From: Sphingomonadales bacterium
Lineage (GTDB): Bacteria; Pseudomonadota; Alphaproteobacteria; Sphingomonadales; Sphingomonadaceae
Assembly: GCA_025352685.1 (NCBI GenBank)
Contig: JANXSN010000073.1
Coordinates: 49,248-113,247 of the forward strand
DNA: 64,000 nt
Direction: 5' to 3'
The position numbers were made by a program, and so were the translations under genes. Positions 1 through 64,000 of this stretch are shown here, piece by piece. A model generated the notes under the pieces. It ran no database searches, was not told the DNA's origin, and saw only the letters and a list, made by a program, of their open reading frames with translations. The first letter of the stretch is position 1. The number at the start of each line of letters is the position of its first letter.

Positions 1-551
1 TCGCGACAGCTGTTGCCTTCGGGGTGACGCCATGGACCGACTATCTGTTTCGAACGCTTGGTGTGCAGGCCACGATGATCAACGCCCATGGCAAGTTTTT
101 CGGCAACCTGTCGACATCGATGACGACCGGCTTGTTGGAAGCCGGCGCGCCTTGGTCGGTCGCCGTGGCTTTCCAGGTCGCGTCGACAGCGCTGGGCATA
201 TTGCTCGTTACGCTGGCGGCGCGGCGGCGCCCGGCCAGCCGAGACCTCGCTCTGCTCATCGCAACCTGCACCTTTCTCGTGCTGCCCTATGCGTTCAGTT
301 ATGACCTGACCGTCGTCGCAATCGGAGCCTTGTGGGTGTGCACGCGGGCCCATCTGCCGGGTGTTGACGAGCGTCTCGCGATATTGGGTTTTGTCGCCCC
401 GCAGCTCGGCATTGCAGCCGCGCTGGTCAGCCTACCGCTGATGCCATTCATGTTGGTCGGCTTGGCGATTGCCCAGTTCCGCCAGCTCGACTTTCCTCAG
501 ATCAGCGATCGCGCCGCCCCAGCAAGCGCAGACGCAACGCATTCAGCTTGA
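1..551 (+). CDS. C-terminal part of a DUF2029/GT87-like polytopic membrane glycosyltransferase (truncated by window edge)
   Basis: Frame of ORF 24..551 stays open to base 1; hydrophobic multi-TM C-terminus resembling GT87/DUF2029. Confidence 0.6.
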
Positions 552-1731
552 TGAACCCTTCGGCATCGCGTTGGTCATATGCCCCGGCGTCGTCCTCGAA
601 CGTCACGACCTTTTCGCTGTAAAGCGTGTTTGGTGATTTGCGACCCGTCACGATCACGCTACCTTTGTAAAGTTTTAGCCGTACCGTGCCGCTTACCTTA
701 ACCTGCGAATGATCGATGGCGGCCTGCAGCATCTCGCGCTCCGGCGAGAACCAGAAGCCGTTATAAAGAAGCTCGGCGTAACGCGGCGCGAGTTCGTCCT
801 TCAGATGGGCAGCACCCCGGTCGAGCGTCAGCTGTTCGATACCCCGATGCGCGAGGTGAAGGATCGTGCCACCCGGCGTTTCGTACATGCCGCGCGATTT
901 CATGCCGACGAACCGATTCTCGACCAGATCGAGCCGCCCGATGCCGTGCCGCCGCCCATATTCGTTGAGCGTGCTCAGAGCCGTCGCGGGCGACATGCCC
1001 TCTCCATTAACTGCAACTGCATCGCCGCGTTCGAAATCGACGGTGATGACTTCGGGTGTATCGGGTGCATCCTCGGGATTGACCGTGCGCGAATAGACAT
1101 AGTCGGGCACTTCGTCCCACGGATCTTCCAGCACCTTGCCCTCCGAAGAGGTGTGCAACATGTTGGCATCGGTCGAGAATGGGCTCTCGCCCCGCTTGTC
1201 CCTGGGCACCGGAATCTGGTGCTGTTCGGCAAACGCGATCAGCGCCGTCCGGCTGGTCAACTCCCATTCTCGCCAAGGCGCGATGATTTTGACGTCGGGT
1301 GACAGCGCGTAATAGCCGAGCTCGAACCGAACCTGGTCGTTCCCCTTGCCGGTAGCGCCATGGCTGACGGCGTCAGCGCCGACCATCTTGGCAATCTCGA
1401 TCTGGCGCTTGGCAATCAGCGGCCGCGCGATTGACGTCCCGAGGAGGTAAAGCCCCTCGTACAGCGCATTAGCGCGCATCATCGGGAAGACGTAATCGCG
1501 GACGAATTCCTCGCGCAGGTCGTCAATAAAGATGTTTTCTTCTTTGACGCCCATCAAGCGCGCTTTGGCGCGCGCGGGCTCGAGCTCCTCGCCTTGTCCC
1601 AGGTCGGCGGTGAAGGTCACAACCTCGCAGTTATACGTCTGCTGCAGCCACTTCAGGATCACGCTGGTATCGAGGCCGCCAGAATAGGCGAGAACGACTT
1701 TGTTGATCCCTTGGCCTTTGATGTCGCGCAA
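502..1731 (-). CDS. argG: Argininosuccinate synthase
   Basis: [20 protein letters not shown]-loop motif and full-length family similarity; likely TTG start at 1731 ([19 protein letters not shown]) rather than the ORF-track start. Confidence 0.95.
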
Positions 1732-1967
1732 TTGGCAACTCCCGTGATTCGTCGTGGCCTCATACGGGCGCCGACTCGGCGAGGGAAGGATGGCCGCAAA
1801 CAAGACACCCAAAGCTGAAGCCCGTGTTAGCGCTTTTGCCGATAGTCTTGCCGAGCCTGCTTGCCGGGTACACGCCAAGTCGCTGATCGCATCACGGGTT
1901 CCGATAACAGGCAGTGCGCCCAAGAAACGAGGACCGCGCAGCCGACGTTCGCGCCCTACCGGGAAGC

Positions 1968-3203
1968 TCAAGCCTCGCGAAGTTTAAACTCTGCTGCGGC
2001 CATATAATCGCGGGTAAGGGGAAGCACGCGCCGGTCCTTGGCGTATTGCAGCTGATAGACGCAGAGCACGCCGTGCTCGAACGCGCTTGTGCAGCCGGCC
2101 AGATAGAACTGCCACATGCGAAAAAATCGGGCGTCGTAGATCGCCTCGATCTCCGGGCGCTTTTCCATCACGCGTGCGTACCAGTGGCGAAGTGTGTACG
2201 CGTAATGCAACCGCCATGTTTCGCAATCGGTCTGGATTAAATTCTGCCGCTCACTTGCATCGGTGATCTCGCTCAGCGCGGGCGCATAGCCGCCCGGGAA
2301 GATGTATTTCGACGCCCATGCATCGGTCGTCCCCGGCCAGCCCATCCGCCCGATGGTGTGGAGCAGCATCACTCCGTCATCGGTCATCAGCTCTCGACAT
2401 TTCCGGAAGAAGGTATGGTAGTGCGGTGGGCCGACATGTTCGAACATGCCGACAGAGACGATCCGGTCAAACTGCCCAGTGACTTCGCGGTAATCGATCA
2501 GCTCAAATGTCACCCGGTCGGCAACGCTACGCTTCGCCGCGTCCGCCCGGGCATATTTGATCTGTTCTTCGGATAGTGTGATCCCAACGACATCGACGTC
2601 GTAATGTTTGTTGAGATAAAACGCCATGCCGCCCCAGCCGCAGCCAATGTCGAGCACCCGCATGCCAGGTCGGAGATCGAGCTTGGCGGCAATATGGGCC
2701 ATTTTGTTGCGTTGAGCCTGATCAAGCGAATTGGCTGGGTCGGTGAAATAGCCGCAGCTGTATTGGCGGTTCTCGTCGAGAAAGAGGTCGTAAAGCCTAT
2801 CGTCGAGGTCGTAATGGTGCGCGACGTTGCGCTTCGACTTGGCGTTCCAGTTCCAGCGGTCGAGCTTGCCTGCAATTTTGCCCCATACGCGGCTCGTCCA
2901 GCGCGCATCTTCGATGCCGCCGCCGCGTTCCCACGAACTGTTGAGGCGCAACAGGCTTAACAGACCCATGATATCGTCGTTTCCGACGATCAGACGGTGG
3001 TCCATATACGCCTCGCCCCCACCGAGTTCGGGCTTCATCACGACCTCACGTGCCACTTTGGCATCAGCGAGGCGGATGGCGATGTCGGGATAACCTTCGG
3101 TCGGGGTACCGACCCTGCTGACCTGACCCTTATGGTCGGTGACCGTCAGCGTACCGTTGCGGATGATCTTGGCAAGAAACGTGTCGAGAAGGGACATAAG
3201 CAA
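1968..3203 (-). CDS. cfa: Cyclopropane-fatty-acyl-phospholipid synthase family protein
   Basis: [35 protein letters not shown] motif and [13 protein letters not shown] / SVGMFEHVG signatures. Confidence 0.93.
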
Positions 3204-3224
3204 ACTCGGTAAAGGCGTACGCTG

Positions 3225-4001
3225 CTACGCGCCAGCATACCATTCGTATCCGGCGCCATCTTCCCAGAAGCCGCCTTTGCCGCCGTAGATCGTCTTCAGG
3301 CTGGCCACGGCTTCGATTCGCTGGACATATTTTGCATGTTTATATCCGAGTTGTCGCTCGACGCGCAGGCGCAGCGGCGCTCCGTTCGGCACCGGCAACG
3401 GCTCGTCGTTTAGGTTCCACGCGAGGATCGTTTGCGGATGATAGGCATCGAGCAGGTCGAAGCTTTCATAATATGGTGACCCGTCGTTGGCGTCGGCACA
3501 ATGGAACACGATGTAGCGCGCCTCCGGCTTTAGCCCTGCCCGGTCGAGCAGGAACTTGACCGGCACACCGGTCCACTTCGCGATCGCGCTCCAGCCTTCG
3601 ACACAGTCGTGCCGCGTGATCTGGCTGCGCGCAGGCAGGCTTCGGATCTGGTTGAGCGGCAGGATTTGCGGGTGGATAACGAGGCCGTCGATGATGAGCG
3701 TCCAGTCGCGGAATTCGGAGGCGACGTGGCGAGCATAGGCATCGCCGGCGGGCATGTGCACACCGTTCGACCGAAAGATCGGCGACCGCTGATCGGGTCT
3801 GAATTCCTTCGCAAGCGCCATGCGATCCTGCAGACTGCGATGAATGGCATAGTTGGCATCCTCGCCAAATTTCAGAATCTCGCGGAAATGTTCGTTGTTG
3901 CCGAGCGCATCGCATCCGGACAGAGCGAGGCTGCCGCCTGCGAGCACGGTGCCGACGAGCGCACGCCGCGTCAGCGAAATGGACGTAATGATGTTGCTCA
4001 T
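3225..4001 (-). CDS. Sulfite-oxidase/YedY-like molybdopterin-dependent oxidoreductase with Tat-lipoprotein-like signal
   Basis: RHDCVEGWSAIAKWTGVP molybdopterin-ligand region; N-terminus SLTRRALVG...LALSGC. Confidence 0.85.
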   Translation of the reverse strand: MSNIITSISLTRRALVGTVLAGGSLALSGCDALGNNEHFREILKFGEDANYAIHRSLQDRMALAKEFRPDQRSPIFRSNGVHMPAGDAYARHVASEFRDWTLIIDGLVIHPQILPLNQIRSLPARSQITRHDCVEGWSAIAKWTGVPVKFLLDRAGLKPEARYIVFHCADANDGSPYYESFDLLDAYHPQTILAWNLNDEPLPVPNGAPLRLRVERQLGYKHAKYVQRIEAVASLKTIYGGKGGFWEDGAGYEWYAGA

Positions 4002-4786
4002 GCGGGGTCCCCTGCAAGCTCGGAAAGAGGCTTGGGGTCTGTCTTGGGCACCCGGTCATGCGGTAAACGGAACTTGCCGGTGATCATTGAGCGAACTTCA
4101 TTGAGAGGTCCCGCCAGCATAACCAGCGCCAGATGGACCACGATGAACAGCGCCATACCGCTAGCACAGATGAAGTGGATCGAGCGTGCCGTCGATCGCC
4201 CGCCGAAGAGATCGATTGCCCAGCCGGTTAACGTCGACAATCCGGGCATCAGGCACATGCCAGTAAGGATAAGCATGGGCATGAGGCCGAACAGGACGAG
4301 GATGTAAGTGATCTTTTGCAGCGTATTGTAGGTGAGTGCCGCCGCGCCGGTCGGGAATTTCAACTGCGCGTGGTGGACGATTTCCGCGACGAGATGGCGT
4401 GGTGACAGCTCGCCGCGCTTGAGCGCCAGATCGCGCTGAATATGGTGATTGAGTAGGCTGACAATGAGATAGGCGAGGAACCCGAAGGCCAGCACCCACG
4501 CAAAAGCTAGATGCCAGTGCCGCGCGAGTGCAAGGTTATAGGTCGAGGGAATCGTCGCCCAGCCGGGGAAATGGCCGCGCTCCAGATAGTGCGTCAGGTC
4601 GAGCCACGGCCTGTCAAAATTGGCGCCATATTGTCCCCAATAGAGCAGGGGATGCGCGTTCGAGATCATCAGGCCCGACATCAGCATGATGAAAACCGCG
4701 ACCGCATTGACCCAGTGCCAAAGGCGGGTGGACAGTCGGTGTCGCTTAACGAGCGCGCCGCCGTACGTTTCGACCGCTTCGGTCAT
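3998..4786 (-). CDS. Cytochrome b561/thiosulfate-reductase-type b subunit
   Basis: RLSTRLWHWVNAVAVFIMLMSGLMI and other His-containing TM segments; overlaps the molybdoenzyme start. Confidence 0.87.
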   Translation of the reverse strand: MTEAVETYGGALVKRHRLSTRLWHWVNAVAVFIMLMSGLMISNAHPLLYWGQYGANFDRPWLDLTHYLERGHFPGWATIPSTYNLALARHWHLAFAWVLAFGFLAYLIVSLLNHHIQRDLALKRGELSPRHLVAEIVHHAQLKFPTGAAALTYNTLQKITYILVLFGLMPMLILTGMCLMPGLSTLTGWAIDLFGGRSTARSIHFICASGMALFIVVHLALVMLAGPLNEVRSMITGKFRLPHDRVPKTDPKPLSELAGDPA

Positions 4787-4850
4787 TACTATTCCTCTCG
4801 ACGAACGCCAAGCATCGCGCGAGACAGTTACGACTGCAAGCGCGAAAAGG

Positions 4851-5609
4851 TTACCCGTACGCGCGGATAAAAAATATGACTGTCGTCGCCGCCGTTACCC
4901 CCAGCGTCCACAGTCGGATCATCCGCGGGGGCAGCTTCTTGCCCACCTTGGCGCCCAGCAAACCGCCGACAATCGCGCCGACCAACATTGGCAGGCAAAC
5001 CCACCATTGCACCATGCCGAACCCGATGAAGACCACTGCGGCTGCGGTATTTGCAATCGCCAGCATCAGCGTGCGCGCGGCCATGAGGCGGTGCGGCGCC
5101 AGGCCGGCCAGCAGGCCATAGGTTGCGGTCGTCATCATTCCGACGCCACCACCGAAATAGCCGCCGTAAAGACCGAGCAGGCTCTGCGCGACCACAAGTG
5201 CCATTGTTCCGATCATGACCCGCTTGCGTAGTGCTTCTGCGGCTTGTCTACCGAAAGCAATGGCGAGGAACGCAACGAACAACAGCCACGGGATGATCAC
5301 ATCGAACGTCCGGGTGGGCGTGATGACAAGCAACAAGCTGCCAACGAGTCCGCCCGCAAAGGTCAGTGCCGACAGTGTACGAATTGACACGCCGCCAAGT
5401 GGCTCCAGTCCGCTACGAAACTCCCACGCGGCGGTCATCGCGCCTGGCTGCAGTGCAACGTTGCTCGTCGCGTTGGCTTGGGGGCTGGGCAGGCCGAGCG
5501 CGATCAGCGCGGGCATCGTCGCAAACGTTCCGCCCCCTGCAAGCGCGTTCATCGCGCCGCCGATGAGGCCGGCGACGGTCGCGAGGGCGAGTGAGTAGGT
5601 ATCGATCAT
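4851..5609 (-). CDS. TSUP family (TauE/SafE) membrane protein
   Basis: GLIGGAMNALAGGGTFATMPALIALGLP...ANATSNVAL motif; start adjusted to MIDTYSLALATVAG. Confidence 0.9.
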   Translation of the reverse strand: MIDTYSLALATVAGLIGGAMNALAGGGTFATMPALIALGLPSPQANATSNVALQPGAMTAAWEFRSGLEPLGGVSIRTLSALTFAGGLVGSLLLVITPTRTFDVIIPWLLFVAFLAIAFGRQAAEALRKRVMIGTMALVVAQSLLGLYGGYFGGGVGMMTTATYGLLAGLAPHRLMAARTLMLAIANTAAAVVFIGFGMVQWWVCLPMLVGAIVGGLLGAKVGKKLPPRMIRLWTLGVTAATTVIFFIRAYG

Positions 5610-5719
5610 GCGGCGCTCTTCGAGGATTGCTGGCCGCGTGTCGATGGCGCGGAAGACGAGCGCGTGCAAAGCAGTCTTTCCCTTCAACCGGGATCGAATT
5701 GAAATCCCAGACGCAAACG

Positions 5720-6919
5720 CTAACCCAGTGCCACCTGTTTTTCCTCTGCCAGCCGATCCAGCTCGGCGCGCGTTTTCCTGTCGCTCGCAGTTTTCAGCTG
5801 GCCGCACGCCGCATCGATATCGCGACCACGTGGCGTCCGGACCGGCGCTGAAATGCCCGCTTCGAACACGATGTTGCTGAAGGACTTGATCCGATCTGGC
5901 GGCGAGGTGTCGTATGCCGCGCCAGGCCAGGGATTGAACGGGATCAGATTGACCTTGGCGGGTAGCTTGTACTTGCGCAGCAGGCGGACGAGCTCGTGCG
6001 CGTCGGCGTCGCTGTCGTTCTTGTCGCGCAGCATGACGTACTCAAATGTAATCCGCCGCGCGTTGTTTGCGCCGGGATAGTCTGCACATGCCTGCAACAA
6101 TTCCTCGATGCCATATTTTCTGTTGAGCGGAACGATTTCATCGCGCACTTCCTTGGTCACCGCATGAAGCGAGACTGCTAGGTTCACGCCGATCTCCTCG
6201 CCCGCGCGCGCCATCATCGGCACGACACCCGAGGTCGACAGCGTAATGCGGCGCTTGCCGAGCGCCAGCCCGTCCCCATCCATCACGATCTTTAACGCGT
6301 CCCGCACCGCCTCAAAATTATACAGGGGCTCACCCATGCCCATCATTACGATGTTTGTCAGCAGCCGCCCGTCCTGCGTCGATGGCCACTCGCCCAACGC
6401 ATCGCGGGCCAACATGACCTGGCCGACGATTTCGCCGGCGGTCAGGTTGCGGACAAGACGCATCGTTCCCGTGTGGCAAAAGCGGCAGTTGAGTGTACAG
6501 CCAATCTGGCTCGAAACGCATAACGTCCCTCGATCCGCGTCGGGGATGAACACCATCTCGAAATCCTGTGCGTCAGGCGTGCGGAGCAGCCATTTGCGCG
6601 TGCCGTCGGTAGACACTTGCGCCTCGACAATTTCCGGCCGCCCTATGACAAACCGATTGCTCAGCCATGGCTGCTGCGCGCGGGCAATATCGGTCATAAG
6701 CGAAAAATCGGTAGCCCCGCGATTATAGATCCAATGCCAGATCTGCTTGGCGCGCAGCTTCGCACCCTTTGCATCGAGGCCCCCAGTAGTGAGCGCTTCC
6801 CGCATCTCGGCTTTGCTGAGGCCTACGAGGTCAATCTTGCCGTCGGGACGCGGTGCTGTGGGGCGTGCCACGGGGACCGGGTCGATGTTTCCGGGGCTGG
6901 ACATGAGGGGTGTCATCAC
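5720..6919 (-). CDS. rlmN: 23S rRNA (adenine2503-C2)-methyltransferase
   Basis: [16 protein letters not shown] radical-SAM motif and [14 protein letters not shown]. Confidence 0.96.
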
Positions 6920-6931
6920 AGCGTCCTAGTC

Positions 6932-7420
6932 TCAGCGGCGCCCACAGCCAAGCGCAGCAGCGTCGATCGCGGTTGCCGCGCCCTTAAGTAGGTAGGTTTC
7001 GGCAAAGCCGCCGCCTGTCGCCGCAACGCCGGTGACGCTCATCGCGCGCGCGCTGCGCATGGCTGCAACGATTGCCGCGTCGGCGCGGGGATCAGCCGCC
7101 CAGGCATCTGCGCCGCCCGCGACCAGGCTAAAGCGGCGTCCATCGATACTTAACGTGACCGCCGCGCCCGCACGTGATGCGCGACTCAGCCGGAGGTAGA
7201 ATTGTCCGCGCACTCTCGCCTGCGGCCAAGTCGACACAGTCGCAAACGGCCGCCACTTACGGCCGCCGCCGCCGCCGCCGCGCACCGGCTCGGCAATCGC
7301 GAAGCAGCGGACCGGTTTTTCGTCGCGGAACGCGGACCAGTTGTCGAAGCTCCCCAGCACGGTTCGCGCGCTCGCCGGCGCCGCGCAGAGCAGCAGGGTC
7401 AGCAGGACCACGCCCTTCAT
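6932..7420 (-). CDS. Invasion-associated locus B-like secreted protein
   Basis: Signal peptide MKGVVLLTLLLCAAPASA; FDNWSAFRDEKPVRCFAIAEP; 4-nt overlap with upstream gene. Confidence 0.6.
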   Translation of the reverse strand: MKGVVLLTLLLCAAPASARTVLGSFDNWSAFRDEKPVRCFAIAEPVRGGGGGGRKWRPFATVSTWPQARVRGQFYLRLSRASRAGAAVTLSIDGRRFSLVAGGADAWAADPRADAAIVAAMRSARAMSVTGVAATGGGFAETYLLKGAATAIDAAALGCGRR

Positions 7421-8055
7421 GCGGGCGCCGCGCCGTCGCCATGGACGACTACCGTCTCGCGCCCGTTCTCGATCATCACCATCGACCCCTGCGACAGGTT
7501 GGCGGCAACGCCGCATCCCCAACGCCGATCAGGGACGACTGACGTCAGCAGGCCGCGCAGCACCCGCGACGAAATGCCGTGCATAAGGACGAGGCGGTCG
7601 CCGCTATCATGGCGCGCCGTATCGACCCAGGCTGATAGTCGTGTGGCAATGCCGTCATACCATTCACCTCCAGGAGGGCGGGTCGAAAACAGATGATGTT
7701 CAGCGTCTACAATCGGCCCCTGTTCGGCGCTGATCTCGGCATAGGTGCGCCCCCCCCATTTGCCTACATCGATCTCGCAGAGCCGGGCATCGTGAAGGGC
7801 TGTGTGCCAGTCGGCCCCGATATGTTCGCATACAACGGCCAGCGTCTGCAGCGCGCGACCCGACGTGGAGGCCCACAGCGCAAGCGGTGGGACATCGGTG
7901 CCTAAATAGCTGGCCAACGCTGCGCCCATCGCGTCTGCCTGGGCAAACCCGGCGCGGGTCAGCGGCGTGTCTATCGCTACGCCCTGCATTCGGCGGGCGG
8001 CGTTGAAGACGGTTTCGCCGTGGCGGGCGATGAACGTGCGACCTGGCATTTCCAT
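7417..8055 (-). CDS. Histidine phosphatase (phosphoglycerate mutase-like) family protein
   Basis: FIARHGETVFN RHG motif, LVLMHGISSRVLRG. Confidence 0.87.
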   Translation of the reverse strand: MEMPGRTFIARHGETVFNAARRMQGVAIDTPLTRAGFAQADAMGAALASYLGTDVPPLALWASTSGRALQTLAVVCEHIGADWHTALHDARLCEIDVGKWGGRTYAEISAEQGPIVDAEHHLFSTRPPGGEWYDGIATRLSAWVDTARHDSGDRLVLMHGISSRVLRGLLTSVVPDRRWGCGVAANLSQGSMVMIENGRETVVVHGDGAAPA

Positions 8056-8394
8056 AGCGTCGCCATCGGTCAGGCTCGCTCCTTGCGCAACGGTGAATTT
8101 TGGCCGCGGCGGAACCACCCGGCGAGACCGGCGTTTTTGCTCCTGTCCACCCCCCCCCGGACGAGTAGTTGCTTTGCGTACCCTTCCCGATGGCGCCCCC
8201 GCCGTCGGGAAGCAGTCTTATCGATTATCACGGGTGTCAGCGCGTAGTGTCGATCGTCGTTGCGCTGCAGAGCACTTCTTGGAACCACGCGCTCGTTGGC
8301 ACAGCCAACGCCATAAGGGGGAGCAAGAGCAGAAAAAATCAAGAAATACCCCCCCGTCACGTCACCGCGCGACCGGCGACCCTAGGCGTCCAGC

Positions 8395-9213
8395 CTAGAA
8401 AGTATCGTACACCAACCGAGAGCCGAACGGCACGACTGCATTTTCGATGTCGTGCCCGATATTCGCACGGCCCATCCAGCGTATGCCCGACACGGTGCAC
8501 CAATGCCGGGCTACGGCTTCCTCATCCATCCCAAAGTCGGGCGTGTTCGACGGGATCGGTGCACAGCGACCCAGCATGACCCCGGCGCAGCGCCGCACAT
8601 TTGCGCTGGACGTGACGTGAAAGAGCGTACGGTCGATGCAATACATCGCCTCATCGACCTCTTCGAGCATCAACACGCGTCCAGCCAGATCGGGTTCGAG
8701 CGGCGTGCCGAGCAGGTTCGACAGGACGGTCAGGTTGATTGCCACTTGATCCTGCGCTGCCGGTTTGGGGCACATGAGCCAATCGAGGGACCGCGCGACA
8801 GCTGCCTCGCCTCCGTCGCGCATGACGTCGCTGGGCATAGGCCCGTGGACGGGGTGTCCCACCCCCTTGGCCAGCAAGCCTGCCAACACGAACCCCCCAT
8901 CGCTATAGCCGAGGAATGTCTTTGATCGCGCCGCATCGTCCATCCGTGCAATCGCGCGCTCGGCGATCCGGTTCGCGCCGTATCCACCCCGTCCGAACCA
9001 TACCGCGTCGAAACGCGGGTCGTTGCTGACCTCGACCAGCGCCTCCTCGCGCGCGGCGTCAGGCCCGGCGAAATGTCCCTCCGACAAGAAGCACTGCGGA
9101 TGAAAGACGATGTCTGGTGCGAAATCGCCGTATCGTTCACGCGCAAGCGCCGCGATCCGCGCTGGTATTTGCGGTGAAACGGCGTTCGACGGTGCGACAA
9201 CGGCGATGCGCAT
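8395..9213 (-). CDS. S66 family peptidase (LD-carboxypeptidase)
   Basis: MRIAVVAPSNAVS; FLGYSDGGFVLAGLLAKGVGHPVHGPMPSD. Confidence 0.85.
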   Translation of the reverse strand: MRIAVVAPSNAVSPQIPARIAALARERYGDFAPDIVFHPQCFLSEGHFAGPDAAREEALVEVSNDPRFDAVWFGRGGYGANRIAERAIARMDDAARSKTFLGYSDGGFVLAGLLAKGVGHPVHGPMPSDVMRDGGEAAVARSLDWLMCPKPAAQDQVAINLTVLSNLLGTPLEPDLAGRVLMLEEVDEAMYCIDRTLFHVTSSANVRRCAGVMLGRCAPIPSNTPDFGMDEEAVARHWCTVSGIRWMGRANIGHDIENAVVPFGSRLVYDTF

Positions 9214-9249
9214 CTTGCTCCCCTGAGATTTAGTCACGATAGCGCGGGC

Positions 9250-10587
9250 GTGGGCAAATCCTATTTCTTTGTTGGAATCGGCGGATCGGGCATGATGTCG
9301 CTCGCGCAAATCGTGGCTGCGCAGGGGTCAATAGTCGCGGGATCTGACCGCTCGCTGGATCAGGGGCGGTCAGGCGCCAAGTTCGAGCGGATCGCCGCGC
9401 AGGGCATCGGCCTGTTCGCACAGGATGGCAGCGGCATTGTGTCGGCGGACCAGATTGTCGTGGCATCGGCTGCAATCGAGGCCACCGTACCCGATATCGT
9501 CCGCGCGACCGAGCTCGGCTGTGCGCGCATGACGCGGGCCGAACTGCTTGCCGAACTGTTCAATGCAGCCCCGATCGGCATTGCGGTCGGCGGTACGAGT
9601 GGCAAATCGACTGTGACGGGCATGATCGGCTGGATACTGGACCAGGTCGGCCGCGATCCGACGATCATGAACGGCGCGATCATGAAAAACTATGGCACCG
9701 GGGCCCGGGTAGGCCGTGGCGACGTTTTCGTGAGCGAAGTGGACGAGAGCGACGGCTCGATCGCGCTCTACCGGCCGACGGTTGCCGTGCTCAACAATGT
9801 CGCGGTCGATCACAAATCGTTGGAGGACTTGCGGGCGCTATTCAGCGGATTTCTGGCCCGCGCCGACAAATCGGTCGTAAATGCCGATAATGCCGAAGCC
9901 GCTTCGCTCGCGACTCCGACGTTGACGTTTGGCCTCGCTTCCCTTTCCGATTTGCGCGCAATCGACCTCGTGGAGCGCCCCGACGGCGTGGAATTCAGGG
10001 TGGGCGACACTCACGTCGCCCTCGCCTTGCCCGGCCGGCACAATGCCTCGAATGCTCTTGCCGCGCTCGGCGCCGCTGCCATGGTCGGGGTCCCGGTGAG
10101 CGCTGCCGCTGCGGCGCTTTCAACATTCAGCGGTCTTAACCGCCGCATGGAGGTGGTTGGTACCGCAAACACCATCACGGTGATCGACGATTTTGGTCAC
10201 AACCCGGACAAGATCGCCGCCACGCTGTCGGCGCTGCATGTTTTTCCGGGGCGGTTGCTCGTTTTCTTTCAGCCGCACGGCTATGGCCCGCTCAAGCAAA
10301 TGGGCCGCGAGCTGGCCTATGCATTCCGCGCGAATCTAGACGAAGGCGACCGGCTTATCGTCAATGACCCGGCCTATTTCGGCGGCACGGTCGACCGCAG
10401 CATCGGTAGTGAAGCCTTAGTCGAGGCCATCGGCGATCAGGCCGAACACATCGCCAGCCGGGAGGCATGCGGTGAACGGCTGCTCTCGCTGGCGCGACCC
10501 CATGACAGGATTGTTGTGATGGGCGCGCGCGACGATACGCTGTCGGACTTCGCAGCCGGGTTGCTCGCGGCGCTTCCTTCCGCTTAA
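9250..10587 (+). CDS. Mur ligase family protein (MurC/Mpl-like)
   Basis: FVGIGGSGMMSLAQI N-terminal motif, GTSGKSTVTGMIGWIL ATP site, GRHNASNALAALGAA; GTG start. Confidence 0.85.
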   Translation: MGKSYFFVGIGGSGMMSLAQIVAAQGSIVAGSDRSLDQGRSGAKFERIAAQGIGLFAQDGSGIVSADQIVVASAAIEATVPDIVRATELGCARMTRAELLAELFNAAPIGIAVGGTSGKSTVTGMIGWILDQVGRDPTIMNGAIMKNYGTGARVGRGDVFVSEVDESDGSIALYRPTVAVLNNVAVDHKSLEDLRALFSGFLARADKSVVNADNAEAASLATPTLTFGLASLSDLRAIDLVERPDGVEFRVGDTHVALALPGRHNASNALAALGAAAMVGVPVSAAAAALSTFSGLNRRMEVVGTANTITVIDDFGHNPDKIAATLSALHVFPGRLLVFFQPHGYGPLKQMGRELAYAFRANLDEGDRLIVNDPAYFGGTVDRSIGSEALVEAIGDQAEHIASREACGERLLSLARPHDRIVVMGARDDTLSDFAAGLLAALPSA

Positions 10588-10620
10588 GGTTATGCTAAAG
10601 TTGGCATTGCAGGAAATTTG

Positions 10621-11901
10621 ATGGCGAAGCGCCTGACACTGTTCATCATGATCGGGCTTGTGCTCGGCATTTTCGTCGGTGCGATCATGCATGCGGCGAT
10701 GGATCAGGTGGCTGTTGCGAGTGCGGGCAAGTGGCTCGGACTGGTTACCGACATCTTTCTGCGTCTCATCAAGATGATCATCGCGCCGCTGGTATTTGCG
10801 ACGCTGGTTTCGGGCATTGTCCATATGGGCGATACGGCGGCGCTCGGCAGGGTCGGGCTGAAGACGATGTTCTGGTTTATTTCGGCGACACTCGTCTCGC
10901 TGTCACTTGGCATGGTGCTCGTGAACCTTTTGCACCCCGGCGTCGGCGCAGGGCTCACGCTGCCGCCCGCGACTGCGCACGTCGATATTGCCAAGCCGAC
11001 GAGCGATATCTTCCACATCATCGCCGAAATGTTCCCGAAATCGATTTTCGAAGGCATGGCGAACAACACGCTGCTGCAGATCGTCATCTTCTCGTTGTTT
11101 TTCGGGGTTGCCATGACTGCAGTGGGGGCCAAGGCCGCGCCGCTAGTTGCGGGGATCGACGCCCTTGTCGAGGTCATGCTTCAAGTTACGAACTACGTGA
11201 TGCGCGTCTCCCCGTTCGCGGTGTTCGCGGCGATGACGAAGGTGATTGCCGTCAACGGTCTCGTCGTGATCGGGACATTCATATGGTTTATCGGCACCTT
11301 TTATTTCGGTCTCTTCGTGCTCTGGTGCGCTCTTGCATTCGCCGCCTTCCTGTTCGTGGGAACGCGCGCGGGGACCTTGATCCGCTATATTCGGGAGCCT
11401 GTCCTGCTCGCGTTCTCAACTGCTTCGTCTGAGGCAGCCTATCCGCGGACGCTGGAGGCGCTCGACCGTTTCGGCGTACCGCCCAAAATTGCCAGCTTCG
11501 TTCTGCCACTCGGCTATTCGTTTAACCTCGATGGCTCGATGATGTACATGACGTTCGCGACGCTGTTCATTGCGCAACTGTACGGGATCAACTTGAGCTT
11601 CGGACAGCAAATCGCAATGCTGCTGACGCTCATGCTGACGTCCAAGGGTATGGCGGCCGTTCCGCGTGCCAGCCTGGTTGTCATTTCGGGCACGATGGCA
11701 CAGTTCGGTATTCCGGAGGCTGGACTTGTCCTCATCCTCGCCATCGATCAGTTCCTCGACATGGGCCGCTCGGGCACCAACGTCGTCGGCAATGCGGTGG
11801 CCGCCGTCGTTGTTGCCAAATGGGAGGGCGAACTCGACAAGCCGCTGCCCCCTGAAATAGAGCCGCCCCATGCCCCTTCTCGTCTCCACGGAGTCCTCTG
11901 A
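10621..11901 (+). CDS. Dicarboxylate/amino acid:cation symporter (DAACS family)
   Basis: FLRLIKMIIAPLVFATLVSGI; AFSTASSEAAYP; SFNLDGSMMYMT; DMGRSGTNVVGNA. Confidence 0.93.
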   Translation: MAKRLTLFIMIGLVLGIFVGAIMHAAMDQVAVASAGKWLGLVTDIFLRLIKMIIAPLVFATLVSGIVHMGDTAALGRVGLKTMFWFISATLVSLSLGMVLVNLLHPGVGAGLTLPPATAHVDIAKPTSDIFHIIAEMFPKSIFEGMANNTLLQIVIFSLFFGVAMTAVGAKAAPLVAGIDALVEVMLQVTNYVMRVSPFAVFAAMTKVIAVNGLVVIGTFIWFIGTFYFGLFVLWCALAFAAFLFVGTRAGTLIRYIREPVLLAFSTASSEAAYPRTLEALDRFGVPPKIASFVLPLGYSFNLDGSMMYMTFATLFIAQLYGINLSFGQQIAMLLTLMLTSKGMAAVPRASLVVISGTMAQFGIPEAGLVLILAIDQFLDMGRSGTNVVGNAVAAVVVAKWEGELDKPLPPEIEPPHAPSRLHGVL

Positions 11902-12155
11902 TGATCGATCGTATTTTCCTGTCGCACCCGCGCACCGTGGGGGAGGGCTATTGGGAGCACTTCCGCGTCGCCGGCAGCTTCGGCACGGCCATGGTTGGGG
12001 GCGGTCTAAAGGCGATGGTCCACGCCGTTTTTCCCAATGCCTATGAGACCGCTGGCAGCGATACGATCCGCCTGCTTCATACGATCATGGTCGAAAAACG
12101 CGGCGCAAAGCGCGACGCAACGATGGAAATGCTTTCGGTCGAATGGGTGATCTGA
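11901..12155 (+). CDS. Small conserved protein, DUF6356-like
   Basis: IDRIFLSHPRTVGEGYWEHFRVAGSFGTAMVGGGLKAMVHAV; overlaps upstream stop codon. Confidence 0.6.
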   Translation: MIDRIFLSHPRTVGEGYWEHFRVAGSFGTAMVGGGLKAMVHAVFPNAYETAGSDTIRLLHTIMVEKRGAKRDATMEMLSVEWVI

Positions 12156-12844
12156 GCGAAATCGCTGTCTGCCGGCGCGACGGCGCCGGACCCACAATTA
12201 TTTTTCTTCCCGGCTACGCCTCCGACATGGCGGGGTCGAAAGCGATGGCGCTGGATGCCTGGTCGGTGCGGACGGATCGTGCGTTTGTGCGATTCGACTA
12301 TCGCGGGTGCGGTGAAAATGCGGGGGCCTTCGAGGACTTCACCCTTGAAGACTGGTGCGACGATGCTTTGTCGGTGATCGATAGGACGCCGGGACCCGTC
12401 GTGCTTGTCGGGTCTTCAATGGGGGGATGGTTGATGGTGCTCGCGGCGCTTGCGCGGCCTCATCGCGTGGCGGCGTTAGTTGGCATCGCGGCGGCACCCG
12501 ATTTTACCGAATGGGGCTTTGACGAAGGCCAAAAGCTGGCGCTGGCGCGCGACGAACGGATTGCGGAGCCATCGATTTATGGCCCACCGCTCGTGACGAC
12601 GCGGGACTTTTGGGAATCAGGTCAGCGCAATCTGGTGCTCGGCAGCACGATCGGGCTCGATATACCCATACGCTTGCTTCAGGGACAGGAAGACCAAGCT
12701 GTGCCGTGGCGACAGTCCCTCATGCTCGCCGAGCGTTTGCGTTCAGCCGACGTCCAGATCGTCCTCGTCAAGGACGGCGATCACCGTCTGTCGCGCCCCA
12801 ACGACATCCAGCTGCTGATTAAGACCATAGAAAGCTTGCTATGA
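12143..12844 (+). CDS. Alpha/beta hydrolase
   Basis: IIFLPGYASDMAGSKA, VGSSMGGWLMVLAAL nucleophile elbow, terminal catalytic His GDHRLSR. Confidence 0.87.
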   Translation: MGDLSEIAVCRRDGAGPTIIFLPGYASDMAGSKAMALDAWSVRTDRAFVRFDYRGCGENAGAFEDFTLEDWCDDALSVIDRTPGPVVLVGSSMGGWLMVLAALARPHRVAALVGIAAAPDFTEWGFDEGQKLALARDERIAEPSIYGPPLVTTRDFWESGQRNLVLGSTIGLDIPIRLLQGQEDQAVPWRQSLMLAERLRSADVQIVLVKDGDHRLSRPNDIQLLIKTIESLL

Positions 12845-13584
12845 TTGCCCTTGCGCTTCTCGCTGCTTACCCTGCACCTGCACCGAGCGTCGACCGACAA
12901 CGGTTCGAGGCATGTGCCGCACTGGCCGAAACCGATTCGGCGCGCGCGATCGAACAAGCCGGGACGTGGCGGATCAACGGCGGTGGCGTGGCGGCCCGGC
13001 ACTGCGAGGCGCTGGCCTTTGTCGCCCAGAAACGCTGGTTGCCCGCTGCAACGGCGTTCGAGGCGGCCGCGCGGGAGGCAGATAACAAGGCCGATGGCCG
13101 GTCTGGCAACCTGTGGATACAGGCAGGGAACGCAGCACTTGCGGCTGGCGATCCGGCGCGGGCCCGGATCGCGTTCGATGCCGCCATGGTGCGCGGGCAG
13201 GCGGCGGGTGTCGACCTCGGAGAAAATTATCTCGACCGGTCTCGCGCACGCTTTGCCCTGGGCGACAAGAAAGGAGCGCGAGACGATATCGACGCGGCCC
13301 TCAAACTGGTTCCCGCCGATCCGCTCGCCTGGTTGCTTTCAGCGACGCTGGCACGACAGTCGGGTGATCTGGCGCGTGCCACGACCGACATTTCCGAGGC
13401 GCAAACCCGCTCGCCCGACGACGCCCAGGTGGCGCTGGAGGCGGGCAACGTGGCGATCCTATCGGGGTCCGATGCAGCGGCGAGGGTTGCCTGGGAGGCG
13501 GCAGTCAAAAATGCGCCGAACAGTGCGGCGGGGAAGGCTGCGGCTGATGCCTTGGCGAAATTGGGTGCACCGATTAAACCTTAG
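12841..13584 (+). CDS. Tetratricopeptide-repeat-like protein with signal peptide
   Basis: Ala-rich helical repeats (WIQAGNAALAAGDPARARIAFDAAM; YLDRSRARFALGDKKGARDDIDAALKLVP). Confidence 0.7.
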   Translation: MIALALLAAYPAPAPSVDRQRFEACAALAETDSARAIEQAGTWRINGGGVAARHCEALAFVAQKRWLPAATAFEAAAREADNKADGRSGNLWIQAGNAALAAGDPARARIAFDAAMVRGQAAGVDLGENYLDRSRARFALGDKKGARDDIDAALKLVPADPLAWLLSATLARQSGDLARATTDISEAQTRSPDDAQVALEAGNVAILSGSDAAARVAWEAAVKNAPNSAAGKAAADALAKLGAPIKP

Positions 13585-13897
13585 CCGCCTTTGGCTGAGG
13601 GACAGTCCGCCACTTGCGTGCGAACGGCGCACCATTGGTCTCGGGTGCCCGAAGCGATGCCGTTACGCGCGCGCTTGCCCAACGGCCAACGATTGCCGGA
13701 AAGGCAGGATCTTCGTTTCGGTGCAGAACCGAGCCTCTCTTCGCTCCCGGTTCCCAAGACTTTCAGGCGCGCTGGTGGCGGTTTTCTTCATAGATCGGGC
13801 TGTCGGTTGAGGGCTGTGCTGCCTTGTCCGCCCACGACGAACGCAAGGAATGATGTTTCACCTTTCGGGCGCGGCGACGAACGCCTAGATAAGGGTC

Positions 13898-14311
13898 ATG
13901 AAATATCTCCATACCATGATCCGCGTGTCGGACCCGCAAGCCACCATCCGGTTTTTCGAATTGCTCGGGCTCAAGGAGCTCAAGCGGTTCGACAACCCCG
14001 CGGGGCGGTTCACGCTCATCTTCCTCGCGGCGCCGGGCGACGAGGACGCGCAGGTCGAACTGACGCACAACTGGGACGAGCAAGGCTATGGCGAGGGACG
14101 GAATTTCGGTCATCTGGCCTATCGGGTCGATGATATCTACGCCACATGTCAGCGACTGATGGACGCGGGCGTGACGATCAACCGGCCGCCGCGTGACGGC
14201 CATATGGCGTTCGTCCGGTCGCCCGACAATGTATCGGTCGAGCTGTTGCAGGATGGCAGCCTGCCGCCCGCCGAGCCTTGGGCGTCGATGCCAAACACGG
14301 GGCATTGGTAA
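13898..14311 (+). CDS. gloA: Glyoxalase I-like VOC family protein (lactoylglutathione lyase)
   Basis: MKYLHTMIRVSDPQATIRFFELLGLKELKR...FGHLAYRVDDI; followed by gloB. Confidence 0.88.
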   Translation: MKYLHTMIRVSDPQATIRFFELLGLKELKRFDNPAGRFTLIFLAAPGDEDAQVELTHNWDEQGYGEGRNFGHLAYRVDDIYATCQRLMDAGVTINRPPRDGHMAFVRSPDNVSVELLQDGSLPPAEPWASMPNTGHW

Positions 14312-14312
14312 G

Positions 14313-15044
14313 ATGCCGATCGAGGTTGTCGCGATCCCGGTGCTGAGCGATAATTACATCTGGCTGGTTCACGAACCCGAAAGCGGCGCGACGATGGTCG
14401 TCGATCCTGCCGTGGCGGCACCAGTGCTGGCTGAGGCTGCGGCGCGCGGATGGCGGATTACTGATATCTGGAACACGCACTGGCACCCTGATCACACCGG
14501 CGGCAATGCAGAGATCAAGGCGGCAACGGGTTGCACAATCACGGGACCTGCTGCCGAGGCAGACCGCATCCCGACACTCGATCTCTTCGTGGCGGGCGGT
14601 GATATCGTTCGCTTGGGCACGATCGAAGCGCAGGTCATCGATGTGCCGGCGCATACGGCGGGCCACATAGCGTTTTACTTCGCCGCACAGTCTGCGGCAT
14701 TTGTCGGCGACACCCTGTTCGCGATGGGCTGCGGACGGTTGTTCGAAGGAACAGCGGCACAGATGTTCGACAATATGGCAAAGCTGGCGTGTCTGCCCGA
14801 CGCGACGACCGTCTATTGTGCGCATGAATATACCCAGTCTAACGGTCGCTATGCGCTGGTCGCCGAGCCGGACAATGCCGCGCTTGTCGCCCGCATGGCC
14901 GATGTCGATGCGATGCGCCTGCGGGGCGAGGCCACGGTGCCGACGACGATCGGTCTCGAGCGCGCGACCAACCCGTTCATGCGCGCCGCGTCAGTCGAGC
15001 AACTCGCCGAACGCCGCGCTGCCAAAGATAGTTTTAGGGGCTGA
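14313..15044 (+). CDS. gloB: Hydroxyacylglutathione hydrolase
   Basis: NTHWHPDHTGGN metallo-beta-lactamase motif; VYCAHEYTQSNGRYAL; start adjusted to MPIEVVAIPVLSDNYIWLVH. Confidence 0.93.
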   Translation: MPIEVVAIPVLSDNYIWLVHEPESGATMVVDPAVAAPVLAEAAARGWRITDIWNTHWHPDHTGGNAEIKAATGCTITGPAAEADRIPTLDLFVAGGDIVRLGTIEAQVIDVPAHTAGHIAFYFAAQSAAFVGDTLFAMGCGRLFEGTAAQMFDNMAKLACLPDATTVYCAHEYTQSNGRYALVAEPDNAALVARMADVDAMRLRGEATVPTTIGLERATNPFMRAASVEQLAERRAAKDSFRG

Positions 15045-15049
15045 CAACA

Positions 15050-15760
15050 ATGTGCAGACCTGATGAATTGCTCATTATGCCGCAGCCGATTGCAACTACC
15101 GGCACCGGGGTTCCCAACCGCGAGGCCGAATTGCTGGCGCAGCTCAAGCCCGGCACCGTTTTCATGATGGGGGACAATCCGGCACTGCCCCGAATGCCCG
15201 AGCGCCCGGGCCTGGTCGATTTTTTTGAACGGCGCGGGTCGGATATTACCGTACGTCATCTTCTGTCGAGTGCGACTCGTGCTGCCGCTGATGGCCACGA
15301 CGACAAGGTCGTAATGGCCTGTCTCCTCCACGACATATCCAACCTGAGCTTTATCCGTACCGACCACGGTTACTGGGGCGCGCAGATGATCGCGCCCTAT
15401 GTCGATCCCGAAATATCATGGGCCGTCGAGAAGCATCAAGCGCTCCGATACTTCGCCGACGAGTCGGTCGGTTACGCCTACCCCGACAGCTATGTCAGAT
15501 TCTTTGGACCGGACTATGTGCCGCCCGACTATATTCGCCGCGAGGCCGAAGATGCGCGCAATCACAGCTGGTATATGACCGCGCGCCTGGTCACTCTTTA
15601 TGATATCTACTTTTTTGAAGACGCGACGACTCCGCCGATCGAGCCCTTGCTCGATGTAATCGGTCGAGCCTTCCGCCAGCCGGCGGAGGGGCTCGGCTTT
15701 GACGGGTCTCCTGTCGCGCATATGTGGCGGACGATGATATGGCCGAACAACTTCTTGTGA
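15050..15760 (+). CDS. HD-domain protein
   Basis: VVMACLLHDISNLSFIRTDHGYWGAQMI. Confidence 0.65.
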   Translation: MCRPDELLIMPQPIATTGTGVPNREAELLAQLKPGTVFMMGDNPALPRMPERPGLVDFFERRGSDITVRHLLSSATRAAADGHDDKVVMACLLHDISNLSFIRTDHGYWGAQMIAPYVDPEISWAVEKHQALRYFADESVGYAYPDSYVRFFGPDYVPPDYIRREAEDARNHSWYMTARLVTLYDIYFFEDATTPPIEPLLDVIGRAFRQPAEGLGFDGSPVAHMWRTMIWPNNFL

Positions 15761-16140
15761 TGCGACGTATTGTGCTGCCGCTGTTCGCGCTGGTGGCGTC
15801 GTGTACGAGCTTGCCGCTCGCGCGCGACGACAGCGCCGATTTGGCCAAGGAGACTGTCGGCAAGGTCGCCGAAAAGCCGCGCAGCTGTATTGCTCTGGAC
15901 GATGCCCGTGGTGCAAAACTGTTCAACGATGCGATCGTCTATCGGGTCAACCGCCGCCTCAGCTACGTCAACGCCGCCAAGGGCTGCAACGCGTTCGATA
16001 CCGACCCGATCTTCGTGAACGAAGTCAGCAACGGTCAGCTGTGCCGAGGCGATATTATCCGCCTGATCTCTCGTTCTGGAGGAATTCCTGGCCCCACCTG
16101 CGTACTCGGCGAATTTACTCCTTATCGAACGCCGCGCTGA
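15760..16140 (+). CDS. Putative lipoprotein of unknown function
   Basis: [15 protein letters not shown] lipobox; TGATG overlap with upstream gene. Confidence 0.6.
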
Positions 16141-17201
16141 CCATCGGCTATTCGTCCTGTTGTGACGGTCAGCCATGTTGCCGAGCGTTCGATGCCGTCG
16201 AACGGCCCGACCTCGGTGCCGGTTAGCCACACTTGATTGCCGCCCACCGCCAGCCGATCGAAGAGCGCCAGCCGGCGAACCGGGTCGAGGTGGGCTGCAA
16301 CCTCGTCCAAAAGCAGGACCGGGCGACGCTGCTGGGCTTCGGCGACCAGTTCGGCGTGCGCCAGGATGATCCCGATCAAGAGCGCCTTTTGCTCGCCGGT
16401 TGAACTTGATACAGCGTCGATCGCCTTGTCGAGGTGTGTCACGACCAAATCCTGCCGCTGCGGTCCGGTCAGTGTCCGTCCCGCCGCGGCATCGCGCGCG
16501 CGGCCTTGCGCCAGATCCTTGGCAAACCCTTCAGTCGAGCCGAACCCGTCAAGCAACAGGCCCGCCCTGGCGAAGGAGCCAGCGGGCGCGTCGCTAAGCC
16601 GGGCCGTCAGTGCCGCCACCAGTGCGACACGGCGTCGACTAATTGCCGCACCGTGCATCGCCATCGCCGCTTCTAACGCTGTAAGCCAATCGCCGTCGGG
16701 ACGTTCGTCGGCAAGCAGGCGGTTTCGCTGTCGCATTGCTGCTTCATAGCGAGCCGAATCATGCGCGTGGGTGGGGTCGAGCGCGAGCACCAGCCGGTCG
16801 AGGAAGCGCCGCCGCGCCCCCGCACTTTCACTGAACAGCCGATCCTGTGCCGGCGTTAGCCAGATCAGTGAAACCCACTCGCCCAACGCTGCCGCGCTGG
16901 CCGTCGCACCATTGATCCGCACAATCCGCCGCTCCCGTGCGTCGGCTAGCGTGCCGGTGCCGAGTTCCACCTGATCGAACCGCGCGCCGATGCCAAACCC
17001 GCCCGGACCACCGCGACGCGCGATTTCACTCAGCGCTGCACTGCGCAAGCCCCGACCCGGTGCCAACAGCGAGATGGCCTCCAGCACGTTGGTCTTCCCC
17101 GCGCCATTCTCGCCAGTCAACACGACAAAGCCGCGCCCCGGAGTAATCACTTCGTCGGTATAGGACCGGAAGTCTGTCAGCGAGAGGCGCGTAATTGGCA
17201 C
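16122..17201 (-). CDS. recF: DNA replication/repair protein RecF
   Basis: [28 protein letters not shown] Walker [14 protein letters not shown]; probable GTG start. Confidence 0.95.
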
Positions 17202-17309
17202 ATTAATCCTGCTAACGTGTTGCCCCAGTGTAACAAGACCGCACGGAGCGTGGACCCATTGCGCATACGATACGTTTGATGCTGATACGGGCAAAACTAG
17301 GGAAGCGAC

Positions 17310-17774
17310 ATGCGCATTTTGATGATCGGCTTATTGATTGGCGCCGTCCCGGCGGTGGCACAGCAAAAACACACGACTGGCCAGGTTGTCGGCGATGTGG
17401 CCACCCAGCCCCTCCAGGACATCAACGTCAAAAACAAGCACATCCCCCAAGTGCTCGAGCTCGCACGCGGCGATCCTTATTCGACGACCGGGCTTAGAAC
17501 CTGTGAATCCATCAAGGCGGCGATCGGAACGCTTACTGCCCAGCTGGGCCCTGACTTTGATTCCCCCGAGGATCGCCGGGCGAACCGGGTGACTGCTGTG
17601 GGCGTGGCGAAAGGCGTGGTCCAGGGCCTGATTCCGTTCCGCGGTGTCATCCGCGAGATATCTGGCGCCGCAACGGCGCAACGCCAATGGGACGCTGCGG
17701 TCGATGCGGGCATTGCAAGACGCGGATTCTTGCGCGGTGTCGCGCGGTCGCGCCAATGTCGCGTGGCCAGCTAG
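17310..17774 (+). CDS. Secreted hypothetical protein
   Basis: Signal peptide [18 protein letters not shown]; complete ORF with tidy upstream region. Confidence 0.6.
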
Positions 17775-17834
17775 TCTCTAGAATACACGGGTTTTGGGAT
17801 CCGATCCCTGACCCGCGCACTGAGCAAGGCAGCG

Positions 17835-17850
17835 ATTGATCCGGATCAAT
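17835..17850. promoter_or_regulatory. Perfect FNR/FixK-type palindrome (TTGATCCGGATCAA within ATTGATCCGGATCAAT)
   Basis: Exact match to the TTGAT-N4-ATCAA consensus, extended to a 16-bp perfect palindrome. Confidence 0.5.
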
Positions 17851-18207
17851 TACCACCAGCACGTGTGTCAGTGGCTGCGCTGATAGGACAACCGAGACCG
17901 AACTGTAGCTGCGGTCGAAGGGACACGGGGAGTCAGGATACGGACCGGGCTCGCCGCACTTGACGCGTGAGCAGCGGCAGGTGCGATGTTTGCGTGGGAC
18001 CGTTTCCGTTACGATGCCATTCCACTGGCCGCAGTCACGGATTTTCTCTCCATGCGCACCAAGACCGGGTTGCATTGGCGACATTGGTCCCTGTTGCGTG
18101 CGCAAGGGGCGGTCTGAAGCCCTTGGGCGGCCGAAAACGTTGGAAACGGGTATCGCCCTCGCGTTCGAACTCATGCTGGCCTAGAACCGCAATTTTCAAG
18201 AGCAAGG

Positions 18208-19827
18208 ATGGCGAGGATGCGCATGCGCTTGGGTCGGTTTTCAGTATTTATCCTCTGCATCGGCTTGGTTGTTCTGGGCCTGCAAATGGCCCCGGCCGGC
18301 TTGGCGGGTCGCACGCTGGTGGCAATACCCACCGCGCTTGTCGCACTGGGTATCTGGGATTTGATCCAGTCCAAGCACGCGGTTCTGCGCAATTACCCCG
18401 TCATCGGGCACGTGCGCTGGCTGGTCGAGACGATCCGACCCGAGCTGCGCCAATACCTGCTCGAGGACGAGGACGAGGCCACGCCCTTTTCGCGGGCGCA
18501 GCGATCGCTCGTTTACCGCCGAGCAAAAGGGGTATCATCGGACCATCCTTTCGGGACACTGATCGACGTCTATGCCGGCGATTATGAGTTCATGCAGCAC
18601 TCGACACGTCCGGTCGATCCGCCCGATCCCAAGACCTTGCGCATCTCGATCGGAAACGATCAATGCGACCAGCCCTATTCAGCGAGTATCTTTAACATCT
18701 CCGCGATGAGCTTCGGCTCGCTCTCCGCCAATGCAATCCGCGCCCTCAACAAGGGGGCGGCTATGGGTAATTTCTACCACGACACCGGCGAAGGCAGTAT
18801 CAGCGCGTATCACCGGGAGAATGGCGGCGACATTGTCTGGGAAGTGGCAAGCGGGTATTTTGGGTGTCGCAGCGAGGATGGACATTTCGATCCAGAGCGG
18901 TTCGCCGCGCAGGCGCTGACGCCCCAAGTCAAGATGATCGAGATCAAGCTGAGCCAAGGGGCCAAGCCCGGCCACGGTGGCATCCTTCCGGCAAAGAAAG
19001 TCACGCAGGAGATTGCTGAGACGCGCGGTGTGCCGGCAGGAGTCGATTGCATCTCGCCGTCGCGGCATTCGGCGTTTTCGACGCCACTAGAGATGATGCA
19101 GTTCGTTCAGCAGTTGCGCGCTCTGTCGGGTGGAAAACCGGTAGGTTTCAAGCTTTGTATCGGCCATCCTTGGGAGCTTATGGCGATCGTCAAGGCGATG
19201 CTCGAGACTAATATTGTCGTCGATTTCATCGTCGTTGATGGGGGCGAGGGCGGCACTGGCGCTGCGCCGGTGGAATTCAGCGACCATATCGGCATGCCGA
19301 TGCGTGAGGGACTGTTGCTCGTCAACAATGTGCTCGTCGGGGCTGGTCTGCGCGATCGCATTCGGATCGGCGTGGCCGGAAAGCTGGTCAGCGCGTTCGA
19401 CATCGCCGTTGTGCTTGCGATAGGCGCGGACTGGGCGAACGCTGCACGCGGCTACATGTTTGCGCTGGGGTGCATCCAGTCGATGAACTGCCACACCAAT
19501 CGCTGCCCGACCGGCGTTGCCACGCAGGACACCGGGCGCCAGCGCGCTCTGGTGGTGCCCGACAAGGCCGAACGCGTTCGACAGTTCCATCAACGGACGG
19601 TCGCGGCACTTGCCGACATGTTGGCCGCCGCTGGCCTGTCGCACCCGGACGATCTTGGCCCACATCATTTGTCCCATCGGCTCAGTTCGTTCGAGACCCG
19701 CCAATTCGATCAGGTGCATCATTTCCTTACTGACGCAGAGTTGCTCGGCGATGCCTGCACACTTCCCTACTACCGGGACAACTGGGCGCGGGCGCGCGCG
19801 AACAGTTTTGATGCGGCAGTCATTTAG
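18208..19827 (+). CDS. FMN-binding glutamate synthase-related protein (GltB2-like)
   Basis: SAMSFGSLSANAIRALNKGAAMGNFYHDTGEGS; GVDCISPSRHSAF; CHTNRCPTGVATQD. Confidence 0.92.
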   Translation: MARMRMRLGRFSVFILCIGLVVLGLQMAPAGLAGRTLVAIPTALVALGIWDLIQSKHAVLRNYPVIGHVRWLVETIRPELRQYLLEDEDEATPFSRAQRSLVYRRAKGVSSDHPFGTLIDVYAGDYEFMQHSTRPVDPPDPKTLRISIGNDQCDQPYSASIFNISAMSFGSLSANAIRALNKGAAMGNFYHDTGEGSISAYHRENGGDIVWEVASGYFGCRSEDGHFDPERFAAQALTPQVKMIEIKLSQGAKPGHGGILPAKKVTQEIAETRGVPAGVDCISPSRHSAFSTPLEMMQFVQQLRALSGGKPVGFKLCIGHPWELMAIVKAMLETNIVVDFIVVDGGEGGTGAAPVEFSDHIGMPMREGLLLVNNVLVGAGLRDRIRIGVAGKLVSAFDIAVVLAIGADWANAARGYMFALGCIQSMNCHTNRCPTGVATQDTGRQRALVVPDKAERVRQFHQRTVAALADMLAAAGLSHPDDLGPHHLSHRLSSFETRQFDQVHHFLTDAELLGDACTLPYYRDNWARARANSFDAAVI

Positions 19828-20370
19828 GATCGGCCGCTGTCGCTTGCTGACAACGTCCAAGGCTCAGCGTCGAATGAGGGCGTAACGGGACAAGCAAGAG
19901 ACAATTTCTTGCATGATTCAAGATGGCTGAACGCAGAGCCTGCCGCGCCTGCAAAACGGTGTCGTATTATGCTGTATCGAACCGGTCGAAATCATTCCGG
20001 GTCGTGGAAATGCCACCGAGCATGAATTACCTTTTTCCTTGGGTGTAAAGGGCATGATCAACCCGGTGCAAATTCTACTAACTTTGGGGCGGGCACATGT
20101 GAGCCCGAAAGAAATCACGTCCCGCCGAGGCCACCTTGCGCCCGGTTCATGCGGTGAAGCACGAGGCAAGCGGCCGGCATTGGCGAGTGCGCAATGCCTG
20201 AAATCTTGTCAGCCAGCTCAGTTGGAGGTGCCAGTCGAACGGGCTGGCGAAGACAAACGAGATTTTTGCAATCCTCATCCGCCTCGATTGTGAATGATAT
20301 GTCTGGCGCTGCCTACCAACAGCGCTCGCACCTCGCCCCAAAAGTCTGTCAGCACCCTCGCTAGGCTCGC

Positions 20371-22497
<2,127 letters not shown>

Positions 22498-23068
22498 TGA
22501 AAATCTCTATGCTTTTCAGGCCGGAATAGGCGATTAGGGAGCTATCGGGTTTGCACTTCACTGACAAGTGGAGGCTCGGCGCCGTTGGGTGACTTGCTTG
22601 CAACAGATCTCGCCGACCAGCTGTAGTTCGCGTCTGTTTCTCCCAAACGCGCATCGTGTCTTGACGGGGTCGGGTACCTCACGATTGTTCGTCTTGAGTA
22701 GACTAGCTTGATGGGGTGTCGGCCCTCAATGTGGCGGCACGAATACGCAACCGCGACTATGATACCGTGGGCGTATGACACGTGTCCATTCGACCCGAAG
22801 GTAGCGCTTCGGAAGCGTAGCGTTGATCCCGTGATCGGGCTCTTGATCGTGGACCCCGAGCCGCGCGACCCCCGTGTTCCGATGCTGGCTATGTTCGGCC
22901 GCATTGATGATGTCCGCACACGAAACCGCTGAACAAGCGGTCGAGGCTCATCGTGCCGTCGGCGCGCGCACTCTGGTCCACCCTGAAGAAAAGCTCGATT
23001 ACCCGATCGGTACCGGCTTGCCTCTTCGCCATGATGCCCTGGCACGAGATCTGGTTGGAAGCACGGGC

Positions 23069-23142
23069 TGGATGCCCCGCGAGGATTCGAACCTCGATAA
23101 ACGGTATCAGAAACCGTTGTCTTACCATTAGACGACAGGGCA
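23069..23142 (-). tRNA. tRNA-Gln (anticodon CUG), CCA encoded
   Basis: Acceptor TGCCCTG/CGGGGCA, anticodon arm ACGGT-TTCTGAT-ACCGT, T arm CGAGG-TTCGAAT-CCTCG. Confidence 0.93.
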
Positions 23143-23283
23143 GCGCCGAGGGGCGGTTAGGCCAAGATTAGCCGCCAAGTCAACGGATCAAAGGCTGTAG
23201 TTGCCGCCGCTCGCCCACGCAGTTACACCTGTGCCCAAGTTCTGCGGGCCTATCCGTCCGCAGCGAATGGGCAGATAGTTGCA

Positions 23284-24285
23284 ATGGCCGACCACGACGG
23301 TCCCAGTGCCCCGCCGCAGGGGCGTGCTCGCCAAGGGCAGCCGAGGCGCACCTATGCCGCGCTCGATCTTGGCACGAACAACTGCCGCCTGTTAATCGCG
23401 CGACCCAGTGACGACGGCTTCGTTATCGTCGATGCCTTTTCGCGGATCGTCCGCCTGGGTGAAGGATTGACAGCGTCGGGGCGACTGAGCGACGCCGCCA
23501 TCGAACGGGCTCTTTCGGCGCTCTCAATCTGCGCGGATAAACTGGTGCGACGTGGCGTGCACCTCTCGCGCGCTGTTGCGACCGAGGCCTGTCGTCGTGC
23601 CGAAAACGGTCATGAGTTTGTGGACCGCGTGTACCGCGAAACCGGCATCGCGCTCGACATTATCGATCCGGGCGAAGAAGCGCGGCTTGCGGTCGCGGGC
23701 TGCCATGCATTGCTCGAGCCTGGCGAAGGACCGGCGTTGATTTTTGATATCGGCGGGGGCTCGACCGAATTGGTCGAATTGCTTCCGGGTGCCGGTCCCC
23801 CGCAGATCGCTGACTGGATCAGCATTCCCTGGGGTGTCGTATCGCTTGCCGAAAGCGAGCCGCAGGCTCTTTCGACCCGTGAGGGCCGCATCGAGGCCTA
23901 TGGCCGCATGCGCGCCCGCGTTGCCGAAGCACTGGGGACAGTGCAACTTCCGACCGACGGTGATTTGCGTCTGCTCGGGACGAGCGGCACCGTGACGACG
24001 CTGGCAAGCGTATTCCTAAAACTGCCGAGCTACGAACGACGTGCAGTTGATGGGCTGCTGGTCCCGGTCGAGGCGATGCGAACGATCAGCCGGGACCTGG
24101 CCGCGATGTCGATGCAGGAACGCGCGCAGGTGCCTTGTATTGGTGGCGAACGCGCCGACCTGGTGGTCGCTGGCTGCGCCATTCTCGAAGCGATCCTCGA
24201 CCTGTGGCCTGCGGCGCGCGTCGGGGTTGCCGACCGGGGCATCCGAGAAGGCATTCTACGCTCATTGATGGGGCAGCAGCGATGA
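23284..24285 (+). CDS. Ppx/GppA phosphatase family protein
   Basis: YAALDLGTNNCRLLIARP; LIFDIGGGSTELVELL; LGTSGTVTTLA. Confidence 0.93.
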   Translation: MADHDGPSAPPQGRARQGQPRRTYAALDLGTNNCRLLIARPSDDGFVIVDAFSRIVRLGEGLTASGRLSDAAIERALSALSICADKLVRRGVHLSRAVATEACRRAENGHEFVDRVYRETGIALDIIDPGEEARLAVAGCHALLEPGEGPALIFDIGGGSTELVELLPGAGPPQIADWISIPWGVVSLAESEPQALSTREGRIEAYGRMRARVAEALGTVQLPTDGDLRLLGTSGTVTTLASVFLKLPSYERRAVDGLLVPVEAMRTISRDLAAMSMQERAQVPCIGGERADLVVAGCAILEAILDLWPAARVGVADRGIREGILRSLMGQQR

Positions 24286-24971
24286 GCAGGGGCGGATCCG
24301 GTGGACGCACGCGGGTCAAAACTTCTCGCGGACGGACCGCGCAATCGAACCGCTGGCTCGAGCGCCAGCTGAACGATCCCTATGTGAAGCGTGCCCATGC
24401 CGAGGGTTATCGAAGCCGTTCAGCGTACAAGCTGATCGAACTGGACGAGCGGTTTGGTTTGCTCAAGGGCGCGCGCGCCATTCTTGACCTGGGCGTTGCA
24501 CCGGGCGGTTGGGCGCAGGTCGTGCGCAAGCAAGCACCCAAGGCGCGCATCGTGGGAATCGATCTGTTGCCTGTCGACCCCATCGAAGGTGTCGACCTGC
24601 TCCAGATGGATTTCATGCTCGACGCAGCGCCCGATTTCCTGATGGACGCGCTCGGGATGGCGCCCGATCTGGTGCTGTCGGACATGGCCGCAAACACGAC
24701 TGGCCATACGCCCACCGATGCATTGCGCACGATGGGCCTAGTCGAGGCTGCGACCGAATTTGCGGTTCAGGTCCTTCGACCTGGTGGTGCATTCGTGGCC
24801 AAGGTCTTCGCTGGCGGAGCCGACAGCACGCTCGTTGCCGAGCTCAAACGTAATTTCACCCATGTCAAACACGCCAAGCCGCCCGCAAGCCGCAAGGATT
24901 CATCCGAATGGTACGTGATTGCACAGGGATTCAAGGGGCACCACGAGCCCGATCGCGACCCCTCAGCGTGA
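24282..24971 (+). CDS. rlmE: 23S rRNA (uridine2552-2'-O)-methyltransferase
   Basis: RSRSAYKLIELDERFGLLKGARAILDLGVAPGGWAQV; VLSDMAANTTGH; ATGA overlap with ppx. Confidence 0.95.
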   Translation: MSRGGSGGRTRVKTSRGRTAQSNRWLERQLNDPYVKRAHAEGYRSRSAYKLIELDERFGLLKGARAILDLGVAPGGWAQVVRKQAPKARIVGIDLLPVDPIEGVDLLQMDFMLDAAPDFLMDALGMAPDLVLSDMAANTTGHTPTDALRTMGLVEAATEFAVQVLRPGGAFVAKVFAGGADSTLVAELKRNFTHVKHAKPPASRKDSSEWYVIAQGFKGHHEPDRDPSA

Positions 24972-26459
24972 CGCGATGCGCGTCTTGGCTGGCCGGAACG
25001 TTGCCATCGCATTCAACCGGGCGTTGAACGCCGCCAAAGCGGCTCCGGTCAGCAGGGGCGTCGAAGCAAAGCTGACGCTTGATGAATTAACCGGAACGCC
25101 GCCGCGATACACTTCGAAATGGAGATGGGGACCGGTCGACAGTCCGGTCGAGCCGACATAGCCAATGATCTGCCCCTGGTTAACGCGTGTGCCGGGCGCG
25201 ACTGCCATGCGGCTCATATGGGCGTAGCCGGTGCCAAGGCCGCCTCCGTGGCTCAACTTTATCATGTTGCCGTGTCCGCCGTGCCAGCCCGCAAAATTCA
25301 CGACGCCATCGCTGACGGCACGTATCGGCGTACCGTAGGCGGCCCCATAGTCGGTGCCCTGATGCATCCGTGAATAGCCCAGCAACGGGTGGAGTCGCCA
25401 GCCAAAGCCGCTGGTCTTGTGCGCACCCGCAACGGGCATGGCAAAGCCCCCCCGCGATTGTCCGACACCCACCGAATCGAACCAGCTGGATCGACCGTCG
25501 ATGGCCCAGGGTATCATGCGCGTCGCACGGTTGCCGCGTTCGAGACCGATATAGAGCAATTTGCCGTACTCGACTTCGCCGGTTGCAGCACGTTGCTGTT
25601 CAACGACCATCGAAAAACGATCGCTTGCCTCGATATTGTCCATCGATACCTTGGGGGCGAGTGCGCGAATAAAAGTCTGGATCGCGCTGGGTGGTGCACC
25701 AGCGGCACGCGCCGCAACGTAAAGCCCGTTGCCGACAACCCCATCGATTCGAAGCGGCGTCCGATCGATGGCAATCGGTTCAAGGTGCATTGCGAGTTCC
25801 GCACCTCGGCGTTCGAAATGAACGCGCATATCGAACCGCGCGCGTAGCGACAGCGATTGCAGCGGCCGAGGTTCGAACTTGTTCGCCCGGCGGCCGAGTG
25901 CGATGCCCAGCGCCGTACCGGGCGCAATCGCGTCGGGATCGACAATATCTTTCAGCATCACGGCGACCCGAGATGCCTCGCTACCGCCGACACCGGCACG
26001 TTGCAGTGCTCGAGCGAGACTGTCGCCCTCGCCCAATGTGGCCGTGAGGTCGATCTGCGGTCGTTCGGGCGTATCGGTCAGCGGCTGGACCGCATCGGTC
26101 GCGGCCATGCGGCGACCGCTGTCGGCACCCCACGCAAGCGGTGCGATGCCTTGTGCGCGGCTTTCCTCCCAGGCAGAAGCAGTCAACGGCGTGGCGTCGC
26201 GGTCCGGAATCGTTCGAAAACCCGGGGCAAGTGCGATGGTAAGCCCGCAAAGCGCGAGGCAACTCGCCAACCCGCGCCACCAGATCTTGCTGCCGATGTC
26301 CACGCCGAGGTCGGGCAGCATGTCGATACTGAACCGGGTCGCGTTCGACTTGGGAAGTCCAGAGCGACCGAAAGGGATGCGGACATCGGGAATCGAACGG
26401 TCGAGTGAGATAATTGCCGCGCCTGCGCCGCCAAACCCCAAATCGCTTTGTTGAAACAA
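24963..26459 (-). CDS. M23 family metallopeptidase (peptidoglycan endopeptidase)
   Basis: RMHQGTDYGAAYGTPIRAVSDGVV...GYVGSTGLSTGPHLHFEVYRGG. Confidence 0.92.
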   Translation of the reverse strand: MFQQSDLGFGGAGAAIISLDRSIPDVRIPFGRSGLPKSNATRFSIDMLPDLGVDIGSKIWWRGLASCLALCGLTIALAPGFRTIPDRDATPLTASAWEESRAQGIAPLAWGADSGRRMAATDAVQPLTDTPERPQIDLTATLGEGDSLARALQRAGVGGSEASRVAVMLKDIVDPDAIAPGTALGIALGRRANKFEPRPLQSLSLRARFDMRVHFERRGAELAMHLEPIAIDRTPLRIDGVVGNGLYVAARAAGAPPSAIQTFIRALAPKVSMDNIEASDRFSMVVEQQRAATGEVEYGKLLYIGLERGNRATRMIPWAIDGRSSWFDSVGVGQSRGGFAMPVAGAHKTSGFGWRLHPLLGYSRMHQGTDYGAAYGTPIRAVSDGVVNFAGWHGGHGNMIKLSHGGGLGTGYAHMSRMAVAPGTRVNQGQIIGYVGSTGLSTGPHLHFEVYRGGVPVNSSSVSFASTPLLTGAALAAFNARLNAMATFRPAKTRIASR

Positions 26460-26678
26460 CCCAGCCCCGCCCTGCTCAAAAGGATAACCGCCCGATCGTT
26501 CTAACTCGACCGCCCCGGAGACGACCGTTGTGGACCGACAGGGTTAAAGTCAAACTAACTCGTGCTCAGGTACCGGGCAGTTGCGGCGAACGGAGAGCTT
26601 TGGACGGCGGGTGGTCCACAGCATCCGGAACATATTTCCAGTGTTGCGTCGAGGCTGTTCCCATACGATGTACAGTCA

Positions 26679-29147
26679 ATGTCGCAGCCGCGTGCCTCAG
26701 TGACCGCTGTCCTCGGTCCCACGAACACCGGCAAGACACATCTCGCCATCGAGCGGATGTGCGCGCATTCGTCCGGGATGATAGGGTTTCCGCTGCGGCT
26801 GTTGGCGCGGGAAGTCTACGATCGCGTGGTGGCACAAAAAGGGGACAAGGAGGTCGGCCTGCTGACGGGAGAAGAGAAAATCCTGCCGCCTGGCGCGCGC
26901 TGGTTGCTGTGCACCGCGGAATCGATGCCTGTCGACCGCGACGTCGCTTTCGCCGCGCTTGACGAGGCTCAATTGGGTGCCGATCCAGAGCGGGGTCATG
27001 TTTTTACCGACCGGTTACTGCGTGTTCGGGGGCGGGAGGAGACGATGATACTGGGGTCGGCGGCGCTAGCCCCGATGGTGCGTTCGTTGGTTCCAGAGGC
27101 GGAGATAATCCGCCGCCCGCGATTTTCTACTCTCAGTTACGCGGGCGCAAAACGATTATCACAAATCCCAAAACGCAGCGCCATTGTCGCCTTCAGCGCG
27201 GAAGAGGTCTACGCTGTCGCCGAAATGCTGCGCCGGACCCGCGGCGGTGCGGCGGTGGTCATGGGCGCGCTCAGTCCCCGCACGAGGAACGCCCAGGTCG
27301 CGATGTATCAGGCCGGCGACGTCGACTATCTGGTTGCCACCGACGCCATCGGAATGGGGCTGAATATGGATATCGGCCATGTCGCCTTCGCAAGCCTTAC
27401 AAAGTTCGACGGCAATCGCCAGCGTCGCCTGACGGTTGCCGAAATGGCTCAGATCGCCGGGCGGGCTGGACGCCATCAGCGCGATGGTACGTTCGGCTCG
27501 CTCGGCTCTGCGATCGGCCCATCGGCGTTTCGGCCCGGAGAAATCGAGGCGATCGAGGAGCATCGCTTCCCGACGCTTGAACACCTCTATTGGCGAGAGG
27601 GCGCGCCCGACATATCGTCGCTCGACGCGCTTATCGACAGTCTGGAAACCCCGCCACATCTCGAAAAACTTCGTACGGCCCCGCAATCTGTCGATCTGGC
27701 GGTTCTCAAGCGATTGGCCGAGGACCCCGAGGTGCGCGGGCGGGCGAAGGGACAGATGGTCGCGCGGCTTTGGGCTGCCTGCGGCGTTCCAGATTTCCGC
27801 AAGGTCGGGGCTGATCACCATGCCCGCCTCGTGGCACGGTTGTTCCGACATCTGAGCGAGGGACAGGGCCACGTCCCCGTCGCGTGGTTTGCCGAAGAAT
27901 TGCAGCGGCTTGACCGCAGCGACGGCGATGTCGAGACATTGGGTGGACGCATCGCGGGCGTGCGGACCTGGGCTTATATCGCCCATCGCTCGGACTGGCT
28001 GACCGACCCTGCACATTGGGCTGCGCGCACCGAAGCAGTCGAGCAGCGCCTCTCCGACGCGCTTCACGCGCGTCTGATCGAACGCTTCGTCGACCGCCGA
28101 ACCTCGGTGCTCATGCGGCAGGTGGGCCGAGATCTGGGGTTGCTTGACGTGAATGTGGGCAGCGACCGTCAGGTAACTGTGGAGAACGAAGTCATCGGTC
28201 GCCTCGACGGTTTTCGCTTTGCCGTCGATCCGACTGCGCGCGGCCTGGATCGCAAGCGCCTGGTTGCCGCTGCAGAACGCCACCTCGTCGCCGAGCGCGC
28301 ACGACGTGCAGCTGCGTTAAGCGCTGCGCCTGCCGACGCCTTTCGCGTCGATGGCAGCCGTAGTCCGCCTGTCCTCCAATGGGTCGATCACGACATCGCC
28401 ACCCTTACTCCAAGCCGTGCCCTGACGCCCAACATCCGCCTCGACCGTACTCTCGATGCCCTCGATGCGGGGGACAGAGCAAGGATCTCGGTGCGGCTTG
28501 CAACGTGGCTCGATGCTCAGCTCGCTCGGTACCTCGGTCCGCTGCGCGACATGGAAGCGGCTCGCGCTTCTCCGAAAACGCCTGCGTCCACCCGTGCCAT
28601 CCTTGCACCGCTCATCGCAGGCGGCGGCATTGTGCCGCGTGCAGACATCGAAGGCGCACTTTGCGGGCTTGGCGGCGATCTGCGCCGCGCGCTGACCCGG
28701 TCCGGTCTGACAATCGGAACGCTGGATGTTTATGATGCGCGCTTGCTCAAACCGGGCGCACTCTTCTGGGCGAATGCGCTCGATGCGGTTCGGGCCGGTG
28801 CTCCGGTGGCCGACACGCTGAAGCCAGGGGCCACGACTGGTAAGGGTGTGGTCGCGCGCGGGTATCGCAGTTTTGGTGACACGCTCGTGCGGCTCGACCT
28901 CGTCGAACGGATCGCGCGGGCGACGCATGACCTGCGCACCGCGCGTAACGCCTTTGTTCCCGATGCAACCTTGGCAACCTCTTTCGGGATCGACGGTGTC
29001 ACTTTCGCCGCGATCTTGACCGCGCTCGGCTTCCGACCGGGCAATGACGGGCATTGGTTATGGGCTACTCGACCCAGAGCTCCGCGCGCTGCAAGGCCGA
29101 ACAAACCAAACGCCTTTGCCGCGCTGGAGGCGCTGCGCCTTGGCTGA
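26679..29147 (+). CDS. Suv3-like DEAD/DEAH-box RNA helicase
   Basis: AVLGPTNTGKTHLAIERM Walker A; VATDAIGMGLNMDI; QIAGRAGRHQRDGTFG. Confidence 0.9.
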   Translation: MSQPRASVTAVLGPTNTGKTHLAIERMCAHSSGMIGFPLRLLAREVYDRVVAQKGDKEVGLLTGEEKILPPGARWLLCTAESMPVDRDVAFAALDEAQLGADPERGHVFTDRLLRVRGREETMILGSAALAPMVRSLVPEAEIIRRPRFSTLSYAGAKRLSQIPKRSAIVAFSAEEVYAVAEMLRRTRGGAAVVMGALSPRTRNAQVAMYQAGDVDYLVATDAIGMGLNMDIGHVAFASLTKFDGNRQRRLTVAEMAQIAGRAGRHQRDGTFGSLGSAIGPSAFRPGEIEAIEEHRFPTLEHLYWREGAPDISSLDALIDSLETPPHLEKLRTAPQSVDLAVLKRLAEDPEVRGRAKGQMVARLWAACGVPDFRKVGADHHARLVARLFRHLSEGQGHVPVAWFAEELQRLDRSDGDVETLGGRIAGVRTWAYIAHRSDWLTDPAHWAARTEAVEQRLSDALHARLIERFVDRRTSVLMRQVGRDLGLLDVNVGSDRQVTVENEVIGRLDGFRFAVDPTARGLDRKRLVAAAERHLVAERARRAAALSAAPADAFRVDGSRSPPVLQWVDHDIATLTPSRALTPNIRLDRTLDALDAGDRARISVRLATWLDAQLARYLGPLRDMEAARASPKTPASTRAILAPLIAGGGIVPRADIEGALCGLGGDLRRALTRSGLTIGTLDVYDARLLKPGALFWANALDAVRAGAPVADTLKPGATTGKGVVARGYRSFGDTLVRLDLVERIARATHDLRTARNAFVPDATLATSFGIDGVTFAAILTALGFRPGNDGHWLWATRPRAPRAARPNKPNAFAALEALRLG

Positions 29148-29449
29148 GAGCGACGGCGGCGCAGAGATGCGGCTGGCGCTTCCTGTGGTTCGCGCGCCTG
29201 TCTGCCTCGCGCAACTTTGCCCAGAGGTTGGCCGAAAGCGGCCATCTGCGCATCGATACACGTCCGGTGATCAAGCCGGCGACGACAGTGCGCGTGGGCA
29301 ACGTCCTGACACTTGCCACCCACAGCGGAGATATTCGTGTTGTTCGAATCGAAGCGCTGCCGAGACGACGCGGGCCGCCGACCGAGGCGCAGACCTTCTA
29401 TACAGATGTGCCCATGCGGAAGATTGACGGCACGACCGAGCAAAACTAA
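29140..29449 (+). pseudogene. S4 domain (Hsp15-like) RNA-binding protein gene with apparent frameshift near 29176-29180
   Basis: AEMRL reads in one frame (ATG 29167) and FLWFARLSASRNFAQRLAESGHLRI in another. Confidence 0.55.
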
Positions 29450-29483
29450 CGCAAGGGGCAATTTCAACGGAGCACCGACCGCA

Positions 29484-29822
29484 ATGACCTATGTCGTCAC
29501 CGACGCCTGTATCAAGTGCAAATACATGGACTGCGTCGAAGTGTGCCCGGTCGATTGTTTCTACGAGGGCGAGAATATGCTCGTCATCAACCCCAGCGAG
29601 TGCATCGATTGCGGCGTCTGTGAACCGGAGTGCCCTGCGGAGGCGATCTTGCCCGATACGGAGAACGGCCTTGAAAAATGGCTCGAGCTCAACACCACTT
29701 TCTCGGCGCAGTGGCCCAACATCACACGGAGCCGCGAGGCCCCAGCCGACGCCGACGAGTATAAGGGCGTCGAGGGCAAATTCGACAAATTCTTCTCGGC
29801 CGAACCTGGTCAGGGCGACTGA
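29484..29822 (+). CDS. fdxA: Ferredoxin FdxA (seven-iron type)
   Basis: [50 protein letters not shown]. Confidence 0.95.
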
Positions 29823-30419
29823 AAGCCTGAGGGCGACCGACACTCATCAACCCGTCGTCCCGCGTACGTGACCTTGGCTAGAGGATCTCATTTTAGCGGA
29901 CTAGCCTCGGCAGACATACGGGCGGCGCGAACCAGAAAGGGCAGATAATGCGCTGTGCGGCGTAGCAGTCACACAGCGACATCGGCCGCGTGAGGTAAGG
30001 CGCGCAATGTGGTTGTCTCTTTTTTTCGGCTTCACGCTCGATCGGTCCACTGGTAATCGCTGCGCGAAGCCTCTCGGCAATCTTTCAAGACCATCGTGCG
30101 TCGATCGTGCCAGCGAGCAACGCGAACAGGCAACGGCGATGATCTGTGGTCGAACTGAATTGTCCCCCGGACGTGTGCACGCAGGCGTCGTGAAAGGACG
30201 GTTTGCACGCTTGCCGCGCGAAGCTTGACAGCGATTGATTACAACCACTGGTAATTTTGTTGCGAATCTGTTATATGAAGTATTCACCAAGTGGACGTAC
30301 TTCTGTGTCCGCGTGGAGTGCACAACCGGATCTGTCCCGCACCGCCGCTTTGACCGTGCCGCACCGCTGCGGTCTGCGAAGCCTCACTGCAACCTGACAG
30401 ACCGCTGGAAAGGATAAAA

Positions 30420-30944
30420 ATGGCCGCGACTGCGCTCATCTTCGACGTCGGCGATTATGTCGTTTATCCCAAGCACGGCGTCGGCCGTGTCGTGGAACTG
30501 CAGAAATCAGAGATTGCCGGCATGGCTCTCGAACTCTATGTACTACGTTTTGAAAAGGAACGCATGACGCTGCGCGTTCCGATAAACAAGGCCGAGAGTG
30601 TCGGCATGCGCAAATTGTCGTCGGACAAGACGATGCGTGAAGCGCTTGCGACGCTCAAGGGCAAGCCCAAGGTCAAGCGGACCATGTGGTCACGTCGCGC
30701 CCAGGAATACGAAGCCAAGATCAACTCAGGCGATCTGGTATCGATTTCTGAGGTCGTCCGGGACCTTTTTCGTGCCGACGACCAGCCCGAGCAGAGCTAT
30801 TCCGAGCGCCAGATCTTTGAAGCAGCCGCGAGCCGCCTTGCGCGAGAACTCGCGGCGATGGAGCAGCTCGACGAACCCAAGGCTCTCGAAAAGCTGCTTG
30901 AAATCCTGCGCGCGTCAGCAGCGATCTACAACAAGACTGCCTGA
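30420..30944 (+). CDS. CarD family transcriptional regulator
   Basis: FDVGDYVVYPKHGVGRVVELQKSEIAGM...VPINKAESVGMRKL. Confidence 0.94.
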   Translation: MAATALIFDVGDYVVYPKHGVGRVVELQKSEIAGMALELYVLRFEKERMTLRVPINKAESVGMRKLSSDKTMREALATLKGKPKVKRTMWSRRAQEYEAKINSGDLVSISEVVRDLFRADDQPEQSYSERQIFEAAASRLARELAAMEQLDEPKALEKLLEILRASAAIYNKTA

Positions 30945-30963
30945 CATCTGTTGCATCTGAACC

Positions 30964-30999
30964 CCGCTGACTGTACTATCTAGGCAATACAGTCAGCGG
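30964..30999. promoter_or_regulatory. Perfect 12-bp inverted repeat CCGCTGACTGTA-N12-TACAGTCAGCGG, 3' arm overlapping the SD of the next gene
   Basis: Read directly; arms at 30964-30975 and 30988-30999; GGAG at 30998-31001; ATG at 31007. Confidence 0.75.
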
Positions 31000-31006
31000 A
31001 GCTTCA

Positions 31007-31711
31007 ATGATGCGAATTCCTTTTGCGCTTGGTTGCGTTGCAGCACTTGCGGCATGCTCTCCTTCGGCGAGCGCGGCGGGCGATGTGACGCGTCGTTTTC
31101 CTGCGTCTGGTTTCGACGCCGTGCGACTGGCCGGATCGGATACGGTGCGCGTCATTCATGGCTCCTCAGCGGCCGTGATCGCCCGCGGTCCTGCCGAAAG
31201 TGTCGACCGGCTCGATATCCGAACGCAAGGCAATGTGCTGGTCGTATCGCGCAAGCCCACGGGATTGTTCGGGTGGTCGCGCGGTACCGCGACCGTGACC
31301 GTGATCATGCCCCTAATTCGCGCCATCGATCTGGCAGGATCCGGCAATCTGTCAGTCGATCGTGTTGATGGCCCTCAGTTCGACGCCAGCCTGACTGGGT
31401 CTGGTGATTTGTCGCTCATGGCGGTCGATGCACAGTCGCTCAAGTTGCGCTTGACGGGGTCGGGCAATGCAACCGCCGCCGGTCGGACGCGCGTCGCAGC
31501 GTTGTCAGTGACAGGCTCGGGTACCCTGACGGCCGAAAAGCTGATCGCTGAAACAGTCAGTCTTTCGGTAATCGGCTCGGGCAGCGCCAGCGCCCATGCG
31601 ACGAAGTCGGCAACACTTTCGACGGCTGGATCGGGTAATGCGACGGTATACGGCACCCGCGATTGCAGCATTTCCAAATCTGGGTCGGGCGATGCGCGTT
31701 GCACCGGGTGA
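31007..31711 (+). CDS. GIN-domain (DUF2807) exported/lipoprotein-like protein
   Basis: LAACSPSASA lipobox-like; repeated GSGN/GSGDL/GSGT motifs. Confidence 0.82.
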   Translation: MMRIPFALGCVAALAACSPSASAAGDVTRRFPASGFDAVRLAGSDTVRVIHGSSAAVIARGPAESVDRLDIRTQGNVLVVSRKPTGLFGWSRGTATVTVIMPLIRAIDLAGSGNLSVDRVDGPQFDASLTGSGDLSLMAVDAQSLKLRLTGSGNATAAGRTRVAALSVTGSGTLTAEKLIAETVSLSVIGSGSASAHATKSATLSTAGSGNATVYGTRDCSISKSGSGDARCTG

Positions 31712-31741
31712 CTTGCCTGCGACGAGTGTGACGGCCATGCT

Positions 31742-32449
31742 GTGTTGATGAAGCTCGTTTTTTTCGCGGCATTGGCTGCAGCTACGCCCGTATGTGGTGC
31801 CGAACGAACACTGTCGGTGACTGACTTCGAGCGATTGCGCGTCGAAGGGGGGTTCACCGTTGAAGTTCGCGCCGGGTCGGCGACCACCGCAAAAGTCATT
31901 GGTACGCAGCAAGCGCTCGATATCACGAGTGTCGAGGTCCAGGGGCGCCAGCTTAACATCCGCCGCAACCGATCGGGTTGGGACGGGTATCCGGGGCAGG
32001 TGGCGCCTGCTGCCGTCATACGGCTCACGGTGCCCTTGCTGTCCAACGTCCTGGTCATTGGTCCCGCTAAGGTATCGGTGGACCGGTTGCGAGGACAACG
32101 CGTCGCCGCCTCCCTTGAGGGCGCGGGTACGCTATACATCGCCAGCATCACCGCAGATCGCGTCGATCTGTCAACATTGGGGTCGGGCACGCTGAAGGTT
32201 TCCGGCAGCGTCGGCACGCTTGCCGCCATCGCGCGCGGGGGAGGGACATTTGACGGCACGAATCTGGTGGCGGCCGATGCCAAATTGACCAGTGAAAGCG
32301 CAGGCGATGTCACGATTGCGGTGAAACGCGCGGTAACCGTGACAATGACCGGGTCCGGAACGGTGACTGTACTCGGCAAACCCGCGTGCACGGTTAGAAA
32401 TACGGGAAGCGGGACGGTCAATTGCGGGTCAGATCAGTCCAAGCGCTGA
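31742..32449 (+). CDS. GIN-domain (DUF2807) exported protein, second copy
   Basis: FERLRVEGGFTVEVRAGSATTAKVIGTQQALD; GSGTVTVLGKPACTVRNTGSGTVNCG. Confidence 0.8.
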   Translation: MLMKLVFFAALAAATPVCGAERTLSVTDFERLRVEGGFTVEVRAGSATTAKVIGTQQALDITSVEVQGRQLNIRRNRSGWDGYPGQVAPAAVIRLTVPLLSNVLVIGPAKVSVDRLRGQRVAASLEGAGTLYIASITADRVDLSTLGSGTLKVSGSVGTLAAIARGGGTFDGTNLVAADAKLTSESAGDVTIAVKRAVTVTMTGSGTVTVLGKPACTVRNTGSGTVNCGSDQSKR

Positions 32450-32818
32450 CAACTCCCCCACAAGCTCGGGCGGCATTTCGCCCGCGCCATTGTGCGAACC
32501 GAGGTCGAGGGGAGCGTCTGGCCCCTCAAGATAGCGCCATCCTTGATGTGCGCGTCGCGGGATCGGGCGCACGCGTACGATGGCCGTGCTTACCACGATA
32601 TTTGTTTTTCCTGCTGGCGCGTCCTCGAACCCCAGGATTTCGGTTCGTGTGACCAGCTGGTGCTTAAGGATCCAGAATAACGAACCTCCGATCAGTTCGT
32701 CGGCTCGCTTGGGCCGGTAACGCGTCGTCAGCCGGGCCTCCGGTCCGCGGTTCGCCCACCAGCCAAGTACTTCGTTCATCGACGTCGCGCCGAATGCGAC
32801 CTTGGTCAGGTGGAGCAC
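32429..32818 (-). CDS. DUF1489 family protein
   Basis: LHLTKVAFGATSMNEVLGWWANRG...TTRYRPKRADELIGGSLFWILKHQLVTR; GTG start. Confidence 0.8.
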   Translation of the reverse strand: MLHLTKVAFGATSMNEVLGWWANRGPEARLTTRYRPKRADELIGGSLFWILKHQLVTRTEILGFEDAPAGKTNIVVSTAIVRVRPIPRRAHQGWRYLEGPDAPLDLGSHNGAGEMPPELVGELSALGLI

Positions 32819-32819
32819 C

Positions 32820-34243
32820 TCAGCCCGCCAGTCCGGCGAGCGCGGCAAGGCCCGGAAAACTGAAGAATCCTTTTACATCGGTCATCATGGTCACGAATAC
32901 CGCCGATGACACGGCCGGATCAATCTCGAACTTTTCAAGCGCGACCGGGACGAGGATCCCCGAAAGTCCGGCAACGAGATTGTTGATGACCATTGCCGAG
33001 CCGATCACGATTCCGAGCATGGCGTTCCCAAAGATTACCGCGACGGACAATCCGATCATGAGCCCGAGCGCCGAGCCGTTGGCGAGCGCGATCCCGAATT
33101 CGCGCAAGATCATCCGGCGCGTATTTGAACGGGTCAGCTGGTTGGTCGCAAGTGGCCGCACGACGACAGCCAGCGTCTGCGTTCCCGCATTGCCGCCCAT
33201 CCCCGACACGATCGGCATCAGAACAGCGAGCAGGGCGGATTTGGCGATCTCTCGCTGAAACAGCCCGACGACCGAGGTTGCGAGAATCGCAGTGCCGAGG
33301 TCGACGACCAGCCATATCAGACGCGTGCGAACCGTCAGCAGAAACGGCTCGTTGATGTCGCCGTCGCCTGCGCGTGACAGACGCAGAATGTCTTCGCCCG
33401 CCTCCTGCTGAATGACATGCATGATATCATCGACAGTGATCATGCCAGCGAGCCTCGCGCCCCCTGTCGACCACCGCGGCGGAAATCAGCGCGTATTTTT
33501 GAAAGCGAAGCGCGACTTCTTCCTGATCCATATCGACCGGGATGAGCGTCGCTCGCGTTTCATCACGTCAGCGAGGGCGATGTCGCGTGGGGTACGCAGA
33601 ATCCACGATAACTGGCATGAACCGATGGGTTGGTGTGCGGGATCAACGGCAAAGATTTCCCAGAAATCGGTGGTCAAGTCGGCGTCGTCGCGCAAATAAT
33701 CGATTGTCTGCTCGACCGACCAATGTTGCGGCACCCCGATCAATTAGCGCTGCATCAACCGGCCGGCAGACTCCTCGGGATAAGGCAGTGCCGCTTCGAT
33801 TGCGGCACGATCGCCGGCATTCAGTGCGTGCAAGACGGCAGCCTGATCGGCGTCGTCCATGTGGTCGATGATAGCGACTGCATCGTCGGTGTCGAGCTCG
33901 GAGGCGATCTCGCCAACTTGGGCGGCGTCGAGCAAATCAATCATGCCTTCGCGAACGTGATCGTTCATTTCGGCCAGCACGTCCCCATCGAGCATGTTGC
34001 CGAGCGCCGCCGCCATCGCCCCATGTCGGTCCTGTGGTGCGAGTTCGAATAAATCAGCGATATCTGCCGGGTGCAACGGCGAAAGAAGTTGCGTGCACCT
34101 TCGTCGTCGCCTGCTTCGACGCAGGCGATTACCTGACGGACGAAGTCGGGTCGCAGTCGGTCGTCGTCATCCATCGGGGTTTCGAGAGGCGCGTCGCCGC
34201 GCGAGCCATCCCGCGAATCTGCGCGCAGATCGGTCTGGCCCAC
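32820..34243 (-). pseudogene. mgtE: Magnesium transporter MgtE, disrupted by three frameshifts and one in-frame stop
   Basis: N-domain, CBS region and TM domain are collinear but split among ORFs 33965..34243, 33744..34076, 33486..33743 and 32820..33443. Confidence 0.87.
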
Positions 34244-34312
34244 CGTGTGTACCTCCGCGCGCTCGTGGATGTCGAATACTGCCCGCCCCGACTTTTTACG
34301 CCCCCGGTCAAG

Positions 34313-35830
34313 TCAGTGTGAATCGATTACCGGCGCAGGTCCGCTCATCCTGCTGCCACGCATGAGCAGGACGAGCGGAATGACCGCCAGTGCCGCCCAC
34401 ATCATCGCCCAGTAAACGTCTAGGTAGGCGATCATCAACGCCTGCCGATTCACCTCGGCGTCGATGACTCGCATGATGGCTTTGCCTTGAAAACCGACTT
34501 GCTCGAGATAACCGCCATTGAGAAACGGCGCGCTCGTATTGGAGACATGCTTGCCTAAATCGGAATGACTGACCTGTACATTGGTCGCGATCAGCGAGGT
34601 TGTTATCGAAATTGCGACAGATCCGCCGATCGATCGCATCAAATTGTACAAAGATGCAGCCTCTGTCCGCAGTTTCGACGACAGTGTCGTCAGTGCAAGC
34701 AAGTTCATCGGGAGCACCGTCAGGCCAAGACCCAAGCCCTGCACCCAACCGCTCCAGATTATCGGTCCCGAATCCATTTCGAGGTCGAACCCCGTCATCA
34801 TGCCGAGTGAAATTGCCACCAGCGATACGCCGACGAGGATGGTTGCGCGGGGGTCTACCTTTCGCGCGAGCCGTCCGGCAATCAGCATCCCGATCATCGT
34901 GCCTGCCCCGCGCGGTGCGGTCAGCAGACCGGCGTTGAGAACAGGGTAGCCAAAAAGTCGCTGCAGCATCGGCGCGACCAGCGCCGCGCCCGCGACAAGG
35001 ATTCCACCGATAACGGCAATTGCTGTTATTGCCGTCAGGAAATTACGGTCTGTAAACAGGACTTTGGGGAGCAAAGTGTCATGCGACTTTGCCGTGTGGA
35101 CGCCAAACATCCATATCCCGGCGACAGCAATGGCAAGTTCGATCCAGGTCTCCGGGGCATCGAACCAGTCGAGCTGCGAGCCGCGATCGAGCATGATTTG
35201 CAGCGAGCACAGCCCCACGGCGAGCAATCCAAATCCGGTCCAGTCAAACCGCCGCTGACTCGGTTGACCATTGTCGAGCAACATCCAGGCCCCGATCATC
35301 GCGGGGATGCCGATGGGCACGTTGATGAAGAACACCCACCGCCAGTTGAAATTGTCGGTTAACCAGCCGCCGAGCACGGGGCCCATGATCGGACCCACCA
35401 TGATAACCATCCCCCAGATCGTCATCGCCTGCGCGTGATTTTCGGGCGGATTGATGTCGTACATGATCGCCTGACTCATCGGCATCAGGAACGCCCCGAA
35501 CAGACCTTGGGCAAAGCGAAACGCAATCATGGCAGGAAGCGAGGCCGCGATCCCGCACAACGCCGAGGAGATCGTGAAGCCGATGATCGCGACGGTAAAC
35601 AGGTTCCGTCGCCCGACCTTGTCCGACAAAAACCCCGTCGTGGGCATCGCGATGGCGGTGGCAAGGATATAGCTGGTCAGCACCCAGGCGATGCTCTCGG
35701 GATTTGCACCGAGTGCCGCCTGCATGTTGGGCAGCGCGACGTTGGCGATCGTCGTGTCGACCACGACAATCATCGTTGCGGCCATGATGACCAGCGTAAT
35801 CAGGCGACGGCGGACAGGCGGAATCGTCAT
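34313..35830 (-). CDS. DHA2 family MFS multidrug efflux permease (EmrB-like)
   Basis: VVVDTTIANVALPNMQAALGA...FLSDKVGRRNLF; 14-TM type. Confidence 0.92.
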   Translation of the reverse strand: MTIPPVRRRLITLVIMAATMIVVVDTTIANVALPNMQAALGANPESIAWVLTSYILATAIAMPTTGFLSDKVGRRNLFTVAIIGFTISSALCGIAASLPAMIAFRFAQGLFGAFLMPMSQAIMYDINPPENHAQAMTIWGMVIMVGPIMGPVLGGWLTDNFNWRWVFFINVPIGIPAMIGAWMLLDNGQPSQRRFDWTGFGLLAVGLCSLQIMLDRGSQLDWFDAPETWIELAIAVAGIWMFGVHTAKSHDTLLPKVLFTDRNFLTAITAIAVIGGILVAGAALVAPMLQRLFGYPVLNAGLLTAPRGAGTMIGMLIAGRLARKVDPRATILVGVSLVAISLGMMTGFDLEMDSGPIIWSGWVQGLGLGLTVLPMNLLALTTLSSKLRTEAASLYNLMRSIGGSVAISITTSLIATNVQVSHSDLGKHVSNTSAPFLNGGYLEQVGFQGKAIMRVIDAEVNRQALMIAYLDVYWAMMWAALAVIPLVLLMRGSRMSGPAPVIDSH

Positions 35831-35885
35831 TGTTCTTCTCGCTAGGGGAGTTGGGAACGCCGGACCAGCACCTTATATCTTGTTT

Positions 35886-36899
35886 ATGGCTTATCGACTT
35901 TCCGTACTCGACCAGTCTCCGATTGCCGAGGGAACCACTGCCGCTGACGCGCTTGCCAACACGCTCGATCTGGCGCGCCAGGCCGACGCGCTCGGATACG
36001 ACCGTTACTGGCTTGCCGAACATCACGCCTCGCCAGGTTTGGCCGGCGCCGCCCCCGAGGCGTTGATCGGGCCCGTGGCGCTGGCAACGTCGCGTATTCG
36101 AGTGGGATCGGGCGGGATCATGCTGCCGCATTATTCACCGTTCAAAGTGGCGGAGACGTTTGCGCTGCTTGCCGCGCTGGCGCCCAACCGGATTGATCTG
36201 GGGCTCGGTCGCGCGCCAGGCAGTGACCAGCGCACTGCTTTTGCCCTTCAGCGTGATCGGACCCGGCGCATGCCGGTCGACGATTTTCCAAATAATCTGG
36301 CAGAAACGATTGCTTATCTGGACGGCACGATGCCTGGCGATCATCCCTTTGCCGCGTTGCAGGATACGCTGCCAACGGGCGGGGGCGTGCTCGACGTCTG
36401 GTTGCTTGGCAGTTCGCACGATTCGGCAATGTGGGCAGCGCAGGCCGGGCTTCCTTATTGCATTGCCGACTTCATCAATTCCGAGGGCGTGCCGCTCGCT
36501 GAACTCTACCGCGCCCAATTCCGGCCAGGCAGGATAAAGGCACCGCACCTCATGGTCGCCACCTGGGCCATCGCTGCGCCGACGCGGATCGAAGCCGAGA
36601 CGCTAGCGTTGCCGGCTTCAATGATGTTCGCGCATCTGATTCGAGGCGAGCTCATTGCCGTGCCATCGGTGGAACGCGCCCAGGCGTGGGCCGCCGAGCA
36701 CGGCGACTCGCGTCGCCGCCGCCGCACGACGCTCGGAACGTCGGCACAGGTGCACGCACAGCTCGATGAGGTCGCTGCGCTCTACGGGGCCGACGAGCTG
36801 ATGCTGGTCAACATCATCCCCGATCATGCGGCACGCGTGCGCAGCTATGCGTTGATTGCCGCCGAATATGGGCTGGCAGCTTTGGCAAAGGCTGCCTAA
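35886..36899 (+). CDS. LLM class flavin-dependent oxidoreductase
   Basis: YRLSVLDQSPIAEGTT...LGYDRYWLAEHHASPGLAGAAPE; RIDLGLGRAPGSD. Confidence 0.93.
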   Translation: MAYRLSVLDQSPIAEGTTAADALANTLDLARQADALGYDRYWLAEHHASPGLAGAAPEALIGPVALATSRIRVGSGGIMLPHYSPFKVAETFALLAALAPNRIDLGLGRAPGSDQRTAFALQRDRTRRMPVDDFPNNLAETIAYLDGTMPGDHPFAALQDTLPTGGGVLDVWLLGSSHDSAMWAAQAGLPYCIADFINSEGVPLAELYRAQFRPGRIKAPHLMVATWAIAAPTRIEAETLALPASMMFAHLIRGELIAVPSVERAQAWAAEHGDSRRRRRTTLGTSAQVHAQLDEVAALYGADELMLVNIIPDHAARVRSYALIAAEYGLAALAKAA

Positions 36900-36927
36900 G
36901 GGCGGCGCAGATTTTCGCGAAAGGACC

Positions 36928-37377
36928 ATGATGGCCGACACTTTGAACCTGACACTCGACACCGGCGAAGTAACGATCAAGCTGCGCCCCGACCTCGCCC
37001 CAGACCATGTCGCCCGCATCACGCAACTTGCGACCGAAGGATTCTATGACGGCGTTGTGTTCCACCGGGTCATCCCTGGCTTTATGGCGCAGGGGGGCGA
37101 CCCGACCGGCACGGGCATGAGTGGTTCCAAACTGCCCGATCTAAAGTCGGAGTTCAGCCGAGAATCCCATGTCCGCGGCGTATGCTCGATGGCGCGCACC
37201 AATCAGCCGCACACCGCCAACAGCCAGTTCTTCATTTGCCTCGACGACGCGACGTTCCTTGATGGTCAGTATACCGTCTGGGGCGAAGTGACGTCGGGCA
37301 TGGAGGCCGTCGACGCCTTGCCCAAGGGCGAGCCGCCGCGCGTGCCTGGCAAAATCGTGAAAGCGACGGTCGCCTGA
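36928..37377 (+). CDS. Cyclophilin-type peptidyl-prolyl isomerase
   Basis: GFYDGVVFHRVIPGFMAQGGDPTGTG; NSQFFICLDDATFLDGQYTVWG. Confidence 0.95.
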   Translation: MMADTLNLTLDTGEVTIKLRPDLAPDHVARITQLATEGFYDGVVFHRVIPGFMAQGGDPTGTGMSGSKLPDLKSEFSRESHVRGVCSMARTNQPHTANSQFFICLDDATFLDGQYTVWGEVTSGMEAVDALPKGEPPRVPGKIVKATVA

Positions 37378-37492
37378 ACGATCGGCATACGATGCGACAA
37401 CGCGGCATCGTTGGCCGTGCTAGGATCGAGTTGTCCGGAACGAGGGCGTGAGGGCTCTCTGATCTTGTCATCGCCGAGCGGCCATGGTGAAC

Positions 37493-38380
37493 CTACGCCG
37501 TGGCCGCCATCGCCCCGACCAACCAGTCATGGAACAGCTTGACCGGTCGCGTCTCGAGGGCGCGCGGGCGGCAGACAAACCAATAGCTGTACGGGCTCTC
37601 GACCTCGACATCGAACACGCGGGTCAGTCTGGCATCCTGGGCACCCGTCAAATGGCTTCCGTGCATGAAGGCGACGCCTAACCCCTGCGCCGCGGCATCA
37701 AGCATCAATTGACCCGAATCGAACAAATCAGTCGACACCGGTTCAATCGTCGGCATCCCGACGGCCTTGCGCCATTCCGCAAACGTGTCGGGCATGTCGC
37801 GGTGCAAAAACACAGTCAGATCGGCCAGTTGCGCCGGCTTGGTCAAGGGCTGCCCGCCAACTGTAAGCGTGCTCGCAGCGATGGCGAATACCTCGTTCCG
37901 ATCAAGCCGGCGCGCGTAAAGCGCCGGATCGACGTCGCGTGAGAGCACGATTGCTGCGTCTATGCCGTCGCCCAGACGCGCCGTTGCGTGGCCGCCAGTA
38001 TCGATGTCGAGGTGTAACGCCGGGTGCGAGGCCCGCAGGTCGGGCAAGCACGGCATCAGGCGTTGCGAGGCAAACAACGGTAGCACGCCGAGCCGCAGCC
38101 GCATGATTCCGCCATGCCCCGCAATGGTTTCGATGGCATCGGACAGTTGGTCGATCGCGGGCGCCACGAGCGCCAGCAGTCTGTCGCCATCACCGTTCAT
38201 AACAAGTGCGTGGTGCCGTCGTTCAAACAGCGGCTTTCCGATGAAGCGTTCGAGTGATTGCAAGCGGCGGCTGAGCGCGGGCGACGACAGCGATAGTTCT
38301 TCGGCGGCAGCTTTCACCGATCCGCTACGGGCGACCGCAACGAACGCTTCGACTCCTGACAGCGATGGCAGACGACGCAT
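37493..38380 (-). CDS. LysR family transcriptional regulator (GcvA-like)
   Basis: RRLPSLSGVEAFVAVARSGSVKAAAEELSLSSPALSRRLQSLERFIGKPLFERR HTH. Confidence 0.92.
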   Translation of the reverse strand: MRRLPSLSGVEAFVAVARSGSVKAAAEELSLSSPALSRRLQSLERFIGKPLFERRHHALVMNGDGDRLLALVAPAIDQLSDAIETIAGHGGIMRLRLGVLPLFASQRLMPCLPDLRASHPALHLDIDTGGHATARLGDGIDAAIVLSRDVDPALYARRLDRNEVFAIAASTLTVGGQPLTKPAQLADLTVFLHRDMPDTFAEWRKAVGMPTIEPVSTDLFDSGQLMLDAAAQGLGVAFMHGSHLTGAQDARLTRVFDVEVESPYSYWFVCRPRALETRPVKLFHDWLVGAMAATA

Positions 38381-38467
38381 CGTCTTTGGTCCCGTTCCTT
38401 TGCGCAGCGACGATAAGACCGCGCTACCTCGCCAGACATTGAGCCTCAGCTGGCGTTCCGATGCAAG

Positions 38468-38510
38468 TTGCAATCAACGCAACCTCGATTATTCTTTTCG
38501 CACTTGCGAA
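38468..38510. promoter_or_regulatory. Two LysR-type (T-N11-A) dyads: TTGCAATCAACGCAA (38468-38482) and TTCGCACTTGCGAA (38497-38510)
   Basis: Inverted repeats TGC-N7-GCA and TTCGCA-CT-TGCGAA between lysR and the candidate sRNA. Confidence 0.5.
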
Positions 38511-38525
38511 GAGTTATGCTGCACT

Positions 38526-38601
38526 GCACATAGAAAATGCCTTTTAGGCATCCTCTCCTAAAACTTTTACGGGCCAGTCGGCAACGACTGGCCCCTTTTT
38601 T
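38526..38601 (+). ncRNA. Candidate small RNA ending in an intrinsic terminator
   Basis: Hairpin AUGCC-UUUUA-GGCAU, CAUCCUCUCCUAAAAC linker, GGGCCAGUCG-GCAA-CGACUGGCCC + U6; TATGCT -10-like element at 38515; no plausible ORF. Confidence 0.5.
38571..38601 (+). terminator. Rho-independent terminator with GCAA tetraloop
   Basis: 10-bp perfect stem 38571-38580/38585-38594 followed by TTTTTT on the + strand. Confidence 0.88.
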
Positions 38602-38611
38602 ACGTTCTGCC

Positions 38612-39925
38612 TCAGTCGCTGGTCTTTTCGATCCTCATGACGGCGTAAACGAGCAGTGCGAACGCCAGTACGGCCGCAAAAAGATAGGGCAAAGGTTGCC
38701 AGACCTCGTACAGTCCGATGCCAATTGAGGGCCCCAAGACAAATGACGCCCCGTTGATCGATGTGACCCGCCCTGCGACCGCCCCCTGAAGCTCGGGGCC
38801 GACTGCAAGCGACGATCCGGCGGTATAGCCCGGACGGGCAAAGCCGAATCCAGCCGACGTCAGGGCAAAAGCGACAGAAAGACCGTATAGGGTGTTCGAT
38901 GCGCTGATCATCAGGCATCCTGCGCCGCCGAGCGCCAAGCCGGTAATGACTAACGAGCGTGGCGCCATGTTCAACAGGGGAATGAGGCCCCATTGGACCA
39001 GAAGCGCAGCAAACGCGCCCGTCATCAGAACAAGACCGACCGACTGTTGTCCCAGCGTCGGATCGACGCCGAGCCTGTCGAGTACCAGAAACCCTATCGC
39101 TTGCCCGGCCATGGCCTGCGCGTGGCCCATCACCAGGCCGACGAGCATCCACGGCCAGATCCGCGCGTCCGTTATCTTCAATACCGCTGTTGACGGTTCG
39201 GAAACCGCTGCTGTGACACTGGCGCCAGTCAAATTACCCCCGATCGACGGGTAGCTGGTAGCAGCGCCGCGTGTCACGATGCCGGGAGTGTCGTTGGGCA
39301 GCCGTGCCCAAGCGGCTGCCAACACGACGAAACCCGTGAACGCAAAGAAATACGCCGGGCCGGCCAGGCCAACACCTGGCAGCACAAAAAATGGCGCGAG
39401 TGCCGGCCCCAATATCGTCCCCAGCCCAAAGGCGGAAGCCAACAGTGTCAGCGCCTTTGTTCTGTCTTCGCGTGTCGTTCGCGAGGCGAGGATTGCTTGC
39501 GCGGCCGGCGGTGCCGCCGCGCCAAACAAGCCGTAGATCACCCGCGCGCAGACAAAAGCAGCGATTGTCGCAACTGGACTGATTAGCCCGTTAATACCGG
39601 CAGTGAGAAACACGGCGCAAAGAAGCACGGAAACCGAAAAACCTGCCAGTCCGACCAGGACCATTCGCCGCCGGCCGGTATGGTCGGATTTTCGTGCCCA
39701 GATCGGCGCGGCGATGACCCAGACCAGCGCAGACACCGAAAAGGCGACGGCGATGACGTTGTCGTGGATCTTCAGCGATCGTCCGATTGCCGGCATCACC
39801 GACTGCAAAGCCGTATTACCCGCGCCGATCACCAGCATGACCATAAACAGCAATGCGAAATCGCGTTCAATTCGGGGCCTGGTCAGTTTGGGCCGCGCAA
39901 TCTTCAAAGAGGCAAGAGACGGCAT
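38612..39925 (-). CDS. MFS transporter
   Basis: VFSVSALVWVIAAPIWARKSDHTGRRRMVLVGLAGF-like loop motif; 12 hydrophobic segments. Confidence 0.88.
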   Translation of the reverse strand: MPSLASLKIARPKLTRPRIERDFALLFMVMLVIGAGNTALQSVMPAIGRSLKIHDNVIAVAFSVSALVWVIAAPIWARKSDHTGRRRMVLVGLAGFSVSVLLCAVFLTAGINGLISPVATIAAFVCARVIYGLFGAAAPPAAQAILASRTTREDRTKALTLLASAFGLGTILGPALAPFFVLPGVGLAGPAYFFAFTGFVVLAAAWARLPNDTPGIVTRGAATSYPSIGGNLTGASVTAAVSEPSTAVLKITDARIWPWMLVGLVMGHAQAMAGQAIGFLVLDRLGVDPTLGQQSVGLVLMTGAFAALLVQWGLIPLLNMAPRSLVITGLALGGAGCLMISASNTLYGLSVAFALTSAGFGFARPGYTAGSSLAVGPELQGAVAGRVTSINGASFVLGPSIGIGLYEVWQPLPYLFAAVLAFALLVYAVMRIEKTSD

Positions 39926-39954
39926 GTTTCGACCGTTAGGCCGGGAACCGCGTG

Positions 39955-41145
39955 CTAGTCGATCCAAATATGGAGGCGCCGCGTCATGCTGAGGTCGAGG
40001 ACGGCGACCAGGAAGTAACAGATGGCGTTACGGACCCGGTCGGGTACACTGCCGATTCCGCTGAACTCGACGAGATGGCGCTCGCATGCACGGGCCAACT
40101 CGCCATCGATGTAAAGACGCATCGCATCGGAAAAGGCGGCGCTGTCGATGCGCAGCATGATTTCCAGATTGAGGAATAGACTGCGCGGGTCGAAGTTGGC
40201 GCTGCCGATGTAGACAATATGATCAATCACGTAGAGCTTAGTGTGCAATCGACAGGGTGCATACTCGAATACTCTGGTGCCTTTGCGTAACAAACCGGGA
40301 AATGTGAAACGGGCCGCGGCAATGGTTGCCGCATTGTCGGTTTTTCCGGCCGTCATAACCCGCGCACGTCCGCGTTGCGCCACCCGGTCGATCAATCGCG
40401 TGAAGCGTGGTGTCGGTGCAAAATAGGCCGCAACAAGCGACGCATCGTTCGCACGCAGCAAATCGTCGCGGATCGTCCGCAACCACGGGGAGAGACGGCG
40501 AAGCGGTCCGCCGTGCAGCCAGCGCACGCTACCAACGGGGTTGCTCCATCGACCCAGCGCCTGGCGCAGGTCGCGCATCTTGGCTTTTGGGGTGTGTGTC
40601 CACGCGAACAATGTGTCGAAATAGCCTGTTAAACGTGCCGCCGCCGGTCCGTCGATGCGCAACCCCAAGTCGCGCCATGCTGTTTCTCCGCCGCCTGCGT
40701 CAAAATCCGCAAAATACGCGTCGGCAATGTTGAAACCGCCGATCAACGCGCGTTGTTCGTCGGCGAGCGCCATCTTCTGGTGGTTCCGCAGAAGATAGCG
40801 CCGCCCCCAGCGTGGGATAAATACGCAAACCTCAACTCCCGCCCGCTTGAGCGGCTTGAGGAAATCGTCTTGCCCCGTCGTGTCGCTGCCAAAGCCGTCG
40901 AGCACGAGCTTGACCGCCACACCCCGATTCGCCGCATCAATCATTGCGTCACGGACCCGGTGTCCGGCGGCATCGTGGGCAAAGATATAATACAGCAGCC
41001 GCAACGATGTCTGCGCGCCGTCGATGAGCGCAATCAGACCGCTCAAGCGCTCCTCCCCGCGTGTCAGCACGGTCAGCGTGTTGCCGTCGACGGTGTGGCG
41101 GTTCGTCACGCGTCGTGCTGTCGGCCTTACGGTGCGACTTGACAA
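39955..41145 (-). CDS. Phospholipase D-like / cardiolipin synthase family protein
   Basis: Two degenerate HKD regions ([50 protein letters not shown]). Confidence 0.9.
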
Positions 41146-41229
41146 GATTGGGTTTTGCGTTGCGTTTTGCCGGCGGCGCTGCTAGGCAGTTGCGCTTTCC
41201 TGCATCACCGATTCCAAGGATTTCAGCCG

Positions 41230-41574
41230 ATGGCGCGCGTCACAGTCGAAGATTGCGTCGACAAGATTCCTAACCGTTTCGATTTGGTCCTGCTCGCGGC
41301 ACAGCGTGCGCGACAGATTTCAGGCGGAGCCGAGCTTACAATCGATCGCGACCGCGACAAGAACCCGGTCGTGGCGTTGCGCGAGATTTCCGAAGAAATG
41401 GTGGTCCCGGCTGAACTGATGGAAGCCCTGATTGGCAACCTCCAAAAGGTTCAAGTCGACGACGACGATGCCGTCGACGAAATGGGTTCGCTCAGCCAGT
41501 CGGCAGAAGCGCTGCGTTTGACAGCGGCCGCGCCGCCACGGAACCAGAATCTGGGCGCCGATTACGACGGCTGA
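41230..41574 (+). CDS. rpoZ: DNA-directed RNA polymerase subunit omega
   Basis: [30 protein letters not shown]. Confidence 0.96.
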
Positions 41575-41733
41575 ACAGATCGCGTAGCGATATGACGCAA
41601 CGCTAAGCGAGAACTGGGAACGGCGGCACGGGTCTATGGACTTTGGCTGCGCTACCACTGCGGTGCCAGTGCGCCCCGTTTCGAGGTAGGTCGGTGCATC
41701 AGACGTGGCGGTCCGCTGCGGCTGTGGACCGCG

Positions 41734-42225
41734 CTAAGCGACAGCCCTCAGTTTCACCGCTTCCAGGGGCGTGATGTCCTCGGCATGCGCCCAACACAGG
41801 TCATGCAACTCGAGTTCGCGTCCGTCGTGCGACAGGATCGCGATTTTGCGGATCGGCTGATTGTCGCACATGTCGACCAGCACCGGGGTCGAGGGGATGC
41901 CCGATTCCCACTTTTCGCCCCACTGCCTCAGCGCAAGCATGGCAGGCAGCAATTCAGCACCTTTTTGCGTCAGTCGATATTCGACCTTGCGTCGGTCTTC
42001 GGCCATGGCCTCGCGTGATAAGATGCCGTGATCGACCAACCGTCCGAGCCGGTTTGCAAGGATGTTGCGGGCAATGCCAAGCGTGGACTGAAACTCTTCA
42101 AAATGGTGCAGGCCGTTGTAGGCGGCACGCAAAATCAGGAACGACCATCGTTCGCCCATCGCCTCAAGTGCGGCAGGCAGAGCGCAATCGGCGAGCTCGC
42201 GGAGATTCTCTTTTAAATGTCCCAT
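41734..42225 (-). CDS. HxlR family transcriptional regulator
   Basis: CALPAALEAMGERWSFLILRAAYNGLHHFEEFQSTLGIARNILANRLGRLVDHGIL. Confidence 0.93.
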   Translation of the reverse strand: MGHLKENLRELADCALPAALEAMGERWSFLILRAAYNGLHHFEEFQSTLGIARNILANRLGRLVDHGILSREAMAEDRRKVEYRLTQKGAELLPAMLALRQWGEKWESGIPSTPVLVDMCDNQPIRKIAILSHDGRELELHDLCWAHAEDITPLEAVKLRAVA

Positions 42226-42363
42226 CCTGTGGTCAAACCTATCCTAATTTGACTGCCATACAACACCGAAAAAAATATTGCAGTGCCACATAGGTTTTTA
42301 CTTGCAACTATTTTGCTAGAGGAGTAGGTAGCAATTCGCAACTGGAAATAAAAGGACCTCCCC

Positions 42364-42681
42364 ATGTCTCGTTCCACTTCTCTGATCTCGCTCGCTGCTG
42401 CAGCCTTCACGCTGGTCGTCTCGGTTCCGGCATCGGCGCAAATGCCGAATTATCATGCCGTTCCCATCACCAAAATTGCTGCTTCGAACAGCGTCATCGT
42501 CGGTGAAACCTTGTGGAATTGCGGCGCTGCGGGATGCACGACTGGCGCAGCGACCGCGCGTCCAGCCATCGTGTGCGAGCAAACTGCCAAGAAGTTTGGC
42601 AAACTGGAAAGCTTTACCGTTGATACAACGGCATTTGACGACGCCGCGCTGGCCAAGTGCAATGCGAAGGTCAAGGCCTGA
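42364..42681 (+). CDS. Small secreted protein, CC_3452-like family
   Basis: Signal peptide ...SVPASAQ; SNSVIVGETLWNCGAAGCTTGAATARPAIVCEQTAKKFGKLESF. Confidence 0.75.
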   Translation: MSRSTSLISLAAAAFTLVVSVPASAQMPNYHAVPITKIAASNSVIVGETLWNCGAAGCTTGAATARPAIVCEQTAKKFGKLESFTVDTTAFDDAALAKCNAKVKA

Positions 42682-42719
42682 CCGTTTTGGCGCGTTTCCT
42701 TCCCGAGGCGCGCTGATTT

Positions 42720-42756
42720 GCGGGGCCGTGACCATTGTCGCGGCCCCGCTTTCTTT
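42720..42756 (+). terminator. Intrinsic terminator
   Basis: GCGGGGCCG...CGGCCCCGC followed by TTTCTTT. Confidence 0.75.
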
Positions 42757-42769
42757 ATAGGCGGCTCGC

Positions 42770-43699
42770 ATGCAACGTGTGGGTGGGGATGAAATTGTTG
42801 GTGAGGCCCTGCGTGGCGGCATCGTCGCGCTCGGCAATTTCGATGGGTTCCACCTGGGCCATCAAGCCGTCGTGGGTCGGGCGGTCAAGCTCGCCAGGGC
42901 GCAAGGTCGCCCGGCCATCATCGCCACATTCGATCCGCATCCCGTTCGCTATTTCAAACCTGATGCGCCGCCATTCCGCCTCACGGTCCTCGACCAGCGC
43001 GAACGCCTGTTTGCCCAGGCAGGCGCAGATGCAATGCTGGTGTTTGAGTTCAACGAAGAGCTGGCGGGGGTCAGCGCGGAGGCGTTCGTGACCGACCGCC
43101 TGATCGCGCGCTTGGCCGCCGCAGGCGTCGTCACCGGCGAGGATTATATTTTTGGCAAGGGACGTCGCGGTACCGTCGCCATGCTTGCCGATCTCGGGCG
43201 GATGCATGGATTGAGCGTCGAAACAGTGGGTCCAGTAAGTGCTGACGGCCAAGCCGTCTCGTCGAGCCGGATCCGCGCGGCGCTCAAGGACGGAGACTGT
43301 GTCACAGCGACGCGCTTGATGACGCGCCCCTTTGCCATTCAGGGCGTCGTCCAGCACGGCGACAAGGTCGGACGGACGATTGGCTTTCCGACGGCGAACA
43401 TCGACATGGGGGATTATATGCGCCCGCGGTACGGCATCTACGCGGTGCGGGGGCGATTATCTGATGGGCGCATGCTGAACGGCGCGGCAAATCTCGGCAT
43501 CCGTCCAAGTTTCGATCCGCCCAAGGAATTGCTCGAACCCTATCTGTTTGACTTTTCGGGTGATCTTTACGGGCAAGAGATCGAGGTCGAACTCCACGGT
43601 TTCATTCGACCCGAGGCAAAGTTCGACAGCCTCGATGCGTTGGTCGCCCAGATGAACCGCGACTGTGACACCGCAAAAGCCCTTCTGCACGCGCTGTAA
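42770..43699 (+). CDS. ribF: Bifunctional riboflavin kinase/FAD synthetase
   Basis: VALGNFDGFHLGHQAVV; GRTIGFPTANIDM...YGIYAVR. Confidence 0.95.
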   Translation: MQRVGGDEIVGEALRGGIVALGNFDGFHLGHQAVVGRAVKLARAQGRPAIIATFDPHPVRYFKPDAPPFRLTVLDQRERLFAQAGADAMLVFEFNEELAGVSAEAFVTDRLIARLAAAGVVTGEDYIFGKGRRGTVAMLADLGRMHGLSVETVGPVSADGQAVSSSRIRAALKDGDCVTATRLMTRPFAIQGVVQHGDKVGRTIGFPTANIDMGDYMRPRYGIYAVRGRLSDGRMLNGAANLGIRPSFDPPKELLEPYLFDFSGDLYGQEIEVELHGFIRPEAKFDSLDALVAQMNRDCDTAKALLHAL

Positions 43700-43746
43700 G
43701 GGAGGGGTGGAGAATGGACGCGCCTTCCTCTAAGCGCGCTGACGAC

Positions 43747-46533
43747 ATGACCGAAGCCAAAGACTACCGCGACACCGTCTTCCTGCCGAAGACCGATTTC
43801 CCCATGAAGGCCGGGCTCCCACAAAAGGAGCCCGCTATTCTCGCGCGCTGGCAGGCCGAAGGTGCGTACCAACAGCTGCGCGACGCGCGAGCGGGTCGCG
43901 AGAAGTTCATCCTGCATGATGGCCCGCCGTATGCCAACGGCGACATGCACATCGGTCACGCACTGAACCATATCCTGAAAGACATGGTGTGCCGTACGCA
44001 GAACCTGCTCGGTCGCGATGCGCCCTATGTTCCCGGCTGGGACTGCCACGGCCTACCGATCGAGTGGAAGGTTGAAGAGGCGTACCGCAAAAAAAAGCTC
44101 AACAAGGACGAAGTCCCTGCCGCCGAATTTCGAGCCGAGTGCCGGGCCTACGCGCAGCACTGGGTCGATACGCAGCGCGACCAGCTCAAGCGGCTCGGTA
44201 TCTGCGGCGACTGGGATAATCCGTATCTGACAATGGATTTCGACGCCGAGGCAACGATCGTCCAAGAGCTGATGAAGTTTGCAACCAGCGGCCAGCTCTA
44301 CCGCGGGGCAAAGCCGGTCATGTGGTCGCCGGTCGAAAAGACCGCGCTCGCGGAGGCGGAGGTCGAGTATGAAGACATCATCTCGACCCAGATCGACGTG
44401 GCCTTCGAGATCTTCGAATCGGCGATCCCCGAACTGGTTGGCGTCTATGCGGTAATCTGGACGACAACACCGTGGACGATCCCCGTAAACCAGGCATTGG
44501 CTTATGGTCGCGACGTTGAATACTGCCTGTGTCGCAAGCAATCCGATGAACGAACCCGGTACCTTGTCGCACTGGAGCTCCTGAGTGCGACGAGTGCACG
44601 CCTTGGCGACGACCTTGTCCCGCTCAAATCGATCAAGGGTGCCGATCTCGCCGGAACGGTGGCTCGGCATCCGATGCATCATCTCGGGGGATTCTTCGCG
44701 AAACCTCGCCCGTTCCTGGCGGGCGATTTCGTTACAACCGAACAGGGCACGGGTGTGGTTCACATGGCACCCGATCATGGCGAGGACGATTTCGACCTCT
44801 GCAAAGCCAACGGCATCGATCCGGTCTTTGCAGTCGAGGGTGACGGGAAATACAGCGCAGACTGGGCATGGCTTGGCGGGCAGGGCAGCGTCATCAACGC
44901 GAAGTTCACGGCACCGGATGGACCGATTTGTTCGGACCTGCGCGAAGCCGGCGCGCTCCTCGCGGCCAGCGCCGATTACAAGCACAGCTATCCGCACAGC
45001 TGGCGTTCCAAGGCCAAGGTGATCTTCCGCGCCACGCCGCAATGGTTCATTCCGATCGACAAGCCAGGCTCGGGGGGCACGCTGCGCGAAAAGGCAGTCG
45101 CTGCGATCGCGGCAACGCGCTTCATACCGGAAAAGGGCCGCAATCGCATCGGGTCGATGGTCGAGGGGCGTCCCGACTGGGTGATAAGCCGCCAGCGCGC
45201 ATGGGGCGTCCCCATCACGCTCTTCGTCGATCGCCAGTCGGGCCAGTACCTTGTCGACCCTGCCGTCAACGGGCGGATCGTCGACGCTATCCGCGCCGAG
45301 GGCGTCGACGGGTGGAGCGCAGCGGCGGCACCGACGTTGCTTGGCGACGGTTACTGCATCGACGACTATGAACAGGTTATCGACATTCTCGACGTCTGGT
45401 TCGATAGCGGCTGCACGCATGCCTTCGTGCTCGAAAGCGGAAAATGGCCCGATATGCGCTGGCCTGCCGACCTCTATCTTGAGGGTTCCGACCAGCATCG
45501 CGGCTGGTTCCAATCCAGCTTGCTCGAATCCTGCGGCACGCGGGGGCGCGCGCCTTACGGCGCTGTGCTGACTCACGGGTTTACGATGGACCAAAAGGGC
45601 ATGAAAATGTCCAAGTCTCTTGGCAACACGATCAATCCGCTCGACCTGATGCGTGACTACGGGGCGGACATTCTGCGGCTGTGGGCGCTATCGGTCGACT
45701 TTACCGAAGACCACCGCATCGGAAAGGAGATCCTGAGCGGCGTTGCCGACCAGTATCGCAAGCTGCGCAACACGTTGCGGTATTTGCTCGGAGCGCTTGA
45801 TGGATTCAGCCAGGTCGAACGTCTGCCTGTCGCCGACATGCCCGAACTGGAGCGATACGTCCTGCATCTGCTGGCGGAGATGGACGCCAAGTTGCGCGTC
45901 GCGGTCAACGACTACGACTTTAATACCTACACGCGGCTGTTGTCGGACTTCGTCAACAATGACTTGTCTGCATTCTTCTTCGATATCCGCAAGGACTCGC
46001 TCTACTGCGATGCTTCCACAGCGCTGAAACGCCGCGCCTATCGCACGGTGCTTGACGCGCTCTTCCATGCACTGGTGCGCTATGCCGCGCCCGTCCTGGT
46101 GTTCACGAGCGAGGAAGTGTGGGGGACGCGGTATCCCGATGCTGGTTCGGTGCATCTGCTCGAGTGGCCACAGGTCGATACGCAGTGGCGTGACATGGCG
46201 CTAGGCGCCCGATGGAACGACGTTCGTCGAGCCCGATCGCTGGTATCTGAGACCATCGAACCGCTGCGACGCGCCAAGGAGATCGGGTCAAGCTTGGAAG
46301 CAAGCTTCATTCTCACTGTTTCGGATGCCTCGGCATATTCGACACTCACGGCCATCGACTTCGCAGAGGTCTGCATTGTTTCCTCGGCATGCGTCATGTT
46401 GGACGCCGTCGACGACGGGAGCGTCACCGTTGCGAAAACCGCCAATCACAAATGCGGCCGCTGCTGGCGCCACCTCCCCGAAGTGACCACCGACGATACT
46501 CTGTGTAACCGGTGTGCAGAGGTAGTGACGTGA
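43747..46533 (+). CDS. ileS: Isoleucine--tRNA ligase
   Basis: PPYANGDMHIGHALNHILKD; DQKGMKMSKSLGN (KMSKS); C-terminal zinc-binding CGRCWRHLPEV...CNRC. Confidence 0.97.
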   Translation: MTEAKDYRDTVFLPKTDFPMKAGLPQKEPAILARWQAEGAYQQLRDARAGREKFILHDGPPYANGDMHIGHALNHILKDMVCRTQNLLGRDAPYVPGWDCHGLPIEWKVEEAYRKKKLNKDEVPAAEFRAECRAYAQHWVDTQRDQLKRLGICGDWDNPYLTMDFDAEATIVQELMKFATSGQLYRGAKPVMWSPVEKTALAEAEVEYEDIISTQIDVAFEIFESAIPELVGVYAVIWTTTPWTIPVNQALAYGRDVEYCLCRKQSDERTRYLVALELLSATSARLGDDLVPLKSIKGADLAGTVARHPMHHLGGFFAKPRPFLAGDFVTTEQGTGVVHMAPDHGEDDFDLCKANGIDPVFAVEGDGKYSADWAWLGGQGSVINAKFTAPDGPICSDLREAGALLAASADYKHSYPHSWRSKAKVIFRATPQWFIPIDKPGSGGTLREKAVAAIAATRFIPEKGRNRIGSMVEGRPDWVISRQRAWGVPITLFVDRQSGQYLVDPAVNGRIVDAIRAEGVDGWSAAAAPTLLGDGYCIDDYEQVIDILDVWFDSGCTHAFVLESGKWPDMRWPADLYLEGSDQHRGWFQSSLLESCGTRGRAPYGAVLTHGFTMDQKGMKMSKSLGNTINPLDLMRDYGADILRLWALSVDFTEDHRIGKEILSGVADQYRKLRNTLRYLLGALDGFSQVERLPVADMPELERYVLHLLAEMDAKLRVAVNDYDFNTYTRLLSDFVNNDLSAFFFDIRKDSLYCDASTALKRRAYRTVLDALFHALVRYAAPVLVFTSEEVWGTRYPDAGSVHLLEWPQVDTQWRDMALGARWNDVRRARSLVSETIEPLRRAKEIGSSLEASFILTVSDASAYSTLTAIDFAEVCIVSSACVMLDAVDDGSVTVAKTANHKCGRCWRHLPEVTTDDTLCNRCAEVVT

Positions 46534-47027
46534 AGCACGCGCGCGCGCCCGGTATTACCGTTGCCGTCGTCGTCTTTGCCCTCGATCAGCTGGTCAAGTG
46601 GGTGGTCGCGGGTCCGCTGCATCTCAAAACGCTTGGACAGATCGAATTCTTTCCGATTTTCAACCTGACCTGGGTCGAAAATTATGGCGTTTCGCTCGGA
46701 CTGCTGACCGCCGGCAGCGCAACGGGACGCTGGCTGTTGACGGGCCTGACTGCGCTGATCGCGACCGTTGTTGCCATTTGGTTGTGGCGCGAAAAGAACC
46801 GGCACGACGTGACAGGACTGGGTCTTGTCCTCGGCGGCGCGCTCGGCAATATCCTCGACCGGGTTCGCTTCGGGTATGTCGTCGACTTTGCCGATCTGCA
46901 TTTTGGCGCGTTCCGCCCGTTTCTGGTGTTCAATATCGCCGATGCCGCTATAACCATAGGCGTTCTCATTCTCCTGTTTCGCGCGCTCCTCGCGCGTGAC
47001 AAGCCGAAGGCAGATATCGATGCGTAA
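46530..47027 (+). CDS. lspA: Lipoprotein signal peptidase
   Basis: DQLVKWVV...NLTWVENYGVSLGLL; NILDRVRFGYVVDF...FNIADAAI. Confidence 0.95.
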   Translation: MKHARAPGITVAVVVFALDQLVKWVVAGPLHLKTLGQIEFFPIFNLTWVENYGVSLGLLTAGSATGRWLLTGLTALIATVVAIWLWREKNRHDVTGLGLVLGGALGNILDRVRFGYVVDFADLHFGAFRPFLVFNIADAAITIGVLILLFRALLARDKPKADIDA

Positions 47028-47442
47028 GTTCGTCCCCATTCTCCTAATTGCCACTGCGTTCACTGCGCTGACCGCATGCGGGAGGAGCCATGGCGTGTTT
47101 AGCGGCCGATCCGGTCCTGATGCTCTCGCCGTTGCCCGGGCTGCCCCGCTCGTGGTGCCGCCCGATTTCGCACTGCGCCCGCCGGTTCCGGGCGCGCCGC
47201 GCCCGCAAGAAGCCGATTCGTCAACGCTCGCTCTGCAGGCGATGTTCGGTGGCCCCGCCGATCGGAGCGCGTCGGAAAAGGGAGCGCTTGATGCAGCCGG
47301 GGTCGCACGCGCCGATCCAGGCATTCGTTCGACCGCCGGCGATCCGAATACGGTTGTCGCCGACAAGGGTGCAGCAACGCGTGATGTCATTGCCGCCCCC
47401 GCCAGCGAAGGCAAGGGCGCGCGCGCAACCACGCCGAACTAA
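47020..47442 (+). CDS. DUF3035 family putative lipoprotein
   Basis: LTACGRSHGVFSGRSGPDALAVARAAPLVVPPDFALRPP. Confidence 0.83.
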   Translation: MRKFVPILLIATAFTALTACGRSHGVFSGRSGPDALAVARAAPLVVPPDFALRPPVPGAPRPQEADSSTLALQAMFGGPADRSASEKGALDAAGVARADPGIRSTAGDPNTVVADKGAATRDVIAAPASEGKGARATTPN

Positions 47443-47486
47443 AAAACAAGTCCTCCCCGCTTGGCGGAAAAGGGGACTGTGTCGTG

Positions 47487-47520
47487 GAGAGCCGCCCTGG
47501 TCGTTGCGAGGGCGGCTCTC
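47487..47520. terminator. Probable bidirectional terminator between convergent genes
   Basis: 12-bp perfect stem GAGAGCCGCCCT / AGGGCGGCTCTC, 10-nt loop. Confidence 0.72.
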
Positions 47521-47526
47521 ATCTTG

Positions 47527-48357
47527 TCAGAAGCTGACGCCGATACTGCCGACGATGCCACCCTTGCTGGCATTCTTGCCGCTGGGTGTGATGAACGTAG
47601 CGTCGGTATCGACATATTGGACGCCGAGCGAAATTGCCTTGTAAGTGAGTGTCGCGCCGAGCCCCCAGTCGGTGTAGCCCTTGCTGCCGTTGAAATCGGT
47701 TGCGAGCCAGCTTGGGCCGAATGTGTGGCCGATATGGGCAGTGAGCCCAAGCGGGGTCTTGGGGATCGATGCCGAGAAATCACCCGCGAGATAAACATTG
47801 TCGTGGCTCGCCGATGTCGTCGACTGACCTTGGTCGAGCTTCATTGCCTTTTGCCGTGGCGCATAGTTGATCGTCGCCTTGGCGATCACGGGACCGAAGG
47901 TGTAGGAAATATCAGCATAGGGCTCGATGAAATCGGAGCTTGTGAAGTCACCCTTCGCCTTTGTCTTGGGATAGTAATAATAGAGCGCACCAATATCGAA
48001 AGTGACGCCGTTGACGGTCTTTTTATAGCCACCGATAAGGTCGATTTCCTGATGGGCCGTGCAGCACAAAGTCTGACCGCCACCCGGATAGGTGTCGGCC
48101 GCTGCAGTCACATAGCCATCGGTTGATGACCCCCAGACAGACACATAGAATCCCGATACGTGCGTGATCGTTAGTGAACCCTGCACCGCAAAATTCTTGT
48201 CGGTCTGCGAAATTCCGCGGAAGCGATAGTCGGAAATCAGCGTTGCCGTGCCGTTGATCGTGAGTGCCGGAGGCGCGGCGGCAGGGCCGTCGGCGAGGGC
48301 GGGCGTGGCTGCCGCTAGGGCGATGACGCTGCTGAGGCAGCCGAAAAAATTGCGCAT
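47527..48357 (-). CDS. TorF family putative porin
   Basis: NGTATLISDYRFRGISQTDKNFAVQGSLTITHVSGFYVSVWGSS. Confidence 0.88.
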   Translation of the reverse strand: MRNFFGCLSSVIALAAATPALADGPAAAPPALTINGTATLISDYRFRGISQTDKNFAVQGSLTITHVSGFYVSVWGSSTDGYVTAAADTYPGGGQTLCCTAHQEIDLIGGYKKTVNGVTFDIGALYYYYPKTKAKGDFTSSDFIEPYADISYTFGPVIAKATINYAPRQKAMKLDQGQSTTSASHDNVYLAGDFSASIPKTPLGLTAHIGHTFGPSWLATDFNGSKGYTDWGLGATLTYKAISLGVQYVDTDATFITPSGKNASKGGIVGSIGVSF

Positions 48358-48544
48358 GGACTTCCCTTTGTCATGACGGGCTTATTGCCCCGGGTCGTCC
48401 CACCTGCTTCGATACGCACCAGTCTCTCTGTCGGGACGGCGTTCGTATCGATTTTCTTTTGACTCGAAATTGTGCGGTGCACAACAATAAATAATCGATC
48501 GCCGGTTTAACTGTTGAAGCACTGTTGCGCGAACGCAACATGTT

Positions 48545-49711
48545 TCAGGCCGAATCGAGCGCCTGGCGCAGATCGGCGATCAGGTCGTCTACGTCTTCAA
48601 GCCCGATCTGCAGGCGGATTACCGTGCCGTGCGTCCAAGGCACGGCGCTGCGGCAACGGCCGGGCTCAGTTGGCAAGGCCAAACTCTCATAGCCGCCCCA
48701 ACTGTAGCCGATCCCGAAATGCTCCAATGCATCGATGAGCTGGTTCGCGTCCCCGGTCGCGAGAGTAAACCCGAAAAGACCCGTTGCGCGCTTGAAGTCG
48801 CGCGCGAAGATCTCGTGACCGGGATAATCCGGCAACCCAGGATGGAGGACGCGGCCGACTTTTGGATGGTCTAGCAACCACTTCGCAATCTTGAGCGCCG
48901 ATTCGCTATGCCGGGCAAGCCGCACGTCGAGCGTGCGCAGCCCCCGCGCAGCGAGATAGGCGTCGTCGGGGCTGACGCATTGGCCCAGCACCTGCGCAGT
49001 GAGCCGCAGATTGTTCCACGTCGCTGCGCCGCTCGTTACCGAGCCCAGCATCACGTCTGAATGCCCGACAACATATTTGGTGCAGGCGATGATGGATAGA
49101 TCGACCCCCATGGGGATTACCGGCAGATTAAGCGGCGTTGCCCAAGTATTGTCGAACAGTGTGATCAGGTTGCACGCCTTGGCCACACCCACGATCGCCG
49201 GAACGTCTTGAACCTCGAACGTGAGACTACCGGGCGATTCCATGAATATCGCCCGCGTATTGGGCTGGACCAGCTTTACAATGTCGGCTCCCAGCGTCGG
49301 GTCGTAGTAGGTCGTTTCGATCCCGCGCGGTCTCAGATAGGCGTCGCATAGCCGCCGCGTCGGATCATAGGCGCTATCGGTCATGAGCAGATGATCGCCA
49401 GGGGTGAGAACGCTGAGCAAGGCGCCCGACACGGCTGCTGCGCCCGAGGGATACAGCATCGTGCCGACGGCACCGGGCTCGAGTTCGGTCAGCGCCTCGG
49501 CGAGCGACCATTGCGTCGGCGTCCCGCGTCGTCCGTAGAACCATTCGCCGTCGGCATTTGTCTTGACCCCGTCCTTAAGCGACGCGGTATCTGGATAGAG
49601 AATCGTCGAGGCGCGCCACACCGGGGTGTTGACGACCGGACCGGTCCATTTAGGAAGTCGACCGCCTTGAACGACGGCAGTGGCGGGGCGGGTTTTGCCC
49701 GTACCGTTCAC
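48545..49711 (-). CDS. metC: Cystathionine beta-lyase
   Basis: PLP-dependent Cys/Met metabolism family: YGRRGTPTQWSLAEALTELE; CTKYVVGHSDVMLG; GTG start overlapping upstream stop. Confidence 0.92.
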   Translation of the reverse strand: MNGTGKTRPATAVVQGGRLPKWTGPVVNTPVWRASTILYPDTASLKDGVKTNADGEWFYGRRGTPTQWSLAEALTELEPGAVGTMLYPSGAAAVSGALLSVLTPGDHLLMTDSAYDPTRRLCDAYLRPRGIETTYYDPTLGADIVKLVQPNTRAIFMESPGSLTFEVQDVPAIVGVAKACNLITLFDNTWATPLNLPVIPMGVDLSIIACTKYVVGHSDVMLGSVTSGAATWNNLRLTAQVLGQCVSPDDAYLAARGLRTLDVRLARHSESALKIAKWLLDHPKVGRVLHPGLPDYPGHEIFARDFKRATGLFGFTLATGDANQLIDALEHFGIGYSWGGYESLALPTEPGRCRSAVPWTHGTVIRLQIGLEDVDDLIADLRQALDSA

Positions 49712-50547
49712 GCTGCGCCGATGGCCTTGGGCGTATCGGGCTTTGCGCCCCATTCGCTCCACGATCCGTCGTAGACCGCCACCTTGTCGTTGCCGAGCAA
49801 ATGGGCAGCGAAGGCAACGGTCGCAGCCGTCACCCCCGACCCGCAGGTCGCGGCAATCGGCTGCATCGGATCGACCGCTGCGGCTTCGAACGCGGCAGTC
49901 AGTCCCGCTTTCGACTTGTAGGTACCATCAGCTTCGAACAATTCGCCCATCGGCAGGTTTTTTGCACCCGGCATGTGGCCTGGGTTGACGCCAAGGCGCG
50001 GCTCGGCCTCGCGTCCTTCAAAGCGGCCGGGTGTTCGCGCATCGACGATTTGCTCGCCCTTGGTATCGAGCAGCTCCTTCATCTGATCGAGCGTGCGGAT
50101 GAAACCGGTGTCTTTCCACACGGTGAAGTGCCGGTGGCGGAGCTTTTCCTTCCCGGTCGCCACATCGCGTTGTTCGGCCTTCCACTTGGCCAGACCGCCG
50201 TCGAGAATCGCGACGGCATGGGCACCGAACAAATGGAGCATCCACCACGCCCGCGCAGACGTGTGCTGCGGGGAAACGTCATACAGAACAATGCGGCTGC
50301 CATCGCCCAGCCCGAGCGATTGCATACGGCTCGCAAACTTTTCTGCACTGGGCAACATCATCGGCAATTCAGACTTGTCGTCGGCAAGTGCTGCCAGATC
50401 CATGAACACTGCGCTCGGGATGTGTTCGCTCTCATATTCGGCAGCAGCGTCGCGGCCCGCTTCAAGAAACCATGTCGCATCGACCACGCGCAGGTCGGGT
50501 GCCCCGAGTTCCCCAGCGAGCCATTCGGTCGAAACAAGCGCGTCCAT
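49708..50547 (-). CDS. sseA: 3-mercaptopyruvate sulfurtransferase
   Basis: Two rhodanese domains; IAATCGSGVTAATVAFAAHLLG active-site Cys. Confidence 0.92.
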   Translation of the reverse strand: MDALVSTEWLAGELGAPDLRVVDATWFLEAGRDAAAEYESEHIPSAVFMDLAALADDKSELPMMLPSAEKFASRMQSLGLGDGSRIVLYDVSPQHTSARAWWMLHLFGAHAVAILDGGLAKWKAEQRDVATGKEKLRHRHFTVWKDTGFIRTLDQMKELLDTKGEQIVDARTPGRFEGREAEPRLGVNPGHMPGAKNLPMGELFEADGTYKSKAGLTAAFEAAAVDPMQPIAATCGSGVTAATVAFAAHLLGNDKVAVYDGSWSEWGAKPDTPKAIGAA

Positions 50548-50612
50548 TGCTCTCTCCGTCTTATTACGAGTTCTTCCCTAGTAAGCCTTGGGGGCGGCGT
50601 CGAGACTTGGCG

Positions 50613-52121
50613 TCACCGCTTGCGGATAAACGCGCGGATATCGCGACTGAGCAGGGCCAGATCGGTGTCATGGACATAGATCATGTGGCCAGCTCCATAA
50701 TAATGGAACTCGAGTCGATCGGCGGGGATCCCGGTCCGGCTGAGCGCATATTCCGCGCCGAAGAAGGGCGTGGCGAAATCATACCAGCCCGCGCCAATGA
50801 ACACGCGTGCGCCGCTGTTCTCGCGCAACGTCCGGCCGATGTAGGGGGCGACGTTGAAATAATAGGCGCTGTCGCCAGTCTCTCGGCCTTTCAGCTTCCA
50901 ATCCCAGTCGCTGACGGCGCCAATGGTCACATATTGTCGGTCTGTCTTGAAGGCTAGATCGCCGCGTACATAGGCGTTGAATGCCGCAGTGTAGCCGCCA
51001 TCAATACCGTAAAAGCTCGGATCATTGTCCGGCTCCTCGCCCGCGCTGTCGAAATCGGTGCCGGTGTAACGGCTATCGAGCCTGCCCACGGTCAGCTTGC
51101 GATCCCGAAGCAGCTCCTTGTAGAACCGTCCCGGCGTTACACGCAGGTCGGCTGCGTCGAGATATTGTTCGGACAGACCCGTGAACCGCGCAAGTTGCTT
51201 ACGGATTGACGCGCGTTCGTCACCCGCAAGCCGGTTCCCCTTTACAAGCGCGGTCAGATACGAGCCGCTGGCGAAGGCGCGCGCCTCGGCAGCAAATTTT
51301 GCGACATCGGCAGGCTTGTCCGCAACCTTGCCATGGTACCAAGCTGTCGTCGCCATCGTCGGCAGGTTGATGACATAAGCCATTTCGTTGCCGGGCACTT
51401 CGGCCTGCGCGCCGAAATCTAGGATCGTGGAAATCAGAATAATTCCGTTGAGCGCAACGTCATTATAGCTACCCTCGAGCTCGTGCGCGACGGCGGCGGA
51501 ACGCGTAGTCCCGTAACTCTCGCCGCCCAGAAACTTTGGACTGTTCCAGCGACCATTTTCGCTGAGCCACTGGCGGATGAAATCGCTGATCGACTTGGCG
51601 TCGGCAGTGACACCCCAGTAGCTTTTGGCCTCGGTTTTGCCGAGTGCATGGCTAAATCCCGTGCCGACCGGATCGATAAAGACAATGTCAGTAACATCGA
51701 GAATCGAATCGGGGTTGGGGACGATGGGATAGGGAGGCGCCCCGTCATCTCGTGCATCGCTCGGTAGCGCAACGCGCTTCGGCCCGAACGCGCCCATGTG
51801 CAGCCACAGCGATCCCGACCCTGGACCGCCGTTGAACAAGAAGGTGATCGGGCGGGTCGGGTCGTTGCCTTCCTTGATATAGGCGGTTGAAAAGATGCTG
51901 GCCTTGGGGGTGCCGTCCTCGCCTTTGAGATACGTCTCGCGCGCGGTTGCAGAATACGCCACGGTAACGCCGCCAAACGAGCCAGTATGTTTGGTGATCG
52001 AAACCAGCGGCGGCGGCGTTTCAGCGAGTCGTTCGGCAGGTTTATCGGGTACCGGCTTATCCTGCGCCCACCCAGGCGTCGTCAGAAAGGCGGCAGCTAG
52101 CAGTAGTGCGAAGCGAGTCAT
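50613..52121 (-). CDS. S10 family serine carboxypeptidase-like peptidase
   Basis: [45 protein letters not shown]; signal peptide [19 protein letters not shown]. Confidence 0.92.
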
Positions 52122-52157
52122 GCAAGTCCCCTTTTGCGCGACCCTAGCCGAACGCCT

Positions 52158-52616
52158 ATGACGAGCAATATGACACCAAAATATCTTGGACAAACCAGTG
52201 CGCTGCCCGCGTCCCCGCAGGAAGCAGCGCTCGACTATGTCCCCAATCCACGCCTCGGCGGCCGCTATCTCGTACGGTTTGCCGTTCCCGAGTTCACGTC
52301 CTTGTGCCCCGTTACCGGCCAGCCGGACTTCGCGCATCTTGTCATCGATTACGTGCCGCGCGAGACAATCGTCGAATCCAAATCACTCAAGCTGTTTCTT
52401 GGGTCGTTCCGCAACCATGCGGCCTTTCACGAGGATTGTACTGTCGGTATTGGCGAGAGGCTTTTTGCCGAGATGGCACCGCACTGGCTGCGCATTGGGG
52501 GTTATTGGTATCCGCGCGGTGGAATTCCCATTGACGTTTTCTGGCAGTCGGGCGAGCCGCCTGCGGGACTTTGGCTGCCGCCGCAGGATGTGCCGGGATA
52601 TCGCGGCCGGGGCTAA
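52158..52616 (+). CDS. queF: NADPH-dependent 7-cyano-7-deazaguanine reductase
   Basis: [47 protein letters not shown]. Confidence 0.96.
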
Positions 52617-52662
52617 CGGTCTCCTGTAGCTAATTTAATGACATAGGTGTAAGTAGCAACAT

Positions 52663-53052
52663 ATGTCCTGTTCGCTTGCGCATCCGATCCAAATCATACC
52701 CACTGACATCGATTTCATGGGGCACGTCAATAATGCGCGCTACCTGAACTGGGTCCAGGACGCTGTGGTTGCGCATTGGCAGAAGCTTGCGCCGCCGCAA
52801 GCGGTCGCTGCGCATCTGTGGGTCGCGCTCAAGCACGAGATTACCTACCGCAAGCCCGCGTTCCTGAACGACGAAGTGATCGCAACTGTCGTCCTTGAGA
52901 AAGTCGAGGGTGTGCGCGCTTTTTATTCGACGCTGATCAAGCGTGGCGATGAATTACTGGCCGAAGTCAAATCGAGCTGGTGCTGTGTCGATGCGGTGAC
53001 GCTGCGCCCCGCGCGGATTGCCAAGGACATTGCAGCGCATTTCTTCGGCTAG
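52663..53052 (+). CDS. Acyl-CoA thioesterase (hotdog fold)
   Basis: DIDFMGHVNNARYLNWVQDAVVAHW. Confidence 0.92.
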   Translation: MSCSLAHPIQIIPTDIDFMGHVNNARYLNWVQDAVVAHWQKLAPPQAVAAHLWVALKHEITYRKPAFLNDEVIATVVLEKVEGVRAFYSTLIKRGDELLAEVKSSWCCVDAVTLRPARIAKDIAAHFFG

Positions 53053-54413
53053 CGAATGCGCGAAATGAACTCCTCGAACTTGCCCGTTTGGGGATTATCG
53101 AGTCGTCCTTCGACATAGGTCAGTCGGACTGCAAAAGCCGGGTCGGTTGTTTTTTTGACGGCGGCGATAAGCGCAGCCGAATCTTCAAGTCCGAACGGGG
53201 CATCGGCTGTGTAGCGGGCCTCGAGTTCAGTTCGGCTATGCTGGATGAGCTGCATCTGGCGCAGAGGCGTGTCGCGCCGATAGCGGATCGATCCTGTCAG
53301 TCCCCAACGCGTCCGCCCGTCCGGGAGGGTCATCAAGTTGCGCGTCCGTCCGTAAATGCGCCGCAATGTGGGAAGGCCGCGTCCGCAAGGACATACGGGC
53401 CCGATTTCGGCCCAGTCTCCTGTGTCGTAACGGATCAGGGGCGTCGCCAAATTGTGGAGGTCGGTCGCGACGACACGGCCGATTTCGCCTTCGGCGACGG
53501 GCTGGTTGTCGGTGCCGAGCACTTCAACGATCGCGGTTTCGGACATGATGTGATGCAACCCGCTCAGCGGGCATTCGAGCGCAAGATAGCCCAGTTCCAT
53601 GGTCGAATAGCAGCTGTTGACGGCGACGATGCCGTCGGCGCGCGCCCTGATGCTTTCGGAGACTGTTTCGCCCAGCAGCATGACCGACTTCAGCGATGGC
53701 AACGCGAGCTTTCCTGCGTCTCTGCGGTCGAAAAGCGTGGCCAAGACGGTGGGATAGATGATGAGCGCGTGCGGATCGAACGCGCAAAGCTGCGCTGCAA
53801 TCGTGTCATAGTCGGTCGTCACGTCGATCGTGAGTGCGGGGCCCGTCTGGTAGAGCAGGGCGGCGGGGCTCCCCCAATCGGTCAGGAGGCCGGGATCGCG
53901 AACGCCCGCCCGGACGACGGCCAGCCGTCCACCGACCGGGGCGTCAGACCAGAATTGCCAACGTAGCGTCTGGGCTCCCCAAAACACCGCATTCACCGCT
54001 GTCCGGCGCACCGAGACCGGCTCACCTGTCGATCCCGAGCTAACATTGCGGTGGAGCGGTAGGTGGTCGGGCGGTTGCACGGCGCAATCGATGGTGGCGG
54101 GATCGCCTTGGAGCATTGCGCGCGTCAGCGGGGGCAAGGCGCCCAATCCTTCAGGCGTTGCCGCATCGGCGGCAGACATGCCGGCGTCCTTCAGGCGCCT
54201 TGCGAACTGCGGAGAATGCCGGGCGGCATATTGGACGAGCTGGGCGAGCTGTAGAAACTGTCCGGCACGCAACACTGCAGGCGCAAACCACTGGCTGCGC
54301 TCGAGCCGCTCAGCAAGGAGGATAAGCGGTGCATTTTGCGAGGCGGTTATTGGCGGCCACACGACGCCCGTCACTTCGCTACGAACCAAGTCGAGACGGT
54401 GCGGATCGCTCAT
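53049..54413 (-). CDS. PaaK-like adenylate-forming (F390 synthetase/phenylacetate-CoA ligase-related) enzyme
   Basis: NVSSGSTGEPVSVRRT; CYSTMELGYLALECP; TPLIRYDTGDWAEIGPVCPCGRGLPTLRRIYGR. Confidence 0.83.
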   Translation of the reverse strand: MSDPHRLDLVRSEVTGVVWPPITASQNAPLILLAERLERSQWFAPAVLRAGQFLQLAQLVQYAARHSPQFARRLKDAGMSAADAATPEGLGALPPLTRAMLQGDPATIDCAVQPPDHLPLHRNVSSGSTGEPVSVRRTAVNAVFWGAQTLRWQFWSDAPVGGRLAVVRAGVRDPGLLTDWGSPAALLYQTGPALTIDVTTDYDTIAAQLCAFDPHALIIYPTVLATLFDRRDAGKLALPSLKSVMLLGETVSESIRARADGIVAVNSCYSTMELGYLALECPLSGLHHIMSETAIVEVLGTDNQPVAEGEIGRVVATDLHNLATPLIRYDTGDWAEIGPVCPCGRGLPTLRRIYGRTRNLMTLPDGRTRWGLTGSIRYRRDTPLRQMQLIQHSRTELEARYTADAPFGLEDSAALIAAVKKTTDPAFAVRLTYVEGRLDNPQTGKFEEFISRIR

Positions 54414-55189
54414 CTGGTCAGGACAACCAGCGGACATCGCGCGGCGAGCGGGTAAGTGCCGACATCGATCCAGCGCAACCCGAACTTGGGGGCGGCAATC
54501 GTTTCGAACATCGCGCGCGTCGGAAAAGCCATGTGCAGCGCGGACGCGCGATACGCATCAATTTCGGCAATGGTGGCCGCCGACCAGCCGGTCGCCCGGG
54601 TCAGGTCGAGCCGGTCGGGAAAGGCGCTTTCGAAAACATCATAGACGTCCGCCGCGGCGCTATTGCCCTCGACGTCAGTCAGCGCCATCGCCAATCGCCA
54701 TTTAGCTGCCGCAAAGCTTGGCTCGCGACCATTTTGAACATCGTCGCATATCGCGTCCACGGCTTCGCGGTCTTCACAAGCAACAAAGGTCCGCATCACC
54801 GCGATACCCTCGTCCGCTAGAACTCGGTCTATTTCATCGATGACGGCGCGCGCATCGTTCGGCCACCGCACGACGTTGAGGCTGCCGTCGCCCATGACGC
54901 TGCCGACGCTGCGGCTAGCGATCGGTAACGCTCTCCAGTCGCCAAGCATGGCATGCCGCTTCGGCGTATCGCCCGGCCAGATGTCGCTGAGGGCCGATTT
55001 GGCCCAATCGACCGCGATGATCTGACGATCAAGGCCTGCCAGCTCGGGCGTAACGCCGAGCAATAGGGTGTTGCCGGGTTGCGCCTGCAAAATTCTTGCG
55101 GTGGCCTCCACGCTGTCGGCATGGGGTCGCAGTGGCGGGACCTGGCCCGTCCAGCGACCAACATAGGCCTCCCATGCACTGAGCGCCAT
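54410..55189 (-). CDS. Class I SAM-dependent methyltransferase-like protein
   Basis: NTLLLGVTPELAGL...IAVDWAKSALSDIWPG; start adjusted to MALSAWEAYVGRW. Confidence 0.72.
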   Translation of the reverse strand: MALSAWEAYVGRWTGQVPPLRPHADSVEATARILQAQPGNTLLLGVTPELAGLDRQIIAVDWAKSALSDIWPGDTPKRHAMLGDWRALPIASRSVGSVMGDGSLNVVRWPNDARAVIDEIDRVLADEGIAVMRTFVACEDREAVDAICDDVQNGREPSFAAAKWRLAMALTDVEGNSAAADVYDVFESAFPDRLDLTRATGWSAATIAEIDAYRASALHMAFPTRAMFETIAAPKFGLRWIDVGTYPLAARCPLVVLTR

Positions 55190-55639
55190 CAGTGCAGACA
55201 CCACTCGGGCGTGCCGCGCACGACCGACCCTGCGACGGGACCCAACGCGGGTCGACCGACCTCGAGGACTGCGGCGGCAGCCCAGCTTTGCGAGGTGTAC
55301 CTCACGCTCGACAAGGCACAGAGTTGGGCGGTGTTGGTGACTTGGCCGAGGCATGGGTACCGAACCTGTTGCCTTTCACGTCGGCGCGACCACTGAAAAC
55401 AGGTTCGCCAGTCAATCTCGGGACAGGTCTGTGTACGGCGAGCAACTTGCAGCTCCGGCACTCGCCCAACCTGGCGGAACCGGTTGGCAAGCCGACACCA
55501 GAGCCGCTGCAGCTGAGCAGAACTTCTTTCTGATCGGATAGAAAGCCCGCCGTTAGTCATTAGGCTGAACCCTGCCGAACCGTGTTCGACAGCGTTTAGC
55601 GCAAACCAATACGACCCGGAAGCTGGTTACGCTTGTGGT

Positions 55640-57181
55640 CTACCGCCCGTCGTTGAAACGCACCGGCAAGTAGCGGGACGGCGTATTGCCACGCTGAACA
55701 CTTAGCAATACGCTTGGGCGCCCTGCAACCTTTGCAGCAGCAACAGCGGCGGCGATTTCAGCGGCAGTCGACACTGGACGCTGGTTGATTGCCGTTATGA
55801 TGTCGCCGCGCTGCAGCCCTTTTTGCCCCGCGTCACTGCCCTGATCAATCGACGTTATTACGACACCCTTCACCGGAGCGGGAAGGGCCAGCGCGCGGGC
55901 GATGTCAGCCGTCATCGGCGTGACCGAGAAACCGAGCGTATCGCGCGTCGCCTTTTGCGTGCTCTTGTCGTCCTGGGGCACCGCATCATCGCTCTCGGAA
56001 CCACCAGCAATCGCAGCCAGTTTTTCGTCGGAGGGGCGTTCGCCGAGCGAGGCTGTGACCGCCATCTTGTGGCCATTGCGGATCAATTCGATCGGTATGC
56101 GCGATCCGATCGGCAGATTGGCGACGATAAACGACAGCGTTTGATCAGGGGTCACGTCCTGATTATTGACCTTGGTAATGACATCGCCCTGCTGAATGCC
56201 GGAGCGCGCCGCACCTTCGCCTGGTTCTACGTGCGCGACGAGTTCACCGTGGTCCTTGGGAAGGCCCAGCGATTCGTAGATTTCGGGGCTCATCGGCTGC
56301 AGCTGAATGCCCAGATAACCACGCTTGATCTTCGCGCCGCCGCGCAACTGATCGACAATCGGCTTGGCCTGTTCGGCAGGGATCGCAAAACCGATACCGA
56401 CGTTGCCGCCGGTTGGCGTGTAGATTTGCGAATTGATGCCGATGACGTTGCCGTTCATGTCAAACATCGGGCCACCCGAATTGCCCTGATTAATCGATGC
56501 GTCGGTCTGGATGAAGCGGTCGTATGCGCCACCCTGACCGGTGACACGGTGCAGTGCCGACACGATACCAGCGGTTACCGATGAGCCGATGCCGAACGGA
56601 TTACCGATCGCAATAACCCAGTCGCCGACGCGGGCGCCTGCCGAATCGCCGAAGCGCACATAGGGTAGGCCAGTCGCGTCGATCTTGAGGACAGCAATGT
56701 CCGATGCCGTATCACGACCGACGACGCGCGCCTTGTATTCCTTGCGGTTGATCATGATCACGGTGATCGATTCGACGACTGCGGTTTTCGTACCTGCCGA
56801 GATCACATGATTGTTCGTCACGATATAACCATCGGGTGAAATGATGAAGCCCGATCCCAGCGACTGCCCTTGCCGCGTGATCGTGCGGTCGTCCCCGCCG
56901 CCGGCACCGCCTTGTTGACCGAACAGGTCGCCAAAGGGGGTCCCTGCGAACGGATTGGCGCTCACAGTCACTTTTTGGGTGGTCGAGATGTTGACGACCG
57001 CGGGCTGGAGCTTTGCAACCATGTCGGCAAAGCTCATGGGGGCCCCGGACCGCGGGCTCTGCATCGAGATCGCTCCAGGCTCGTTCTGTGCGGTTTGTGC
57101 CACCGACGGTGTCTGGAGTACCATTGTCGCGGCTGTGCCGCCGATCAACAGGGCAGTAGTAAGGGCATAGACGTTACGCAC
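55640..57181 (-). CDS. Do/DegP family periplasmic serine endoprotease
   Basis: Catalytic triad regions VTNNHVI, TASDIAVLKID, NQGNSGGPMFD; two PDZ domains. Confidence 0.96.
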   Translation of the reverse strand: MRNVYALTTALLIGGTAATMVLQTPSVAQTAQNEPGAISMQSPRSGAPMSFADMVAKLQPAVVNISTTQKVTVSANPFAGTPFGDLFGQQGGAGGGDDRTITRQGQSLGSGFIISPDGYIVTNNHVISAGTKTAVVESITVIMINRKEYKARVVGRDTASDIAVLKIDATGLPYVRFGDSAGARVGDWVIAIGNPFGIGSSVTAGIVSALHRVTGQGGAYDRFIQTDASINQGNSGGPMFDMNGNVIGINSQIYTPTGGNVGIGFAIPAEQAKPIVDQLRGGAKIKRGYLGIQLQPMSPEIYESLGLPKDHGELVAHVEPGEGAARSGIQQGDVITKVNNQDVTPDQTLSFIVANLPIGSRIPIELIRNGHKMAVTASLGERPSDEKLAAIAGGSESDDAVPQDDKSTQKATRDTLGFSVTPMTADIARALALPAPVKGVVITSIDQGSDAGQKGLQRGDIITAINQRPVSTAAEIAAAVAAAKVAGRPSVLLSVQRGNTPSRYLPVRFNDGR

Positions 57182-57264
57182 GTGTTGTCTTCCTCTCGGT
57201 TCCGGCTTGCGGCTTCGCCATGGCGATGGCGCGCATCGGCTGAACGCTGATTGAATAACCCTGT

Positions 57265-58134
57265 TTAGCGACTTCCGCCGCGGAATTCGCGCAAATAGTC
57301 ATTGCCCGGAGACAGAATGATCGAAGACTGGCCCTCGGGCTTGCTCCCATCGGCACCGAATGTGTGCTCGTATGACTGCATCGCGCGGTAGAAATCGTAG
57401 AATTTGGGATCTTTACCATAGGCCCCGGCATAAACTCCGGCAGCTGTCGCATCAGCGTCGGCGCGAATAATTTGCGCCTGGCGCAATCCCTGAGCTTCGA
57501 TCGTGCGCGCCTCCTGGTAGCGGGCGCTTTTCATCCGCGCATAGGTTGCATCGAGCGGGGCGCCCTCGGGCGGATCCGTCTTCTTTATGCGGACATCGAC
57601 GATTTCGACACCATATTGCCGCGCCTGGACGTCAAGCGCCTTGCGAATATTTTGCATGATCTCGCCGCGTTCGGGGCTGAGCAGTTCGGCGAACTGCCGT
57701 TTGCCGAGCTCGTTGCGGACCACCGACCCCAGGATCGGCGCGAGCTGGTCGGCAACGCGGTCCTCGGTTCGGGCCGAGATATACATCTGCAACGGGTTCA
57801 CGATCCGATAGCGTGCGAAGGCATCGACATTCAGGCGATACTGATCGGTCGAGAGGACCTGCTGCCCCGCCATGTCGACATCGCGGACGCGCTTGTCGAT
57901 CCAGATTATCGAATCGGAAAAAGGAAGGATCGCGAGCAGGCCCGCGCCGGACGATCCAAATTGTTGGTTCGCCCGGTATCGATTGACCAGTGCGACCGGT
58001 TCGCCGAAGCGCAGCACGACACCCTGTTGCGTTTCGGGCACAACCCTTACGGTATTGGTGACAAGAAAAAGCGCGGCGATGGCCAGGATGCCGAACAAAA
58101 CGGGATGGCGTAAAAAGCGCTCGATCAAATTCAT
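57265..58134 (-). CDS. hflC: Protease modulator HflC
   Basis: SPFH protein: VPETQQGVVLRFGEPV; IVDVRIKKTDPPEG; next to hflK. Confidence 0.95.
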   Translation of the reverse strand: MNLIERFLRHPVLFGILAIAALFLVTNTVRVVPETQQGVVLRFGEPVALVNRYRANQQFGSSGAGLLAILPFSDSIIWIDKRVRDVDMAGQQVLSTDQYRLNVDAFARYRIVNPLQMYISARTEDRVADQLAPILGSVVRNELGKRQFAELLSPERGEIMQNIRKALDVQARQYGVEIVDVRIKKTDPPEGAPLDATYARMKSARYQEARTIEAQGLRQAQIIRADADATAAGVYAGAYGKDPKFYDFYRAMQSYEHTFGADGSKPEGQSSIILSPGNDYLREFRGGSR

Positions 58135-59225
58135 TGTGCGGCTCCGGTGGCGGGCTCGGCAGGTGCGCGCTTGAGTTCGCGCAACGGCAGATACGGCGTT
58201 ACCCCCGGTGCTTCGACAATCGTCTTGTCGACCTTCGAGAGGACGCGTTCCATCGTCTCGTAATACATACGTCGGCGGGTCACTTCAGGCGCAAGCTTAT
58301 ACTGCGCATAAACGCGATCGAAAGCGCCGGCATCGCCTTGCGCCTTGGCAATAACCTGCTGGGCATAGGTGCGTGCATTGTTCACCGAGGTTTGCGCGTT
58401 GGATCCTGCTGCCGTCACTTCCTTGAACGCATCGACGACTGCTTCGGGCGGATCCGTCTGCTTGATCGTGACACGCTGGATTGAAACACCCGTGCGATAG
58501 CCGTCGAGAATTGATTGCATCTGCTGGCGAACTTCGGCCTCGATCGCATTACGGCCCGACCCGATCGCTGCATTCAGCGGCATATTGGCGATGGCGGCGC
58601 GCATTGCACTCTCGGCAACGCTCTTGATCGTGGCTTGGGGGTCGACCGATTGAAAGAGGAACAGTTCGGGGTCACGGATTTTCCAGCCGATCGAATATTC
58701 GAGGTCGATGATGTTCTGGTCGCCGGTCAGCACAAGGCGTTCGCCCGTGCCGCCGGGAATGTCGATCGTCTGCAGGCTCGAGACATCGATGGTCTGCACC
58801 CGGTCAATCGGGGCCGGAAGCGTCAGGCTGACCCCGGGGTTGAGCGTGTGGGAATAGCGCCCAAGGCGCGTCACGACCCCGCGTTCAGCAGGCTCGATCT
58901 GGTGAACGCTCGTCAACCCGATCCACAGGACGAGCAGCCCCAATACGCCGTAGCCAATCCAGCGCACTGGATTGCCGCCGTCGGGAATTTGGCCGCGGAC
59001 ACCGCGTGCGCGCTTTAACAGCTCGTCGAGCGCAGAGGGGCCTTTGCCCCCCCCCGGCCGGTCACCCTCAGGAGGTTGGTTCCAGGGGTTGCGCGGTCCG
59101 CCACTACCCGACCCGCCCCCGCCGCCCCCGCCGCCGTTACCACCGCTGCCGCGTCCACCCCACGGGCCACCGCCCTCGATCAGCGACGCGATGAGCCCAG
59201 CGCGCATTTCCATAATTGTTTTCAT
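58131..59225 (-). CDS. hflK: FtsH protease activity modulator HflK
   Basis: Gly-rich N-terminus, QIEPAERGVVTRLGRYSHTLNPGVSLTLPAPIDRVQTIDV; ATGA overlap with hflC. Confidence 0.95.
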   Translation of the reverse strand: MKTIMEMRAGLIASLIEGGGPWGGRGSGGNGGGGGGGGSGSGGPRNPWNQPPEGDRPGGGKGPSALDELLKRARGVRGQIPDGGNPVRWIGYGVLGLLVLWIGLTSVHQIEPAERGVVTRLGRYSHTLNPGVSLTLPAPIDRVQTIDVSSLQTIDIPGGTGERLVLTGDQNIIDLEYSIGWKIRDPELFLFQSVDPQATIKSVAESAMRAAIANMPLNAAIGSGRNAIEAEVRQQMQSILDGYRTGVSIQRVTIKQTDPPEAVVDAFKEVTAAGSNAQTSVNNARTYAQQVIAKAQGDAGAFDRVYAQYKLAPEVTRRRMYYETMERVLSKVDKTIVEAPGVTPYLPLRELKRAPAEPATGAAQ

Positions 59226-59267
59226 ACCCCCTTTATAGGGTGGGGTGCGGCGATTTACAGGGGGCGC

Positions 59268-60236
59268 ATGACCGATGTCCAAAAGCTCGTCACGGCGCTT
59301 GCTGCCATCCCCGCCACCAAGGACCGCGCGGGGCCGCCACGCTTCGCCAACGGACGTGCGAGCTTAATCCTTGATGTAACCGGGCTCGACGTTGCCGCAC
59401 GCGATCGTCTGAAGGCTGAAGTCGAAGCGGCACTCGCAGCGGTGGTCGGCGTCGAGACGGTCCGGATCGCGCTGACCAGCGAGCGCACGGGTCGGCGTTT
59501 GATCGCGGTGGCGAGCGGAAAGGGCGGTGTCGGCAAGTCAACGCTGTCTGCCAATCTGGCGATTGCGTTGGCTCGCCTTGGGCACAAGGTCGGCCTGATC
59601 GACGCCGATATCTATGGCCCCTCTCAGCCACGGTTGATGGCTACCGAAGGGGCAAAGCCGACGGCAACCGCGGGCAAGCTCGAGCCCGTCCCGACACGAT
59701 TTGGTATTCCGATGCTGTCAATCGGGCATCTCGTCGAGCCCGGACAGGCAGTGGCATGGCGCGGCCCGATGGCAGGCAATGCCTTGGGACAGATCATCGA
59801 TGCAGAATGGGGCGCAGCAGAGGTTCTGATTGTCGACTTACCCCCCGGTACGGGCGACGTGCAGCTGTCGATGATCTCCAAGCATAAACCGGTGGGGGCC
59901 GTGATCGTGTCGACGCCGCAGGATCTCGCGCTCATCGACGCCACGCGCGCCATCGACCTGTTCAACCAGTCGGGCGTCGCGCTGATTGGTATGGTCGAGA
60001 ATATGAGCGGTTATCAATGTCCGCATTGCGGCGAGCTCAGCGACCCGTTCGGCGCTGGCGGCGCGCAGGCGGCAGCGAAGACAATGGGCCTCGCCTTCCT
60101 CGGGCGCATCCCGCTCGACATTGCAATCCGAACCGCATCCGATGCCGGCGATCCTCCAGCCGCGGGGAACAGCCCTCAGGCGCAGGCGTTTGTCGATATA
60201 GCGGTCAAGGTTGCCGACTGGCTGAAGGATCATTGA
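59268..60236 (+). CDS. Mrp/NBP35 family Fe-S carrier ATPase
   Basis: AVASGKGGVGKSTLSANLAIALARLGHKVGLIDADIYGPSQPRLM; MSGYQCPHCGE. Confidence 0.95.
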   Translation: MTDVQKLVTALAAIPATKDRAGPPRFANGRASLILDVTGLDVAARDRLKAEVEAALAAVVGVETVRIALTSERTGRRLIAVASGKGGVGKSTLSANLAIALARLGHKVGLIDADIYGPSQPRLMATEGAKPTATAGKLEPVPTRFGIPMLSIGHLVEPGQAVAWRGPMAGNALGQIIDAEWGAAEVLIVDLPPGTGDVQLSMISKHKPVGAVIVSTPQDLALIDATRAIDLFNQSGVALIGMVENMSGYQCPHCGELSDPFGAGGAQAAAKTMGLAFLGRIPLDIAIRTASDAGDPPAAGNSPQAQAFVDIAVKVADWLKDH

Positions 60237-60237
60237 G

Positions 60238-60666
60238 ATGCCGCTGACCACCGACGCCGAGATCGCCGATCTGCTGTCCTCGATCAGCACCATTGCCCTT
60301 GTCGGCGCGTCGGACCGCCCTGACCGGCCGAGTTATGACGTGATGAAATTCTTGCAAGATCACGGCTACCGCGTCCTACCCGTCAACCCCTCGATCACGG
60401 GCGAACATATCCACGGAGAGTTCGTGTGGCGCGAACTGTCCGAAATCGGTGATAGAATCGATATGGTCGACATCTTCCGGCGCAGCGCCGACGCGGGCGA
60501 TGCTGTCGACCAGGCAATAGCGTCAGGAGCAAAGGCAGTGTGGATGCAGTTGGGCGTCGTAAACGACGTCGCGGCAATGCGCGCCGAGGCGGCGGGGCTC
60601 AAAGTCGTCATGGATCGTTGTCCCAAAATCGAAATCGCGCGACTGTCGCTTGCCCCCGTTGTCTGA
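60238..60666 (+). CDS. CoA-binding domain protein (YccU-like)
   Basis: IALVGASDRPDRPSYDVMKFLQDHGYRVLPVNP. Confidence 0.92.
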   Translation: MPLTTDAEIADLLSSISTIALVGASDRPDRPSYDVMKFLQDHGYRVLPVNPSITGEHIHGEFVWRELSEIGDRIDMVDIFRRSADAGDAVDQAIASGAKAVWMQLGVVNDVAAMRAEAAGLKVVMDRCPKIEIARLSLAPVV

Positions 60667-61062
60667 AGATAAATGCGGCGGCGACGAGCATGAAACCCAT
60701 CACCTAGGCTTGCCACGACGCTCGCACAGTCGAGCAACTCACGCTGCCGCCTGCTTTCCAACTGCCGCGGTCCGGGACCAGGCCAAAACGTCGAAATTCC
60801 GGGTTACCCGCGTCGTCAAACCGGGGTCGTGCCAGGGCGTGAGCGGGTAGAGGATGGGCCGGCAATCGTACCGCACCGTGCAAGTCGATCCTACCGGCGT
60901 ATACTGTGTTCATGACAGTCGCGGCCGCACGATTTCGATCGTGATCGCGCTTGAAAAGTTGTGCACAGACCCGAGTCGGCCTCTTGATGCCTGTCGATAG
61001 GGTAAGGTGTGGGAGGGCGAGTTTCAGCGGCACGACCTGCTGAAAGGCTGTGCTGGAAGGAG

Positions 61063-61107
61063 TTGACAAGAGAAACGCGTCGGTTACATGTAACCCGTAG
61101 GTTACGG
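61063..61107 (+). promoter_or_regulatory. Candidate promoter/operator: TTGACA -35, then GGTTAC-AT-GTAACC-CGTA-GGTTAC
   Basis: 14-bp perfect palindrome GGTTACATGTAACC (61082-61095) over the expected -10 region, with a third half-site downstream. Confidence 0.55.
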
Positions 61108-61118
61108 AGGGTTCAGAC

Positions 61119-61544
61119 ATGTCAGTAATCGATGTCGCGGAACGTAAGGGCCGCTATCGCGCGGCCAGCTTCTATTTCTTCTCCGTGATGAGTCTGTTGA
61201 CCTTGTGGTTGAGCATGGCGCGGCCGCAAAGCGACTTCCTGCGAGGAATGTGGATGGGGTTGACCTTTGCAGCGGCAGTTAACCTGTTGCCTCTCGCACG
61301 CTGGCTGAAACCGCGTAGTAAAGTAGCGCGGCTGCTCGATGACGACGGGGTGCGCGAGCATCGGCGGATAAGCTGCAACGCAGGATTCTGGGCTGCGGTT
61401 GTGTCCTCCCTGGCAGTCGCAATTGCGGTTCAGGCCACGGCACCGCTCAGTCCGTTCGACGCCGTACGGATTGTGGCCACCGCGGCAATTGCTGCGGCCA
61501 TGGTCAGTTTTGCGACGCTCGAGCTGCGGGCGGCCCGTGGGTGA
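61119..61544 (+). CDS. Small integral membrane protein of unknown function
   Basis: About four hydrophobic segments; good SD (GGAGGG); overlaps XRE regulator by 8 nt. Confidence 0.75.
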   Translation: MSVIDVAERKGRYRAASFYFFSVMSLLTLWLSMARPQSDFLRGMWMGLTFAAAVNLLPLARWLKPRSKVARLLDDDGVREHRRISCNAGFWAAVVSSLAVAIAVQATAPLSPFDAVRIVATAAIAAAMVSFATLELRAARG

Positions 61545-61743
61545 TCGCCTGCTGAACACACTCAAGGCGGAACGCGAGCGGCTCGGCCTGACCCAGGCAG
61601 CACTGGCGGAGGCGGTCAGCGTTAGTCGCAAAACAATCAATACCGTGGAGAACGGCATCTTCTTGCCGTCAACGGTGCTCGCCCTCAAGCTCGCGCGCGC
61701 TCTCGGCCGCCCCGTCGAGCGGTTGTTCCAACTCAATGATTAG
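61537..61743 (+). CDS. Small XRE-family helix-turn-helix regulator
   Basis: MGDRLLNTLKAERERLGLTQAALAEAVSVSRKTINTVENGIFLPSTVLALKLARALGRPVERLFQL; GTG start. Confidence 0.87.
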   Translation: MGDRLLNTLKAERERLGLTQAALAEAVSVSRKTINTVENGIFLPSTVLALKLARALGRPVERLFQLND

Positions 61744-62364
61744 ACGACCAATCTCGATGACGAAATGACGGGGCTGCCGGGCACGATCTGCAGCGGCTTT
61801 CTTTCACATCGCGCCGTCAGGATGAACCATAGCTGAAAGCCAGCTGGTGCCGTGCGCTGAGCCTTCCGGTATCGCCTCGAAACGGGTCCTTGGGTGTTCA
61901 CGAACCTCGACAACATTGTGCGCCACCAAAGCCTGCTGCCCGGCTACGCAAAGACGGAAACGTCATCGACCCGGGCAGGATCAACACGTAGTGATCGAAC
62001 GCGCGGCATAAAACGCGATCCGGTCGCGCCGGGTCACCAAGCCACATGGGAGGACGGGGTCGCTTTACGCACCATCGCGCAGGACGAACCGCCACTCTCG
62101 ACAGTCCGACCGACACCGTGCCGTTTTCATGCCCAGAACGAGGATCAGTGGGTTGGGCTGGGGAGCAACCTCATGCTTGCGGAGAACGCCGATCCTTCGC
62201 GACACCGCATCGGCCGGCGGCAGACGAGGAGAGCGGCGGTGCCCTCCTTGTCCCGCGCAAACAGATCGCAAGCGACAGGCAGCACCGTTTGTCCTTCACA
62301 TCGGTGCGAGCAATGCACATAGGGAATTTGTCAGCTCGATTCAGCGACACGTCGGAGTACGGTC

Positions 62365-63297
62365 ATGCATGTCGCAATTGTCGGTGCAGGCATGGCCGGG
62401 CTTTCCGCCGGCACGGCACTTGTTGCCGCCGGGCACCAGGTAGCGATTTTTGACAAGGGACGTGGCGCTGGCGGCCGCATGGCGACGAGGCGTGTTCAAA
62501 CCCCGCGCGGCCTCGCCCAGTTCGACCACGGCGCTCAGTATTTCACGGTCCGAGACCCGGCATTTGCGGCATGCGTTAGCGGATGGGTCGATGCCGGTCT
62601 CGCCGCGCGGTGGCCCGCTGCAGGCGAAGACGCGTGGGTTGGGACACCGACGATGAATGCGCCGGCGAAGGCGATGGCTGCCGCACTGAACGTCGAATGG
62701 ACCACCCGTGTCGACGCCGTTGAGGCGTCCGGGGCGGGTTGGGTATTGCGAACGGATGAATCGGCCGGGGTGTCGTACGATGTGGTCATCATCGCACTTC
62801 CCGCCGAGCAGGCAGCAGTCTTGCTGGAGCCAATCGATGGTGTGCTTGCCCGTCTTGCAGCGGCAACCGTATCCGCGCCGTGCTGGACGGTAATGGCAAC
62901 GTTCGGGCAACCGGTGGCCCATAGATCCGATGTTCTGTCGGCGAGCGATGGTCCGATCGGATGGGCCGCGCGCAATTCGGCCAAGCCCGGTCGGCTCGGT
63001 CCCGAGGCATGGGTTATTCACGGCACCCCTGAATGGTCGATCGCACATCTGGAGGATAACGCTGACGATGTAGAGCGCGCTCTGCTCACTTCTTTTGCGC
63101 ACTGCATCGGGACGGTGCCTGAGGTAGAATTTTCGGTGGCGCATCGCTGGCGCTACGCGAGATCGGGGGCTGCGGGCGGTGGCTTTCGCTGGAATGCTGC
63201 GAGCCGTCTGGGGCTGTGCGGTGACTGGTTACTCGGGGCACGTGTCGAAGCGGCGTGGCTTTCGGGAAACACGCTTGCCGCCGCCATGTGCCAATGA
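62365..63297 (+). CDS. NAD(P)/FAD-dependent amine oxidase-like (renalase-type) oxidoreductase
   Basis: VAIVGAGMAGLSAGTALVAAGHQVAIFDKGRGAGGRMATRR; C-terminal GLCGDWLLGARVEAAWLSG. Confidence 0.9.
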   Translation: MHVAIVGAGMAGLSAGTALVAAGHQVAIFDKGRGAGGRMATRRVQTPRGLAQFDHGAQYFTVRDPAFAACVSGWVDAGLAARWPAAGEDAWVGTPTMNAPAKAMAAALNVEWTTRVDAVEASGAGWVLRTDESAGVSYDVVIIALPAEQAAVLLEPIDGVLARLAAATVSAPCWTVMATFGQPVAHRSDVLSASDGPIGWAARNSAKPGRLGPEAWVIHGTPEWSIAHLEDNADDVERALLTSFAHCIGTVPEVEFSVAHRWRYARSGAAGGGFRWNAASRLGLCGDWLLGARVEAAWLSGNTLAAAMCQ

Positions 63298-63740
63298 CCG
63301 CGCGGTTGCAACGCCAGCGCTACGACGAACCGGCGCACCGCGCGGGACCGAGGCGATAGCCGCGGTTGATCGGCAGCCACCGGGATCCGATGATGATCGA
63401 GCCGGGTCAGCACCGCATGGATACGACCCGCTTGCCGACTGGTCGTTGCGGTTGTCCGGTCGAACAGCAGCCTATCGACCTCATCGAAGAGAACGACGTT
63501 TCCGCCTTCTTGCGCCGCGGCAAAAGGAGCCGGCGATTAGGGTTGCCTGGCATCACGAGGCAGCAATCGAGGTCGAAACGGGCCCGGACCGGCCTCGGGT
63601 TTATCCTGCGCACTATGAAGGAATGCCCACCGCTTTCAGGTGATGCCCGGAACCGTGTTCCCCGTGAGCATTTATGAGACAGATTTAGGGTATTGAGCAG
63701 GGGCAGATTTTGGACTCGTCGTAGTGACGAAGGAACGAAG

Positions 63741-64000
63741 ATGAGACCAAAATCTGCTGCCCAAAAATCGTCTGGTGAACGGGTGGTGCAGGACATTGGC
63801 CGCGCTAGGCGCGAGCATTACTTGGCTGAGGACATGATCGGGATCGTGCTTGACGGCCTGCGCGGCGAGGACAGCATCGCCGAGCTGTGCCGCCGTGAAG
63901 GAATTGCGCAAAGCCTGTATTACGTGTGGTCGAAGGAGTTCCTCGAAGCCGGCAGGCGCCGCCTAGCGGGCGACACGGCCCGTGCCGCCACCACCGACGA
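63741..64000 (+). mobile_element. IS3-family-like transposase OrfA (HTH), truncated by window edge
   Basis: Open frame to window end: MRPKSAAQKSSGERVVQDIGRARREHYLAEDMIGIVLDGLRGEDSIAELCRREGIAQSLYYVWSKEFLEAGRRRLAGDTARAATTD. Confidence 0.8.

Follow-up and report, generated by a model that had tools for sequence, protein, structure and literature searches.

The SuhB RNA of Sphingopyxis granuli is a 61-nt, Hfq-dependent regulator that represses translation of thnR (PMC6563040), its target in tetralin degradation. It has a role in the catabolite repression of a biodegrading sphingomonad, and the inputs named for it are growth rate and polyhydroxybutyrate (PHB) granules, which favour transcription of suhB; neither LysR nor PhaR is named, and the review names no suhB transcription factor (PMC6563040). 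MmgR of Sinorhizobium meliloti is another studied relative, within Rfam family RF00519 (PMC7143759, PMC8401924). It is a 77-nt RNA tied to PHB storage, in the group defined by a standard 10-mer, and its named regulators are NtrC and AniA, with LysR control not mentioned in the literature covered. PhaR binds and represses mmgR (PMC12542648). SisA-D of Caulobacter crescentus find their targets by means of an anti-Shine-Dalgarno 10-mer, and CrfA acts as their sponge (PMC12559287).

The locus that we have analyzed lies in a 64,000-nt stretch of DNA from a member of the Sphingomonadaceae, hereafter the window. Its RNA shares with SuhB of S. granuli TFA the name, the bacterial family and the approximate size (61 versus the ~63 nt inferred here), and this is taken as the closest relative on the basis of name and host, not of sequence. 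With MmgR it shares the Rfam family and a PhaR/AniA site in the promoter. SisA-D are alike in family and in the order of weak hairpin, anti-Shine-Dalgarno stretch and terminator, and are multicopy within a genome, a trait shared by some relatives of the window; yet their 10-mer is UUUCCUCCCU, against AUCCUCUCCU here, and they are antagonized by CrfA. In the VtlR/LsrB-AbcR and OxyR-OxyS systems a LysR protein drives a trans-acting small RNA, as we propose for this locus, and OxyS is likewise divergent from its regulator gene. The likeness to oxyR/oxyS drawn in an earlier note on this DNA holds for the layout, and for nothing beyond it: VtlR/LsrB and OxyR are of another LysR subfamily with unrelated RNAs, and the window system belongs to neither. 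VtlR/LsrB was rejected as the identity of the window's LysR, since the published VtlR box (GCAT-N3-TG-N3-T; PMC7486931) is unlike the dyad found here and LsrB is said to occur in Rhizobiales alone.

The RNA and its structure

Judged by its match to the covariance model, the element on the plus strand at 38532-38609 belongs to the SuhB/MmgR small RNAs, a family already known, and represents their sphingomonad form. With cmscan the element scores 50.9 bits for RF00519 (suhB/mmgR, the alphaR8 family), where the cut-off is 41, and the model aligns end to end (positions 1-77 of 77). This is the sole RNA match above cut-off at the element, the OxyS family giving none. The earlier note had proposed a small RNA lacking an ORF, which the Rfam match and the fold bear out, but had taken it for an uncharacterized candidate of about 76 nt; it is a member of a family studied in S. 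granuli, and the promoter spacing suggests a transcript of ~63 nt. Plus-strand ORFs that cross the element (37962-38561 and 38537-38728) look spurious: relatives do not conserve the ATG at 38537, for which reason a coding reading of the second was rejected. The family is widespread, RF00519 being found in 28 of 31 near genomes and in 138 of 151 genomes spanning the order.

The RNA has the architecture of RF00519, a 5′ hairpin followed by a single-stranded pyrimidine stretch and then the terminator. The segment 38538-38601 folds with an energy of -27.6 kcal/mol (z = -5.8), and none of 200 shuffled sequences folds as well. The terminator is present exactly as the earlier note described it. Among 51 homologues from the window's family two-sided changes occur in all 10 of its base pairs, with a covariation score of 0.41 compared with 0.17 in shuffles, and on every measure the observed value was matched by 0 of 500 shuffles. 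The small upstream hairpin claimed before is also found; it is paired in 88% of cells across the alignment and varies little, so that covariation cannot reveal it. The pyrimidine stretch CAUCCUCUCC (38549-38558) is, as had been suggested, complementary to Shine-Dalgarno sequences, and is contained within AGGCAUCCUCUCC, 13 nt of the pairing region that are invariant in the 51 sphingomonad copies. The strict alphaR8 10-mer UUUCCUCCCU (in the sense of PMC12559287) is replaced in the window by AUCCUCUCCU; the form GGCAUCCUCUCC is found throughout the LysR-bearing family, where it is internally invariant, the standard 10-mer being the one found in the order's remaining families. We have therefore assigned the RNA to RF00519 as a diverged branch. 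The features of the locus are collected in Table 1.

Table 1. Features of the lysR-suhB locus, in window coordinates.
Feature	Position	Strand	Basis or detail
lysR, encoding a GcvA-like LysR-type regulator of 295 aa that may activate the sRNA directly	37493..38380	-	Pfam HTH_1, LysR_substrate
TTGCA-N5-CGCAA dyad (T-N11-A; TTGCAATCAACGCAA), putative LysR recognition site, centre ~-63	38468..38482		fixed position in relatives
TTTTCGCACTTGCGAA, putative LysR activation site overlapping the -35	38495..38510		second conserved promoter block
TGCACTGCA, PhaR/AniA-like site between -35 and -10	38520..38528		fits YGCRNYGCR
Putative -10 (CACATA)	38527..38532	+	conserved CATAT-like block, 17 bp after the -35
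SuhB/MmgR-type sRNA, ~63 nt	38538..38601	+	RF00519 match and fold; start inferred
5′ hairpin UGCCU-UUU-AGGCA	38538..38550	+	minimum free energy and centroid fold
Invariant AGGCAUCCUCUCC, holding the anti-Shine-Dalgarno pairing stretch	38546..38558	+	identical in 51/51 copies
Intrinsic terminator	38571..38601	+	10-bp perfect stem 38571-38594, GCAA loop, six T 38596-38601
MFS gene	38612-39967	-	ORF list; flanks the element

The divergent lysR gene and its association with suhB

The flanking lysR and MFS genes are both on the minus strand, as had been noted. The nearest NCBIfam model for the lysR product is GcvA, with a score below the GcvA cut-off, and its top match among solved structures is a glycine cleavage activator. 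MRRLP is the N-terminus conserved among orthologues, which makes the ATG at 38380 the most likely start codon. The TTG start at 38473 given in the ORF list is probably wrong, since lysR would then run across the promoter region.

How general is the association of the two genes? In named genomes a scan recovered the LysR orthologue, at 62-82% identity, from 80 loci. By Rfam scan RF00519 lies divergently beside the orthologue in 15 of 16 named loci, and by seed sequence suhB adjoins it in 77 of 80; the link between RNA and divergent LysR gene asserted in the earlier note is supported. The three named loci that lack a nearby suhB are L085, L098 and L111, and of these L098 retains promoter-like blocks CGCAGATGCACAACAT and TGCGCGCTGCACAA upstream of lysR, perhaps marking a relict or diverged RNA. 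The gene past suhB is MFS in the window and often a CDC48-type ATPase in relatives (by the S. parapaucimobilis annotation).

The two genes also tend to be present or absent together. Within the window's family suhB occurs in 86 of 86 genomes that have the LysR orthologue, and in 5 of 19 that do not. In the 151-genome sample the family's 73 LysR-positive genomes all have suhB, and it is missing from 11 of the 16 LysR-negative genomes (Fisher p ~1e-10 by genome and 4e-5 by genus, values that ignore shared ancestry). Sixteen further genomes of known suhB status follow suit: the three with no suhB, or one below the cut-off, lacked LysR, and 13 had both.

Some records met in this survey are irregular. 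At G006:C3:1152638-1153518 (L326, L328) the lysR orthologue is split between two frames beside an intact suhB, by frameshift or assembly error. Two records with typical Sphingomonas lysR-suhB loci (L040, L090) are under the names Arthrobacter sp. TPD3018 and Microvirga sp. SRT01, which are probably wrong. NZ_CP155751.1 (L293, L294), listed as an S. parapaucimobilis plasmid, bears the core genes polA, purH, rpoZ, rpmI and rplT and the lysR/CDC48 locus, and resembles a piece of chromosome or a second chromosome.

The promoter and its putative regulator sites

Both T-N11-A dyads reported between the RNA and lysR were located, TTGCAATCAACGCAA as listed in Table 1 and TTCGCACTTGCGAA at 38497-38510. 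By itself the first is unremarkable, 0.41 occurrences being expected by chance in the window; its significance comes from its fixed position in relatives. Alignment of promoters reveals three conserved blocks, comprising the dyad with consensus (G/A)TTGC(A/G)-N5-(T/C)GCAA, the block TTTCGCACTTGC overlapping the -35, and the CATAT-like -10. The -35 itself is TTGCGA (38504-38509), overlapped by the putative activation site, and a sigma-70 scan gave no promoter at the element. The window thus shows the arrangement expected of a LysR-activated small RNA, a T-N11-A dyad near -65 together with a second site near -35.

Scoring the dyad as present when at least 8 of 10 bases match, we find it at one fixed place in 60 of 61 promoters beside lysR, compared with 5 of 671 at other offsets. 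It is at the same place in 48 of 52 copies from genera of the family where lysR is mostly elsewhere (one of the 52, L020, is actually linked), against 6 of 572 at other offsets. The strongest argument that the dyad serves suhB in trans is its retention at promoters with no lysR next to them. It is absent from the copies in LysR-less genomes (0/4), from other families (0/13) and from own-genus paralogues (0/4). The earlier note had staked its proposal on conservation of the hairpins and LysR boxes in relatives that keep lysR, and that conservation is strong. In a search for a wider regulon in the window's own genome, perfect TTGCA-N5-TGCAA dyads were not enriched (3 sites versus 5 in the reversed control), and TTCGCACTTGC with one mismatch occurred at control level only.

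The LysR-less g37 genomes (L217-L220) keep suhB, TTCGCACTTGC and a relaxed PhaR-like site, while the dyad is missing. Since the second block is preserved there, part of it may be merely the -35. Three of the four g37 copies have a second, similar TCGCAC-type block upstream, and another regulator may have taken over.

The promoter also contains a match to YGCRNYGCR, the pattern to which published PhaR sites conform (PMC12542648, PMC6201568), and by a count made by eye 17 of 21 bases around TGCACTGCA agree with the S. meliloti phaP2 site. The motif is common in itself, with 65 matches in the window, below the 107 in shuffles. In the same stretch of promoter it occurs in 32 of 77 linked copies, 18 of 52 other copies of the family and all 11 own-genus copies, compared with ~1% in shuffles; thus it lies over the promoter in ~40% of copies, and is absent from more than half. 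PhaR-like sites are also found in 30 of the 80 lysR upstream regions, where 1.9 are expected. Among ORFs lying up to 12 kb upstream of phaB, no phaR was noticed. Extra SuhB copies within the genus (L016, L019, L112, L113) have the PhaR-like site and lack the LysR dyad, so that SuhB copies may differ in their control, as described for SisA-D.

Proposed control of SuhB and its consequences

Could the dyad be bound by some other regulator, distributed like LysR, with SuhB real and the adjacency in Sphingomonas incidental? Survival of the TTCGCACTTGC block in the LysR-less g37 copies, and the separation of lysR and suhB in many genera, would be consistent with this. But the genes are linked across several genera, the T-N11-A spacing falls at the usual LysR position, the dyad is lost from LysR-less genomes and the two genes are jointly absent, and we consider such a regulator unlikely. 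PhaR was rejected for this role by its spacing, the published sites being GC-N3-GC and the dyad GC-N7-GC. LysR regulators often have binding sites ahead of the genes that encode them, and in the window the region is common to both promoters; the dyads might thus serve autoregulation of lysR, the RNA being the passenger of a constitutive promoter. That the dyad stays at the same spacing from suhB when lysR lies elsewhere already disfavours this, and leaves it with a very small probability.

The alternatives that concern the RNA itself fare worse. A 199-aa plus-strand frame runs antisense to lysR, and the terminator could close a longer antisense transcript, with no discrete small RNA. Set against this, the RF00519 match spans the whole model, the promoter is conserved just upstream while the sequence from lysR to the dyad is not, and SuhB of S. 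granuli is a transcript of 61 nt; we give the antisense reading almost no weight. Nor is there much to recommend the two-state switch of the earlier note, in which UUUUAGG pairs with CCUAAAA to expose CAUCCUCU in a loop. Its seven pairs can all be drawn from the window's sequence, yet no more than 3 of 93 sequences have the full set, and the window and its own duplicate account for two of the three; the helix has no covariation above shuffles and is missing from the predicted fold. A second fold that is not conserved is most improbable as a functional switch.

The best explanation, to which we assign a probability of about 0.78, is that this is a SuhB/MmgR small RNA that is activated by LysR, is probably repressed by PhaR, and blocks translation. 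It draws on the homology, structure, conserved promoter and co-occurrence observed here. From these we infer that the LysR protein activates suhB directly: the divergently encoded, GcvA-like regulator would activate transcription by binding both the dyad at ~-63 and the site that overlaps the -35. In the weaker part of the proposal PhaR, a repressor that leaves the DNA when PHB granules form, probably binds TGCACTGCA and represses suhB. The ~63-nt RNA, presumably with Hfq, would then pair through CAUCCUCUCC with purine-rich ribosome-binding sites to block translation. Relief of PhaR repression by granules would join the repression of mmgR in S. meliloti to the effect of PHB on suhB in S. granuli.

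One lead concerns targets. The perfect seed complement AGGAGAGGAT is found in the window's own genome only opposite the RNA itself. GAGAGGATG, directly before the start of phaB (acetoacetyl-CoA reductase; L228 / L329) in that genome, is complementary to CAUCCUCUC of the RNA, and SuhB-phaB pairing is a possible direct link to PHB synthesis. GAGAG precedes the phaB start in 14 of 23 relatives, compared with 5 of 89 background genes of one species, phaB having been chosen after its match had been seen; as GAGAG also precedes phaB in two genomes without suhB, this test failed to discriminate, and the pairing is offered as a lead only.

On sequence grounds both the RNA family and the host group are known ones, and LysR is the well-supported predicted regulator. 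The control region, with its fixed-position dyad, looks new, and we have found no report of LysR or PhaR control of sphingomonad suhB in the open-licence literature. Tentatively, and at a little less than even odds, we suggest that across the Sphingomonadaceae the level of SuhB is set by one dedicated LysR protein and PhaR acting together, so that the RNA would combine a small-molecule signal with information on carbon reserves, and that PhaR acts at lysR as well in some species. If true, such a joint circuit would be undescribed for RF00519 RNAs in the open-licence papers covered. Comparison of more than 100 related genomes points to LysR as the predicted switch for suhB, with an exact candidate site, and to PhaR as a second candidate regulator that would account for the reported effect of PHB granules. 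A control step in bacterial carbon use thereby becomes directly testable.
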